Assembly: GCA_026261815.1 (NCBI GenBank)
Contig: JAMPIT010000884.1
Coordinates: 12,847,001 to 12,911,000 of the forward strand
DNA: 64,000 nt
DNA from: Monarcha castaneiventris obscurior
Lineage: Eukaryota > Chordata > Aves > Passeriformes > Monarchidae
Direction: 5' to 3'
The notes beneath the pieces were generated by a model. It was not told the origin of the DNA. It searched no databases and saw only the letters and a list, made by a program, of their open reading frames with translations. Made by a program: the position numbers and the translations under genes. Positions 1 through 64,000 of this stretch are shown here, piece by piece; within the stretch, counting starts at the first letter, position 1; each line of letters starts with the position of its first letter.

Positions 1-37
1 ACTCGATGTTCCACCCACTTGATCACTTTCATTCTGG

Positions 38-443
38 TCAAGCAGCCCTCAGTTCAACCAATTGGGCTGAGCCAACCTCATGACCTTCCAGAACCTGCCA
101 CTCAGATCCATCCCTCCAAGTAACAATGGCCTTCCCGGTTCTGCCTGAACCATCAGTAAGGACAGTGGGTCCATGCACAGGCTCCTGACTGTGGTTGGGT
201 CTCAGAGAAATCTCTGTGAGTTTCGCCACTTGCAGCATCTTGTGGCTAGGCAGATGATACGCAATCTGCCCTGAAAAACTCTCTAAAGCACTTTGCAGCG
301 AAATGCTGTTCGCAAAGCTCCAGTCAAAGTCCTCCCGCTGTACTGGCAGTACAATCTGTGCGGGGTCTGCACCCATCAATTGCAAACACCATTGCCGGCA
401 TTTGACTATCAAGCGAGTGATCAGCTCAAACAATGCAGTTGCC
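38..443 (-). pseudogene. pol: Element A pol fragment: RT connection and start of RNase H
   Basis: This is the downstream half of element A's pol gene, read right to left. It holds the end of the RT connection domain and the start of RNase H, with the motif VLTDGSG near 170-190 where the first catalytic Asp belongs. Upstream RT is at 6942-7729: the gene is cut by provirus B, and the 6-bp GTTGCC occurs on both sides of B. The open frame runs past 443 into the B LTR only by chance. The rest of RNase H, integrase and any env should lie left of base 1. Assignment to a class II (beta-like) retrovirus rests on the RT motif style and on the dUTPase-like domain further upstream. Confidence 0.8.
438..443. 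repeat. Target-site duplication of provirus B (GTTGCC)
   Basis: GTTGCC directly precedes the left LTR of B at 444 and recurs at 6936-6941 directly after the right LTR. Six bases is the duplication size of alpha- and beta-type integrases. It fixes both ends of B and shows that B entered the pol gene of A. Confidence 0.93.
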
Positions 444-800
444 TGTGGGGAAAAGGAGACCCCTGGACTACCGACCAATGTGATTGCGCAGGAATCCATT
501 TATTGTTTACATTTCTCCATTCTTATACATTTCTCTAAGTGTCATTCACACGATCACACATGACCCGATTGGACTGCTCGCATTGCCCACACACTCTGCA
601 TGTAGCCTCAGGAAACGTGATTGGTTCTAGTCCAGGTTGGTACAGTCCTTCTTTCTCTGCTTTCTTGCTGCTTTGTTGTTCTTTTCTTCCAACATCCACT
701 TTCTTAATTTAGCAGTTCTTGCATTCCTCAGGCTCTGATAAGGATGGTTACAGAACTTAGCTGGGGCACAGCTAACAGTTTTCCCATGCTTAGCAACATT
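444..800 (-). repeat. 3' LTR of provirus B
   Basis: Nearly the same sequence occurs at 6581-6935. The LTR runs TG...CA on both strands (plus strand starts TGTGGGG, ends TTAGCAACA). On the minus strand a TATAAG box is followed closely by AATAAA, so promoter and polyadenylation signal lie near each other. The purine tract at 801-812 abuts its inner end, which fixes the orientation. Confidence 0.92.
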
Positions 801-987
801 TCCCCCTTTTCTTCTTATTTGCACCAGCTAAGTTCCTTTTACTATGCTTTCCATTAAGTGGATCGCTGTTGTCATTATACATAGAATAACACTCAATGCA
901 TATGTGGAATAACAGAAATAACACAGTAACAGCTAACAGTAATTGCAATATTCCCTTCACCATTCTTACACCTGGACCCATGTGCAA
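790..987 (-). pseudogene. Possible env transmembrane tail remnant of B
   Basis: A short frame with a clear hydrophobic run (LLLAVTVLFLLFHICIE) followed by a polar, lysine-rich tail, just upstream of the purine tract. This is where the membrane anchor and cytoplasmic tail of a retroviral Env would end. No surface subunit or fusion peptide is visible upstream, so most of env is deleted or unrecognisable. The call rests on position and hydrophobicity only; the frame could be chance. Confidence 0.35.
801..812 (-). promoter_or_regulatory. Polypurine tract of provirus B
   Basis: Minus strand AAAAGGGGGAAA, one base before the TG of the 3' LTR. This is the usual plus-strand DNA priming site and confirms that 444-800 is the 3' LTR. 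Confidence 0.85.
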
Positions 988-1240
988 GTAGTAGTTTCAT
1001 TGTGCAACATATCTAATATCTTATCCTAGTTTATCATGTATACCTAAAGTCCCAATTTATAAGCATATCTTATCTAATCTAATATCTTATCTTATCTAGT
1101 ACATCTGATATCTTATCCAGTATATCTTACATTTTATCTAATATCTTATCTTGTCTTATATCTTATCCAGTACATATAAACAACAGCAATATCAAAAGAA
1201 ACAACAAAAAAGGAAAAAACAACACAATATCTATTCATCA
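988..1240. repeat. TATCT-rich low-complexity stretch within B
   Basis: Between the env remnant and the integrase end lies an array of degenerate TATCT/ATCTTATC units, roughly 1008-1170. It looks like a local simple-repeat expansion; I see no coding signal in it. Confidence 0.6.
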
Positions 1241-1554
1241 GTAGTATCAGAGATTGAAGTATCTTTCTTAAGCCAGAGACAAGTTTACTTTGCTGGTACC
1301 TCTTGGGGTCTTTTATCTGTAATGACACAAGCATAACTCTTTTTTCCCATTAGCAACTCCACAGGTCCCTCCTATGACCCTGACACAGGATTCTTAAAAC
1401 GAATTTTTGGTCAGTGCTGTGACAATTCAGAGTCTTACTGCAAGCCTGAGTAATGGTTTGATGCTGGTGGATTTTTGCAAGCACCTGTTAATCGTAGATG
1501 GTTCATAGCATAAACTGCTTTCAGTACTCTGTCCTGCGGGCTCAGCCCATCTTT

Positions 1555-1585
<31 letters not shown>

Positions 1586-2203
1586 GTTTTGTTGTTGGTT
1601 GGTTGGTTGGTTGTTTATCAAGCAGCCCTTTTAATACCTGATGTGTCTTTTCAATTATGGCCTGTCCGGTGGAATTACTTGGAATGCCTGTGCTATGCCA
1701 CACTCACAAAAGAGCCAGAAACTCTTGGGTTCGCTGGGCTGTATAACCTGACCCATTATCTGTTTTTATCTCCTGAGGCACGCCCATTATGGCAAAGCAG
1801 CCTCGCCAATGTCGGATAACAAAACGAGACCCTTCACTCGTCATAGGAGTGGCCCAAACCATGGCCAAAAAGGTGTCTATGGTCACATGAAGGCGTTTGA
1901 AGCGACTAAAAGGGGCATAAATAGTCACATCAATCTGCCATAATTGCAGAGGTCCTAGGCCACGAGGATTGACCCTGGGACCCAACCCGCCAACTGTACC
2001 CTGACATTGTGGGCAAGTTGAAACAATTCCCTGTGCATTTTGCAATGATATTTTAAACTGCTTGTGCAGAACTTTTGCGCTTTGATGAAAAATTCGTGAG
2101 CCCTTCTGGCTCGACTGAATTTATCAATATTGGGGGAAGCAGAGGCCCACAGTGGTGCTACTAACTGGTCAGCCCTCTCGTTCCCCAGGGCTGTACATTC
2201 CAT
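1240..2203 (-). pseudogene. pol: Provirus B integrase
   Basis: Integrase inserts viral DNA into host DNA. Read from 2203 leftwards: a zinc-binding N-terminal region ending CPQC, then a catalytic core with Asp in WQIDVTIY, Asp in IKTDNGSGY, and a conserved STGQAIIEKTH stretch (near 1630-1680) carrying the catalytic Glu, then a C-terminal part matching the ...YACV-T... pattern near 1300-1340. The frame is broken several times. A poly-T tract with GTTG repeats (1556-1618) has expanded just after the core. The set of motifs matches integrases of elements C and F. Function is lost. Confidence 0.82.
1556..1618. repeat. Poly-pyrimidine/(GGTT)n simple repeat in B integrase
   Basis: A C run, then about 25 T, then TTG and GGTT units. 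It lies in the integrase coding region of B and on the minus strand encodes Gln/Asn/Lys-rich sequence. It is a replication-slippage expansion. Confidence 0.85.
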
Positions 2204-2882
2204 TAATCCCGAATGACTCCTTCAGCAATGACCGTTCTATGCGCTCAACAACACCTACTACATAAAGAGAATCAGAAACCATGTTAACAGGGTCATCTGG
2301 CCATCTCTTAAATACTTAGATTACTGCACATAACTCGAGGACTTGCAAAGAGTCTCTTGGCCCTCAAGGATTTCACTGAGCCATTTGCTTTTATCTTGCC
2401 AAGTTAGTCCTGCTTTAGAAGTCTTTTGACTGGAATCAGTGAAAACCTGAGGCCTTTTACAGGTTGTTTTAATAGCTAAGGTAACCCTTTGACTTGTTGA
2501 TATAAGGAAAAGAATTGATGAAGAGGAAAATGAATACTAATGAGACCTGGAAAATTCAACAATGCCCATTGTAAGATGTCTGAGTTCTGCAATGACTATT
2601 GCAAATAATTTTTAGTTAATGGGAGAAGAATATTCTGGGGTTCCATATTCTGGGGTTCCATCCAGTGTTCACTTTTGTGCCTTGATTACAGTTTTTGCTA
2701 TAGCCTCCATTCATGCAGTTACAGATTTTCCTAAGCTGAATGGCAATAATACCCACTCTAAGATCTTTAGTGGCTGCTTAGTTTAGCCATCCCACTTCAT
2801 CAGTATAAATATCACATGTTTTTCTTTAGCCAACCCAGCCATGGAAAATGGCAAAGTAGGAGACCAATGATCTACAAAGGAA

Positions 2883-3470
2883 TTACCTAATTTTGTAGCA
2901 ATTTGAGTAAGGGCCTTCTGTTGTTTTTTCAGACAGCTTGTACAGCAATTTGGCCTGATTCTCCCTTTGCAACAATGGCATTAGGGACTCAAGATCTTCA
3001 TTAGTTATGCCACAGGTACCACGAATCCACTGTATGTCCCCAATTAATTCTTGAGCATCTCTTAAAGTCTGAATTTCTGTGCAAATTGTTGATTTCTGAG
3101 ACCGAATTTGGGCTTTGGTGATAAGCATCCCCAGATATTTCCATGGGGCTTGCTGTCAGACTTTTCTAGGAGCAATTTGAAGGCCTGCCTCTGGCATTTA
3201 CTGCTGTAAGGCAGGTAGCAGGTTTGCAACATCTGTATGTTGCCCTGTTATCTGAATATCATCCATGTAATGATAGATAGGACACTGTAGGTACCCTTTT
3301 TGGTTTTTTGCTTTGGTTTGTTTGTTTGGTTTTTCTGATGGAGCTAGCACCCAAGCAACACACAGCTGGCACATCATAGGAGACTTACGCATCCCTTGTG
3401 GCAACACAACCTATTGATACCTGTTTGCTGGCTCTGCCTTGTTTTCTCAGAGGCAAACTGATGTTTATCC
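2883..3470 (-). pseudogene. pol: Provirus B reverse transcriptase
   Basis: Two adjoining pieces of RT. The right piece (3198-3430) has the LPQGM template-grip motif and the YHYMDD active-site motif of class II RTs; between them a TTTG-rich simple-repeat insertion adds a Lys/Gln-rich loop absent from the other copies. The left piece (2883-3128) is the thumb/connection with RDAQELIGDIQWIRG. The N-terminal third with the first catalytic Asp is not recognisable upstream of about 3470. The region 2204-2882 should be the RNase H and linker but is too decayed to define. The enzyme would copy viral RNA into DNA; this copy is dead. Confidence 0.82.
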
Positions 3471-3479
3471 AGACAAGCA

Positions 3480-4870
3480 GGTAACCACTCTAGACTCGCT
3501 GACAACAAACATTTGTGTACCTTCTCTTCTAGGTTAGTAAATTTAGCTAGGTGTTGCTATTACACACTCAACTATGGATTTTTACATAAAACCCTTTGGA
3601 AATTGGTTCCACACACACAAACCTTCAGACCGGCATCGCTCCGCCAGGGATCAAACTGATGCTCTACCTGCAAAAACCCCTAGTGTAAATATTGCACTAT
3701 CCAAATGCTCTTGGGGAGCCACTCCTCATTTTTCTTCAGTGATAACCTGTGCAGCTGTCACTGTGAACATAAAGGCAACATAATAGTAAGCGAACACATA
3801 CCATAAGACAGCGAAGTCACACCAAGCAAGAACAAACAGGATAATACATACAATCCACAGCACACGACCAAAGGACAGCAACTTAAAACAATACACTTTC
3901 AATTGCCTAAACACTGACTTATTACCCAGTCTGCTGTAGCTGGTGACTCCACTTCACGAGGACCTGGAAAAACCTTCCCGGGCAAGGCCTCCAAATGTAC
4001 CTCGAAAGGGGTCCAGCTTTCATACATCCAAATTAGCAAGTCAAGGTGACTTAATTACAGTTTTAGTGCAGAAACACCTGGGTCTGTTGGCATGTTGCCC
4101 AACCAGGTACGGCCAGGGCTTGGTCAGAGCCAAGGCCTTAGCTGGAAGGGTTCCCTAACATATCTTACAAACAAGCCTTTATTAATAACAGCTGTGAGAG
4201 TTTCCTAAAAGGATCCATGTCTTGCAAATAGCTATACAACAGTATGTGAAAGTCTATAAAGCAGTCGGCTGTGTCATTTATCTTTAGCAAAGTTGTCAGT
4301 GGTACCACGAGAAGACTGCAAACAACCAAAGAAACGCATATGCATAACATAGAATAATATCTTCTGGATGATGCCCTTCATGGCATGCCTGTGAATTCAC
4401 AATATGACACTAAGAACATATTCAGAATCATTAATACAACAGAGACAACTGACTTAAGAAATTAAGGTTACATTTTCTTGCACACTTATGTGTATATGAC
4501 AATTAAGCAAAGCAAAAGTAAGAAAGAAAGTATTAAACACCTTACAATCAATCATATGCATAGTCTGGAATTGTTACTCGTCTTTTTCTGCTACCTATGA
4601 AAGATAAAACAGCAAAGATTGTCATGAATAACCATCACAATTGACCAATGCAGAACACTTATACCAATGGAATTTTCAATTAATTTGAGGTTTTAAAAAG
4701 CCACATTTCATGTACTTTTACACCTTAGTGTCTTATATTTTTGAACAGTTACTTGCCAATTAATCATAATTATTTCGATTGGTTCAATCTTATCCTTATA
4801 ATAAAAGAACTGTATCTTTTAATCTAAAGTTAACATCACTGAAACTGAACAAGAATTAGTCTGAACATAA
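3480..4870. other. Unassigned AT-rich stretch inside provirus B
   Basis: Where capsid, nucleocapsid, protease and the RT start would be expected, I find about 1.4 kb of AT-rich sequence without convincing retroviral motifs. It may be decayed gag-pro or another old insertion. A segment near 3600-3690 resembles, on the minus strand, parts of a tRNA gene (GGTAGAGCA then TTTGATCCC) but does not form a complete tRNA. Confidence 0.4.
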
Positions 4871-4971
4871 TTTAAACTTAACAGGAATTGAATGAACACA
4901 ACTTAAATCTAACATCAGTTAAATACAACAAGACTGAAATCAGAGTTGAGTGTTCCCTTTTTAGCTGATTC

Positions 4972-5280
4972 TCAAAATTGGCAGGATAGTTGACGCATGT
5001 TCCACGTTGTATTTTCTGTGGCTTGGTGTTGCTGCATCTCCTTGTTCTCTGGCTGTTTATTGTGTGTATCTGAGGGTGCAATAACAGAAGCGGCCACAGG
5101 CGGCGCTGCAGCCGGAGGACAAGTAACTCGTTGGTCACAAGATGGCGGAGACGGAAGTACATAACATTGTTTACTATGGCAACCAGGGCGCTGCCATTTT
5201 GTTGTACGGAAGAGCCCACAACTTTGCAACTGTATTACAAACTTTCGGAGCGAAGCTCTTAAGGCTGGATTTTGCAGCAT
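4972..5280 (-). pseudogene. gag: Possible Pro/Ala-rich gag segment of B
   Basis: A short frame with CPPAAAPPVAAS and a Gln-rich end, lying between the matrix remnant (5795-6474) and the unassigned stretch. Composition matches the Pro/Ala-rich linkers after matrix in elements D, F and G. A second frame at 5366-5641 may belong to the same linker. No motif decides it. Confidence 0.35.
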
Positions 5281-5794
5281 TCTGTTAAAAAATAGGCAAC
5301 CCAGGGGGACCGTACACCGCAGATAACGGGTTTTTGTTTAAAGCTGCTTTTGTTGCTCTGTATGCTCAAGCCCCAAACGGTTCGCTCCGCGGACTGCGAA
5401 AACTGTCCGAGACAAGCCCGCACCCCCCTTGCACGCCCCCAGATGCCTTATGTTTCTCCCTCGCTGTTTCTGCTGTGCTGCCAATTATATTCACTGTTCT
5501 GGGCAGCCTGAGATTTGTTACAGTTCGAATTTCGGCTCTCAGCCGGGCAAGGAGGCGGGCTCCCCCCTCCTCCTTTGCTCCGACTTTTGCAGCCTTTTTA
5601 GCCTCGGGGAGATGCGCCCTGCGATCCCCGATGCTACTCACAGTCTGGCTGTTTAGTACTTTAGTACACAGATTCGGTATTTGATATAGTATTAAGTTGT
5701 ATTTTCTTCAAAGCGACTTCACCTGTGCATACCTATCATTTGCATTTGAATTCCTCCTCCGATAAGCCGCGGTGGATCAGGCTGTGAGGGGGGG

Positions 5795-6474
5795 CTAGCG
5801 GTGGAACACACTCGCCTCCCTCCTCGCTGCTGTTAACCCTTCAGGGAACACTGCGGGACACTTCGCAGGTAGTGTTAGAGGCTGTAAAATGGGGTTCTCT
5901 GGCACGGTGTGAGGTGCCTCTCCCCCTGGCTCTGGGTGCACGGAGGGTAAGGACGATATTACGGGGTTCACCTCCTCAAAGAATTCCCGTGCGTACGCCG
6001 GGAAGGCAGCTTGGCTCTGGACACGCTGCCACTTCTGCCCAGCTGTTTTTTCCGCCTCCGTTTGCCTTATGCTGTTCTTATCACTTCCTAAAGCATAACT
6101 GAGCCTCTTAGTTTCTTTTCCTGCAGCACTTACAGTGTCCCAGAGAGCGATTACTAGCCTTTCCCACTCCAGAATGAATACTTTCGTGGGTGGCAAAAAT
6201 CCTCTCTCTCGACCCCAACTCAGCAGTCTTTACAAGACCTCCCGGGTCATACTTTAATATCTCTCACGAAGAGAATATGCTGAAGGACACCGAAGGCGGC
6301 CTGTTCTTCTTTAGACAGCCCCTTCCCCATCCTCCAGCCCCTGGCCTCACCTCTCTTAGGTGTTACCACTGCAGCGAAATCTTTTCCGGAGTTCTCTTCC
6401 CAGGAGCATTCTTCGGCCCCCAAACTCCAAGTGAGCCGTTTCCAGCTCTCCTCGCCTCGGTCCAGCCGCGGCAA
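5795..6474 (-). pseudogene. gag: Provirus B gag matrix region
   Basis: Matrix (MA) lines the virion membrane. Two abutting minus-strand frames show an alpha-helical MA-like pattern: LSKEEQAAFGVLQHIL in the first (6247-6474), then a second frame (5795-6196) starting MPPTKVFILEW with Trp/Leu-rich helix. They lie just inside the 5' LTR and primer site, as gag should. No ATG in an MGxxx context is preserved, and a frameshift separates the pieces. Confidence 0.65.
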
Positions 6475-6558
6475 GATCAGCCAGGGCCTCCCACCTTTTC
6501 TTCCTCAGACCCCCTTCATTATCTAAAGGGATTCGGTCTGTTTCATAAACGGACGTTT

Positions 6559-6577
6559 ATCACGTCGTCAGTCACCA
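6559..6577 (-). other. Primer-binding site of B, tRNA-Trp-like
   Basis: Minus strand TGGTGACTGACGACGTGAT, three bases inside the 5' LTR. It matches the 3' end of tRNA-Trp apart from a small substitution/indel in the middle, the same primer class as elements F, G and I. Confidence 0.75.
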
Positions 6578-6580
6578 ATA

Positions 6581-6935
6581 TGCGGGGAAAACGGGACCCC
6601 TGTACTACGAACCAATATGATTACGCAGGAATCCCTTTATTGTTTACATTTCTCCATTCTTATACATTTCTCTAAGTGTCATTCACACGATCACACATGA
6701 CCCGATTGGACTGCTCGCATTGCCCATACACTCTGCATGTAGCCTCAGGAAACGTGATTGGTTCTAGTCCAGGTTGGTACAGTCCTTCTTTCTCTGCTTT
6801 CTTGCTGCTTTGTTGTTCTTTTCTTCCAACGTCCACTTTCTTAATTTAGCAGTTCTTGCATTCCTCAGGCTCTGATAAGGATGGTTACAGAACTTAGCTG
6901 GGGCACAGCTAACAGTTTTCCCATGCTTAGCAACA
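6581..6935 (-). repeat. 5' LTR of provirus B
   Basis: Pairs with 444-800, differing at a modest number of positions. It is followed on the right by GTTGCC (6936-6941), and its inner end by the primer site. On the minus strand it would carry the promoter (TATAAG near 6660) and polyadenylation signal. Confidence 0.92.
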
Positions 6936-6941
6936 GTTGCC

Positions 6942-7729
6942 GTCTTCTGCGGCTGATGGGGCAAGAAGACCCATTCCAGGACGTGCAAAGGATCAGACCA
7001 TTTGTCACTCCATTGGCCAATGATACCTGTGGGATGCAAATCTGGTGTGGCAATGATAACAGTGACATCAACGGAGGGATCAATGCGATAAACCTGTCGA
7101 GCAGAAACAGCTCGCTGCACCTCCTCCAGCACCTGACGTGCCTCTGGGGTCAATGTGCGAGGTGACTTCAATTCAGGGTCTCCCTTCAACAAATCAAATA
7201 AAGGAGACAACTGCGCCGTGGTCAGTCCCAAATACGGACGTAACCAAGCAATGACACCCACCAATTTCTGGGCATCATTCAGCGTCTTCACTGATTGCAC
7301 AAATTGCACCTCTTGGTGTTGAACTGTACGTTCCAAAACTTTGACCCCCAAATATTTCCAAGGAGGTTGTTGCTGAACTTTTTCTGGAGCCACCTGCAGC
7401 CCATGCGAATGCAGAGCATCGAGCAACTGAGGCTGGATCCTCAGCAGCTCATCCTGGGTGGACGCAGCCACCAATATGTCATCCATATAGTGATAAAACT
7501 GAGCACCAGGAAACTGCCTGCGAACTCCAGACAAGGCTCTGGCCACATACATCTGGCATATGGCCGGCGAATTCCGCATTCCCTGGGGAAGCGTCCTCCA
7601 TTGATATCTCTGTGCAGGACCAGCGTTGTTAATTGCTGGCACCGTGAAAACAAAATATGAGGCGTAAGACACTGCGCCTTTCACCGCAGTGGCCCCTAGT
7701 AAAAATCCGTCCCGATGCGCACCCCCCAT
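6942..7729 (-). pseudogene. pol: Element A reverse transcriptase
   Basis: A long open stretch of RT. From the right: the protease tail (GATAVKG), then directly ...RYQWRTLPQGMRNSP, YHYMDDILVAA (active site), APEKVQQQPPWKYLG, and the thumb/connection up to LPHQPQKTA at the B boundary. The roughly 100 residues that should carry fingers and the first catalytic Asp are absent between protease and RYQW: an in-frame deletion. The frame then runs into the LTR of B and stops there. The RT is therefore catalytically incomplete even before the B insertion. Confidence 0.88.
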
Positions 7730-7739
7730 GCAGCCAGAA

Positions 7740-8464
7740 CATCCCTCCCCCAGAGGTTTGTAACAGTCTCAGTAACGTAAGGCCTAATCACGGCCGTCTG
7801 TCCCTCTGAGTTCATTATCACCACAGGCTTCTGGCTCACGTAGCAGCGCTTCGTCCCGCAGCACTGTCGAGAAGCCCTTGGAGAGATATCTCTGGCAGCG
7901 TATCATCAGGGATGGACAGGGTGCACTGCATCTCAGGACGTTTTCTGGCCATGACAGCAGTCCAATGAACCTGAGGGCCCAGTGGAACCAAAGCAGCCAT
8001 CGTCTCGTGACCTCGATTCTGTCCTGGGAGCAGAGGACTTAAAAGGAACAAGTTGAGCAATGCGAGTCTTTACAGGAATCGTAACCAGGGGGTGGGGGGG
8101 TGGGTGTGAAAACCATGGCATAAATGCGTGCCTTATAATCTGCATCAATGAGTCTCTGATGCACAATGATAGCCTGAACGGTGGCACCAGACCTGCCCAG
8201 GAGGAAAACATTCAGGCCACCGCCCAAGGGACCAAAAGCATCCAGGGGGACCTTGTGCACTCTGCAAGAGTCCAAGACGACCATTTCTGCTGTGCAGACA
8301 AGGCCGACCAGTAACAGAAACTGCAGCTTTACAATGCCTGGCAATATGATTTGGCAACCCACACCGAAAGCAGAAACACAAGAAAGCCGTGCCTTTCTGC
8401 ACCTGCCTGCCTGGTTTCCTGCTAGCCTGCCCCCACTGCCTGCTCTGCAGCACAGTAGGACCAC
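7740..8464 (-). pseudogene. pro: Element A dUTPase-like domain and protease
   Basis: The dUTPase-like part (8039-8464) has VHKVPLDAFGPL, FLLGRSGATVQ and IDADY, the same layout as in element G. The aspartic protease follows in a shifted frame: the active-site triad reads LLDSAAG (near 7880) instead of the usual Asp-Thr/Ser-Gly-Ala, and the [12 protein letters not shown] motif follows near 7735-7760. In betaretroviruses dUTPase is fused to protease in the pro frame. Substituted active site and frame breaks make this non-functional. Confidence 0.75.
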
Positions 8465-8627
8465 TAGGCAGTGCCTCAGTTTTGGCTTTCACATCACCCC
8501 AGAACCTCGCCTTTTCACGAGGGCGAACCGTCGCTTTACACTGGGGAATATTGCAAAGGCTGCTAGAAGCAGGCTTGCTATCAGGATTAGCAGCCTTAGC
8601 GGTTTTTGCACGTTTCGAACGTCTCAC
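8145..8627 (-). pseudogene. gag: Element A nucleocapsid (zinc knuckle)
   Basis: The frame contains one CX2CX4HX4C zinc knuckle (CFRCGLPNHIARHC) preceded by a basic stretch, the RNA-packaging part of Gag. It lies directly downstream of the matrix/Pro-rich frame; no capsid or major homology region lies between, so capsid has been deleted. Beyond the knuckle the frame overlaps the dUTPase-like frame, as in gag-pro overlaps. Confidence 0.78.
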
Positions 8628-9643
8628 GGACGAAACCGATGAGACTGAGCTGGCGTTATCGGAGAGATCACAATACGAATCCCCCGCAGCCCCCGCCCCT
8701 GCGGCCGCAGCCGCAGCACGGACCGGGGCTTGGCGGCGCTTCCCCCGCTCCCGTGCTCCGCGGCGCTGTCCCGCTGTGCAACCAAAGCCACCGCAGGCTC
8801 CGGGCGCGCCCGCGCGATCCGCTCAGACCGGGGGGGGGACGAAACTGCGCCCAGCAGGGTCCCGCCGGCAGCGCAAACACCGCGCGCCGGCTGCGCGGGC
8901 CTGGGGGGAAGGGCGGCCCCCCCACTGCCCGGAGCCGGACTCGCCGGCCCGGCGGAGCCGTCCGCCCGCACGGCTTCAGAGCCCCCGGGCCAGCACCCGG
9001 CATCGGAGCCCGCGTCCCCAGCAGCCTTGGGCCGTGCCCCCCCCGAGCCACTCAGCGCAGGGAAGGCGCGGAGAGGGGGGCGCCTCTCGCTGCCCTGCCT
9101 CTCCCGCTGCGCGGGGTGGGGCGAAGCCCTCAGCGCCTTTCCAGAACGGCGCCGGGGCGGGGAGACCGACCACGCCATCCCCCCCGAGCGGCGCCGGGGG
9201 GCCGAAACGCACTGCACCCCCCGCCCGGAGCCGTGCCGGGGTGGGCGGGGGGGCTCAGACGCTGTTTGCCTGCCCTGTTCTCTGTCCCGCTCTAACTCGG
9301 GTGGCTCGGAGAAATCTCCGAGCGTCCTGACAGGGGTAATACCGCCTGAAGAACTCTTCTGGGCTTGAACCGCAGCATTCACCCGTCTCCAGGACAGTAA
9401 TAACTTAACCACATCTCTGTCATCAGCCTCTGCGAAAACGGAAAAAAAGGCTCTCCCAACTGACAGCCATTTGGATTTGTCAAGAATATAACAGCCTTCT
9501 GGAAAGAACCAATTATCCTTGGCCCAAAAATATAAATTTTGTAAGTCTACCTTGCGAATAGCCATGTTCTCGCCTTCTAAACACATATCGAGAACCACTA
9601 ATGCCTTAGAGTCATAAAAGGATCTCTCCCTAGAGACGCCCAT
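8624..9643 (-). pseudogene. gag: Element A gag: matrix and Pro/Arg-rich region
   Basis: Starts at 9643 with MGVSRERSFYDS, a Gly-2 N-myristoylation context, 48 bases inside the primer site. Residues 1-100 form the matrix-like part (WAKDNWFFPEG, DDRDVVKLLLSW). The rest is an extreme GC- and CpG-rich linker with repeated PPRRRSG units, open for about 340 codons before the frame ends near 8624. Capsid is absent. The 313-residue frame on the opposite strand (8389-9330) is its antisense shadow. Confidence 0.78.
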
Positions 9644-9690
9644 ATTTTCTATAAATTTCTTTACCTGCTATTTTTACCTATACCTGCATT

Positions 9691-9708
9691 TCCCCGTACG
9701 GGCCACCA
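9691..9708 (-). other. Primer-binding site of A, tRNA-Ile (AAU)
   Basis: Minus strand TGGTGGCCCGTACGGGGA is complementary over 18 bases to the 3' end of vertebrate tRNA-Ile(AAU) as I know it, two bases from the LTR end. An isoleucine primer is uncommon among retroviruses. Confidence 0.8.
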
Positions 9709-9710
9709 GA

Positions 9711-10078
9711 TGTCGCAGTGTCGGGACACGAACACGCAGATTCAAACAGCAGGTTAGGCAGCAGGTCCACCACCGAGCAGAGCAAAAGGGCCACGGAGCA
9801 GCGCCAAAAAAGGGCCTGCCCACCTTTATTATCACACTTTTATACCTCTTCTAAAACAATCATACATTGGTGGATGAGGTTAACACCTCTAGCATTTTAC
9901 AGGATAGGAACACAGTCTATCACCTTTCTCTGCCTTGGAGAAAGGAATGAACAACTATCTAAAAGTTCAGTAAACATTCTTAGCCGGTTAGAAAAACAAG
10001 AGCTATGTTTATAGAAAGAGCATGAGAACTTCTACTACAAAAGTAAAAACATGGAGCACTGTGAAAACCAGGGCGACA
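9711..10078 (-). repeat. 5' LTR of element A
   Basis: Ends form a perfect 6-bp inverted repeat, TGTCGC at 9711 and GCGACA at 10073-10078. On the minus strand GGTATAAAAG (9837-9846) is followed within a few bases by AATAAA, the compact promoter/polyA layout also seen in B. No second copy is in the window; the 3' LTR should lie to the left. Confidence 0.85.
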
Positions 10079-10725
10079 CGTACCATGTCTTAATTAGGTC
10101 TCTCTTGATAGGAGAGAATTCAAGAGTCCTTGTCAGAAGCTTGGGAGATGAACGGGACAGTCCAACATTCACTGCTTTTAGATAGTTATTTATTTAAGTC
10201 TTATCAGAGAGATAGCGGTACCAGCATAATGCAGACATAGCAAAAGCAGAAAATGCTAAGAGTGATGCAGTATCAAGATTTTACAGCTCTTTTAAAAGTA
10301 AATTATCCAATGAGAGGTTAAAACAAAAGGTATTTTTACTTTTCCACCAGTGTCCAGTAAATCACTTTGTCACATAGACAGGAACTGCAGAACTTTCTAT
10401 CCAATCATCCTAAACTACTTTTACCACAGAATATGGGGGACTAGAAGAAGGAGGAAGAAGGCCTGGAAACTACAATAATCCTCCATCTTTGAGTCCTCAC
10501 TGTTTATCTATTTACTATATTAACAAACCCAAAAACTCTAAATTTTTCACCCTGTGACAATCTTACATAATATTCTAGTACCTAGTTCACACTCGTGTAG
10601 GTTTTAATTCTTCCCAAAGGGTAGGCAATTTTCTCCATGGATAAAGGTCAAAAACAGTGTTGTCCAGAGGGGTTAAGTTCTTCGAAAAAGGCAGAGAAAT
10701 ATTCTCTGCACTCTGGATTCCCACA
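10079..10725 (-). repeat. 3' LTR of provirus C (outer end cut by A)
   Basis: Aligns with 16743-17393 with about a dozen differences by eye. The last few bases (TGACA in the other copy) are missing or shared with A's GCGACA end, which marks where A begins. Inner end ...CCCACA abuts the purine tract. Confidence 0.9.
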
Positions 10726-10737
10726 TATCCCCCCTCT
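10726..10737 (-). promoter_or_regulatory. Polypurine tract of provirus C
   Basis: Minus strand CAGAGGGGGGATA next to the TG of the 3' LTR; it primes plus-strand DNA synthesis and fixes the orientation. Confidence 0.8.
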
Positions 10738-10778
10738 GTTTGAACCGAAAACACTTCCTTGACAGCTTTGTCCATGGT

Positions 10779-11966
10779 TCATCTAGCACAGTGAAGTATA
10801 CATGGTACAAATACTAAAAGAATAACAACAACAATTAACACATAAAAACCTATCTTCAAAATTTTTCTCCATAAGGGTGTGAGATCAAACCAATTGAACA
10901 TATCATCCAACAAAGATCCACTTTCTTCTCCAAGTTTAGCTATCCCATCCTCTATTTGCCGTATACTTTCATGGATAGATTTCGAATGATCTGACAAATT
11001 CATACAACACATACCTTCAAATTCTTCACATCCATGTCCATGCGCTAAAAGAAGATAATCAGTTGCTGCTCTTTTTTGCAGAGTCGCTTGTCTCACACTT
11101 TGAACATCAGTTAACATATCGCTCAGTGCGAGAGAGACAGCATGAGAGTTCTTACTTAGCCAACAGCCTAATTGATCTAATTGTCTTAAGGCTACTCCTG
11201 CAGCAGCACCAGGTGAAAGGAGGGCTGCAGCATATCTTTGCCCAAAATTCCAAGCTGCAAGTTTGTCATTACAATCAGATGTATATTGCTCAGTAAATCT
11301 CTTTTCCTTATGCTTATGTTCTTCTATAAATTTTGCGCTAGGCGCTAGCAAGGAAAGCTTTCCAATGCTGCATGGACCGCCTTTGATGTTTGAGGGGATT
11401 GCAGGCCAAATTCTGTTCCCACAAATGAGGAACATCCCTCGTGGCAATTGCAGTGGAGCTTGGTTGGACGGTGTGTTCATTTCTACTGTTGAATTGCACC
11501 AAGATATTGCATTTCTATACATTTTGTAATTTGGAGTGACATCTGTCACTTTGTCTTTCTTTTGTTTCAAGCCTGGAGAACTGAATATTACACAAAACTG
11601 CATTTTTACTGAGCCAAGAATTTCCAGTTCCTGAGGTTCACGAGGAGCTTCAGGAAGGGATTTGGTCCAAACATCCCAACTTTCCACTGGATTCAAACTG
11701 AATCGTGAAAGCTGTAGCCGAACATGTTTGGAAGGCAGCCACTCGTCTGCTGGTAAACCAACCAAACATGTTGAGAATGGTTTCTTTTGCCTTGAGTGAG
11801 TTAGGCAGATGGTGTCTAGGCCTGATGCATTGGCCAGAGTCTCCCAGACATTTTCTTTTGGTTGTTTCACTGGGAAAACTGCATTGCTTAAGGCAATCAG
11901 TGAGATGATAAGGCTCAAGTGCAATACCTGATTGATCTTCATGTTTAACAGCTTTATCTCACACAA
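10779..11966 (-). CDS. env: Provirus C envelope, open 395-codon frame
   Basis: Envelope glycoprotein, open from first ATG (11966; a second in-frame ATG at 11942 gives a better signal peptide) to stop at 10779. Features: N-terminal hydrophobic signal (HLSLIISLIALSNA); a short surface subunit of about 220 residues with N-glycosylation sites (NASG, NSTV) and several Cys; a basic processing site HKHKEKR; an internal fusion-peptide-like segment flanked by Cys (LLSPGAAAGVALRQL, near residues 255-275); an immunosuppressive-type helix (LQKRAATDYLLLAHG) followed by CX6CC; and an anchor FYVLIVVVILLVFVPCI. A Cys-flanked internal fusion peptide is the alpharetrovirus pattern, although gag-pol is class II beta-like. 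It lies about 140 bases after pol. An open env beside dead gag and pol invites a test for co-option. Confidence 0.85.
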   Translation of the reverse strand: MCEIKLLNMKINQVLHLSLIISLIALSNAVFPVKQPKENVWETLANASGLDTICLTHSRQKKPFSTCLVGLPADEWLPSKHVRLQLSRFSLNPVESWDVWTKSLPEAPREPQELEILGSVKMQFCVIFSSPGLKQKKDKVTDVTPNYKMYRNAISWCNSTVEMNTPSNQAPLQLPRGMFLICGNRIWPAIPSNIKGGPCSIGKLSLLAPSAKFIEEHKHKEKRFTEQYTSDCNDKLAAWNFGQRYAAALLSPGAAAGVALRQLDQLGCWLSKNSHAVSLALSDMLTDVQSVRQATLQKRAATDYLLLAHGHGCEEFEGMCCMNLSDHSKSIHESIRQIEDGIAKLGEESGSLLDDMFNWFDLTPLWRKILKIGFYVLIVVVILLVFVPCILHCAR

Positions 11967-12109
11967 TAATCTCTGATCTGCAACACAACTTGTACAACAC
12001 TTTTACGTACAAAATTTACACTCTTAACTTTCCCACACTTTTGCATAAGACTCGGTCCACAGTTCTTGCACAGAAAGATGACTGATGTCTGTGGCATCAA
12101 CAGCAGCCT

Positions 12110-13276
12110 TTACACTGATTCACGTGTGCTGCTTGCTTCCTTGTTCCCGGAGTTGATTCCTACTTGTTTCTGGACTTGATAAGGTTTCACGTTTCTTGCT
12201 GGAATCCACTTCGGTCCTGCACCTGTTGAGACACAAGCATACCTTTTGCCCCAAGTTATTAACTGAAATGGACCCTTAATCTTTCTGGTCTCTAAATCTT
12301 TGATCAAGACTAAAGGATTTTCTCTCAATTTTGCCTGAGTACTATTTGAAAAATGCCTGATAATTGGTGGAGTGGGTTCTGCAAAGGAGCTATTCAAGAA
12401 GTTGAAAACATACAAAGCTTTGTTCAACCGCATCTGAGTCGTAGCCTCTGCTTCCCCCCTTTTCTGTCTATCCAAAAGGGATTTTAGGGTGTGGTGTGTT
12501 CTTTCAATGATGGCTTGTCCCGTAGAAGAATTAGGAATGCTAAATATGTGACGAACACCCCAATTTTTCAGAAATGTGTCAAGGGTTCCTCCTCTATAAG
12601 TTGGACCATTGTCTGTTTTAATTTATTGAGGCATGCCCAATGATGCAAATGCTTGCCAAAAATGCTGATATGCATGCTTTGTTGTTTCACCTGTGTGTAG
12701 GGAAGCAAAGACTGCACCTGAAAAAGTGTCTACAGAAAAATGAACATTTTTAAATCTCCCGAAAGATGGGTATTTTGTGACGTCTGTCTGCCATAACAGA
12801 AGGCTTTGCAATCCTCTAGGATTAACTGCTCCTGTGGGTACAGGGGGTTGCACAAGCTGACAGTTCAGACAAGCACTTACGATGGCCTTCTCTTGATCTT
12901 TAGAAATGTGAAATGTCTGCATCAGTGCTTGTGCGTTCTGATGAAAAAATGCATGACTCAGTTTTGCTTGCTCAAAAATGTTCTGCAAAGTGTTTGAAAT
13001 GACCATAGTCAATTTACCCGCTTGCCCGTTTCGTTCTGCCAAAAAGCCCAGAAGAGAGGAGTGCGCTCTGATGTGGGAAACAAAATATTTGTGTTTTCTC
13101 TGATCAAATAGTTTTTCCATACATACAAGATAAGAATACAGTTTCTCTTTATCAACTTCTTTCAAAAGTGATCCCTCTATTCTTTTGACTACATTTGCTA
13201 CGTAAGCTGAATCTTTAATTAAATTGAATGGTTCCTGAAACAAATGAAACACCTGAACAACTGCTGCTGATTCCAC
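12110..13276 (-). pseudogene. pol: Provirus C RNase H end and integrase
   Basis: From the right: RNase H motifs DSAYVANVV and HIRAHSSL...AERN, then the integrase zinc site (HAFFHQNAQ, CLNCQ), the core Asp in WQTDVTKY, VDTFSG, then a single stop at about 12622. The second core Asp (IKTDNGP) and the Glu-bearing STGQAIIERTH follow the stop in the same layout. The C-terminal domain is intact in ITWGKRYACVSTGAG (12110-12475). All three catalytic positions of the core are recognisable; the stop and further shifts destroy the frame. Confidence 0.85.
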
Positions 13277-13435
13277 AATTTGGGGTGAACCTTGTATTAT
13301 TTGAATATCTGATTCCCACTCTTATGTAGTTGCATTCTGCCATGTTATTACTGATCTATGTGTTCCCTGAACCATCAGTACATAATGTTACTCAGTCCAG
13401 TGGCACTTCGCTTATCATGGGATTTTCTCTGAAGC

Positions 13436-14677
13436 TTATTTTTGTTTGCAGCAGTTTGTGGCTTGGAAAATTGAGCAAGTACCTGAGTAACCTAACAATA
13501 CAACCTGCAAATCAGCATATTTCTGCATTGCCCAATCGAAAAATTTCTTTTTCAAAGGCAGATAAATTATCACAAAATCTTTGCTTGCCATTGTCAGCAG
13601 CCTTGTTCTAGCTCTGATTATAATTTGAGCTTCCATTTCTAAAGTTGTGAAAACTGTTTTAGGAGATCTGTAGGGTAGAAAAATCCACTCTAATATTAAC
13701 AAAGGATCTCGCTGTGAGGAGTCCCATTGAAATATGAGACCATACAGTTGCATATTTTCTCCTGACACTGCAAGGAAAAACGGTTGGCTCGTTAGAAAGC
13801 TATGTGCTTTTCTCTGTTGAAGAGCTTCAGTAATTTTTTTGAGAGCTTCTCGAGCTTCGGATGAGAGCGTTCTGGGCAAAATGATATTACAGTCTCCCCT
13901 CAAGAGGTTGAAAAGTCATGCAAGTTCATTATTCGTGATTCCCAAAGTTGGCCTGATCCAATTGATCTCTCCTAAAAGGTGCTGTAGGTCTTGCAAATTT
14001 TTAACTTGGGTTCGAACTTCTATTTTCTGTGGTGTTACTGTTTGCTTTGTAAGTCTCCATCCCAAATATTTCCATGGTGAAGTTTCTTGAATTTTTGAAG
14101 TGGAAACTTCCAATCCAGCTTTCTGAACTTCTGTAATCATGCTGTTGTGAGTTTCTTGCAGTTCTTGATGTGTTGACGCTGCAATAAGTAGATCATCCAT
14201 ATAATGAATGATCATTGCCTGTGGGTGTTTCTGTCCTGCTGGAGATAAGGCTCGCACCACAAACCTTCAAAAAATGGTTGGAGAATTTTTAAGATCTTGT
14301 GGAAGGACAACGCAATGATATCTTTGTAGAGGTTCTTGCCTGTTGATGCTTGATACGGAAAATGCGAATTGAGGATCATCCTCTGGATGAAGTGGGATGT
14401 TGAGGAAACAATCTTTGAGATTGATGATCACAAGTGGCTGATCTCTCGGAATCATCGAGAGAGATGGAAGTCCAAGTTGCAGTGGTCCCATTTCTCCAAT
14501 GACCTCATTAGTTTTCCTGAGGTCATGGAGCAATCTCCATGAACCGGAGGTTTCCTTGTGAATCACAAATACCGGAGAATTCCAGGGACTATTGGTTGGT
14601 TTTATGTGGCCTTTCTGCAATTGCTCTTTAACTAAATTCTTGAGGGCACTCAGTTTCTTCTCTTTTTTAGGGGCCAC
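13436..14677 (-). pseudogene. pol: Provirus C reverse transcriptase and RNase H start
   Basis: Three consecutive pieces. The first (14267-14677) has [17 protein letters not shown] and [13 protein letters not shown]; the first catalytic Asp position reads [14 protein letters not shown], with Asn where Asp is expected, and the grip motif reads LPQDLKNSP, with Asp for Gly. The second (13916-14260) keeps YMDDLLIAA. The third (13436-13903) is thumb/connection and the start of RNase H. A frameshift near 14265 and the two active-site changes mean the RT is inactive. Confidence 0.87.
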
Positions 14678-14747
14678 TGGTCAACCCTGACAGGATTGTC
14701 TGTCTTCCCAGTCAATTTCAAGGTGGTGAGTGCTGCAGTGACCCCTA

Positions 14748-15056
14748 TTAAAAATCCAGTTCTATTCTTGTTCCGCATTGTGGTAAGATGTCTCTTCCCC
14801 ATACTGTGATGGGCTTCTGCACAATGAAGGGAGGAATGATAGCTGTCTTTCCTCCTGGTCCTGAGACAATTACTGCATGCTCACTCTGCAGGCATAGGCT
14901 ATTTCCTCCAATACCTGAGAGGGAATTCAAAGGTGCTTTCAAGCGCCATGCTTTGGGCCAAAAAAGATTCGAGATGACTGTAACATCTGCACCAGTGTCC
15001 AACATGCCTTTGATTGAGATCGTCTTGACTCCACATGTCAAGTTGCAAATAATCAC
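14748..15056 (-). pseudogene. pro: Provirus C protease
   Basis: Retroviral aspartic protease with an intact active site LDTGADVTVI, a flap-region SGIGGNS and the C-terminal VWGRDIL motif. It directly follows the dUTPase-like frame and precedes RT. About 100 residues is the normal size. The domain looks intact, but a stop or shift separates it from its neighbours, so it would not be made as part of a polyprotein. Confidence 0.85.
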
Positions 15057-15059
15057 AGA

Positions 15060-15458
15060 TCAATCACGACCTATCTGTGTCACCCAACTGGCATGAATGT
15101 CCACATCTTCAATGCCAGATGAAGCCTGTTGATCGGTCACTGGCATGATCTGTTCTGTGGCATGAGATGGTAAAGAGATAGCTTTGGCTATTGGAGTATT
15201 TTCTGGAATGACCAACGGAGGACGTAGAGGCTGAGCCAAAACTGTTAGCTCTTCATTAAGATCTGCTGCAACAATTGATGGATAAACAACGAGCCCTAGA
15301 ATACTACATCTATCCTTGCCTACAATTAAAAAATCTTGCCTCTTCCATGATGTTCCAGTGACTCTTGTAGGTATCACTGCATGATCTTTATTCATAAAAC
15401 ATACTAATTTGGAGGCTGCCAATTCGCATTGCGCCCCTGGTGGCGCACACGCTGCCAA
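15060..15458 (-). pseudogene. Provirus C dUTPase-like domain
   Basis: Shows the trimeric dUTPase layout in degraded form: AQCELAASKLVCF at the start, AVIPTRVTG, DRCSILGLVVYPSIV and a final IPENTPIAKAISL. dUTPase hydrolyses dUTP and limits uracil in viral DNA; in betaretroviruses it sits upstream of protease. The Ser/Gly-rich and Tyr motifs needed for activity are not convincingly present. Confidence 0.65.
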
Positions 15459-15471
15459 ATACGCAACAGAA

Positions 15472-16509
15472 CTAGAAGCAGCAAGCGCCGAACTGTCCTC
15501 TGTTGCCGGGGTAACTATGGAATTTGCAGGTGGGGGGGTTATGGCTCATGGCGCAGATGTGGAAGCTGCTCCAAACACGGAAGTGGAGCAGCGTTGGAAG
15601 CGGCGAGGCTGATGACATCAAAAGCAGGTGCCACGGTTGCCGCCAGCCGGTCCGCGCCATGCGATTCAAATGTGGAAGTGATCGCGGACCCGGGCTGGGA
15701 GGGGGCAGGAGGGATAGAAACACACCCCGAAACTGACTCTGGATGCACGCATAACCCGCTTGATGGGAGTACCCCAGATTCAGAAGGTAAGGATCACCCC
15801 TCGGTTTTGTGACCGGTGTTTCGGGCACAGCCAAAACCATGCCTTTCATGGCAAATTCCACTTGTTGGGAGGTGGCCGGGGCCCCCTCATCCCCTCCCTT
15901 GGGCATGTGCGGTGAAAAAGGGCTTGTAAGCCCCTTACCAAACTCTCCTTCCTGACCAATTAAGAGTTGGAACTTTGGTTCCGGCAAAACACGCTGTCCC
16001 ATCTCTGTAATGGTCACGCCTCCACCGCCTGCTGCCTGCCATGCTAGCAGGCATGAATCATCATCTTTGGCAAGAATTTTGGGGGTTTGGAGTGGAGTGT
16101 GGGCTCCCGCACTTGTCTCTGGGGCTGGCGAAGCTGCTAGCGAGGCTTTAAAATCTCCCACTGCGGTTGCGGAATGCTGTGTGGTCCCTATGGGAGCTTC
16201 TGCATGCCGTGCAGTAGAAACAGGAGGTTCTGACCACATAAGCACCTCATAAATCACACGCGCCGGTGATAGCAATAGGAGAGCCAAGTCATCCTTTCTT
16301 AGAGTTGCCAAATGGTACAGAACAGTGTTAACACTCTCCCAAAAGGATGAAAGATACAAATCTCCCACTGCAGCCTGGGGAAATTCCTTCCTCACCCAGG
16401 AGAGCAAATTTTGTAATTCCTTTGTAGATATCGATAATGGATGCTTACGAGCTAGAGTCTTAAAGCTATCAATTACGTCCGTCTCCATTTTTGACATAGC
16501 CGCGCCCAT
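15472..16509 (-). pseudogene. gag: Provirus C gag: matrix and linker, capsid missing
   Basis: ATG at 16509 in an MGAAMSK myristoylation context begins a matrix domain (FKTLARKHPLSISTKELQNL, WVRKEFPQAAVGDLY), then an Ala/Pro-rich linker. The frame decays toward 15472 and the dUTPase-like domain follows at once. No major homology region and no zinc knuckle are visible, so capsid and nucleocapsid have been lost. The open frame extends upstream to 16731 through the leader, without meaning. Confidence 0.8.
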
Positions 16510-16722
16510 GACTGCCTTTGGGTCTTGTTTTGGACAGCTTACCAGAGCATAGGTGGAGTCTACCGGTCTTTGAAGTCCTGGTCTGTGTTCTGTCCAGCAG
16601 CCACAGTCTCTACTGCCACCTGTGCACCTGACGGCAGAAGTCGCCTGGAGATTCAAAGCTGACCTCGAGGTTTTTAGTTTTGTTGCTGTCCAAGATTTTC
16701 TGGCACCTTTTACCTCCGTGAG

Positions 16723-16740
16723 AGTGAACACGGGGCACCA
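16723..16740 (-). other. Primer-binding site of C, tRNA-Met-like
   Basis: Minus strand begins TGGTGCCCCGTGT, matching the first 13 bases complementary to elongator tRNA-Met as I know it; the next five differ. It lies two bases inside the 5' LTR. Confidence 0.6.
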
Positions 16741-16742
16741 TC

Positions 16743-17393
16743 TGACACATACCGTGTCTTAATTAGGTCTCTCTTGATAGGAGAGAATTCAAGAGTCCTT
16801 GTCAGAAGCTTGGGAGATGAACGGGACAGTCTAACATTCACTGCTTTTAGATAGTTATTTATTTAAGTCTTATCAGAGAGATAGCGGTACCAGCATAATG
16901 CAGACATAGCAAAAGCAGAAAATGCTAAGAGTGATGCAGTATCAAGATTTTACAGCTCTTTTAAAAGTAAATTATCCAATGAGAGGTTAAAACAAAAGGT
17001 ATTTTACTTTTCCACCAGTGTCCAGTAAATCACTTTGTCACATAGACAGGAACTGCAGAACTTTCTATCCAATCATCCTAAACTACTTTTACCACAGAAT
17101 ATGGGGGACTAGAAGAAGGAGGAAGAAGGCCTGGAAACTACAATAATCCTCCATCTTTGAGTCCTCACTGTTTATCTATTTACTATATTAACAAACCCAA
17201 AAACTCTAAATTTTTCACCCTGTGACAATCTTACATAATATTCTAGTACCTAGTTCACACTCGTGTAGGTTTCAATTCTTCCCAAAGGGTAGGCAATTTT
17301 CTCCATGGATAAAGGTCAAAAACAGTGTTGTCCAGAGGGGTTAAATTCTTCAAAATAGGCAGGGAAATATTCTCTGCACTCTGGATTCCTGCA
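16743..17393 (-). repeat. 5' LTR of provirus C
   Basis: 651 bases, plus-strand TGACACATACC...ATTCCTGCA. The minus strand carries AATAAA in a TTAAATAAATAAC context. The right flank (TCTGGA, 17394-17399) belongs to D's capsid gene and should be C's duplication; the partner copy is predicted left of the window. Confidence 0.9.
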
Positions 17394-18639
17394 TCTGGAA
17401 TCTGCTGCAGTGCCACAATAGAAAGGTGGGTAATGAGGTCATAAATATCACGTGGATAGTCTGTGTGTGTGATCTGGCATGCGCAAATGCACCATCACCA
17501 GTTAACTGAAGAACAAGCACAGGAGGATTCCTTTGCTGCAGATGCCTTGCCTGAGCCATGCAGGACTCTCAGTAATCCAAGAACCAAACCATATACTGTG
17601 TCATAGTTAAGATCATTTTCATTATGTTCATCCAATAAGCAGGAATAAGAACATAAGCAGCACTTATGTTCTCTAAGTAAGCAATGAGATGTTCAGTAGA
17701 TACCCCACTCCCCTGCACTATTCTCCGCAGTTCTTTTACAACAGAGTAACCTGTGTTTTTGTAAGCTGCTGGTCGACCTTATTCATAGACTCAGTACGCA
17801 GTAATAAATGAGGGGGCCCAGTCTGATTCCCTCTAGGGTATAGCTGTACTGCTTGGGCATTTAAGGGTACCGGGTCTGAAGGACAGGGCGATTCAGGATA
17901 GCTACCCAAAGTAATGATCTCCCCTGGGGGTGCCATAGCCACAGACCCGGCCAGGGGCTCCTGGGAAGTGCTAGGTAGGGAAGTTGTATTGCCGAGGGGC
18001 CTGAGAGGGGGCAGGGGAGCTACAGCATTCCAGAAGCCCAGCAAGGGTGGGGGGTTACAAAGAGCCAGGGGGACATCCATGCCCAAGGGGCCAGTACTGG
18101 CCAAGGGGGCTGCCATAAGTGAAGCAGCTGGGGGGGGTTGTGTTGGGGGGGGCAGGTGGTGAAGAAGGTACTGTGGGTGGAGTAGGCAGCGCAGAAGCGG
18201 CAATGGTGGGGGCAGCCAGTGGAGGAGCTGTAGCACTCGGGAGAGCCTCCGATGTCATGGAGGCAGCATGCAAAGAGGCCTCACCATGGGAAGCAGTCGC
18301 CGGCAGAGCCGGTGGTCTGGGGGAGGCAGCGTCCAAGGGCAGCTGAGAATGCGAATCAACGTGAGTATCTGTAAGAGTTGCTATAATAATTCCCCAGGTT
18401 GTGAAATGCCTGGACGCAGATGCATCGCCAGCGTTCACAATTTCGAAACGTTTGTGTCGTACAACCTGCCAGGCATCTAGCTGAAAAATATTGGTTAAGA
18501 GGACATCTTTTACATGTGTGGAAATCCAATGCAGCAAAGCAAGTAATTTAGCATCAGGAATGTCTCTGTTCTGCTGTTTTAACAGCCACTGTAAATTGTC
18601 TAGGGTCTGCTTTTGCTCAACTGACAGTTTTGCCCCCAT
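17394..18639 (-). pseudogene. gag: Element D gag (matrix to capsid N-terminus)
   Basis: ATG at 18639 begins MGAKLSVEQKQTLDNL, a myristoylation-type matrix start. Matrix helices follow (LLALLHWISTHVKDVLL, FQLDAWQVVRHK), then a long Pro/Ala/Thr-rich linker (frame switch near 18060-18230). Beyond about 17740 a capsid-like helical stretch appears, containing VVKELRRIVQGSG and a Trp/Met-rich helix, up to the border with C at 17394. The start context and spacing from the primer site (about 240 bases) fit gag. The frameshift and C insertion make it non-functional. Confidence 0.78.
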
Positions 18640-18880
18640 GATCTACCCCACTGCTCACCTTAAAGTGATGAATGCATGCGCTGAGATGTAGTAAGGTGAA
18701 GGTGAGGGTCGCTTGGGGTGGCTGGGTCTGCCGCCTGAGTCCTCTGTCAGAATGTGCTGCCTGGGGCTCCTGCCGGGGTCCTTTGCCTGGGTTTGCTGCT
18801 GGGATCTGCTGCCTGGGGCTGCTCCTGGGGTCCACGGGCTTCAGTCTTGGCCGTGGTCCACTCTTCACTGTAGGTCGATC

Positions 18881-18898
18881 TTCCGTGTTTGGGCGCCA
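18881..18898 (-). other. Primer-binding site of D, tRNA-Lys-like
   Basis: Minus strand TGGCGCCCAAACACGGAA resembles the tRNA-Lys3 complement with a few mismatches, two bases inside the LTR. Confidence 0.65.
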
Positions 18899-18900
18899 GC

Positions 18901-19209
18901 TGTGGGTGAGGGTCCGTAGTGATGTAGAGTCCCCCAGGCAGGTGCAAAGGAGAGCCACTTTATTGCAAAAACCGGCCTTTTTAAGCAGTTAGCCGGTTAT
19001 CAGTTACATAGTTTTAACGCATAACAAACATAATTCAACCAACCACCATACACCATGATGTGAATGCGATGGTTATATAACATGTTTTTCTACCCCCTAA
19101 TTCAGCTATGTCTCTTGCCCACAGTGCTCTTCTATTTAGCCAAAGCAAAAGGCTTGAGCCATGACTTTACAAAGCCTTCCCTTTATAAAAGCTTTACTTA
19201 TCAGTAACA
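18901..19209 (-). repeat. 5' LTR of element D
   Basis: Plus-strand TGTGGGTGAGG...CAGTAACA. The minus strand has TTTATAAAG and TTATATAA boxes and CAATAAAGTGG as polyadenylation signal. The right boundary is set where E's integrase frame (RYLI...) begins; an alternative end at 19203 cannot be excluded. Confidence 0.75.
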
Positions 19210-19817
19210 ATTAGATATCTCTGTAAATCAAGTTTCCCCCTCATATGAATTTCTCCTGGAACATGCAGAATTTGGTATGGCCTGCCATACAGTATTTCAT
19301 AGGGACTGATGTTACCCCTATGCCTCGGTTGTATGCGGATCCTCAGTAAAGCTATAGGCAAGGCCTGAACCCATGTCATGGATGTCTCTTGACAAATTTT
19401 GCTAATTTGTGTTTTAAGGGTTCTATTCATACGTTCAGCTTTACCACTTGTTTGGGATCTGTAAGGTGTATGCAGATCCCAAGTAATTCCCAAATTACAA
19501 CTAACTTCTTTAACCACTGTTGTGGCAAAATGTGATCCCATGTCTAATGACATCCCCGAAGGAACCCTGCAACTTGGAATTATATGATTGAGCAAAGCTT
19601 TCACCACCTCCTTGGCTGTGTTAGTGCGACAGGGGTAAGCTTCAGGCCATCTGCTGAAAGTGACAACTAATACCAGTTTGTATCTGTATCCCTCTTTGCA
19701 TGGTAACTCAGCAAAATCTAATTGCCAGTAATGTCCAGGAAGATCCCCTACCTTTGTTATTCCTAACACAACTCTTTTCCTCATATCAGGATTGATTGTT
19801 TTTCCAGCAGATTTCAT
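19210..19817 (-). pseudogene. pol: Element E integrase core and C-terminal part
   Basis: Gamma-like integrase. Core Asp in HYWQLDFAEL, second Asp in SLDMGSHF, Glu in KAERMNRTLK, then ISPYEILYGRPYQ typical of class I integrases. The frame is open from 19817 until its last codons enter D's LTR (RYLI is the last E sequence). The upstream zinc-binding region lies in the overlapping previous frame and is degraded. Confidence 0.87.
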
Positions 19818-20709
19818 GTTTGCTTACTACAGATTGTACAATATTAATCATTCCCTTTCCTATGGCTACCTTTTCTAGATGTTTCAAAAAATTTTCAATC
19901 CCAAAATGTGTGCTTTCATGGTTTCTTTGAGCTAGCTCCCAGAGGATCAGGGGTGGGACTACAACCTGGTTCTCTGCTGTAACAGCCCATCCATTTTCTG
20001 TGATCTTAGCCTCAAGGAACTTAATGAACTTGTAGTCTGCCTGATAATACCTTGGGGTAAACCCTGACAGATCAATCTCTTTTTGTGGTATCACTGTGAG
20101 AATACCTTTTTCTGCGATTCCTCTTGCTGCTTCATCAGCAAAGTGATTTTCCAGTTCTGGAGTGGTTTTCCCTTTTTGGTGACCCCTACTGATGATAGCT
20201 ACTTCTGTTGGTTTTCTGATGCTCTCCAAGAGGGCAAGGATCTGTTCAGCATGTTTGATTTCATTACTTTGAGCGTTCAACAGCCCTCTCTCCTTCCAGA
20301 TGGCTCTGTGGGCATGGAGAACACTAAATGCACATTTATAGTCAGTCCATATATTTATCTTCTTTCCTTTGCTCAGGTCTAGGGCCCTTGTAAGTGCAAT
20401 CAGTTCAGCTTTCTGCGATGACACATCTGCTGGCAGGGCCTTTGCCTTGATCACCGTGTCTTGGGTTGTTACTGCATGACCTGTCATTCGCTTACCATTT
20501 CTCATGAAGCTGCTCTCATCCATAAATAGCTCCCAATCTGGATTTTCTAGGCGCACATCCTTCAGGTCTGGTCTGCTGGAATAGACCTCCTCAGTTGTCT
20601 GCAAACAGTCGTGCTCAGGCACATCATCAATTAAGGTGAAGGACAGAAATATGGCAGGGTTAACAACTGAAGTTGTTTTCAGGATAACATCCTGTTCCAA
20701 CAACAACAA
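19786..20709 (-). pseudogene. pol: Element E RNase H and integrase N-terminus
   Basis: RNase H removes RNA from RNA:DNA hybrids. Motifs in order: LFMDESSFM (first Asp), KAELIALTRAL (Glu), NIWTDYKCAF (Asp), HFADEAARG (last Asp). A linker follows with ESTHFGIENFLKH and a decayed zinc site. The frame is open for about 300 codons. The usual Asp-Gly-Ser/Asp-Ser contexts have changed to DES and DY, so activity is doubtful. Confidence 0.86.
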
Positions 20710-21818
20710 TATTTAAGTATCCGGTTGCTGGACAGCCAATGTCCTCCTTTTTGTTCCAGTACAGCTGCTACGGCATGGGGTACATATACTGCAATGTGTT
20801 GCCCAAGGGTGAGTTTTTGGGCCTCTTGAATCAAGATGACAGTAGCCACCACGGCCTTCAAACACCCAGGCCACCCTTGGCTAACATTGTCTAGCTGTTT
20901 GGAAAAGTAGGCCACAGCCCTCCATTGGCTTCCTAGGCACTGTGCTAGTACCCCCAAAGCAACATTTAGTCTCTCATATGTAAAGAGTTCAAAAGGTTCA
21001 GTTAAGTCTGGCAATCCCAATACTGGAGCTGACATTAGAGAGTATTTCATCTATTTAAATGCAGCCCTTGTGCTCTCAGTCCATGTAATGATTCCCTTTT
21101 CAGCTGCTTTCAGTGCTCCATACAGGGGTTTTACCAGTAGTCCATAATTTGCTATCCACAAATGACACCAACCTACCATTCCCAGGAAAGCTTGCATTTC
21201 TCTCACGGTGTGGGGCTCTGGAAGACGGTAGATAGCTTCTTTCCATTCTTTGCTGAGCTGTTGATGTTCACAAAAGTTCTCAAGCCCCAAATAAACTACT
21301 GCTTCCTTGGCAATCTGTGCCTTATCTTTAGAAACTCTGTACCCACTTAGTCCCAAAAAATTTAACAAGCTTACAGTGAGCTGGATTCAGTCATCTCACC
21401 TTTTAGCTGCAATCAAGATAATCATAAAAGTATGTTCTTCAGCATATTGAAGAATAACCCTTCGTGGCTCTTGTCTCCTCCAATCTTCCAATTCCTTTGC
21501 CAGCTGGTTTCCAAATATTGTTGGGCTATTCTTGAAACCCTGGGGTAGGGCTGTCCAAGTAAGCTGGCTTTTTCTTCCCTTTTTGAGATTTTCCCACTCA
21601 AAAGCAAAAAGCTCTTGGCTGTTTTTATGCACAGGAATGGAGAAAAAGGCATCCTTCAGGTCCACAACAGTACCTAATTCGTCTGTCAGTGTGGTCAAAA
21701 GAATGTGGGGATTTGCTACCACTGGGTGTATGTCCTCTGTAATTTTGTTAATTGCTCTTAAATCTTGCACTAATTGATAACTCTTACCATCAGCTTTCTT
21801 TATGGAAAGGATCGGCAT
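20679..21818 (-). pseudogene. pol: Element E reverse transcriptase
   Basis: Three pieces (21396-21818, 21051-21368, 20679-21050). The first has YQLVQDLRAINKI, VVDLKDAFFSIPV (first catalytic Asp present) and LTWTALPQGFKNSP. The active-site box, normally Y-x-D-D, reads LQYAEEHTF, so both catalytic Asp are Glu. The second piece has YRVSKDKAQI and REMQAFLGMVGWCHLWI; the third is the connection with GSQWRAVAYFSKQLDN. All are gamma-like. Stops and shifts divide the pieces. Confidence 0.88.
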
Positions 21819-22221
21819 GTTATACCTGGACTCAACATTGCACTAATAACCCATGTTGGAGGAATTTTTCAATTACAGATGCAAATCCCCTACGACTTTC
21901 TAATGTTAAAGGGTATTGTTTTTGCCTTACCGGAATGGCTCCTGGTTTGTGTGCACTACTCACTGGTTCTGCTCGTTTGGATCTTCCTCGAACATTACTG
22001 GCCCACATTATTGAGTTGACAGCATTTTCAACTTCAATGGGGATTTCACCACATTTTTCCTGTATAAAAAGTGCAGCAGCTTCGAAAAATTTAGTCTCAG
22101 GAATTATAATTTGTACACCCCTTCCTTTTTAAAATTTAATTTCCGCTTCCAATTTCTCCAGTAAATCCCTCCCCAGCAATGGTTTGGGGGAGTTAGGCAT
22201 ATAAAGGAATTGGTGAGTTAC

Positions 22222-22407
22222 CTAGTGCTTCCTCAGTTTAAATTTTAAAGGGTGGAAGAAAGGCCGTATTTCACTTACCCCTGTAGCCCCAACGACATTT
22301 ACAGCATCTTGACTCAGTTTCCCTTCTAAAGTATTTAACACAGAATACGCTGGTCCGGTATCTACCACAAATTCAATGTCATCTTTCCCCAGCTTAGCTA
22401 TAACCAA
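22222..22407 (-). pseudogene. pro: Element E protease
   Basis: Aspartic protease start with FVVDTGPAYSVL: Asp-Thr-Gly kept, the following Ala changed to Pro. It lies in the same frame as gag, after the gag stop, as in gammaretroviral gag-pol. The frame ends after about 60 codons, short of a full protease. Confidence 0.75.
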
Positions 22408-22440
22408 AGGCTCTGCTGGGGGAGAGGCCTTTGGTCCCTG

Positions 22441-23156
22441 TCACTCTGAGTCTTGTCCTACAGTCAGTTGGGGAACTGGGGGTTTCTTCTTCAACATTGA
22501 ACAGTCATTTTTCCAGTGTCCTTTTTTCTTACAATAGGCACACTGAACTTTGTCCAGAGGGGAAGAAGTTCTCTCGGGTGACTTCTCCTGATTAACCCTT
22601 ATACTAGGATGGTGTCTAACTTTGTCACTTGAGTATCTGTTTTGATACACCTTCCAGGCTACCTCTGACAATTTACTCATGTTCTGAATCCCGTCCATCT
22701 TTTGGAGCTTTTTTCTTATATCATTTGTAGCTTGACGTACAAACAGGAGGGTTAGGTGAGACTTCCCTTCAGTTGAATCAGGATCTAGGCTTGTGTATTT
22801 GATTGCAGCTTCTCTTAGCTTATTAAAAAAATTGGTAGGAGATTCATCTTGATTTTGCTTTATTTCGTATAACTTAGCCCAGTTTAGAGCTTTAGGAACT
22901 TTATATCTTAACCCATACACTATGAGATTCTGATATCGTTTTAGCCTTGCCACTTGGTCTGGCTAAACCCTGGATTACCCAATGGGAAGACTTCAGCAAC
23001 TGTGCCCTGAATGGATCCACAGGCTACTTGTGCCTCTACAAAAGTTATAATAGCCTTTTTAACCTTTAGTCTTTCAGTGTGATCAAGCAATGTGTCCATC
23101 ATAGACTTCAACTCGCTCCAGTCAGGGCTGTGTGTGTCAATTGCCCTCTTTACCAA
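22441..23156 (-). pseudogene. gag: Element E capsid end and nucleocapsid
   Basis: Two overlapping frames. 22941-23156 is capsid N-terminal-like (HSPDWSELKSMMDTLL). 22441-22953 has a major-homology-like segment (QNQDESPTNFFNKLREA), helices with LTLLFVRQATNDIRKKL, and one zinc knuckle CAYCKKKGHWKNDC. It ends in UGA, and protease continues in the same frame. One shift near 22945 breaks it. Confidence 0.85.
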
Positions 23157-23205
23157 GTTAGCTACTTTGTCTGGATTTTCTTATATATTTTCCAACGATG
23201 GTCTT

Positions 23206-24158
23206 CTACTGTTCTAACTCTACAAGAGAATATGGGACTTTTACATATATAGGCCCTTGGTAACTGACTGCCTGTCTTAGAGGGGTTTGTGAAACCGGTT
23301 CTTCTTTCTTCGATCTGGAATGTTTAGCTACCGGACTACATGCCTCAATGGCTTTCTTTGCTATTTTGCCCCTTTTTTGTCTGATCAAAACAGCTGTCTC
23401 CTCATCCTCCTCTCCGGAGTAGTTATCTGAGTTAATACTACTGCCCATTTCCATTGAATTTTCCTTGCTGGAGCTGTCTGGACCAGTATTGGTACTAGAA
23501 ATTACCAAGCAGTGTGGAGGCCGAGCAGCCCCAGCCTGATAGCCCTGAGGTGGAGCAGCCCCGGCCTCGGTGGCTTCGCTGGCGCTGAGCATGACATCAT
23601 CTCCTGCACCTGTGTCCAGGCGAACGGTGTTCCCATGGAAACTCAGGTGCAAGTTGTTACCTCTGAGAGTGACAGAGATGCCACCCCCTTGGTGGGAAAT
23701 CCTCTCCCCGCCCTCTCGATCAGAGGTTCTGTGCCCACCCTCTCAATGGGAGGCTCTACCTCCCGTCTCTGCCTTTAGGGATGGTGTCGTTAGCTGTAGG
23801 GGCTGCCCTTCTGGACCCGGCAGGGGCTGGAGGAGGGGAGGGAGGGGAAGGCAGAAGCTGTGGCCAGAGCGAAGCTGGTGGGTCAGCTTTCACTAATGCC
23901 CCTGTCTCCCGAGAGGGGGGTGGTGGTCTATAAAAATCCCCTTTTCGCTCCCCTTCCTTTTTTATCAGTGGGGTTTTCGCCAAAGCTGCAACCCCGCTCC
24001 TGGTCGCTTCCAGGGGAGATTGCGGCAGAGGGGGTGGCGGCAGCAGTGGCAGTGGAGGAGGGCCTGCCACAGCAGGCGGCCCTGCCCTCAGAGAGGGTGC
24101 TAACAAATCCATTTCCACGTCGCCCTTGTCCCTCACACACAGTGGACTAAGAACATCC
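23206..24158 (-). pseudogene. gag: Element E gag middle region (p12-like, Pro-rich)
   Basis: From the right: a Pro-rich stretch (LPLLPPPPLPQSP, 23756-24136) and then an acidic/Ser-rich stretch (SSINSDNYSGEEDEE, 23206-23652) leading to capsid. This corresponds to the region between matrix and capsid of class I Gag. DFYRPPPPS resembles, but does not match, a PPxY budding motif. A frame change and stops lie between the pieces. The solo LTR at 24159 splits it from matrix. Confidence 0.7.
24154..24158. repeat. Target-site duplication of the solo LTR (CATCC)
   Basis: The same five bases recur at 24731-24735 on the other side of the solo LTR. Confidence 0.9.
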
Positions 24159-24730
24159 TGTCCTGGGTTGCAGTGTATTCTATTACCATCCTCATGAGCT
24201 GTTGAAACTAGGTGGGGCAGTGTTTCCCTGCCTCCTCCCTCCAGACTATTGTTCTGTTAATGGCCCGTTAGTGTTCTGCCCATGACTCAGAGATAACTCC
24301 CTCCGGACTATCTTCTGTTAATGAGCCCATCAACACCTGGCCTCACAATTCATCATCCCATTGTGAGATGCTCCGCCTAGAGGGAGGAACCAAGCATTAC
24401 ATCCTAGATAAAATCTGGATTTCTGAACATCACAGACACCCCTTTCCACTGGATCCCCAGAGGACAGGAGCTGCATAGCCACCACCGGACCTTCTGAGGA
24501 AGAGCAGACCCTTCTACTAGACCACTGCTTTGACAGAAGCCATCCTTTCAGCAGGACTGCAGCCACCGTCGTATTGGACTGCTACCGCCACCCTGACTAA
24601 CAGGGTATCAGGTCGTATTCTGACTCTGTCAGTTTAACCCACTGTTTGTCTACCTTTGTTTTCTTGATTTCCCTAATAAATTGTTATTCTGACTTAGTGC
24701 CTCCCACTGGTTTGTTTTCAAGCTAGCACA
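24159..24730 (+). repeat. Solo LTR, ERVL-like, inserted in E gag
   Basis: TGTCCTGGG...GCTAGCACA flanked by the 5-bp duplication CATCC (24154-24158 and 24731-24735). CCTAATAAATTG near 24675 is the polyadenylation signal, giving plus orientation. No internal sequence remains, so it arose by recombination between two LTRs. The 5-bp duplication and sequence style fit avian class III/ERVL LTRs; the family name is from recollection, not a search. Confidence 0.88.
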
Positions 24731-25024
24731 CATCCTTTTTCCCCTTCCTTCTCAGAAGCATTACATGTTGTTCCTTCTTAGATCTCTGTAGCTTTTCATC
24801 ATGTAGTAAGAGCACAAAAAGCTTAGCATACTTAAGTTCCTCCAAATACTGATCTTGGACTATGCAAGACATCAGATTTAATATTAATTCCTCATCTAAA
24901 CTGCCAAACTTAGGCCATGTCTTGTTTTTCTCTAATTTATACGTTGGCCAGACCTGTCCTGATAGTCTAATCAATTCAACTTTGAAAGAAATGTTTCTTT
25001 TCCTGTTAACTTCTGCCAGTTCTT
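24731..25024 (-). pseudogene. gag: Element E gag matrix, main part
   Basis: Matrix sequence between the F insertion and the solo LTR. It contains SGQVWPTYKLEKNKTWP and FGSLDEELILNLM, the Trp-Pro-Thr-Tyr pattern of class I matrix proteins, then a Lys-rich end. The first codons of the gene are on the far side of F at 29920-29988. A frameshift lies just inside the F border. Confidence 0.82.
25019..25024. repeat. Target-site duplication of F (GTTCTT)
   Basis: GTTCTT recurs at 29914-29919 right after F's 3' LTR. In E's gag these bases encode Lys-Asn of the matrix, and the E gene resumes there on both sides. Confidence 0.93.
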
Positions 25025-25026
25025 TA

Positions 25027-25398
25027 TGGATGCTGAGGAAGCCTCAGCGGAGGATTGATTTCTCCAGCTTTCTGCAGTAGCTCGTGAAAGGTCTGTCTTT
25101 CTCACACTGAACTATGCAAAACATGATAAGGTTTCTGTAAACCGAGTTTGCTATCTTGCACCTGCAGATATAATTAGAATTGTTATGATCTCGACTAGGA
25201 GAATGAACGATGTGTTAACTGACCAATCACTCTGGTAGTTAGTAGCAAGAGGTCCAATTACCTCGTGCCATCTAGGTAGACACTTAGAGAACTAAACACA
25301 TAAAAACCCGTTCTTTATTAATTAAATAATTCCATCTATTCGCTGGAATGCATTCCTGTCTCTGAGTTTTCTTTACTCTCTGGCCGGCAGCTGCGACA
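25027..25398 (+). repeat. 5' LTR of provirus F
   Basis: TGGATGCTGAGG...GCTGCGACA. Pairs with 29545-29913 with few differences. Two bases (TA) lie between the duplication and TG, and the same TA precedes TG at the 3' LTR. CATAAAAA near 25300 is the likely promoter box. Confidence 0.92.
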
Positions 25399-25400
25399 CC

Positions 25401-25418
25401 TGGTGACCCCGACGTGTA
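25401..25418 (+). other. Primer-binding site of F, tRNA-Trp type
   Basis: TGGTGACCCCGACGTGTA, two bases after the LTR; 17 of 18 bases match the tRNA-Trp complement. Confidence 0.85.
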
Positions 25419-25551
25419 CTGCGGACGCGCCCTTGCACGGCTCTGAGAGCGCCTTGCTTTGGGGAGGTAACTGCCCGCCCCCCCCCCCGCCCCGAGGCTG
25501 TGGGGACTGAGTTTTGCTCCCAAGACCTAGGCTTTCCGAAAGGCCGGGGCG

Positions 25552-27927
25552 ATGGGGAATTTGGGCTCCACGGAGGACATGGCCTTTCATGCCTGGAGGG
25601 CTGTGTTGAACTTACTGGAGGAAGATGTGTCAGATGAGGATCTGCGCTCTATATTAGTCTGGGCTACGAACCATGTCTTTAAGCCGCAGGCTCCCGATGA
25701 CGTTTTTAATCTGGAAGCCTGGCGGTCGCTCTGGGACAGATTGGAATGTGAGCACGCGCATGGGACAGACGATGTAGTTGATTTGCTTCGCGTTTGGCGT
25801 GTTTTGTACGATGTGTTACTACGCATGCAGTCCAATGACGACAGCGACACGCTGTCCGTCTCGGAGAGTTCTCAGGCTGCTGTGGTTTCCCAGGGGTCGC
25901 CCGGGTCCTGTGCCAGTGTGGAGACTTACAGTGGTGTTGGTGCCGGTTCTGCACCGCCGTCTCCACCGCCCTCCCCGCTGCCGCGTGAGACAAAAAGACC
26001 TCCCGCGGCACCCGCGGGGCAGGAGGGGATCGCGGGGCGCCCCCCACCTTTTGCTCCGGGGTTTTCTCCCCGCTCCGCGACACAGACTGTGGTCCCTACG
26101 GCTCCTGCGCTGCCGCAAGTGCTCCCGACTGCTCCACTTCCATCGGGGCGGCTGCTCTGCCACTGCTTCCGCAGAATCAGTTTTCGGCCGTGGGTGTCTC
26201 ACCGCAGCCCCTCGCCTTTCCGGCGTTTGGCTGCATCCCCGTGGACTCCTCTGCCCTGGCTATGCCCTCTGTGCGCCTGCCTACCCCCGGTTACTCTCTG
26301 CCGCAAACGCACACGGGGCTCCTGCTGCGGGCGGCGGAGCCGAGTCTTTCCGTGCAGCAACTGTCGGTGCTGCGGGAAGCAATAGGCATTCTCTCACAAT
26401 TTACTGCCCCGGTGCTGGTCCCGGCGGCAGTGGCTGGCCCGGCTGCCCCGGCGCCACCAGCCCTGGCGTCGGTGGCTGGCCCAGCTGCTCCAGTGCCTGC
26501 CCCGGTGGCTCTGGCGGAGAAGGTTGCGCAGGTTGCGCAGGCGGCGTCCACTGCGCAGACTCTGCTGCCGCAAATTACGCCATCTCCGCCACCTGCCCCC
26601 GTTCCCTGCACAAACTACGCTGCCCCAGGCTGCTCCTACTGCGCCGGGTACGCCACTCACAGCACCGGCGGTATTGGCGGCTCCAGGGGCCCTGGCCGCG
26701 CAGGTCGTCCCCGTGCTGCCTGAGATCGCCCCCGCCTCGCCCGCTGCCTCAGGGGCGTCCATTACACAGGCTGCGGTGTCAGACGTGCCCGCGGTCCCGG
26801 GCACACAGGCTGCAGTCCCGCCCCAAGGAGCGGTGCCGCCGGCAGCGGTGCCCACGCAAGCCTCCGCCTGCCTCACGCCGTCCTCTGGCGCGGTGCCAGC
26901 ATCCAGCTCGTCTGCGTTGGAGCCGCCGGGAGACATGTCTGCTTCATGGTGGGACACCAAGGCAGCACGGCAGCCGGTGCGTCTGAATCGCTCCTGGACG
27001 CTCCTGGCATGCCAGGTGACCGTATGCCCAAGGAACCTGAGGCACTTTTGGGAGGATGTCAAACTCCAAGCCCTAGAAGAAGGGGACTGGGATCTGATAG
27101 AGAAGATAGGGATGCCCAAAGAGCCAATGGGAGATATGCGAGGTCAGGGGGTCGGTATAGGACCTCAGGAAGGTCTGTCGGTGGATTACGATGATAGTGG
27201 GACTTCACAGGGGGATATCCAAGCCTATCCTGTCTTTAAGGCTGTCCCGAATATGGGGCAGGTTGACAGGCACGCTGTCATAGCCTGGAAAGTGGTCCAG
27301 GACTTGCAGTCCAGAGTAGCACAATACGGGCTGGGCTCTCCTGAAGTCATGCAAATTATCAGAGTGATGAATACTGAGTTGCTTGCTCCATTTGACATTA
27401 ACCATCTAGGCCAGGTGTTGTTTCAGCCTGTGCAATTTACAGTTTTTGAGAGCAACTGGAGAAAGATGGCTGAAAAGGTCACAGCGGAGAATATGCACCT
27501 CCCTCAGGACGATCCTAGATGTGCAGTTGGGATGGATGTTCTTATGGGAACTAATCAATTTTTCAGTCCTGATCTCCAAGCTACCTGGCATCCTCTGATC
27601 TTTGAACAGGCTCAGAAGGTGGGAATGGGAGCCATAGTCAAAAGTATAGACATGGCTGCCCCAAAAACACGATATGTGAAAATATCTCAGGGGCAGACAG
27701 AAAATTTTCTGTCCTTTGTCGAAAAAATAGCTGGGGCACTTGAGAAACAGGTAGAAAATGAGGTCCTAAGACAGGCATTATGCAAGCAATTGGCAAGGGA
27801 TAACGCCAATGAGACGTGCAGAAGGATCATAGATGCTTTGCCGGGGAACCCTACATTGGCAGACATGGTCGAAGCCTGTTCTAAGGTGGGTTCCGGGGCT
27901 GCAGTCCCGCGACCCAGTGCAGGATAA
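25552..27927 (+). pseudogene. gag: Provirus F gag (matrix, Pro/Ala linker, capsid)
   Basis: ATG at 25552 (MGNLGSTEDMAF, myristoylation context). Matrix residues 1-95 have two Trp-rich helices (AFHAWRAVLNLL, FNLEAWRSLWDRL). A very GC-rich Pro/Ala linker follows, in which the frame shifts out (about 26110) and back (about 26600). Capsid (about 26960-27927) is open and includes QYGLGSPEVMQIIR and the major-homology-like ISQGQTENFLSFVEK. The frame ends at TAA 27925 before any zinc knuckle. Closest relative here is G gag. Capsid alone is intact; Gag as a whole is broken. Confidence 0.85.
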
Positions 27928-28560
27928 GTTAATACAGTGATAGCTGTATGAGGGCATTGCAGCCTGGCATGCCCTCACCCACCGTCATCCCAACAGGGTG
28001 GGAAATCCTGATTTGATTTGAAGGATTGTTCTTGTGATTTCTTTGCATTCTAATGATAAACCTGAATGTTTTACTGTGCCTGCAGGAAGCAATGTCGAAC
28101 CTGTATGGGGATTCAGTTGACTACCCATGATCGAACTTTCCTCGCTTTAATATTTTAAAAGGGGGATCCTGAGTTGAATTCACCTCAGAAATGGACTCCT
28201 GAAGCACGATGAGCTTTGGAAGAGGTTCAACAGGATGTTTCTGCTTGTCAGGTGTATCAAGTGGATTCCTCCACTGATAGCTTTGAATTTGGTCACTAAT
28301 TCTGCTTACGTAGCAGATATAATTCAATGTTTGGATTATTCACTTCTAAAGAAGTCAATAATGTGGCTCCGTTTTCACTATTGAAAATTTTGTGGTGTGC
28401 AATTTAAGAAGTCACACCGATTTACTAGGTTCGATAACAAAAGGCAATGCCAGGGCTGACAGGCTAGTTAACCCTGCATGGGTAGCGCCTCAGCCTGACA
28501 AAAATTGCACAAGCCAAGGCGTATACACTGCAAAAGCAGTTTCATTTAATGATAATTGAG
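27928..28560 (+). other. F deletion zone with unrecognisable pol traces
   Basis: Between capsid and the integrase remnant. Only short stop-ridden translations resembling RT/RNase H are seen. Nucleocapsid, protease and the RT active site are absent: several kilobases of a normal provirus are missing. Confidence 0.6.
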
Positions 28561-29219
28561 GTTTGTGACCTTGTCAGCGCTTGCACTGACTGTCATGGAC
28601 CTGCTGTGCCTCTACCAGTGGGAGTAAACCCCAGAGGCCTAAAAGCCTTGCAGCTTAAACGAACGTAACGCACATCACTGAATCAGGTAAGTTCAAGTAT
28701 GTGCACGTCTATTGACACTTTCTCCTCAGCTATGTGGGCGCATGCTCATACTGGGGAAAAGGGCCGCGATGTCATTGCTTATTGGAGGCTGGCTTTTGCA
28801 GTCTTAGGCATGCCTTCTGTATACCACAGAGCCAATTAAAAGCTCTATATACAATTAATCATCTTACAGTGCCATCAAATTCAGACAATCCTGTAATTTT
28901 GAGCCATTTCCTTTCGTGGCAGTCTTCAAGCGAGACGCACCTACCTCGAGCGAAAGTCTGGGTACGGAACCTGCTCACTAACAAGTGGGAGGGTCCGTGT
29001 GAGCTTATGGCTTGGGGTCGTGGGTATGCTTGTGTTTCCACAGATACTGGGGTACGATGGCTGCCTGCAAGATGCGTTCGCCCTGACCTGCGGCATCAGA
29101 AGCAGAACAGGCAACCTCCGAATGATCTCTGGAATGCAGATCATCAACCAAGTGATCCTCCTGATGATGACCAGGATGTCGACCATCAGTTGGATGGACC
29201 TTCTACAAGCAGAGACTGA
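28560..29219 (+). pseudogene. pol: Provirus F integrase remnant
   Basis: Begins with a zinc-site trace (CTDCHG) and GVNPRGLKALQL, then IDTFSSAMWAHAHTGEKG of the core. The segment carrying the second Asp and Glu is deleted. The C-terminal domain is open from 28830 to 29219 (KVWVRNLLTNKWEGPCELM, WGRGYACVSTDTG, RWLPARCVRP) with an acidic tail. Stops lie upstream. It matches the integrase ends of B and C. No env follows; the purine tract is 300 bases on. Confidence 0.82.
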
Positions 29220-29526
29220 ATTTTAAGTTTCCTTTGTTATGGAGTCAGAACACTATGGAATCAGAATGTTAAAGCCCTTAAGGCAATTATAGAATTGTAA
29301 TAGCTGATATAGTTAGAATTGTAATAGCTAATGTAGAATTGAATTTATTAGATGTGTTCCCTAGGACACTGCTGGAGAGTTTCTCTGCCTGCTTTACATC
29401 AGCATCTGATTCAATTCCTGTTTGGTAACTGGCCACTACCAAACGGACCCCTTTTTGCTGTGTTTGTTCTCCTTGCTGCAAGGGATCCCGCAAGGATTAC
29501 AAACGCTACCTTTTTGATCTTATAAA

Positions 29527-29540
29527 ATAAAAAAGGGGGA
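29527..29540 (+). promoter_or_regulatory. Polypurine tract of provirus F
   Basis: ATAAAAAAGGGGGA next to the 3' LTR; plus-strand DNA primer site. Confidence 0.85.
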
Positions 29541-29544
29541 ATTA

Positions 29545-29913
29545 TGGATGCTGAGGAAGCCTCAGCGGAGGATTGATTTCTCCAGCTTTCTGCAGTAGCT
29601 CGTGAAAGCTCTTTCTAACGCTGAACTATGCAAAACATGATAAGGTTTCTGTAAACCGAGTTTGCTATCTTGCACCTGCAGATATAATTAGAATTGTTAT
29701 GATCTCGACTAGGAGAATGAACGATGTGTTAACTGACCAATCACTCTGGTAGTTAGTAGCAAGAGGTCCAATTACCTCGTGCCATCTAGGTAGACACTTA
29801 GAGAACTAAACACATAAAAACCCGTTCTTTATTAATTAAATAATTCCATCTATTCGCTGGAATGCATTCCTGTCTCTGAGTCTTTCTTGACCCTCCGGCC
29901 GGCGGCTGCGACA
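29545..29913 (+). repeat. 3' LTR of provirus F
   Basis: Pairs with 25027-25398 and is followed at once by GTTCTT (29914-29919). Confidence 0.92.
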
Positions 29914-29988
29914 GTTCTTCAGTATTAAGTCTAAAGGGGAATTTTTAGGTATTTGAGTTGTATCTTCACATGAGAAGACACACCCCAT
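29914..29988 (-). pseudogene. gag: Element E gag start (matrix N-terminus)
   Basis: ATG at 29988 opens MGCVFSCEDTTQIPKN, with Gly-2 for myristoylation and PKNSPLDLIL, a pattern like the first residues of class I matrix proteins. After about 25 codons the gene is cut by F; the rest of matrix is at 24731-25024. It identifies the 5' end of E's gag, 530 bases inside the primer site. Confidence 0.8.
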
Positions 29989-30518
29989 GTCTACACTTAT
30001 AAACAGGAAAAAATCACAGAAATAAAACAAAGTGACCTAAAGACAAACACTAATAAGTGGGGAGAGAGAAAGAACAACAACCAGGAATGCACAAGATTCA
30101 AACTCCCAACCTTCAGACTAGCAGCCTAGGGCTTAACCCGCCACACCCACACTGGCCTCAGGCTGAAACTTGCCACTGCAGTGCTAACTCTGTTAGGAGG
30201 GCATCTCCTGCCTGGGCATCAGACTAAACCACCGTGAAGAACGGGGGAAGCAACAAATGAATGAAAACTGCCTTGGACCCTCTCGGATCCCTTCCACCAA
30301 ACAAAACTGTAAGAGATCTCTTAACACCAAACTCAAGTGCTAAGAACAAAACACTGCTTTTTTGCTCGCCTGCTTATGTTTTCTGCCTCTGTGCTGGATT
30401 CTTGTGCTCTGGCACATCCTGGACTGTAGCCACTGACCCTGAAAGTGCTGGCAGGGGAGGAAGGGGTGGGGGAGTTGCTGTGTCTTACTTGGTCCAGAGG
30501 ATCCTCCAGAGGCCGCCT
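29989..30518 (-). other. Element E leader with tRNA-like segment
   Basis: The 5' leader of E between primer site and gag. On the minus strand, 30101-30170 resembles a degenerate tRNA-Ser-like sequence (GGCGGGTTAAG, CTGCTAG, then GGGAGTTTGAATC as a B-box-like element). Pairing is imperfect and it is not a plausible functional tRNA. No other signal seen. Confidence 0.4.
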
Positions 30519-30536
30519 GTCCCTTTGTGGTCACCA
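30519..30536 (-). other. Candidate primer-binding site of E
   Basis: Minus strand TGGTGACCACAAAGGGAC, five bases inside the LTR. Only the first eight bases match tRNA-Trp; the site is either decayed or primed by a tRNA I do not recognise. Confidence 0.4.
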
Positions 30537-30541
30537 GAAAC

Positions 30542-30950
30542 TGATGCCTTATGGGACTACCTAAAAATAGAGGCCAGACAAAATTAAGGGAATAAAAGCA
30601 GTTATATTTATTGAAGAGCCTTCAGGTACATTTAGGCCAGGTAATGAAGTCATTCACCCCAGGTTTGCTCCCCCTCAACTCACTTTTGTTTACATTTCTC
30701 GGGGTCTGTAAGGTGTCCTTGATTCCCAGACCTACAGAGGAATTGTTTTGTCTGACCAAAATGGGAGAACAGTAGCTAACACTCCATATGGAGTTGAGAG
30801 TTATACACTAAAGAATTGCAGGATTACAAATATATGAAAAATATAGAAGCTAGAATCCTAAGGCATCACTTGGACCAGAGATATACTCCCGTTGCCTAGC
30901 AATGCTGCAGTGGAGGGAAGGAGAGGATAAGGTAGGTGTGTTGGTCAACA
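30542..30950 (-). repeat. 5' LTR of element E
   Basis: Plus-strand TGATGCC...TTGGTCAACA; minus strand TGTTGACC...GGCATCA with CAATAAATATAAC as polyadenylation signal near 30605. Single copy in the window; the limits rest on TG/CA ends and the distance to the primer site. Confidence 0.65.
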
Positions 30951-32648
30951 AACTAAGAATTTACGAGGACGCTGTCACCACCCCATTATGCACCTGCTGC
31001 AGTGCCTCAGCCCACTAGTGGGCTTTGGCAGGCAGATGTCCATCAGATCCTCGCCCTCCAATAGGCAAAGGACTCAGAGTCCGAGGGGACGTCCGGGGGT
31101 GGCACTGCAGAATAAGCCGCTCCTTTCTATCTAGAAAATTCTCCCCAGGTTACTTTCTTATTGGTTGCTGCATTATATTCCCTCCTATGCTCTGAAGTGA
31201 TTTATTGTCATGCTTGTCACATATTGTTATATTGTGATCTTATTGGTTTTTACCCTTTGCTCCTCCCCAAATTATTCCAGTACAGAATCTGCTCTACAAG
31301 CCTTAAGAGGGAGTTCTGTGAGTTCTGTTAGTTCTGTCTGTTAGTTCTGTTTGGGTTATCTGTGGTTCTACCCCCATTCATCCAAGGAATAAACCTGCGG
31401 ATTATTATACAGAAACTCCCTCTCGCCTCCTTCATTCCCGGGACTTTGGGGTCTGAGGCAGCTGGCCTCTGTGGGCAGCGAGCCTGCACTGTAACCAGCG
31501 AGACCCGAAGATCGGTGGCCGAGAGCAGTGAGAGACACTGCCAGGCAGCTTGCTGATGCCTATACGCAGAAGTCCGCAGCTCCTGAGGCGACCCCAGCGG
31601 CAAGAAACCACGTGCACCCCTGTGTCATCCGTGGAAACAAAGCTGGCTGAGCATGTCTGGAGCTTGGAAGAGAAACTGAGAAAGGAACTTAGGGAAGAAT
31701 TTACTACCTCTCGCCAGAACCAACAAGAGTCTGCCATTGGGAGCAGACGTCTCCCGGCCAAAGAGAAAGGATACACTCTGTGAGGTAACCTCTGTTTTTT
31801 CCTTCAGGAACATGGAGAAGACATGAGGAGCTGGGATGGAAAACCCACCTCCTCCTTAGCAGCCTGGGTACGTGAATTGAAAAGAGGAACATCTACCACA
31901 AGCTCATCTAGGGTCAGTGCTGCTCAGGTCTCTTGTGGACAGAACCCCAGACGGTATAGGAACGATAACATGGCCAATTCTCTTGAAGGAACCTCAGGAA
32001 TATATTTACAGGAGGCGAGGAACATGTACCATGACCAGGATTAGAGGAGCCCTGCCTCTAGCCAGGTAGAGGAAAGGGACAATTGGATCTATTGGACTGT
32101 GTAGATCTGATGCCCTGGCACATCTGGAAAAATAGGGTTTTCTTTTGAACACTTAAAAATAGAGATTTTAAATAAAAGCTAGTTTTGCTGAAGTTAACTA
32201 GAATAGAGAAAAGACACAGAACTCAGCTAGAGTTAATTAAGGAAATTAATGATTAGTCAGGAAGTTAAGTACAGGATAGGCTTTGATTATCTGATATTTG
32301 TTTAGCAGTGTTTAGAATAGGTAATTAATAATCTTAGAAGGAGACATTCAAAGGAAGGCCTAGATAGTTTAAAATTCTGCAACTTATTCAAAAGCAATAA
32401 AGGAGGGAACTGGGAGTCTTCCAAGGTCAAATGTATTGTTAAAAACCAGAGAGGCAAAAAGGTCAAAGCGAGGAAGACCAGCCTTACTTCATCAGAACAG
32501 CCCCATCCTCCTTTTCAGGACCACCGACTCAATTCCATTGCAAGAATTGTGCATGCTTAATGACTTTTTGCTAATTTCCATATGAAGCGGGGAATGGGAG
32601 GTGTTTATGCAATGAATATGTATTTGTATTTTAAATATGCATCACCTG
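30951..32648. other. Unclassified sequence between E and G
   Basis: 1.7 kb without a gene I can name. 31140-31430 looks like an LTR end on the plus strand (repeats of GTTCTGT near 31315-31350, then GGAATAAACCTGCGG as polyadenylation signal, ending CCTCCTTCA). Short frames follow, one with coiled-coil character (LEEKLRKELREEF, about 31655-31700). 32050-32640 is AT-rich and featureless. Most likely an older LTR element into or beside which E and G inserted. Confidence 0.45.
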
Positions 32649-32982
32649 TGGATGCTGAAAGCTTGGGTGCAGAGAGTTTTCTCAGTTTTCTGATAGTGTC
32701 TGTGTGAAAGCCTCACTTTCTCACGGACGCTATGGGAAGACAGTTGGGAGTTTTTTGTAAACTATGGTATTGTTATGGTACCAAGAAGAAAAATATTTGA
32801 AATAAGTGTTGTTGGGTTCAGACAAACCCTTTGTGGGGTGGCTGATCAGTAAACCAATGACCTTATGCTAGTCCAGCGTGCTAAGGTATATAAGCGAACT
32901 CGTAAATTAATAAAGTGTCGGTTTCTGCTTTTATGAAATCATCCATGTCGCTTTATTCTTCAGTCTCTGCTCGCTAGCGACA
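32649..32982 (+). repeat. 5' LTR of element G
   Basis: TGGATGCTGAAAGC...CTAGCGACA. GTATATAAGCG (near 32885) is the promoter box and ATTAATAAAGTG (near 32910) the polyadenylation signal. The start may instead be TGTGGATG at 32647. Confidence 0.83.
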
Positions 32983-32984
32983 TC

Positions 32985-33001
32985 TGGTGACCTGACGTGT
33001 A
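32985..33001 (+). other. Primer-binding site of G, tRNA-Trp-like
   Basis: TGGTGACCTGACGTGTA, two bases after the LTR: the tRNA-Trp complement with one base lost and a change. Confidence 0.75.
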
Positions 33002-33074
33002 CTGCAACTGAGAAAGTACCTGTCTTCCCCCCCACCCCGCCCCGGGACGTGAAAGGGGTCCGAAACCCAGAAAG

Positions 33075-35672
33075 ATGGGAATTAACAAGTCAAGAGATGA
33101 AATTATTTTTTCAGCTTGGAAAGATCTCTTGACTTTGATGCGAAGTACCGCAATAGTCGATGAGGAATTGAGCAAACTCTTACAGTGGGCAGCAAAACAT
33201 GCCTTCCCCACAGATCCCAATGCAGCGTTTAGCACAGGGGCTTGGAAGGAGTTAGGGGACAAATTAGTCCACGAACTTGCTTACGAAGACAGGACGGTGA
33301 GTGGATTGATCCGCACCTGGAGAATTTTATTTGACATATTGCAAGAGGTTACTATGGACAAAGTCCTGGCAACTTCAGACAGTTCTGAAGGGGATGGTTC
33401 AGAGAGCACTGAGCAATCTGATAGTGGAGAGGCTGAGAGCGATGGAGGCGGGCCGTCCCTGGTGTGGACGAAGCTAGCAGCGGTCGTAGAGACTGCTCCA
33501 GCATCCTACCCATCGCCCTGTGATTATGTGCCGCCTACCTATCCCTCTCCATGCGATTTCCTGATGCCGAAATACCCCTTGCCCGCGTAATGGAAGGGGT
33601 TGGAATATCCTCCTCCTTTTGCTCCAGGAACCACCCCTGCCTCCGCACCACTGCCTTCAGCTGGTGCGGCAGGACCTGTTGTCCCTACAGGCCCTCCATT
33701 ACCACAGCCCAGCACGGCGCCCAAGGCTGTATCACAGGAAACTGCGGTGCCTGTATTGCCAGGGCTGGTAGCAGCGAGAGGCAACATGGTGGAAGTGGCC
33801 GGGCCACTGCCTGAAGCTACTGCGCAGGTGCAGTCTGCTGTAGCTGATTTTTTGCGACAACTGGTCGCTGTATCAACTCAGCAGCTTGCGGCTTTGGAGA
33901 GAGTGATTCAGCAGTTGGTGGCATTGTCGGAGAAGTTGCTGCAAGCCCCAGCACCTCCGGTAACGGCACCGGTGGCCCCAATAGCCCCAGTGCCTCCGGC
34001 AGCACTACCGGCAGCTCCAATGGCTCTGGCAACTCCGGCAGTGGCTGCAGCAGTCCCGACTATGTCGGCTCCCGTGCGCCCGGCAGAAACACCGCACGCA
34101 AAAATGCCGCACGTGGCACCGCCACAAGCAGCACAGCCGCAGACAGCTACACCACCCTCTGCACAACCGTCCACAGTCCCTGCAGCAGCACTGCCCTCTG
34201 CTGCAGCCCCACCACCCTCCGGTCCAGCGGCACCACCCTCCACCCCAGCTCTGCCACCCTCTGATCCAGCGCCCGTATCCTGCCCACCTTCACTGTTTGT
34301 GCAGGGGTCATCAGACAGACCTTCATCTGACAGTGATGCGGGAGATACGTCTGTTTTACAGTTAGCTGGATGTCGGCGGCTGGGAAGACAGCATCTCAGG
34401 AACAGCCCTTGGACTCTTCCAGACTGCACGGTGACTGTGCGCCCCAGATGCCCTAGATGTTTCTGGGAAACGGTCAGAATGAGGGCTCTAGAGATGGGAA
34501 ACTGGGAATTACTACAAAAACTGGGGATGCCTGAAAGCACAGGAAAACCTGTGCTGAATTAGGTTCCTACAGCACCCCAAGAAGGTGCATTAGCAGACCA
34601 AGGCGACAGTGGAACCTTGCAAGGAGGTGTCCAAGCCTATCCTGTGCACAAGGCTGTCCCAAATTCAGGCCAGCCTGATAGGCATTCTCTTATTACATGA
34701 AAGGTGATGACTGATTTGCAATCCAAGGTGGCACAGTATGGTCTTGGATCTCCTGAAGTCATGCAGATCATTAGAATGATAAATGCAGATTTGCTTGCTC
34801 CATTTGATACTAGACACTTAGGTCAGATGCTATTTCAACCTGTCCAATTTTCAGTTTTTGAGAACAACTGGAAAAAGTTGGCAGGAAAAACTGCTGCAGA
34901 GAATATGCAGCTGCCCCAGGACAATCCTGGATATGCAGTTGGGATGGATGCCCTGATGGGACTCGGTCAATTTGCTAGTGCCGATCTCCAAGCTACTTAG
35001 CATCCTCTGATCCTTGAGCAGGCTCAAAAGGTCGGAATGGGAGCCCTGTTAAAGAGCATAGACATGGCTGCTCCCAAGACACAATATGTAAAAATATCTC
35101 AGGGGCAGAAAGAGCCATTTTTACCCTTAGTGGAAAAAATTGCTGCAGCGCTTGAGAAGCAAGTTGAAGATGACATATAAAGGCAGATCTTATGCAAACA
35201 ACTTGCAAGAGATAACGCTGAGTGTAGGAAGATCATAGATGCCCTACCAGGTGATCCTACACTCACAGGCATGATTGAAGCCTGCGCTAAGGTGGGAACT
35301 GGGAGCCTTTCTGCTCTGGCTGCAATTCTGCGACCTATTCAAGCATATTGTGATCATGGGAAAAAAGGTTCTAAGGTTGAGAGCAAGCGAAAACAGGCAA
35401 AACAGAAGGGAAAAAAGAGCAAAGGATGTTCTTGTTGCGAGAGATGCGATAGGCCAGGTCATTATGCAAAGTATTGCAAATCTATGTACCATGCCAACGG
35501 TCAGCCTTTGACTGGGTCGGGAAAGGCGAAGATGAGCGCATGGGGGAGTTGCGCTCAGACACAAATGATTCCCCAGGGCATGGTAGCAACACAGGCCTAC
35601 TCAGCACGCTTAGAGCCAGCACCCAGGGATCAGCTGGGGTTGACGTGCATACCGCAGCAATGGCTGTCATAG
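33075..35672 (+). pseudogene. gag: Element G gag
   Basis: ATG at 33075 (MGINKSRDEIIF). Matrix (33075-33400) has AWKDLLTLMRS and LLQWAAKHAFP; then an acidic Ser-rich part and repeated YPSPCDY/YPSPCDF units; frame change near 33595 into a Pro/Ala linker; capsid in pieces (34380-34560, 34704-35250) with QYGLGSPEVMQIIR and a major-homology-like ISQGQKEPFLPLVEK; stops at about 34561, 34999 and 35179. Nucleocapsid (35271-35511) is Lys-rich with one zinc knuckle CERCDRPGHYAKYC. Layout identical to F, but with nucleocapsid kept. Confidence 0.85.
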
Positions 35673-36300
35673 AATCCTGTTGGGTTCATAAAGTTCCCTT
35701 GGATGCATTTGGACCCCTAGGCCAGGGATTCAGTGCATTGCTTGTGGGGAGATCTAGTGTCACCCTTCAAGGGATCTTTGTACACCTAGGAATTATTGAT
35801 GCCGACTTTACAGGCCAAATTTGTGCTATGGTTTCCACGCCCAGCCTCCCTGTTACTATCCCTGAAAAAACTTGCATTGCTCAATTAGTGCCTTTTAAGT
35901 CTTGTGTCCCCAGGGCCAAACAACGAAGTCATGGAGATGGCTGCTTTGGATCTACAGGACTTCCACAGATCTTCTGGACTGCAGACATCTCTAGCCAAAG
36001 GCCACAGATGATGTGTACTGTAATCCCGTCTGATGCCCACCCGCCCCGGATTCAGCTCTGAGGTTTGATTGACACAGGTGCTGATGTGACAATCATCTCC
36101 TTCTCTGTGTGGCCTCCTACATGGCCTTTAGCCCCTGTGGGGTCGGCCATTGCAGGGTTAGGAGGAACTGCACAGAGCTATTTAAGCGGACTACCTGTAA
36201 TGGTAAAAAATGCAGAGGGGCAAACAGCTGCTGTTTGACCCTATGTCACTGCAGCTCCACTTAATCTCTGGGGCCGGGATGTATTGGCAGCTTGCGGGGT
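35474..36300 (+). pseudogene. pro: Element G dUTPase-like domain and protease
   Basis: The frame is -1 relative to nucleocapsid, as expected for a betaretroviral pro frame. The dUTPase-like part reads VHKVPLDAFGPLGQG, LLVGRSSVTLQGIF, IDADFTGQI and IPEKTCIAQLVPF. The first frame ends in TGA at 36059-36061; protease follows in frame with LIDTGADVTIIS (intact Asp-Thr-Gly-Ala), IAGLGG and [12 protein letters not shown], with another stop near 36238. Both domains are recognisable; the stops inactivate the polyprotein. Confidence 0.85.
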
Positions 36301-36567
36301 ACGGATTGGGAGGCATTTTTAATGGGGGTCACTGTGTTGAAGGGCACCCAGTATCATACACTGCCTTTGCGGTGGCTGGTAAGTAGACCTATCTGGGATC
36401 CTCAGTGGCCCCTGCCAAAAGAGAAATTAGTTGCCCTTCGCAAGCTGGTTCAGGACCAATTACAACAGGGACACATTGAGCCTTCTGCTAGTCCCTGGAA
36501 CACCCCTGTTTTCGTGATCAAGAAGAAATCAGGAAAATGGAGACTATTGCAGGATCTCCGGAAAATT
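36301..36567 (+). pseudogene. pol: Element G reverse transcriptase, N-terminal part
   Basis: RT fingers start: [46 protein letters not shown]. It stops abruptly where the CR1 3' end begins at 36568, before the first catalytic Asp. The remaining RT should be found beyond the CR1 and the nested elements, right of the window. Confidence 0.88.
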
Positions 36568-36654
36568 ACAGAATCACAGAATCACAGAATCACCAGGTTG
36601 GAAGAGACTTTCAAGATCATTGAGTCCAACCCATGTCCGAACACCTCAACTAAA

Positions 36655-38264
36655 CTAAACCATGGCACCGAGTGCCACATCCAATCTCTTTTTAAACACT
36701 TCCAGGGATGGTGATTCCACCACCTCCCCAGGTAAACCATTCCAATATTTTATCACTCTTTCTGTAAAAAACTTTTTTCTAATATCTAGCCTATATTTTC
36801 CTTGGTGCAACTTAAGACTATGTCCTCTTGTTCTGTTAGTTGTTGCCTGGAAAAAGAGACCAACCCCCACCTCACTACAACCACCTTTCAAGAAGTTGTA
36901 GAGTGATAAGGTCGCCTCTGAGTCTCCTTTTCTCCAGGCTAAACAACCCCAGTTCCCTCAGATGTTCCTCAGAGGGCTTGTGTTCCAAGCCCCTCACCAG
37001 CCTTGTCGCCCTCCTTTGGAAACGTTCAAGCATCTCAACATCCTTCCTGAAATGAGGGGCCCAGAACTGGACAACAGTACTCAAGGTGCGGCCTCACCAG
37101 TGCCGAGTATAGGGGAAGAATGACTTCCCTGGTCCTGCTGGCCACACTATTTCTGATACAGGCCAGGATGCCATTGGCCTTTTTGGCCGTGTGGGCACAC
37201 TGCTGGTTCATGTTGGGGCGGCTGTCGACCAGCACTCCCAGGTCCCTTTCTGCCTGGGCACTGTCCAGCCACTCTGTCCGCAGCCTATAGCGTTGCAGGG
37301 GGTTATTGTGGCCAAAATGCAGGACTCAGCACTTGGACTTATTGAACTTCATCTTATTGGACTCTGCCCATCCATCCAACTGTTCCAGGTCTCTCTGCAG
37401 AGCCCTGCTACCTTCCAACAGATGGACACACGCTCCCAGCTTAGTGTCGTCTGCAGATTTACTAATGATAGATTCAATACCCTCATCCATGTCATCAAGA
37501 AAAATATTAAACATAACTGGTCCCAGCACAGATACCTGAGGGACACTGCTAGTGACTGGCCGCCAGCTGGATGTAGCACCGTTCACCACCACTCTCTGGG
37601 CCTGGCCATCCAGCCAGTTCTTAACCCAGCAAAGAGTGCACCTGTCCAAGCCGTGGGCTGCCAGCTTTTCCAGGAGTATGCTGTGGGAAACAGTGTCAAA
37701 GGCTTTGCTGAGGTCTAAATAGACAACATCTGCAGCCTTTCCTGCATCCACCAGGCGGGTTACCTGGTCATAAAAGGAGACCAGGTTGGTCAAACATGAC
37801 CTACCCCTCCTAAACCCATGCTGGCTGGGTCTGATCCCCTGTCTATCCTGTAGGTGCTGTGTAATAGCACTCAATATAAACTGTTCCATAACCTTACCTG
37901 GTACTGAGGTCAGGCTAACTGGCCTGTAGTTACCAGGATCCTCCTTCTTGCCGTTTTTATAAATGGGTGTCAAATTGGCCAGCTTCCAGTCATCTGGAAC
38001 CTCATCAGTGAGCCAGGACTGTTGGTAAACGATGGAGAGTGGCTTTGCAAGCTCATCTGCCAGCTCCCTCATCACCCTGGGATGGATCCCATCTGGTCCC
38101 ATAGATATATGAATATCCAAGCAGCTCAGCAGTTCCCTGACTGCCTCCTCTTGGATAACAGGGGGACCATCCTTCCTGACACTATCTACCAACCCAGGAG
38201 GGCAGTTGTCCTGAGGACCATGTGTCTTTCCAATAAAGACCGAGGCAAAGAAGTCATTAAGCAC
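36655..38264 (-). pseudogene. CR1 ORF2 reverse transcriptase
   Basis: RT of a CR1 LINE, in several frames. 37326-38264 is open for 312 codons: [63 protein letters not shown] and the active site KSADDTKLG (Ser for the usual Phe/Tyr before Ala-Asp-Asp). The C-terminal part continues in other frames, with [14 protein letters not shown] (37035-37235) and the final [14 protein letters not shown] segment near 36700-36800. Three or more frameshifts make it inactive. Confidence 0.92.
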
Positions 38265-38376
38265 TTCCGCCTTCTCCTCATCTGCAGTTACTAAATTCCC
38301 TTCTGCATCCAGTAGACAACAAAGGTCAGTCTTGCCCTTCCTTTTGTCATTAATATATTTGTAAAAATATTTTTTA

Positions 38377-39438
38377 TTATTTTTTTACAAAGGTTGCTAA
38401 ATTGAGTTCAAACTGAGCTTTGGCCTCCCTAATTTTTTTCCTACATGCCCTAGCAGCCTCCCTAAATGCTTCCTGAGAGACCTGACCCTCCTTCCAAAGA
38501 TGATATATCCTCTTCTTGTTCCTAAGTTCCTTCAAAACCTCGTTGTCCATCCAGGATGGACCTTTGCCTCGTCGACTTGTCTTCCGTCGCACTGGAACAG
38601 TCTGTTCCTGTGCCCTCAAGATCTCTTTTTTGAAGTATGCCCACCCTTCCTGTACTCCTTTGTTTTTAAGGGCTGCTTCCCAAGGAACTCTCTGAATAAG
38701 TTTCCTAAATAAGTTAAAGTCTGCCCTCGTGAAGTCCAATGTAAAAGTCTTGTTGATATTCTCCCTCATTTTACCAATTATTGAAAACTCTGTAATTCCA
38801 TGGTCACTATGCCCCAGTCTTCCTCCAACCACCGCATCTCCCACCAGCCCGTCTCTATTTGTAAACAACAAATCTAGTGTAGCCCCTCCCATGGTGGGCT
38901 CACTCACCAGCTGCAATAGAAAATTGTCCTCCACCCACTCCAAGAACTTCCTGGACTGCCTCTGTTCTGCTGTATTGAGTTCCCAGCAGATGTCCGGTAG
39001 GTTAAAGTCACGTACAAGAACAAGGGTTGGTGACCCTGAAACATTCTCTAGCTGCTTATAGAATAAGTTGTCCACTTCTTCATCCTGGTTGGGTGGTCTA
39101 TAACAGACTCCCAGTAGGATGTCAGCCTCGTTTGCCATCCCCTTAATCCTTACCCATAGGCATTCAACTTCATCATCGTTAATTTCAATGCCCATGGCAT
39201 CAAAAGCCTCCCTAATGTAAAGGGCCACCCCTCCATCTCTTCTCACTTTCCTGTCTCTTCTGAAGAGCTTGTAGCCATCCAGTGCAGTGCTCCAGCTATG
39301 TGAGTCATCCCACCACATTTCCGTGATGGCAATCACATCATAGCTTTGCTGTTGTACCATGGCTTCCAGCTCCTCTTGTTTGTTACCCAGGCTGTGTGCA
39401 TTAGTATGCATGCACTTCAGCTGGGCTACTGATTTCAC
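38377..39438 (-). pseudogene. CR1 ORF2 apurinic-type endonuclease
   Basis: The target-nicking domain of ORF2, open for 353 codons. Motifs: CMHTNAHSLGNKQEEL, IAITEMWWDDSH (catalytic Glu), GGVALYIREAF, VCYRPPNQDEE, DFNLPDICW, and GHSDHGITEF (terminal Asp/His). The frame then ends in a T-rich run (about 38362-38390) that shifts it out of frame with the RT. Endonuclease residues look intact. Confidence 0.92.
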
Positions 39439-39542
39439 CCCTAACTCAGGCTTACCATCCTTGGGCCTGTTTCCAGAGAGCCCAGCTGTATCCCCTCCTG
39501 TGGAGGGCTATGAGCCTTTCACTCAGGAGTCCTCTGCCTTCC

Positions 39543-40033
39543 TGTGGCGGAGAGACGCCTGAGGGCAAAAGGACTAAGAGATAAGAAACCTCTCCCTAGG
39601 TTACGGTGAGAGACTGAACCACCCCCAGCATGCCGTGTTTCTGTATGGTAATACTTTGTATCCAGTTGGTAAATTGGTTTGTACCCCACCCCCTGCCTTT
39701 CCCATGAAAAGGGCTCTGGATCTGCCCTGAACTAGGGAGGCAATGTCCCTGGCCACCGCTTCACAGGGACTGCTGGACAATAAAGCTGCCTCTGTGGAAC
39801 TGCCACACACGGCTCCTGTCTCTCTGTCCCCGAGTCTGCCTCGGGTGATCTCGCAAAGAGCTGAAATCACAAGAGCTGAAATCACTTGTAGCTGAGAAAT
39901 CACTAAACGTGCTGAGATAACCCGCTGTGCAGGGAGGCTGCCTTGGCCCCTAGAAGAGCTGTTCTTTGCTGGACACTCTTGCTAGGAAGGTCCTGGCTTT
40001 TCGTGGTTAACCAGCATCAAACTCTCTGTAACA
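39543..40033 (+). repeat. 5' LTR of element H
   Basis: TGTGGCGGAGAG...CTCTGTAACA with ACAATAAAGCTGCC near 39780 as polyadenylation signal. Ends inferred from TG/CA, the CR1 border and the adjoining primer site. Confidence 0.72.
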
Positions 40034-40036
40034 AAG

Positions 40037-40054
40037 TGGCGCTCTGAACTGCTT
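40037..40054 (+). other. Candidate primer-binding site of H
   Basis: TGGCGCTCTGAACTGCTT, three bases after the LTR. TGGCGC suggests a Lys-type primer, but the remainder does not match a tRNA I can name. Confidence 0.45.
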
Positions 40055-40404
40055 GGACTGCTATCCTGGAAGTCCTTGGAGAGAGTGACTCCTGCACAGC
40101 CATCTGCAGGACCGAAGCCGCCGTTGGATCGTTACTCCTCTGAGGAGACCCCGCTGCGTTCTAGCAGAGGCAATTCAAGGAGGCAGGTTGAGACCCTCAT
40201 CTACCATCTCGGAGAAGAAACACTTCTTGAGGATCAACCTTCAGGTTGAGCACCTTCCCAGCAGATTTTATTTTTGACCCTACTGGCTACACCTGGAATT
40301 GTAAGTTGAATTTGGGGCTCCTTCTGTGCGCTTTTATATTTTCGGGTCTTTTTTGCTTTTTTTTCCTCTTTTTTCTGCTGGGTAAGGGAGTTGGGACTGC
40401 TAGG

Positions 40405-41105
40405 ATGGGACGGAAGCTAGGAAAATCTAGCCTCACCCAACCTGAGAGAGACCTTTATTCCCAAGTTCCAAAAATCCTTCTTGCTAGTAACTTTAAATTT
40501 TCTCAGGGGAATCTTTCTAAAAGGAAACTCAAGCTCTTTACTAAGTGGTTTTATTAGAATTTTTCTAATAATTTCTCTGTTAACAAAAAAGCTATTCTTT
40601 CTGACTCCTTTTGGGATCGTGTTGGAAAAAAAAATCTACTCTCTTCAAACTTCTGGTGATTTTTCTGTTTCTCATTTTATCCCCTTGTTTCATGTTAATT
40701 TTAAATTGGTGGAAGGTGCCTGTGGTGTTTCGGGAGCATTGGGAAATCCCCAGTTACAAACCTTCCCTCCCCCACCTACCCCTCCATATGTCCCCAACCT
40801 CTCTTCTGTGCCTGAGAGACAGGTTCCCCGCATGGAGCATGCTCGCCCTGAAGCCTTCCAATTGTCTCTCTCTCCCTGCCAGGACAGCTCTGGCCAAGTT
40901 GCCTTGGAACCTCTCCCCGCCCCCAAACATGATCCCCTATTCCCCGTTATGTATCCATCCCTTCCCCTGAAGAATGACGCAGGTGACGCAGCCATCTCTG
41001 CCACCCTGCCTCCTCCTGTTCCAAGCTACCCCGAGCCCCCATGATACCACCCCTCCCAGCCGCCGTCTGCAGCTGGTCCCCTGGCTGCAGAAGCACCCCT
41101 GCATG
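40405..41105 (+). pseudogene. gag: Element H gag matrix and Pro-rich start
   Basis: ATG at 40405 (MGRKLGKSSLTQPERDL, myristoylation context). Betaretrovirus-like matrix follows: YSQVPKILLASNFKF, RKLKLFTKWFY, DSFWDRVG. A frame change near 40630 leads into a Pro-rich part with PTPPYVPNL, close to a late-domain motif. The gene is cut at 41109 by the old solo LTR with its CCCC duplication; the Pro-rich part resumes at 61539. Confidence 0.8.
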
Positions 41106-41109
41106 CCCC
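41106..41109. repeat. Target-site duplication CCCC of the I-cluster
   Basis: CCCC recurs at 61535-61538 after the LTR tail. It brackets the whole 20.4-kb cluster and shows that the first insertion into H gag belonged to the I family. Confidence 0.75.
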
Positions 41110-41574
41110 TGTTATAAATAAAAGCGGGAAATTCGTGCTCAAATATGTAATATCAAAATATATGCTAAAGTTAAGTTGTAACCAATTTTAAAATGAACAG
41201 AACTTGCCCAGGGAAAATTGTAACCTTGACTGGGAACTGATTTGCATCCCAAAAACAGAGCTACAGAGAACGACGGCTCATCAAGAAAGCATTGAGCTGG
41301 CTCCTGATATCTACATTTTCAAGGAGAGCTTCCCGGCAGAGCTGATTAACTATCTCCGAAAATGCCCTCCCAGCTCAGGTGTTAACGACCGGATTGAGAA
41401 CCAAGATATGGAACATCATGAGCCATCAGATAACATCCTCTGGTGATGAGAGATTAATCAAGAACAGGATGCGTTTTGTCCACCTCAGTTTCATGAATGG
41501 CATACTTCATGAATATGCTGACTGGCAAAAATAATACCCAAGATCCGGACTTTATGGGCAAAACTGTATATAAG
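41110..41574 (+). repeat. Oldest I-family LTR, 5' part
   Basis: TGTTATAAATAAAAGCGGG... up to CTGTATATAAG, the U3 region and promoter box of an LTR clearly related to but diverged from those of I1. It is cut at the promoter by provirus I1. The end of this LTR is the tail at 61457-61534. No internal sequence of its own is seen, so it was probably a solo LTR. Confidence 0.83.
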
Positions 41575-42276
41575 TGTTATAAATGAAATGGGTAATTCGT
41601 GCTCAAATATACAATATCAAAATATGTACCAAAGTTAAGATATAACCAATATTAAAAGCGAACAGAACTAACCCTGGGGGAATTGTAACCTTTACAGGAA
41701 ATCTGATTTGCATCCAAAAACTAAGCTATGAGAATAACGACTCATCAGGAAAGGAATTAAGTTGGCTCCTGATATTTACATTTTCAGGGAGGACTTCTCG
41801 GAAGAACTGATTAAAAATCTCCGAAAAATCTCCTCCCAAGCTCAACTGATTAAGGATCTGCGAAAAGTCCCCTCCCAAGTTCAAGGTGCTAACGACTGGA
41901 TCTGGAACCAAGATATGGAACATCATGAACCATCAGATAACATCCTCTGGTGATGGGGCATTCATCAAAGACAGGATATGTTTTGTTCTTCCCAGTTTCA
42001 TGAATAGTGTACTTCATGCATATGCTGATTGACAGAAATAACATCCAAGATCCGGACTCTATGGGAAAAACTGTATAAAAATAAGCCGTTGGAAGCAGTG
42101 GTTGTGAACAGAGGGAAGTCTGATGTGATAGAGGTCAGACCTGTGTTCACCCAGTTCCAATCCCGGGCTTGGCACTGTCTCCTTTTTTCGATCGTGGCTT
42201 TGCGTGTTTGAACTCTCGGACATGAAATAAATTTTATATTTGTTTTATACTAACCGGGCACACTTTATTTATATCA
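41575..42276 (+). repeat. 5' LTR of provirus I1
   Basis: 702 bases, TGTTATAAATG...TTATATCA. Promoter box TATAAAA at 42074-42080 and AATAAA at 42226-42231, giving a short R region. The left border is marked by the second TGTTATAAAT inside the older LTR. Confidence 0.93.
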
Positions 42277-42278
42277 AA

Positions 42279-42296
42279 TGGTGACCCCGATGTGAT
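42279..42296 (+). other. Primer-binding site of I1, tRNA-Trp
   Basis: TGGTGACCCCGATGTGAT: one mismatch (C to T) to the tRNA-Trp complement, two bases after the LTR. Confidence 0.92.
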
Positions 42297-42640
42297 ACGA
42301 TTTTGGTATCACGGACCCCCATCTTCGCTCAGGAGGCGCCTCCGCTGATTTCAGCAGACTGACGAGACAAGGGACTCTGCGAACCAATTGTATTACCGAA
42401 CAAAATTTTTAATTTGCCACGTATCGAAAAGGAGGATAAAAAGAGCTCTCAGGGAACTCAGGGGAGATCGGGGAAGATCTCCGGAGCCGCGGCTAACTAA
42501 TTCACTTATAAAATCTACGTGCATGAAGAGCCCACGCAGGAAAAAGGACACTAAGTATTGCGTGGTTGAGCGAGGTGTGATTGAGCGTGTGTGAGACGTG
42601 AAATTTTCACGAAGTGAGTGCGGACCCCAAGATCACAGTT

Positions 42641-42663
42641 CCTCTCTCCCGCGAGGGAAGAGG
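42641..42663 (+). promoter_or_regulatory. Leader hairpin with GNRA loop (I1)
   Basis: CCTCTCTCCC-GCGA-GGGAAGAGG folds into a nine-pair stem with one bulged C and a GCGA (GNRA) tetraloop. It is identical in I2 (52375-52397). Position between primer site and gag suggests a packaging or dimerisation element; this is inference. A second hairpin (42885-42906) and a splice-donor-like AG|GTAAGA (GT at 42988) follow. Confidence 0.6.
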
Positions 42664-43016
42664 TCGGTCGCGGGGGAAGCGAGAGATACAAGAAAGGGGG
42701 GGGTAAAAACCCCGGTGACACACGTCGAGCCCGAATCTTCTAAGGAAATTCAGGGGATCGATCACGGAAGACCAGAAGGGAAGGGACGTTCCTTAGAGTT
42801 CGGGAACTGGTAAACCTTCTGATCTCGGACTGGATAAGTCCAAAAATAGGTTATTAGAAAAGAGAGCTGTTACCTGTGGAAAACCACCGGAACGGTTCGC
42901 CGCGGGGCCAGTAAACTGGTAAAATATCTGAGTAAAATGGCAAACAGTACTGATCACAACTGAAGAAACTCAGCGCAGAGTAAAAAGGTAAGACAAGCTA
43001 GCTAGAATAAAAAGAT

Positions 43017-44571
43017 GTGGGGCAGAGAAAAAGTAAAATCCAGAAAAAGTCCCAGGAAAAACCCACAAAAGGAAACAAGCAGAGCATACCTGAAATCCCT
43101 CAGGACAGTGCTCTGGGGTGGTTATTAGAACACTGGGGGGACTGCTCAGATCAGAGCACAAAATCCAAAGAGAAAATGATCTATTATTGTATCGAAATTT
43201 GGGGAGGTAAAGAAATCAGAGATCACCTAATGTGGCCTATATTTGGCACTTGTGAGAAATGGACGTGCCAAGCCTTAAATAATTACGTGGGTTCACGTAG
43301 TAAAGAGGAGAAGGAATATGCAAAAATTTGGGAAGACGCTAGAATAGGACTCCTCACAGTAAGAACTGATAAGAGTCCTGCAACTAAAAATGGGACTTGG
43401 GACCCTCTAGATCATCTCCCTCCCCCTTATATAGTTCCTCAGCACCAACCTGTAATACCAGATGCACCCCAAATAGATGGTGCGGCGGCAGCAGCAGCAG
43501 CAATCGCGTTACCAGAACCTGCTCCGATGCTGCAAATATTCCCTCAGCTCCCGACAAATCCTTTTCTGCTGCCCATAGGAGATGAAAGACAGACAATTCC
43601 TGCTAAGGTAATTGACCCTCCTCTGGCTAGTAGGACACGACTACAGACTAAGAAACTGGGTGATAAGACAGATACCCACTGCTCCGGGGGTTATTGGGTA
43701 CATAAATATACCTATTAATACCGGGGATGTAAGGGCATTTAAGAAGGAGATGGGAAAATTAATGGATGACCTGCTGGGTGTGGCAGATAGACTGGATGAA
43801 TTTTTGGGAACTAGTATATATTCATACGAGGATATTGGTGCGATTCTGAGGTCTTTATTTAATACTGAGGAATGGGAAATGATTAAACAAGCTGGAATAC
43901 GTGATTGGGAACGAAGAAACCCACAAGGGACCCCGGGGAATCAAAAATGGCCAAATCAGGACCCAGGGTGGGACCCACAAACGGAAGAGGGGAGGCGAAA
44001 TATGATTGATCTAAGAAATATTGTTATACAAGGAGTTAGAGATGCAGTACCTAGGGGACAAAATATGAGTAAGGTTTTTGGAGAATGCCAAGGGAAAGAC
44101 GAAACACCCACGGAGTGGCTCGAAAGATTAAGGCGAAATTTACAAATGTATTCAGGAACGGATCCTACCTCACCAGTGGGGGAAGTCTTGCTTAAAACTC
44201 AATTTGCTGCTAAATCTTGGGAGGACATTTGGAGAAAATTAGAAAAGATAGATAATTGGCAAGAAAAAGAGTTACAAGAACTCCTTCGAGAAGCCCAGCG
44301 CGTCTATATGCGAAGGGACGAGGAAAAGCAAAAAGCGCAGGCAAAAGTGTTAGTAGCGGCAGTTCGGGAAGCCCAGAAGCAGGAACGGTCCAAAAATGTG
44401 GTAAGTGCGACATGAAACATAGGACAATGGAAGGAATCTCCCTTCCATCAGAAACAATACCCTGAGAATCAGAGGAATGTCCCAGAATGTTTTTATTGCA
44501 AAATGAAGGGACATTTTAAAAAGGATTGTAAGAGGAGGTTAAGAGATGAAAAAATTTTTCAAACCGATTAG
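43017..44571 (+). pseudogene. gag: Provirus I1 gag
   Basis: Class I Gag. The matrix start reads GQRKSKIQKK after a GTG codon; an ATG overlaps two bases upstream in another frame, so the true start appears lost. Matrix: LGWLLEHWGDC, YYCIEIWGGKEIRDHL. A PPPY late motif (LPPPYIVP, about 43428) and a poly-Ala run follow. A deletion near 43665 shifts the frame; capsid continues at 43666-44415 (FKKEMGKLMDDLLGV, RDAVPRGQNMSKVFGE, ETPTEWLERLRRNLQ). TGA at 44413, then one zinc knuckle CFYCKMKGHFKKDC and the terminal UAG at 44569. Confidence 0.88.
44569..44571 (+). promoter_or_regulatory. Gag-pol UAG junction of I1
   Basis: The gag frame ends in UAG followed by AGGTGTCAGGGG, and protease continues in the same frame. 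This is the gammaretroviral read-through arrangement; I2 has the same at 54469-54471. Confidence 0.75.
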
Positions 44572-47500
44572 AGGTGTCAGGGGCTCTTCAATTTAGGGTC
44601 CATAACATCAAATTAGCCCTTGATAAAACTAAAATTGGGACCCTTAAAACAAGAACTAATGTTTTTAGTAGATTCTGGAGCTGAACGGAGTACGGTTCAG
44701 CAATTACCTTCGGGGTGTGTTAAAAGTAAAGAAACCATGGTGGTAATTGGTGCTAAGGGGGAACCATTTAAAGTACCTTCTATTAAAGATGTTGAAATAG
44801 AATCTGAAACAAAGACATGTTTGGGTAATTTGTTACTAGTAGAAGAAGCAGATTATAATTTATTGGGAAGAGATTTAATGGTGATTCTAGAAATTAGCTT
44901 GATTGGGCAGGAGGCACGACTGGTAGTGAGTTTGTATAAGTTAACTACAGAAGATGAGAGCGAAATAAATCCAAAGGTTTGGTATACCCAGGGGGAGGCT
45001 AGTAGAATAGAAATGACACCTATCCATATAGAAATTGAGAGACCAGAAGAACCCGTTAGAATTAAACAATATCCAGTCCCGATGGAGGGTCGGAAGGGGT
45101 TAAAGCCGATAATAGATAATCTTATATTACAAGGAACTTTGGAGTCGTGCATGTCTAGATACAACACCCCTATCTTAGCAATATTAAAACCTGATGGAAA
45201 TTATCGGCTTGTGCAGGATTTAAGAGCAGTGAATTCAAGAACTAAAACTTTATTTCCCACGGTTCCAAACCCATATATTTTGTTAAGTAACATCTCTCCT
45301 ACGGATATATGGTATAGTGTAATTGATTTAAAAGATGCATTTTGGGCTTGTCCTTTAGCCGAGGAGAGCCGGGATTATTTTGCTTTTCAGTGGGAGGATG
45401 CAGAGACAAACAGAAAACAACAGTTAAAGTGGACTTCATTACCTCAAGGGTTTGTGGATTCTCCAAATTTATTTGGACAGGCTTTAGAACAGGTATTAAG
45501 CCAGTTTGAACCTGTGAATGAAACTAAATTGCTTCAGTATGTGGATGATCTTTTAGTGGCTGGCCAGTCTGAGACAGAGGTGAGAAGGACTACCATAAAA
45601 TTGCTGAATTTCTTGGGAGATAGGGGTCTAAAGGTTTCAAAGTCAAAAATACAGTTCACAGAACCTGAGGTTAAATATCTTGGACATTGGTTAACAAAGG
45701 GGAAGAAGAAGCTAGATTCTGAATGAGTGACAGGTATCGTGGCTTTACCCTCTCCTAGTACTAAAAGGGAAATCAGACAAGTATTAGGGCTTGTCGGATA
45801 TTGTCGACAATGGATTGAAAATTATAGTGAAAAGGTAAAATTTTTATATGAAAAATTAACAATGGACCGAATTAAATGGACAGAACAAGATGAAGAAAGG
45901 TTCAAACAGCTAAAGGAGGCACTCTTAACAGCCCCTGTTTTAAGTCTCCCGGATGTAAAAAGGCAATTCCAGTTGTTTGTGGACTGCCTATGGGGTTCTA
46001 ACCCAAGATTGGGCTGGTGGAAGAAATCCTGTGGGTTATGTATCAAAGCTGTTGGATCCTGTGAGCAAGGGATGGCCCACGTGCTTGCAAGCTATAGTAG
46101 CAGTAGCATTGCTGGTAGAAGAAGCTAAGAAGGTGACTTTTGGGGCACCTTTAATAGTTTTTACCCCCCCATAGTGTAAGGAATCTGTTACAACAAAAAG
46201 CAGAGAAATGGCTCACCGATGCTCAGTTACTGAACTACGAAGCTATGCTAGTTCATTCACGAGAATTGGAATTACGAACAACTGGTGCACAGAATCCTGC
46301 GCAATTCCTATTTGGGGGTGTCTCAGAGACACCAGTTCACGATTGTGCTGAAATTGCTACATTACAGACTAAGATCAGACCAGATTTAGAGGAAGAATTG
46401 GATGAGGGTGAGAAATGGTTTGTAGATGGTTCAGCAAGAGTAATAGATGGGAAAAGAAAGTCGGGCTATGCAATAGTGGATGGTAAGACAGGGCAAGCAG
46501 TGGAGTCGGGACCACTGGATCCTAGTTGGTCAGCTCAGGTGTGTGAATTAGATGTGGTTTTACGGGCGTTACAGGGATTAAAAGAAAGAAAAGGAACGAT
46601 TTACACGGACTCAAAGTATGCCTATGGGGTGGTACATACGTTTGGAAAGATTTGGGAAGAGAGAGGACTAATTAACACTCGGGGACGAGGTCTGATTCAT
46701 GGGGAAATCATCAAAAGAATCTTAGATGCAATCAGGGAACCAGCAGAAATAGCAATAGTCCATGTAAAAGGACACCAATCAGGACTACAGTTCCGGACTA
46801 GAGGGAACAATTTAGCTGACAAAGAAGCCAAAAGCGCAGCTCTAATGAAGGTAAGTACTCCTAAAGTAGGGGAACCTGAAACACAGGAATATCCCTCCCA
46901 TCCTTCTGCGAAAGAAGTGGAGTTTTTTCAAAAGCTGGGGGCAAAATTGGAAGAAGGTAAGTGGAAGCTTCCAGATGGGAGGGAGCTTATTTCTAAAGAA
47001 TATGGTAGGAAAATTTTGAAAAGGTTACATCAACAGACACACTGGGGAACTAAAGCATTGGCAGAACAATTTCTAAAATTCTTTGGATGTAAAGGAGTAT
47101 ACGAATTGGCAAATCAAGAGGTACAGGGATGCATGATATGTCAAAAGGTAAATCGAACAACTTCTCAAAAAGCTATATTGGGAAGTCGACCAATAGCACA
47201 CCGTCCTTTTGAGAGAATCCAAATAGATTTCACAGACTTGCCAAAAGTAGGAAGATTCAAAAACCTATTAGTAGTAGTCGACAAATTGACCCATTGGGTT
47301 GAGGCTTATCCAACTGCAAGGGCTACTGCCCGGACAGTGTCTAAAATACTACTGGAAGAAATTATACCCTGATATGGTACAGTAAACTATATTGATTCAG
47401 ATCAAGGAACACATTTTACCTCAAAAATTATTAAACAATTAGTAGAAGCACTAGGAATCAGATGGGAATATCATACGCCCTGGCATCCTCAGAGCTCGGG

Positions 47501-48038
47501 CCAGGTTGAGAGAATGAACCAAACATTAAAGGCACAACTATCTAAATTAATGCTGGAGACTCAAATGATGTGGGTAAAATGTCTTCCTCTCGTTTTATTA
47601 AATATTAGAACTATGCCTCATTCGGAATCTGGACTCTCACCGTTTGAATTATTATATGGGATGCCCTATGAACATGGTATGCCTGTAGGACATCCTGGGA
47701 TAGAGGATGCTCAAATAAAACCCTACCTCACAGCGATAAGCCAAAATTTACAAGAATTAAGAAAATATGGTTTGATTTCACAGAGCTCACCCCTGGATTT
47801 TGCTATTCATAAAATACAGCCAGGAGATAATGTGTTAATAAAATCGTGGAGAGGAAGTTCACTAACACCTCACTGGGAAGGTCCTTGTCTCGTCCTCCTC
47901 ACCACAGATGCTGCAATACGTACTGCTGAGAAAGGCTGGACACATGCTTCTCGTGTAAAGAAAGTAGCAATTCAACCCAAATCACCTAGTTGGAAAGTAA
48001 CTTCTTCTCCAGGAGGTTTAAAGATAAAGCTGCGCTGA
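44572..48038 (+). pseudogene. pol: Provirus I1 pol (protease, RT, RNase H, integrase)
   Basis: Protease: FLVDSGAERSTV active site (Asp-Ser-Gly), about 44663. RT: YRLVQDLRAVNSR, VIDLKDAFWACPL (first Asp), TSLPQGFVDSP, LQYVDDLLVAG (active site). A TGA at 45724 ends the first open frame; a deletion near 45985 shifts the second. RNase H: WFVDGSARVIDG, CELDVVLRAL, IYTDSKYAYG, NNLADKEAK. Integrase: THWGTKAL/CMICQK zinc site, IQIDFTDLP, IDSDQGTHF, and VERMNQTLK. A TGA at 47370 lies in the integrase core. All catalytic positions are kept although the frame is broken at least three times. Confidence 0.9.
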
Positions 48039-48046
48039 CCTAACAA

Positions 48047-48592
48047 ATGAACCAGTTGGATCAGATAAGTTGTATCAACGCAAATTGTACTTGTTATCCC
48101 TTTATCACTTTTAAGTGTAAATATTGTAAAGAGTTTTGGGTAATTCACTGTAGCAGGGGTTACCCCCCTAGGGCATTGTGTACTAGGTGTTTGGAAGAGG
48201 AACTGGAGCTGACTAGCCTTGTATTACGGCTTGCTACCAATTTAGGGATAATTGAGCTAGACTTGTTTGAGTGGTACCAACTGTTTAAAAAGGGGGTAAG
48301 GGGAGAATTGGAATCACGAGCCCAAATTTTAAATAGCGAGTGTCGACGTTCAAACAAAGTACCCTGCAGTGCAGATGCAGTTAAGCTCTCTCGGTGGGAA
48401 ACATTTAAAAAGAGATATGCTACTCGGGTCGATATCAGGGGTCCGGAAGAATACGCCTGCTGCCGTGAAGATGGCTTACCCCGCCGCTGGTGGCAACCCA
48501 GTGGGCGGAGGCGTCGGCAGAGGAGTACACCTATGGGGACCCCTGATGATCCTGAACCTGGTCATATACCAGGCGATCAGTTCATAGTCTGA
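48047..48592 (+). CDS. orfX of I1: Cys/His-rich, Arg-rich frame between pol and env
   Basis: 181 codons, open, starting nine bases after the pol stop. Residues 9-48 have eight Cys and one His in pairs (CTC, CKYC, HC, CTRC), a possible zinc-binding fold. A middle helix-rich part follows (LELTSLVLRLATNLGIIEL). Residues 146-159 are strongly basic (RRWWQPSGRRRRQR), a nuclear/RNA-binding type signal. It ends in an acidic tail caused by one extra base relative to I2. In I2 the same frame runs on into env, so this may be the N-terminal leader of Env, or a separate regulatory protein. I recognise no family. The open frame is seen; function is inference. Confidence 0.7.
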   Translation: MNQLDQISCINANCTCYPFITFKCKYCKEFWVIHCSRGYPPRALCTRCLEEELELTSLVLRLATNLGIIELDLFEWYQLFKKGVRGELESRAQILNSECRRSNKVPCSADAVKLSRWETFKKRYATRVDIRGPEEYACCREDGLPRRWWQPSGRRRRQRSTPMGTPDDPEPGHIPGDQFIV

Positions 48593-48638
48593 GAGCACGG
48601 CCCAAGCGAAAGGGAAAAACCTAAGCATCGAGTGTGAA

Positions 48639-50738
48639 ATGTGCAAACTGTTTCTCCAGGAGGGACAGGGAGCGCCCTTTAACCGTACTGACTACTGTGA
48701 AAATGGAAAACTGAGCGGTACTAGATATGGGGTTTGCAGATTAGACAATGAAATAAATTGTATTCCCTGGAATGCAAGACTTAAACACCGGCAGTCAAAG
48801 CTCCTGGTCCAGAATAATGAAAATCATAAAAGGGAAAAGAGAGATATCAACCTTAAACATGTATCAGAATGTAAATTATGTAATCAGACAGTATGGATCG
48901 GTGGACAAATGAAATCTGTATTTTTAGGATACTTTCAAGTTAACCCTAAATGTTATGAAAACTCTAGACTAGACATATGTATAATAGAGGAAAAAACTTA
49001 TTGGGTAGGACAGAATGTGAAATGTGCTAGTAGTACGGTTCCTAACCATTATTTAGTTATGGCAAATGGCATGGAAGCAGATAATGATCAGATATGTTCA
49101 CAATATGAAAAAACCTTTTGTTTTTTAAAGAACAAGGATGGAATGAACCCAGAGCATAGTATTAAACAAATGACATTAGAAATAAAAAGACAGGAATCTG
49201 AAAGGAGAAAGAGGAAATTAGAACAAGAGAGATTACAAATGTTAAGCAAACCATATGATCAATTGGAAAGGCAATATGATGAAGGGGAATTACCAGCCTC
49301 TAACCAAAATTTGTTTATCGATTTAATGCAAGAAATTGCCACTGAATTAGGATTGTCTAATTGTTGGATCTGTGGGGGATTAAAATCAGCAGAAAAATGG
49401 CCTTGGAAAGGAGAAGGATTAACCCCGGAGCAACTTCTAAAATGGAATCAAGATAAAACCTTCATATCTACTCAGAGACCCGAAGGTTGGATCTTAGACC
49501 AAAGGATAATTGGAATAATTTGTGTCAGTCGCGAGGGTAAAGAGTACACTGATGTGGTGGGATATACACCCTGTATCTCCACTCTTACAGTCAACTCACA
49601 TAACAAAAGTAAAATCTGGCAGCCTGAAAAACCGGCTGGGTATTGGAGTCAGATAAAAAGAACAAATTGTGAATGGAATAATAATACAAACTTATGTTGG
49701 TACGAGAGCGCTGGGGCTAATCCTTTCCAATCCCTTGAAAATTTGAGGATATATTGGCAGGAACCAGAAAATCTGAAAATAACTTGGAAAGCCCCAAATG
49801 GCATTTACTGAATATGTGGTAAAAAGGCATATACCGAGTTACCCCGCAAATGGAAAGGCTCATGCACTTTAGGCATGATTCGACCTTCATTTTTTACGCT
49901 CCCAAAATCTGGGAGTAGTCTCTTAGGCGCACCTCTATATGAAACATTAAACAGGAGAAAAAGGGAAATTAAAAAGGAGCTACCTATGGCCGGAGGTAGT
50001 CAAAAATGGGGAGAAGAAGAGTGGCCTGCTGAAAGAATTATAGAATATTATGGTCCTGCTACATGGGCTCAGGATGGAAGCTATGGATATCGAACCCCGG
50101 TGTATCTGCTAAATAGATTAATTAGGCTCCAGGCTGTGGTAGAAATAGTATCAAACCACACTTCAGATGCTCTGGAGCTCTTGGCAAAACAACACACTCA
50201 AATGCGAGCATTCGTATATCAAAACAGAATTGCTCTAGACTATTTACTAGCAGAAGAAGGAGGAGTTTGTGGGAGATTTAATGAATCAGAATGCTGCATT
50301 GAAATAAATTATTACAGAGAAACTATTAGGGGGCTTGCAGCAGAAATCAAAAAGGTCGCTCATGTTCCTGTCCAGAAATGGAATTCTATTTTACAAGCAT
50401 CATGGTGGGATCATTTGTTCGAAGGAGCATGGTGGAAGAAAGTAATATTTTTTATCTTGTGCTCAATAGCAGGAATAATATTTGTGCCCTGTTTGATCCC
50501 TTGCTTTATTCGGCTGATTCATTCTGTGGTACAAGGCACGCAAGTAGCAGCAATGCCGATAGATCCAGAATTGGCCAATGGAAGAACAGGACATCCCACA
50601 AACATCTCAAAAATTATGGAATTAAGAGAGAAACAAGAAAATAATAGAGCAGCAGAAGCTCTAATGAAATTTGAGGAACAAATAAGAAATAATGATGGAA
50701 CTTTGCGACAACAATGTAATGAGTATGAATATTTGTAA
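48639..50738 (+). pseudogene. env: Provirus I1 env
   Basis: Gamma-like Env in one frame with one internal TGA at 49809 (Trp codon in I2). Order: N-terminal Cys-rich part; a basic cleavage-type site KREKRD (about 48835); surface subunit with CKLCNQTVWIGG; a highly charged, coiled-coil-like helix (IKRQESERRKRKLEQERL, about 49180-49240); CWICGG, the CXXC disulfide motif of class I Env; second basic site NRRKREIKK (about 49955); transmembrane subunit with a helix ending YQNRIALDYLLAEEGGVCG, then Cys-X7-Cys-Cys; anchor VIFFILCSIAGIIFVPCL; tail ending EYEYL (endocytosis-type Tyr motif). An extra basic site and charged helix in SU are unusual. Confidence 0.88.
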
Positions 50739-50785
50739 ATATGTTTATAAAGGTATATTTTAAGCACGAATTAATGTTACCAATT

Positions 50786-50799
50786 AGAAAGAGGAGGGA
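50786..50799 (+). promoter_or_regulatory. Polypurine tract of I1
   Basis: AGAAAGAGGAGGGA just before the 3' LTR at 50801. Confidence 0.82.
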
Positions 50800-50800
50800 T

Positions 50801-51284
50801 TGTTATAAATGAAATAGGTAATTAGTGCTCAAATATACAATATCAAAATATGTACCAAAGTTAAGATATAACCAATATTAAAAGCGAACAGAACTAACCC
50901 TGGGGGAATTGTAACCTTTACAGGAAATCTGATTTGCATCCAAAAACTAAGCTATGAGAATAACGACTCATCAGGAAAGGAATTAAGTTGGCTCCTGATA
51001 TTTACATTTTAAGGAGGACTTTTCGGAAGAACTGATTAAAAATCTACGAAAAATCTCCTCCCAAGCTCAACTGATTAAGGATCTGCGAAAAGTCCCCTCC
51101 CAAGTTCAAGGTGCTAACGACAGAAATAACATCCAAGATCCAGACTCTATGGGAAAAACTGTATAAAAATAAGCCGTTGGAAGCAGTGGTTGTGAACAGA
51201 GGGAAGTCTGATGTGATAGAGGTCAGACCTGTGTTCATCCAGTTCCAATCCTGGGCTTGGCACTGTCTCCTTTTCGATCGTGGC
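50801..51284 (+). repeat. 3' LTR of I1, internally deleted and cut by I2
   Basis: Same family as 41575-42276. It lacks 137 bases corresponding to 41897-42033 of the 5' LTR, with GAC at both breakpoints (microhomology). It ends at GTGGC, where I2 begins; the expected end of this LTR is not found intact beyond I2 (see tail 61457-61534). Confidence 0.9.
51280..51284. repeat. Target-site duplication of I2 (GTGGC)
   Basis: GTGGC recurs at 61452-61456 directly after the 3' LTR of I2. Confidence 0.9.
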
Positions 51285-52008
51285 TGTTATAAATAAATAA
51301 TTCGTGCTCGAATATAAAATACCAAACTATGTATTAAAGTTAAAATGTAACAAATATAAGATGTAAATAAAAGACTGGTCTCGGAGAAAATTGTAACCTT
51401 CACTAGGGGGAACTGAGTTGAAAAACTGGTTTTGGGAGAAAATGCAGCCCTGCGAGCTGGACTTCAGGAACAAAAGGCCCATCCAGGGAGAAATTAAGGC
51501 ATCTCCTAGCATTTGCACCTTCAAGGAGAACTTCTCGGAAGGCTGATCAAAATCTATGGAAAATTTCTTCCTGAGTGTGGCCGATTAACAACCTGCGAAA
51601 ACTCCCCTCCCAGATGCAAGGTGCTAACGACTGGATCTGGAGCCAAGATATGGAACATCACGACCCATCAGATAACGTCCTCCGGTGATGGGGCATTCAT
51701 CAGAAGCAGGATGTGTTTTGTTTCTCCCTGCACCGTGAATAACATGCTTTATGTATATGCTGATGGACAAAAATGAGATCATAGATCCGGACTCCGGGAA
51801 AAACTGTATAAAAATCGGCTCCTGGGACCAGTAGTGGTGAACAGAGGGAGGTCTGATGCGATAGAGGTCAGACCTGTGTTCACCCAGTGCCAACCCCGGG
51901 CTTGGCTCTGTTTCCTTTTCCGATCGTGGCTTTGCGTGTTTGTATTTTTAAACACGTAATAAATTTTATATCTGTTTTATATTTAATTGGCTTATTTCAT
52001 TTATTTCA
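51285..52008 (+). repeat. 5' LTR of provirus I2
   Basis: TGTTATAAATAAATAATTCG...TTATTTCA. TATAAAA at 51807-51813; ACGTAATAAATTTTAT near 51955 as polyadenylation signal. Its U3 is clearly diverged from that of I1. Confidence 0.95.
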
Positions 52009-52010
52009 TT

Positions 52011-52028
52011 TGGTGACCCCGACGTGAT
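52011..52028 (+). other. Primer-binding site of I2, tRNA-Trp
   Basis: TGGTGACCCCGACGTGAT, a perfect 18-base tRNA-Trp complement, two bases after the LTR. Confidence 0.95.
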
Positions 52029-52374
52029 ACGATTCTGGTATCACGGACCCCTGTCTTCGCTCAGAAGGCCCCCCCGCTGATTTTAGCGGGCTGACGAGAC
52101 AGGGGACTCCGTGAAACGGTCATATCACCGAACACAAAATTTTAACGTGCCACATATTGAAAAGGAGGAAAAAGGAGCTCTCAGCGAACTCGTAGGAGAT
52201 CAGGAGCCATCTCCGGAACCGCGGCTAGTTGATTTCGCTTATAAAATTCTACGTGCACGAAGAGCCCACGCAGGAAAAAGAACCGTAAGTATCGCGTGGT
52301 TAAGCGAGGTGTGATTGAGCGTGTGTGAGACGTGAAATTGTTCACGAGTGAGTGCGGACCCCAAGATCGCAGTT

Positions 52375-52397
52375 CCTCTCTCCCGCGAGGGAAGAGG
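52375..52397 (+). promoter_or_regulatory. Leader hairpin with GNRA loop (I2)
   Basis: Same stem and GCGA loop as 42641-42663 in I1, with identical sequence in a diverged leader. Confidence 0.6.
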
Positions 52398-52616
52398 TCG
52401 GTCGCGGGGGAAGCGAAAGGTTTAAAGGAAGAGGGGGAGTGAAAAGAAACCCTTGTGGCAACACGTCAAGCCCGAGCTTCTAAAGTTTCAGGGGATCGAT
52501 CACTGGAGACCAGAAAGGGAAGGGTATGTTCCTTGGGAGTTCGGGAATTGGTAAACCTTTCTGGTCTCGGACTGAAACATGTCCTGGGCATAATAACGAC
52601 AAGAGAGAGAGCTGCT

Positions 52617-52757
52617 ACCAGCGGAAAATCCCCGGAACGGTTCTCCGCGGGGCCAGTAAACTGGTAATGTATAAAAGTTGTAAACGGTACCGATTAAGAG
52701 AGCAGATACCAGCAGAAACACCTCCGGAACGGTTCTCCGCGGGGCTAGTAAGTTGGT
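52617..52757 (+). repeat. Duplicated GC-rich hairpin unit in I2 leader
   Basis: A unit of about 50 bases occurs at 52617-52667 and 52708-52757. Each contains GGAACGGTTCTCCGCGGGG, which can pair CCCCGGA with TCCGCGGGG, and ends in AGTAARYTGGTA. I1 has one copy (about 42875-42920). A splice-donor-like AG|GTAAGT follows (GT at 52813). Confidence 0.65.
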
Positions 52758-52871
52758 AAATTGGAAAATATCCTAAATATATCTGAAGAAACTCTGTGCA
52801 GGAAAAAAAAAGGTAAGTTAAGCTAGCTAAAAGAAAAAGAAAAAAAAGAAAAAAAAAAAAAAAAAGGGCCT

Positions 52872-54471
52872 GAAAAAAAGTAAAATCCAGAAAAAATCTC
52901 AGAAAAAATCCCTGGAAAAAGGTAAGCAAAGTATTCCTGAAATCCCCCGGGATAGTCCCCTGGGGTGGTTGTTAGAACACTGGGAGGATTGCCCAGACCG
53001 AAGTATAAAATCCAAAGAAAAAATGATCCATTACTGCATTGAAATTTGGGGAGGTAAAGAAATTAGAGATCACCTTATGTGGCCTACTTTTGGCACATTT
53101 GAGAAATGGACGTGCCGAGCTTTAAACAAATATGTGGGCTCACGCAGTAATGAGGAAAAAGAATATGCGAGAATTTGGGAATACGTCAGAACAGGACTCT
53201 TCACAGTAAAAACCCGAGAGAGTCCTACAACCAAAAGCGTATCTTGGGACCCCTTAGATCATTTACCTCCCCCTTATATAGTTCCCCAGCAGCACCCCGT
53301 AATCCCAAATGCACCTCAGATAGATGTACCAGCAGCAGCAGCCGCGGCAGCAGCAGCAATCGCGTTACCAGAACCGGCTCCGATAGCGCAGGTTGTTCCA
53401 CAGCTTCCAACAAACCCTTTCCTGCTACCCGTAGAAAACGAAAAACAGACGATTGCTGCTAAGGTAAGTGACCCTCCTCTAGCTAGTAGAACACGATTGC
53501 AAACTAGGAAACTGTCTGATAAGTCCGTAGAGGGCAGTGACGGAGCCTCTAATCTCTTGCCTTTGAGACAAGTACCCACTGCTCCGGGGGTTATCGGGTA
53601 CATAAATATACCCATTAATACTGGAGATGTAAGGTCATTTTAAAAGGAAATGGGGAGATTAATGGACGATCCACTGGGTGTGGCAGACAGGCTAGATGAA
53701 TTTCTGGGAACTAGCATATACTCATATGAAGATATTGGTGCAATTCTGAGGTCCCTATTTAATGTTGAGGAACGTGAAATGATAAAACGGGCTGGAATAC
53801 GTGATTGGGAACAGAGAAACCCACAAGGGACCCCAGGTGATCAAAAATGGCCACATCAAGACCCGGGGTGGGACCCACAGACGGAAAGAGGGAGGCGAAA
53901 TATGATTGATCTAAGGAACATCGTTATACAGGGGGTCAGAGATGCGGTGCCTAGAGGGCAGAATATGAGCAAAGTACTCGGGGAGTGTCAGGGTAAAGAT
54001 GAGACACCCACCGAATGGCTCGAAAGGTTAAGGAGAAATCTGCAAATGTATTCAGGAACAGATCCCTCCTCACCAGTGGGGGAGGTCTTGCTTAAAACCC
54101 AATTTGTTGCAAAATCTTGGGAAGATATTCGAAAGAAATTAGAAAAAATAGAAAATTGGCAAGAAAAAGAATTACAAGAACTCCTTCGAGAAGCCCAGCG
54201 CGTTTACATGCGAAGGGACGAGGAGAAACAAAAAACGCAGGCAAAGGTATTAGTAGCGGCAGTTCGGGAAGCCCAGAGGCAAGAACTGCCTGGGAGTGCG
54301 GCAAGCCCGACACAAAATGTAACACCTTGGAAGAGGGCTCCCTCCCACAAAAAGCAATATTCTGAAAATCAAAAGGACCTCCCAGAATGTCATTATTGTG
54401 GAAAGAAAGGACATTTGAGAAGGGAGTGCAGAAGGAGATTAAGAGATGAAAAAGTTTTTCAAACTGATTAG
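52872..54471 (+). pseudogene. gag: Provirus I2 gag
   Basis: In-frame from about 52872 to the terminal UAG at 54469, with a single internal TAA at 53641. The start ATG is not visible: the place is taken by an A-rich tract (about 52802-52865). Matrix LGWLLEHWEDC and YCIEIWGGKEIRDHL; late motif LPPPYIVP (about 53268); poly-Ala run; capsid RLMDDPLGVADRL, RDAVPRGQNMSKVLGE, ETPTEWLERLRRNLQ; zinc knuckle CHYCGKKGHLRREC. Better preserved than I1 gag, which has a deletion near 43665 and an extra TGA. Confidence 0.9.
54469..54471 (+). promoter_or_regulatory. Gag-pol UAG junction of I2
   Basis: UAG followed by GGGTGTCAGGGG with protease in the same frame; a read-through junction like that of I1. Confidence 0.78.
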
Positions 54472-57400
54472 GGGTGTCAGGGGCTCTTTAATTTAGGGTC
54501 TATAACATCTAAGGAGCCCTTGATAAAATTAAAATTGGGACCCTCAAAACAAGAATTAATGTTTTTAGTAGATTCTGGCGCTGAACGAAGCACAGTTCAG
54601 CAGTTACCCTCGGGGTGCCTTAAAAGCAACGAAACTATGATAGTAATTGGTGCTAAAGGGGAACCATTTAAAGTACCTGTTATTAAAAATATTGAAATAG
54701 AATCCGAAACAAAGTCATGTGTTGGTAACTTGCTATTAGTAGAAGAAGCAGATTATAATTTATTGGGGAGGGATTTGATGATAATTTTAGAAATCAGCTT
54801 GATTGTACAAGAAGCACGACTGGTGGTAAGTTTGTATAAATTAACTATAGAAGATGAGAAAGAAATAAATCCAAAGGTTTGGTATACTCAAGGGGAGGCT
54901 AGTAAAATAGAAATGACACCAATTCATATCAAAATAGAGAAGCCAGAAGAACCCATCAGAATAAAACTATCCAATCCCGATGGAGGGTCGAAAGGGATTA
55001 AAACGGATTATAGATAACCTTATCTCCCAAGGAACATTGGAACCATGCATGTCCAGATATAACACTCCTATCTTAGCGGTATTAAAACCTGATGGGAACT
55101 ATTGGCTTGTACAAGATCTAAGGGCAGTAAATGCCAGAACCAGAACCCTGTTTCCCACGGTCCAAAACCCATATACGATATTAAGTAACATCTCTCCTGA
55201 GGATGTCTGGTATAGTGTAATTGACTTGAAAGATGCATTTTGGGCTTGCCCTCTAGCTGAGGAAAGCCGGGACTATTTTGCTTTTCAATGGGAGGACCCG
55301 GAAACAAATAGAAAACAACAACTAAGGTGGACTTCATTACCCCAAGGGTTCGTGGATTCTCCAAATTTATTTGGGCAAGCTTTAGAACAGGTATTAAGCC
55401 AGTTTGAACCCATAGATGGAACTAAGTTGCTTCAATATGTGGATGATCTTTTGTTGGCTGGTCAATCCGAAATAGGGGTGAGAAGAACTACCATAAAATT
55501 GTTGAACTTCCTGGGAGATAAAGGTTTAAAGGTTTCAAAATCCAAATTACAGTTTACAGAACCGGAGGTTAAATATCTTGGACACTGGTTAACAAAAGGG
55601 AGGAAGAAGCTAGATTCTGAAAGGGTGACAGGTAATTGTGACTTTGCCTTCTCCCAGCACAAAAAGGGAGATCAGGCAGGTGTTAGGACTGGTTGGTTAT
55701 TGTCGACAGTGGATTGAAAATTACAGTGAGAAGGTGAAATTCTTATATGAAAAGCTAACAATGGATCAGATAAAATAGACAGAACAGGATGAAGAAAAGT
55801 TTAAACAGCTAAAGGAGGCACTCATAACAGCTCCTGTTTTAAGCCTCCCAGATGTAAAAAGACAGTTTCAGCTGTTTGTGGATGTGAGTAATCATACTGC
55901 CTATGGTGTTCTAACTCAAGATTGGGCTGGTGCAAAGAAACCCGTGGGCTATATATCAAAACTGCTGGACCCTGTAAGCAGGGGATGGCCCACGTGCTTA
56001 CAAGCCATAGTGGCAGTAGCATTGTTAGTAGAAGAAACTAAGAAAATAACCTTTGGGGCACCTCTGGTGGTTTTTACTCCCCATAGTGTAAGAAATCTAT
56101 TGCAACAAAAAGCAGAAAAATGGCTTACTGATGCATGATTACTGAAATATGAAGCTATGTTGGTTCATTCACATGAATTAGAATTGCGAACAACTGGTGC
56201 ACAGAATCCAGCACAATTTTTATTTGGGGGCATCTCAGAGGCACCCACTCATGATTGTGCTGAGATTGTTACACTTCAAACTAAGATCAGATCCGACTTG
56301 GAGGAAGAAGAATTGAGTGAGGGGGAAAAATGGTTTGTCGATGGCTCGGCAAGAGTAATAGATGGTAAGAGAAAGTCAGGTTATGCTATAGTAGATGGTA
56401 AGACGGGGCAAGTGGTTGAATCAGGACCGCTAGACCCTAGCTGGTCAGCCCAGGCGTGTGAATTATATGCGGTTCTGCGGGCATTACAGGGGTTAAAAGA
56501 AAGGAAAGGAACGATATATACAGATTCGAAATATGCCTTTGGGGTGGTGCATACTTTCGGGAAGATTTGGGAAGAAAGGGGGTTAATTAACACCCGAGGA
56601 AAAAGCCTGATTCATGGTGAAATTATAAAGAGGATCTTAGAAGCAATCAGGGGACCAACTGAAATAGCAGTAGTTCATGTAAAAGGACACCAATCAGGAT
56701 TACAGTTTCAAACCAGGGGAAACAATTTAGCTGACAAAGAAGCTAAAAATGCAGCTCTCATGACGGTAAGTACGCCCAGAATAGGGGAGCCCGAAACACT
56801 TGAATATCCCTCCAACCCATCAGATAAAGAAATAGAGTTTTTTCAAAAACTTGGAGCAAAATTAGAAGACGGTAAGTGGAAACTCCCGGATGGGAGAGAA
56901 CTTATTTCAAAGGAATGTAGTAGAAAAATTTTAAAAGGATTACACTTCCAGACCCACTGGGGAACTAGAGCATTGGCAGAACAATTTCTAAAATTCTTTG
57001 GATGCAAAGGGGTATATGAATTGGCTAATCAAGAAGTACAAGGATGTATGTCAAAAGATAAATCGAAAAATCTCCCGAAAAGCTATATTAGGAAGTCGAC
57101 CAATAGCTTACCGTCCTTTTGAAAGGATCCAAATCGATTTCACCGACTTGCCAAAGGTTGGGAGATACAAGAATTTATTAGTAATAGTCGATAAATTAAC
57201 ACATTGGGTTGAGGCTTTTCCAACTACAAGGGCTACTGCCCGGACAGTATCTAAGATACTGTTAGAAGAAATTATACCCAGATATGGAATAATAACTGTC
57301 ATTGATTCGGATCAAGGGACACATTTTACTTCGAAAATTATAAAACAACTAGTAGAAGCATTAGTAATCAGGTGGGAATACCATACACCCTGGCACCCTC

Positions 57401-57956
57401 AGAGTTCTGAGGTAGAGAGAATGAATCAAACCTTAAAGGCACAATTATCAAAATTAATGTTAGAAGCTCGGATGACATGGGTAAGATGTCTTCCCCTTGC
57501 TTTATTAAACATCCGCACTATGCCCCATTTGGAATCTGGACTTTCACCATTTGAGTTATTGTATGGGATGCCTTATAAACACGGTATGCCTATAGGACAT
57601 CCTGGAATAGAAGATACTCAAATGAAACCTTATCTCACGGCAATAAGCCAGAATTTGCAAGAATTAAGGAAATATGGGTTAATATCAAAAGGCATACCCT
57701 TAGATTTTGCTATCCATAAAATACAACCGGGGGATAAAGTGCTGATAAAATCATGGAAAGGGAGCCCACTAACACCTCATTGGGAAGGTCCCTTTCTCGT
57801 TCTCCTCACTACAGACTCCTCGATACGTACTGCTGAGAACGGCTAGACGCATGCTTCCCGAGTGAAGAAGACTGAAATCCAGCAAGAACCGTCTGACTGG
57901 AAAGTGACCTCTTCTCCAGGGGAATTAAAGATAAAGCTGCATCGTCCTAACAAATG
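54472..57956 (+). pseudogene. pol: Provirus I2 pol
   Basis: Protease FLVDSGAERSTV; shift near 54965-55000; RT with YWLVQDLRAVNAR, VIDLKDAFWACPL, TSLPQGFVDSP, LQYVDDLLLAG; shift near 55630; TAG near 55775; RNase H from 55878 with WFVDGSARVIDG, CELYAVLRAL, IYTDSKYAFG, NNLADKEAK; TGA at 56136; shift near 57045 in the integrase zinc site; integrase core IQIDFTDLP, IDSDQGTHF, VERMNQTLK; TAG at 57844. At least six lesions, none shared with I1 as far as I can see. Catalytic residues are kept. Confidence 0.9.
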
Positions 57957-58490
57957 AGCCATCTAAGTCAGATAAGTTGTAATATCAAGAATTGCAATTG
58001 TTATCCTTTCATCACCTTTAAATGCAAATATTGTAAAGAACTTGGGTGGTTCACTGTAGCAGGGGTTATCCACCAAGGGCACTGTGTACAAAGTGTTTAG
58101 AAGAGGAACTAAAGCTGACTAGTCTGGTATTACGTCTTGCTACAAATTTGGGGATAATTGAATTTGACTCATACGAGTGGATTCGGCTGTTTAATAAAGG
58201 GTTAAGAGGAGAATTAGAATCGAAGGCTGAGATTTTAAATATCGAGTGCCGGCGATTAAATAAAGTACCCTGCAGTACGGACACAGTAAAGCTTTCCCGC
58301 TGGGAAACATTTAAAAGGAGATACGCTACCCGGGCTGACATCAGGGGTCTGGAAGAATACGCCTGCTGCCGTGAAGATGGCTTACCCCGCCGCTGGCGGC
58401 AACCCAGCGGGCGGAGGCGTCGGCAGAGGAGTACACCTATGGGGGCCCCGATGATCCTGAACCTGGCCATCTACCAGGTAACCAGCCCGA
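57954..58490 (+). pseudogene. orfX of I2: frameshifted copy, in frame with env
   Basis: Second copy of the pol-env reading frame. ATG at 57954; Cys pattern CNCYPFITFKCKYC kept; one base lost near 58037 shifts the start out of frame. From 58046 the frame is open: HCSRGYPPRALCTKC, LKLTSLVLRLATNLG, then GRRRRQRSTPMGAP, and it continues without a stop into env. A strong splice-donor match CAG|GTAACC (GT at 58479-58480) lies just after the basic region; in I1 the GT is GC. Presence in two diverged copies supports a real gene or env leader. Confidence 0.72.
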
Positions 58491-60652
58491 CATTTGAAAG
58501 CACTAGCCCAGAAATAAGGAAAAGCCTCAATATTGAGTGCGAAATATGCAAACAGTATCTCCTGGAGAAACGGGGCGTTTCCCTCGGCCACACTGACAAT
58601 TGTGAGACCGAAAAATCAGGCAGGTACTGTGAAATAAACGGCACTCGATATGGGATTTGCAGATCAGAGAATGGAATAAATTGTGAACCTTGGCAAGCAA
58701 GACCTAAAAACCGGCAGTCAAAGCTCCTAGTTCACAGAAATAAAAATCTGAAAAGAGGAAAAAGAGACATTCATTTGAACCCTATACAAGAATGTAAATT
58801 ATGTAATCAAACAGTATGGATTGGTGGGCAAAAGAAATCTGTGTTTTTTGGATACCCTCGGGTTCACCCTCAATGTTATGAGAACTCGGGATTGGACATA
58901 TGTAAAATGGAAGGAAGGACTTATTGGGTAGGACAAAATGTAAAGTATACTAGAAACATGATTTATAATCATTATTTAGGCATGGGTACAAGTGAGGATC
59001 AGATATGTTCTCAGTACGAAAAAACCTTCTGCTTCTTGAAAAATAAAGATGGAGTAGACCCTGACCACAGTATTAAACAGATGTCCTTAGAGATAAAAAG
59101 GCAGGAATATGAAATGAGGAAGAAGAAATTGGAACAAGAAAGATTACAAATATTAAGCAAACAGTATGACCAATTAGAAAAACAATATGATGAGGGAGGA
59201 CTGCCTACCTCTAATCAAAATTTGTTCATTGATCTCATGCAAGAAATCGCTACTGAATTAGGATTATCAAATTGTTGGATCTGTGGTGGATTAAAATCGG
59301 CTGAAAAATGGCCCTGGAAAGGAGAAGGATTAACCCCCGAGCAACTCCTAAAATGGAATCAGGAAAAAGCCTTTGTGTCTGCAAAAAGACCCGAGGGTTG
59401 GATCTTAGATAAAAGAGTAATTGGAATAATCTGTATCAGCTGAGAGGGTAATGAGTTCACTGATGTGGTGGGATATACACCCTGTATTTCCACCCTGGCA
59501 GTTAACTCACATAATAAAAGTAAAATCTGGCAGCCTGAAAAACCGGCCGGATATTGGAGTCAGACAAAAAGCGAAAAATGCAAATGGAATGAGGATATAA
59601 AATTATGCTGGTACGAGAGTGCTGGGGCTAATCCTTTCCAATCCCTCGAAAATTTGAAAATCTATTGGAGTGAACCAGAAAACCAAAAATTAATATGGAA
59701 TGCCCCAAATGGCATCTATTGGATATGTGGGAAGAAGGCCTATAGCTTACTGCCCCGTAAATGGAAGGGTTCATGTACCCTACGTATGATTCGGCCTTCA
59801 TTCTTTACACTTCCAAAATCCGGGAGTAATCTCCTGGGGGCACCTTTACATGAAACTCTGAATAGACGGAAAAGAGAAATTAAAAGGGAGCTCCCTATAG
59901 CTGGAGGCACTCAGAGGTGGGGAGAAGAAGAATGGCCTGCAAAGCGAATTATAGAATACAATGGTCCTGCTACTTGGGCACAAGATGGAAGTTATGGATA
60001 CCAAACCCCAGTGTATCTGCTAAACAGATTGATCAGGCTCCAAGCGGTGGAAGAAATTGTATCTAATCACACCTCAGACGCTTTGGAACTCCTGGCAAAA
60101 CAACACACTCAGATGAGGGCTTTTGTATACCAAAACAGAATCGCCCTAGACTATCTGTTAGCAGAAGAAGGGGGAGTTTGTGGAAAATTCAACGATTCAG
60201 AATGTTGCATTGAGATAAATGATTATGGAGAAACAATTAGGGGGCTAGCAGCAGAAATCAAAAGAGTTGCACACGTCCCGGTTCAGAAGTGGAATTCTAT
60301 CTTACAAACATCCTGGTGGGACCGCTTGTTTGACGGAGCCTGGTGGAAAAAGATGGTATTTTTCATCTTGTGTTCGGTAGCAGGAATAGTATTTGTGCCT
60401 TGTTTAATCCCTTGCTTTATCCGATTAATACATTCAGTAGTGCAAGGCATGCAAATATCAGCAATGCCTATAGACCCGGAGTTAGCTAGTGGAAAAGGGG
60501 GACTCCCTACTAACATCTCAAAAATTATGGAACTACGAGAAAGCCAAGAGGAAGAGACTAGAGCAGCAGAAGCTCTAGTAAAATTTGAGGAGCAAATTAG
60601 AAATGGTAATAAAACTTTGAAACAACAATGTAATGAATATGAATACTTGTAA
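58491..60652 (+). pseudogene. env: Provirus I2 env
   Basis: One frame from orfX to the stop at 60650 with a single TGA at 59441 (Arg codon in I1). Features as in I1: N-terminal Cys-rich part, basic site KRGKRD (about 58755), CKLCNQTVWIGG, charged helix (IKRQEYEMRKKKLEQERL), CWICGG, basic site NRRKREIKR (about 59870), helix YQNRIALDYLLAEEGGVCG, Cys-X7-Cys-Cys, anchor VFFILCSVAGIVFVPCL, tail EYEYL. The premature stop lies between the CXXC motif and the second cleavage site, so any product would lack the membrane subunit. Confidence 0.9.
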
Positions 60653-60711
60653 GAAAGTATAGATAGTATAGGTTAAGAAAGTATATTCAAGCACGAATAA
60701 ATGTTACCAAT

Positions 60712-60726
60712 TAGAAAGAGGGGGGA
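60712..60726 (+). promoter_or_regulatory. Polypurine tract of I2
   Basis: AGAAAGAGGGGGGA immediately before the 3' LTR. Confidence 0.85.
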
Positions 60727-60727
60727 T

Positions 60728-61451
60728 TGTTATAAATAAATAATTCGTGCTCGAATATAAAATACCAAACTATGTATTAAAGTTAAAATGTAACAAATAT
60801 AAGATGTAAATAAAAGACTGGTCTCGGAGAAAATTGTAACCTTCACTAGGGGGAACTGAGTTGAAAAACTGGTTTTGGGAGAAAATGCAGCCCTGCGAGC
60901 TGGACTTCAGGAACAAAAGGCCCATCCAGGGAGAAATTAAGGCGTCTCCTAGCATTTGCACCTTCAAGGAGAACTTCTCGGAAGGCTGATCAAAATCTAT
61001 GGAAAATTTCTTCCTGAGTGTGGCCGATTAACAACCTGCGAAAACTCCCCTCCCAGATGCAAGGTGCTAACGACTGGATCTGGAGCCAAGATATGGAACA
61101 TCACGACCCATCAGATAACGTCCTCCGGTGATGGGGCATTCATCAGAAGCAGGATGTGTTTTGTTTCTCCCTGCACCGTGAATAACATGCTTTATGTATA
61201 TGCTGATGGACAAAAATGAGATCATAGATCCGGACTCCGGGAAAAACTGTATAAAAATCGGCTCCTGGGACCAGTAGTGGTGAACAGAGGGAGGTCTGAT
61301 GCGATAGAGGTCAGACCTGTGTTCACCCAGTGCCAACCCCGGGCTTGGCTCTGTTTCCTTTTCCGATCGTGGCTTTGCGTGTTTGTATTTTTAAACACGT
61401 AATAAATTTTATATCTGTTTTATATTTAATTGGCTTATTTCATTTATTTCA
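60728..61451 (+). repeat. 3' LTR of provirus I2
   Basis: Same length and, by eye, one base different from 51285-52008; followed by GTGGC. Confidence 0.95.
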
Positions 61452-61456
61452 GTGGC

Positions 61457-61534
61457 TTTGCGTGTTTGAACTCTCGGACACCAAATAAATTTTATACTTG
61501 TTTTATTTTGAATTGGGCGGAGTTATTTATTACA
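61457..61534 (+). repeat. LTR tail ending the I-cluster
   Basis: TTTGCGTGTTTGAACTCTCGG...TTTATTACA, an R/U5 end with CAAATAAATTTTAT. The first half matches the I1 LTR, the second half differs from it strongly. It is therefore a hybrid of I1's 3' LTR end and the oldest LTR's end, or the latter alone; followed by CCCC. Confidence 0.75.
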
Positions 61535-61538
61535 CCCC

Positions 61539-63401
61539 GAACCCCCATCCTTTTGCCGCTCCCCTCCCACCGCTTTCTGCACATTCCAACTCCCCTGCCA
61601 TGTTATTACACCCCCCACCCACTCCTCAGCACCGGGTGGAGAAACGCCTGGCTATCTACAGGGCTGTTCTCCAAACCCTGTGCCTGCGGGCTACATCCTT
61701 GGTATCACCCCTTCAAATGCTAATGAATCTCTAGACGCTCCAAAACCTCTTTTACCAGTTTCACTGCCACAGACCTCGCTAACCCCCAGGCTTCCCCCCT
61801 CAGGAGATGGGAACCTGGGACCCGTTTCTCCTGCTGCAAACCCCGCTTCCGAAATTTCTGCTTTAAACCCCACTGCTGTAATCCTTTGCCCGCAATCGCT
61901 TTCAGCCACTGCCGCTGACTTCAAACAGCCTAGCAGCAGTGGCTCTACCTGAACCCCTGCTTTTCCCAAGATCTGCAGTTGCTGTACGGCTGCCGCCTCC
62001 CCGCCACCTCCTCGCGGCCGGGACGCGCCCCCTGCCCCAGCACTGCACTCCCGGTCCCCCGCGACCCCCACCCCCAGCCCGTCTCGGGCGGTGCCGGCAT
62101 CCAAAAGCTGCCGTGCTTTTCGCCGTGCCGTGCAGCTCCAGGCTGCCCCGGCCCGCCCCAGGGAACACCCCTCCTCCTCTTCAGAGGATGTCAGCAGCTC
62201 CGGGGACTCTGAATCAGAGCCCAACGATCTCTGGACACAGATACGGAGGGAAGCCACCCGGGAGGGAGACTGGGAATTAGCCCAAAAGATTTCAGCCTTC
62301 CCAGTCGTTTTTTCGAAAGGGAGGTGGGGGGGACCCACAAATATAAAAATATGGAAGGCAATTCCCTATAGAAAAATCAAAGAGCTTTGCAAGGTCGCAA
62401 AGGAACACGGGCGGGGGTCCCATTTTTTTAGAAACTTACTTGAAGCCACCTTCTCTGCCTACACGCTCGTCCCACATGACATTAAAAATATTGTTAATTG
62501 CCTTCTTAGCCCAGCAGAATATATGCTCTGGGAGAGACATTGGAAAAGGCAATTGAAAACATTATCTGACTCTTACTCTAAAGATGTGAGTCAGCCAAAT
62601 TTGACTGTTGAGCAATTAGCTGGAGAAGGTGAACTTCAAAAACGCTCAGATCAAACAAACACTATACCTGAAGCTGCACTGCAGGATATATCCATTGCAG
62701 CAAAAACATCACTGCTTCTAACCCCTGATGACTCTATACCCACACAACATTTTTCTAACATCAAACAAGGGGTGGATGAGAGTTTTGTTAAATTTGTGGA
62801 CAGGTTAAAAGTAGCCCTGGAAAAACAAATAGAAAGTCCAGAGGGACGAAAGGAACTATTGAGTAAACTTGCGATGACAAACGCTAAGGAACTATGTAAG
62901 TCTATTCTAAGGGCTTTACCCCTGGACACAGAACCCACCATAGAGCAAATGGTGGAAAGCTGCACACGCTATACGTCCACTGAAAACACAGTTACCCAAG
63001 CAGTTGCAAAGGGCATTGCAGAAGGGGTATCAGGTGCATTTGCAGCAGTAGCTTAAAAAGATAATGCCCACTGTTTCAATTGTGGGGATTTTGGACACTT
63101 TATAAAGGACTGCCCAGAAAGGTCACCCACCCAGGACCGTGGCACCAGCTACCAGAGGCCCCAGAGACAGCAGTGGTACTCACAGCACCCAAAAAACTTC
63201 CAGCGGAGAGTGGGATGGCCTCATGCTTTGACAACAAATCAAAAGCTGTATCACTTCGACCGGTATGCAAAGTACAATGCCGAGTACCAGGAGCAAGCAG
63301 GTGGGCCCCAGAAGGCACCATCCTCCCCGGAGATCCCAGCACCCATAGGAGAGACCCATCACATGGAGCGGTACCGATGGGAACCTGGCGCCAGCTGGTA
63401 A
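61539..63401 (+). pseudogene. gag: Element H gag: Pro-rich region, capsid, nucleocapsid
   Basis: 61539-62090 is Pro/Ala-rich and broken into frames. Capsid is open from about 62091: EPNDLWTQIRREATREGDW, IPYRKIKELCKVAKEHG, LLSPAEYMLWERHWK and a major-homology-like IKQGVDESFVKFVDRLK. A single TAA at 63054 separates it from nucleocapsid in the same frame, with the zinc knuckle CFNCGDFGHFIKDC and a Gln/Arg-rich tail. Gag ends at TAA 63399-63401. Betaretrovirus-like. The N-terminal matrix is at 40405-41105, 20 kb away. Confidence 0.88.
63191..63197 (+). promoter_or_regulatory. Slippery heptamer A_AAA_AAC at the H gag-pro junction
   Basis: In the gag frame the codons read CCA AAA AAC, so the heptamer A AAA AAC is correctly phased for -1 frameshifting. 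The -1 frame has no stop from here to the window end and contains protease. A_AAA_AAC is a known betaretroviral gag-pro site. Confidence 0.82.
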
Positions 63402-64000
63402 CTATGCTGTCCATGGACTTTACAGATAAGTGGTTTCACCATACCCCCACAGGGAAGTGTGGACCGCAGAATGGTCCATGGGATGTTCTCATTCTAGGGG
63501 ACACTTTTCATGGTCTAGAACAAATTTTTGTAGTACTGGAAATACAAAGAGTATACCCTGGACAAGAGATCTTTGTCCAGCTTTGCTGCACAGACCCACC
63601 CTTTTACTTTTCACGGGGAACACCGATTGCACAAGCCCTTTTGCTCCCACAGAACTGCCCAGAACGGGTCCCACTCAATCCAACCATAATGTGGGCACAG
63701 GTGGTAGGCCCAAATAAGCCTACCATTGAGTGCAGTCTGCTCTGCAAGGGGGAGCAGATCTACCAACCAGGGATGCTGGACACCGGTGCAGACGTGACCA
63801 TCATTGCCTGCTCTGCGTGTCGAGTGAACTGGGAACTGCAGCTGGTGGCAGGCGTGATTTCTGGGATCGGTGGAGCCACTGTGTCTATGCGGAGCAAGCG
63901 GAATGTCATCGTCGAAGGCCCCGAAGGCAAGATAGCAACCATCTGGCCATTCATGGTAAAGGCCCCCATCACCTTGTGGGGCAGGGACCTCTTGACCCAA
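63197..64000 (+). CDS. pro: Element H pro frame: dUTPase-like region and protease (partial)
   Basis: Open for about 268 codons from the slippery site to the window edge, in the -1 frame to gag. The first part overlaps gag; the middle has RGTPIAQALLLP (63617 onward), like the last dUTPase motif, though earlier dUTPase motifs are weak. The protease starts near 63725: GMLDTGADVTIIAC (active site intact), ISGIGGATV (flap) and ITLWGRDLL at the end. Such a long undamaged frame beside a gag with one stop suggests H is among the younger class II elements. C-terminal end outside the window. Confidence 0.85.

What the first reader, a model, noticed from the sequence alone, without database searches (positions are those of the whole stretch)
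48047..48592. Cys/His-rich, arginine-rich reading frame between pol and env in a gamma-like avian ERV family
Both I1 and I2 carry, right after pol, a frame with an N-terminal cluster of about eight Cys and a His in zinc-finger-like spacing (CTC, CKYC, HC, CTRC) and a strongly basic run (GRRRRQR) near its end. Simple gammaretroviruses have no gene here. The combination of a Cys cluster and a basic nuclear/RNA-binding run recalls regulatory proteins of complex retroviruses or the env-leader regulatory protein of some betaretroviruses. In I2 it is continuous with env, so it may be a long Env leader with a second job. Seen: the frames and motifs. Inference: zinc binding, nuclear entry, regulation.
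Basis: partly seen in the sequence, partly recalled or inferred. Interest (0 to 1): 0.85.

Follow-up and report, generated by a model that had tools for sequence, protein, structure and literature searches.

The report
New accessory gene in bird retroviruses
A family of ancient retroviruses in bird genomes, of a type usually described as having only the basic retroviral genes, carries an extra conserved cysteine-rich gene between the enzyme and envelope genes that overlaps the start of the envelope gene.

Summary
The frame at 48047-48592 is a real gene ("X") of a gamma-like (class I) endogenous retrovirus family in songbirds, neither chance nor an Env leader. Between I1 and I2 it evolves under purifying selection like pol (dN/dS 0.082). 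Its Cys/His positions are largely kept in relatives down to 46% identity, and the core motif in decayed copies at 34-40%. The window's genome holds 67 matches. Env starts at its own ATG inside X (48471) in another frame, present in 30 of 30 fetched copies; the I2 "fusion" comes from a 1-nt deletion. The layout fits a bicistronic X/env mRNA: best-scoring splice acceptor 35 nt before X, weak X start (pyrimidine at -3, 30 of 30), strong Env start (A at -3, 30 of 30), and few intervening ATGs in I1. This resembles HIV-1 vpu/env, presumably by convergence. Zinc binding is likely but untested; the basic run varies and is dual-coding, so an RNA or nuclear role is weakly supported. No usable Pfam, PDB or fold match, and ten searches of an open-licence library listed no description of it.

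The parts
48047..48592 (+). X gene of I1, 181 codons plus stop TGA
   Evidence: open frame; dN/dS 0.082; homologs
48071..48190 (+). N-terminal Cys/His domain, residues 9-48
   Evidence: position counts in 11 rows; dN/dS 0.054 for codons 1-48
48047..48049 (+). X start codon in weak context (C at -3, A at +4)
47990..48012 (+). predicted splice acceptor ending at 48012, 35 nt before the X start
   Evidence: rank 1 of 703 AGs in 42250-50800; AG kept in 25 of 30 copies; prediction only
48471..48584 (+). Env start codon and signal peptide, in another frame, overlapping the X C-terminus
   Evidence: homologs; ATG in 30 of 30 copies
48503..48523 (+). GRRRRQR basic run of X (residues 153-159), dual-coding with the Env signal peptide
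48588..49808 (+). Env SU reading frame of I1 after a stop at 48585-48587
49812..50738 (+). Env SU end and TM reading frame of I1, after a stop at 49809-49811
   Evidence: TLV_coat E 6.6e-10
57954..58450 (+). X copy of I2, broken near codon 30; a second 1-nt deletion at its end joins it to the Env frame

Best explanation
X is a true accessory gene of a gamma-like (class I) retrovirus lineage that colonised songbird genomes. A singly spliced mRNA, cut at the acceptor ending at 48012, carries X first and env second. Most ribosomes pass the weak X AUG (48047) and start at the strong Env AUG (48471), which lies inside X in another frame; a minority make X. The X protein is small and looks soluble; its N-terminal Cys/His domain binds zinc, and its conserved middle (ECRR..NKVPCSAD..KLSRW..FKRRY) and CC.EDGLP motif contact a host or viral partner. 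Shown by sequence: conservation, selection, overlap, start contexts, acceptor motif. Inferred: splicing, leaky scanning, zinc, partner and activity. I think a viral regulator or a host-factor adaptor likelier than a structural role; the confidence below is for the gene and its expression layout, not for the activity.
For: Selection: dN/dS 0.082 (I1/I2, non-overlapping part) against 0.063-0.085 for gag and pol pieces, 0.161 SU, 0.048 TM; the two wrong frames give 2.06 and 1.68. Of 13 pairs of genomic copies, 11 have measurable dS and ratios 0.082-0.456, 2 are saturated. Cys/His: kept in 7 of 7 to 11 of 11 rows at best and 7 of 9 at worst; six decayed copies at 34-40% keep CxCYPFxxFxCxxC and HC. 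Env start in the overlapping frame: 16 of 29 Env homologs by pattern, P0012 also by eye; ATG in 30 of 30 copies. Contexts: X -3 C or T in 30 of 30; Env -3 A in 30 of 30, +4 G in 28 of 30. Acceptor rank 1 of 703, kept in 25 of 30. I1 has 2 out-of-frame ATGs between the starts against about 8 expected (P 0.0002; 0.0006); 0 of 58 overlapping control windows reach P 0.01. Seven of 30 loci keep a 181-codon X, an eighth 176 codons.
Against: No RNA or protein data. Intervening ATGs are common in other copies (over 30 copies: 43 in the Env frame, 24 in the third frame, 10 in the X frame), L012 with an open X has five, so their scarcity is clear only in I1 and in L005, L007, L008, L009. The strong Env context is largely forced by the Glu-Asp-Gly codons of X. 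Splice donors are not resolved and the splice weights are recalled approximations. A multicopy subgroup (L018-L021, L024-L026, L029) shares a TGA in X, so X was not needed for that spread. Both structure models are poor (pLDDT 36 and 46). A protein-only dual-coding test was not significant (P 0.53).
Confidence: 0.8

Rival explanations
1. X is a Tat-like activator: it binds zinc, enters the nucleus and raises transcription or elongation from the LTR through the hairpin at the 5' end of the RNA.
For: Cys-rich domain and Arg run; hairpin just after the TATA box in I1 and I2, z -3.8 and -3.4, alike in four more LTRs and its lower stem in one subgroup B LTR.
Against: No sequence match to any PDB chain, which include lentiviral proteins; basic run varies; 5' hairpins also occur in retroviruses without such activators (recalled); 3 of 8 fetched LTR stretches gave no match to test.
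Confidence: 0.15
2. X is a host-factor antagonist: its zinc domain folds an adaptor that takes a cellular restriction factor to degradation, as lentiviral Vif does (recalled).
For: Position between pol and env; strong selection on the Cys domain (dN/dS 0.054); a multicopy subgroup spread with X interrupted, as expected of a gene needed only in some cells.
Against: No recognised ligase-binding motif or homolog; antagonists often evolve fast, X does not.
Confidence: 0.3
3. X is the N-terminal part of a long Env leader with a second job.
For: In 2 of 30 copies (L011, L016 = I2) a 1-nt deletion puts the X end in frame with Env; L011 is open from the X start into Env.
Against: X and Env are in different frames in the other copies; Env has its own start in 30 of 30 and its own signal peptide in homologs; X of I2 is already broken.
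Confidence: 0.04
4. X is mainly a long upstream reading frame that tunes Env output, with little function as a protein.
For: Weak start, overlap with Env.
Against: Selection acts on the amino acids along the non-overlapping part.
Confidence: 0.05

Closest known systems
HIV-1 vpu/env bicistronic unit
   Same: Accessory gene with a weak AUG ahead of env on the same mRNA; ribosomes scan past it to Env (PMC2657110, passages)
   Different: X is a Cys/His protein that looks soluble, Vpu is a membrane protein (recalled); no sequence relation found; leaky scanning is measured there, inferred here
Lentiviral Tat and foamy Tas activators
   Same: Small viral protein with a Cys-rich part and an Arg-rich stretch; hairpin at the predicted RNA 5' end here
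   Different: No sequence match; Arg run not well conserved; X is one uninterrupted frame; resemblance is recalled
Betaretroviral Env-leader regulators (MMTV Rem, JSRV Env signal peptide)
   Same: Arg-rich candidate at the Env start (these two seen only as reference titles in PMC9967133)
   Different: They are part of the Env frame (recalled); X is in another frame with its own stop
Gammaretroviruses and mammalian class I ERVs (MLV, ERV-Fc)
   Same: RT and integrase end closest to MLV, gamma-type TM
   Different: Reported without accessory genes (PMC4798954, passages; PMC9967133, passages)
Extra frames of HERV-T, walleye viruses and fish epsilon-like ERVs
   Same: Additional ORFs in gamma- or epsilon-like viruses
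   Different: HERV-T ORF lies 5' of gag (PMC5388530, passages); walleye cyclin-like ORFs and fish CNPase or macro-domain ORFs differ in content (PMC4299795; PMC4977317; passages)

Membership tests
Gamma-like (class I) retrovirus | RT closest to gammaretroviral RT | tested here: met
   best PDB match 7uyn E 7.9e-64, MMLV RT 1mml 1.4e-62, HIV-2 RT 1.4e-21
Gamma-like (class I) retrovirus | MLV-type integrase C-terminal domain and gamma-type TM | tested here: met
   MLVIN_C E 2.2e-9, TLV_coat E 6.6e-10
Simple gammaretrovirus | no accessory gene between pol and env | tested here: not met
   X conserved under selection
vpu/env-like unit (works like; no kinship claimed) | weak upstream AUG, strong Env AUG, overlapping frames | tested here: met
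vpu/env-like unit (works like; no kinship claimed) | both proteins made from one spliced mRNA by leaky scanning | not testable with these tools
   no RNA data; acceptor is a prediction
Tat-like activator | detectable sequence or fold relation to Tat or Tas | tested here: not met
   sequence: no relevant PDB or Pfam match; fold: poor model, none at E <= 0.001
Tat-like activator | activates its own LTR | not testable with these tools
   hairpin seen, activity unknown
Env-leader regulator (Rem-like) | same frame as Env, cut from the Env precursor | tested here: not met
   different frame; joined in 2 of 30 copies by a 1-nt deletion
Zinc-binding protein | conserved Cys/His ligand set | tested here: met
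Zinc-binding protein | binds zinc | not testable with these tools
   needs protein; models poor

The most novel reading that the evidence does not exclude
A gamma-like retrovirus lineage of songbirds independently became a complex retrovirus with a zinc-dependent regulator acting on a hairpin at the 5' end of its own RNA (a Tat/TAR-like circuit), and carries that gene with env in a vpu/env-like leaky-scanning unit.
Probability: 0.15. Interest if true: 0.95.

Novelty: new variant of a known kind. Interest (0 to 1): 0.78.

Why it matters
[quoted passage not shown] A conserved extra gene in a multicopy, partly young songbird family would add a gamma-like lineage to the complex retroviruses, show convergent use of an overlapping weak-start/strong-start unit, and offer a new protein family whose partner could be sought in living birds.

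Tried and rejected
Structure: two AlphaFold runs on 11-row alignments gave mean pLDDT 35.9 (I1 first) and 45.8 (P0001 first). Foldseek on the better one gave 58 PDB matches at E <= 10 and none at E <= 0.001; no fold is claimed. That model puts C24-x2-C27 in a hairpin and C45-x2-C48 at a helix start, which would suit a treble clef; I do not rely on it.

DNA of relatives in IMG/VR: five scans (X alone, X alignment, integrase end, Env piece, Env alignment) found no relative.

Dual-coding test from Env proteins: variation in the overlap was not significantly shifted to second codon positions (15 pos2 to 11 pos1, against 96 to 98 outside; P 0.53). The first variable residues looked suggestive, but only after the fact.

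Intact X in I1 beside broken pol and env: X is short, so by rough estimate (not computed in a call) this could be luck; not used.

Antisense frame 48160-48561 (-), open in both copies: 40 of 62 substitutions at its third positions, dN 0.11, dS 0.40; read as a shadow of sense coding.

RNA fold at 48430-48560: z -4.0 in I1, -1.9 in I2; 3 of 28 predicted pairs have a change on both sides, in two of them in the five subgroup B rows of 16. Suggestive only.

Papers: ten searches of open-licence PMC papers; from the listings and from passages of eleven papers I saw none that describes such a gene in birds. Subscription journals were not searched.

Full report
WHAT IS THERE. The window lies in a 1.08-Gb assembly (contig C673). 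It holds two related proviruses. I1 has its 5' LTR from about 41575. I2 (LTRs from 51285 and 60728) sits inside the 3' LTR of I1, with a 5-nt duplication GTGGC at 51280-51284 and 61452-61456; its LTRs are 99.86% identical over 724 positions. The RT of I1 is closest in the PDB to MLV-type RT (best E 7.9e-64); the integrase end matches MLVIN_C and the TM part TLV_coat. This is a gamma-like, class I family.

IT IS A GENE. I1 and I2 are 82% identical over X (L001 against L016). Their differences fall 14/18/52 at codon positions 1/2/3. In the non-overlapping part dN/dS is 0.082 over 139 codons. Gag and pol pieces give 0.063-0.085, SU 0.161, TM 0.048, and the two wrong frames of X 2.06 and 1.68. A neutral simulation gives 50.9 amino-acid changes on average; 26 are seen, and 0 of 2000 runs is as low. 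One X sequence found four proteins; a profile found eleven, these four included. Ten are 46-64% identical to X, from a source coded lgn with no host shown. The eleventh, P0011, is a degenerate Passer domesticus gene model covering 29% of X.

CYSTEINES. On 11 rows (I1 plus ten; P0011 left out): C9 7 of 7, C14 7 of 8, C16 7 of 9, C24 9 of 11, C27 10 of 11, H34 8 of 10, C35 10 of 11, C45 10 of 11, C48 11 of 11, C99 11 of 11, C107 10 of 11, C138 and C139 11 of 11. Several misses are rows whose N-terminus begins elsewhere. The Arg run is far less constant: K/R counts in the 11-residue stretch are 5, 5, 3, 1, 4, 3, 2, 3, 5, 1, 0 (the last row is cut short).

COPIES IN THE SAME GENOME. After eight unanswered requests one search returned 67 matches (a lower bound by the tool's own statement; some are pieces of one copy), 30 of them with flanks. 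Seven of 30 keep a 181-codon X, one more 176 codons; two (L004, L011) run on past the usual end; the other 20 have early stops. Two pairs (L005/L008, L019/L020) are over 99.5% identical. I compared 13 pairs in the non-overlapping part: two are saturated in dS; the other 11 have dN/dS 0.082-0.456, lowest across subgroups (L001-L006 0.082) and highest for a close pair (L001-L004 0.456), as expected of copies that decay after insertion; L001-L012 gives 0.344. Six further copies (L031-L036), taken from the weaker hits at 34-40% identity, are full of stops. All six keep CxCYPFxxFxCxxC and a following HC; four of six keep CC before .EDG; in the other frame four of six have the Env start KNTPAAEKM and two a variant. 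Five of the six are near-copies of each other. The gene is therefore old in this lineage.

X IS NOT AN ENV LEADER. In I1 the Env frame opens with ATG 48471, inside X and in another frame, giving MAYPAAGGNPVGGGVGRGVHLWGPLMILNLVIYQAISS before a stop that interrupts Env in I1. Of 29 Env homologs found with the Env piece, 16 hold this start by pattern: 14 from Hirundo rustica, 2 from unnamed sources. P0012 (Corvus kubaryi) has it by eye. The other 12 begin further downstream or differ (P0014, P0029). All 30 genomic copies have the ATG. The continuity in I2 comes from a 1-nt deletion near 58450, and X there is already broken near codon 30. L011 has the same deletion, so it arose twice or passed by recombination; it is a minority form, 2 of 30.

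HOW IT IS PROBABLY EXPRESSED. A simple splice-site score (weights recalled, approximate) ranks the acceptor ending at 48012 first of 703 AGs in 42250-50800; its I2 counterpart at 57919 is second in its stretch. The AG is kept at this place in 25 of 30 copies. In I1 it lies 35 nt before the X ATG with no ATG between. The best AG between the X and Env starts scores 1.1 in I1 and 0.6 in I2, against 6.3 and 5.9. The X start has C or T at -3 and A at +4 in 30 of 30 (it is ATG in 29). The Env start has A at -3 in 30 of 30 and G at +4 in 28 of 30. In I1 two out-of-frame ATGs intervene, both in the Env frame, against about 8 in synonymous recodings (P 0.0002; 0.0006); none of 58 overlapping control windows in gag, pol and env reaches P 0.01. 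L005, L007, L008 and L009 have none; L006 has two, L012 five, I2 one. This is the arrangement described for HIV-1 vpu/env, where a weak vpu AUG lets ribosomes reach env (PMC2657110, passages). Caveat: the strong Env context is largely dictated by the Glu-Asp-Gly of X, so the invariance of that motif may serve Env, X or both.

WHAT THE PROTEIN DOES. Not known from data. The conserved Cys/His set makes zinc binding likely. In the overlap, 60-nt windows starting at 48420-48520 are 90-97% identical between I1 and I2 against a mean of 81%, as dual coding predicts, so the basic tail cannot be credited to X alone. Outside the overlap the block at residues 95-130 is basic in all 11 rows, net +2 to +8. 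I favour a regulator or host-factor adaptor. A hairpin just downstream of the LTR TATA box (z -3.4 in I2, -3.8 in I1) is alike in six LTRs (I1, I2 and four fetched) and keeps its lower stem in a subgroup B LTR (L041); three of the eight fetched stretches gave no match. A Tat/TAR-like circuit stays possible.

NOVELTY. No relevant match in Pfam or PDB sequences (the only ones were chance-level) and no fold match of weight on a poor model. Papers read in passages describe gamma-type viruses as having few if any accessory genes (PMC9967133) and ERV-Fc, like other gammaretroviruses, as having none (PMC4798954); HERV-T has an extra ORF 5' of gag (PMC5388530); the chicken ERV Ovex1 has three frames (PMC2717909). 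Passages of PMC4272516, PMC10536682, PMC4299795, PMC4977317 and PMC1224870 mention no such gene. Within this library I found no report of X.

Noticed in passing
51285-61451: I2 is inserted in the 3' LTR of I1 with a 5-nt target duplication; its LTRs are 99.86% identical over 724 positions although its pol, X and env frames are broken, so it may have moved with helper proteins.
   Followed up: partly
48588-48850 and Env homologs: Env has a second, N-proximal furin-like site (R/K-x-R/K-R) within 40 residues before C..CN.TVW in 13 of 18 sequences (17 homologs and I1): a possible cleaved propeptide.
   Followed up: partly
51834-51886 and 42100-42152: Stable hairpin just downstream of the LTR TATA box, z -3.4 and -3.8, alike in four more LTRs.
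   Followed up: partly
48430-48629: The most strongly folded of 143 200-nt windows in the I1 interior (z -3.2) covers the X/env overlap.
   Followed up: partly
L018-L021, L024-L026, L029: A multicopy subgroup shares a TGA after codon 97 of X; it multiplied without an intact X or by segmental duplication.
   Followed up: no
L004, Env start region: Tandem repetition of the Env signal-peptide core within the overlap, readable in both frames.
   Followed up: no
48160-48561 (-) and 58066-58470 (-): Antisense frame open in both copies; looks like a shadow of sense coding.
   Followed up: yes
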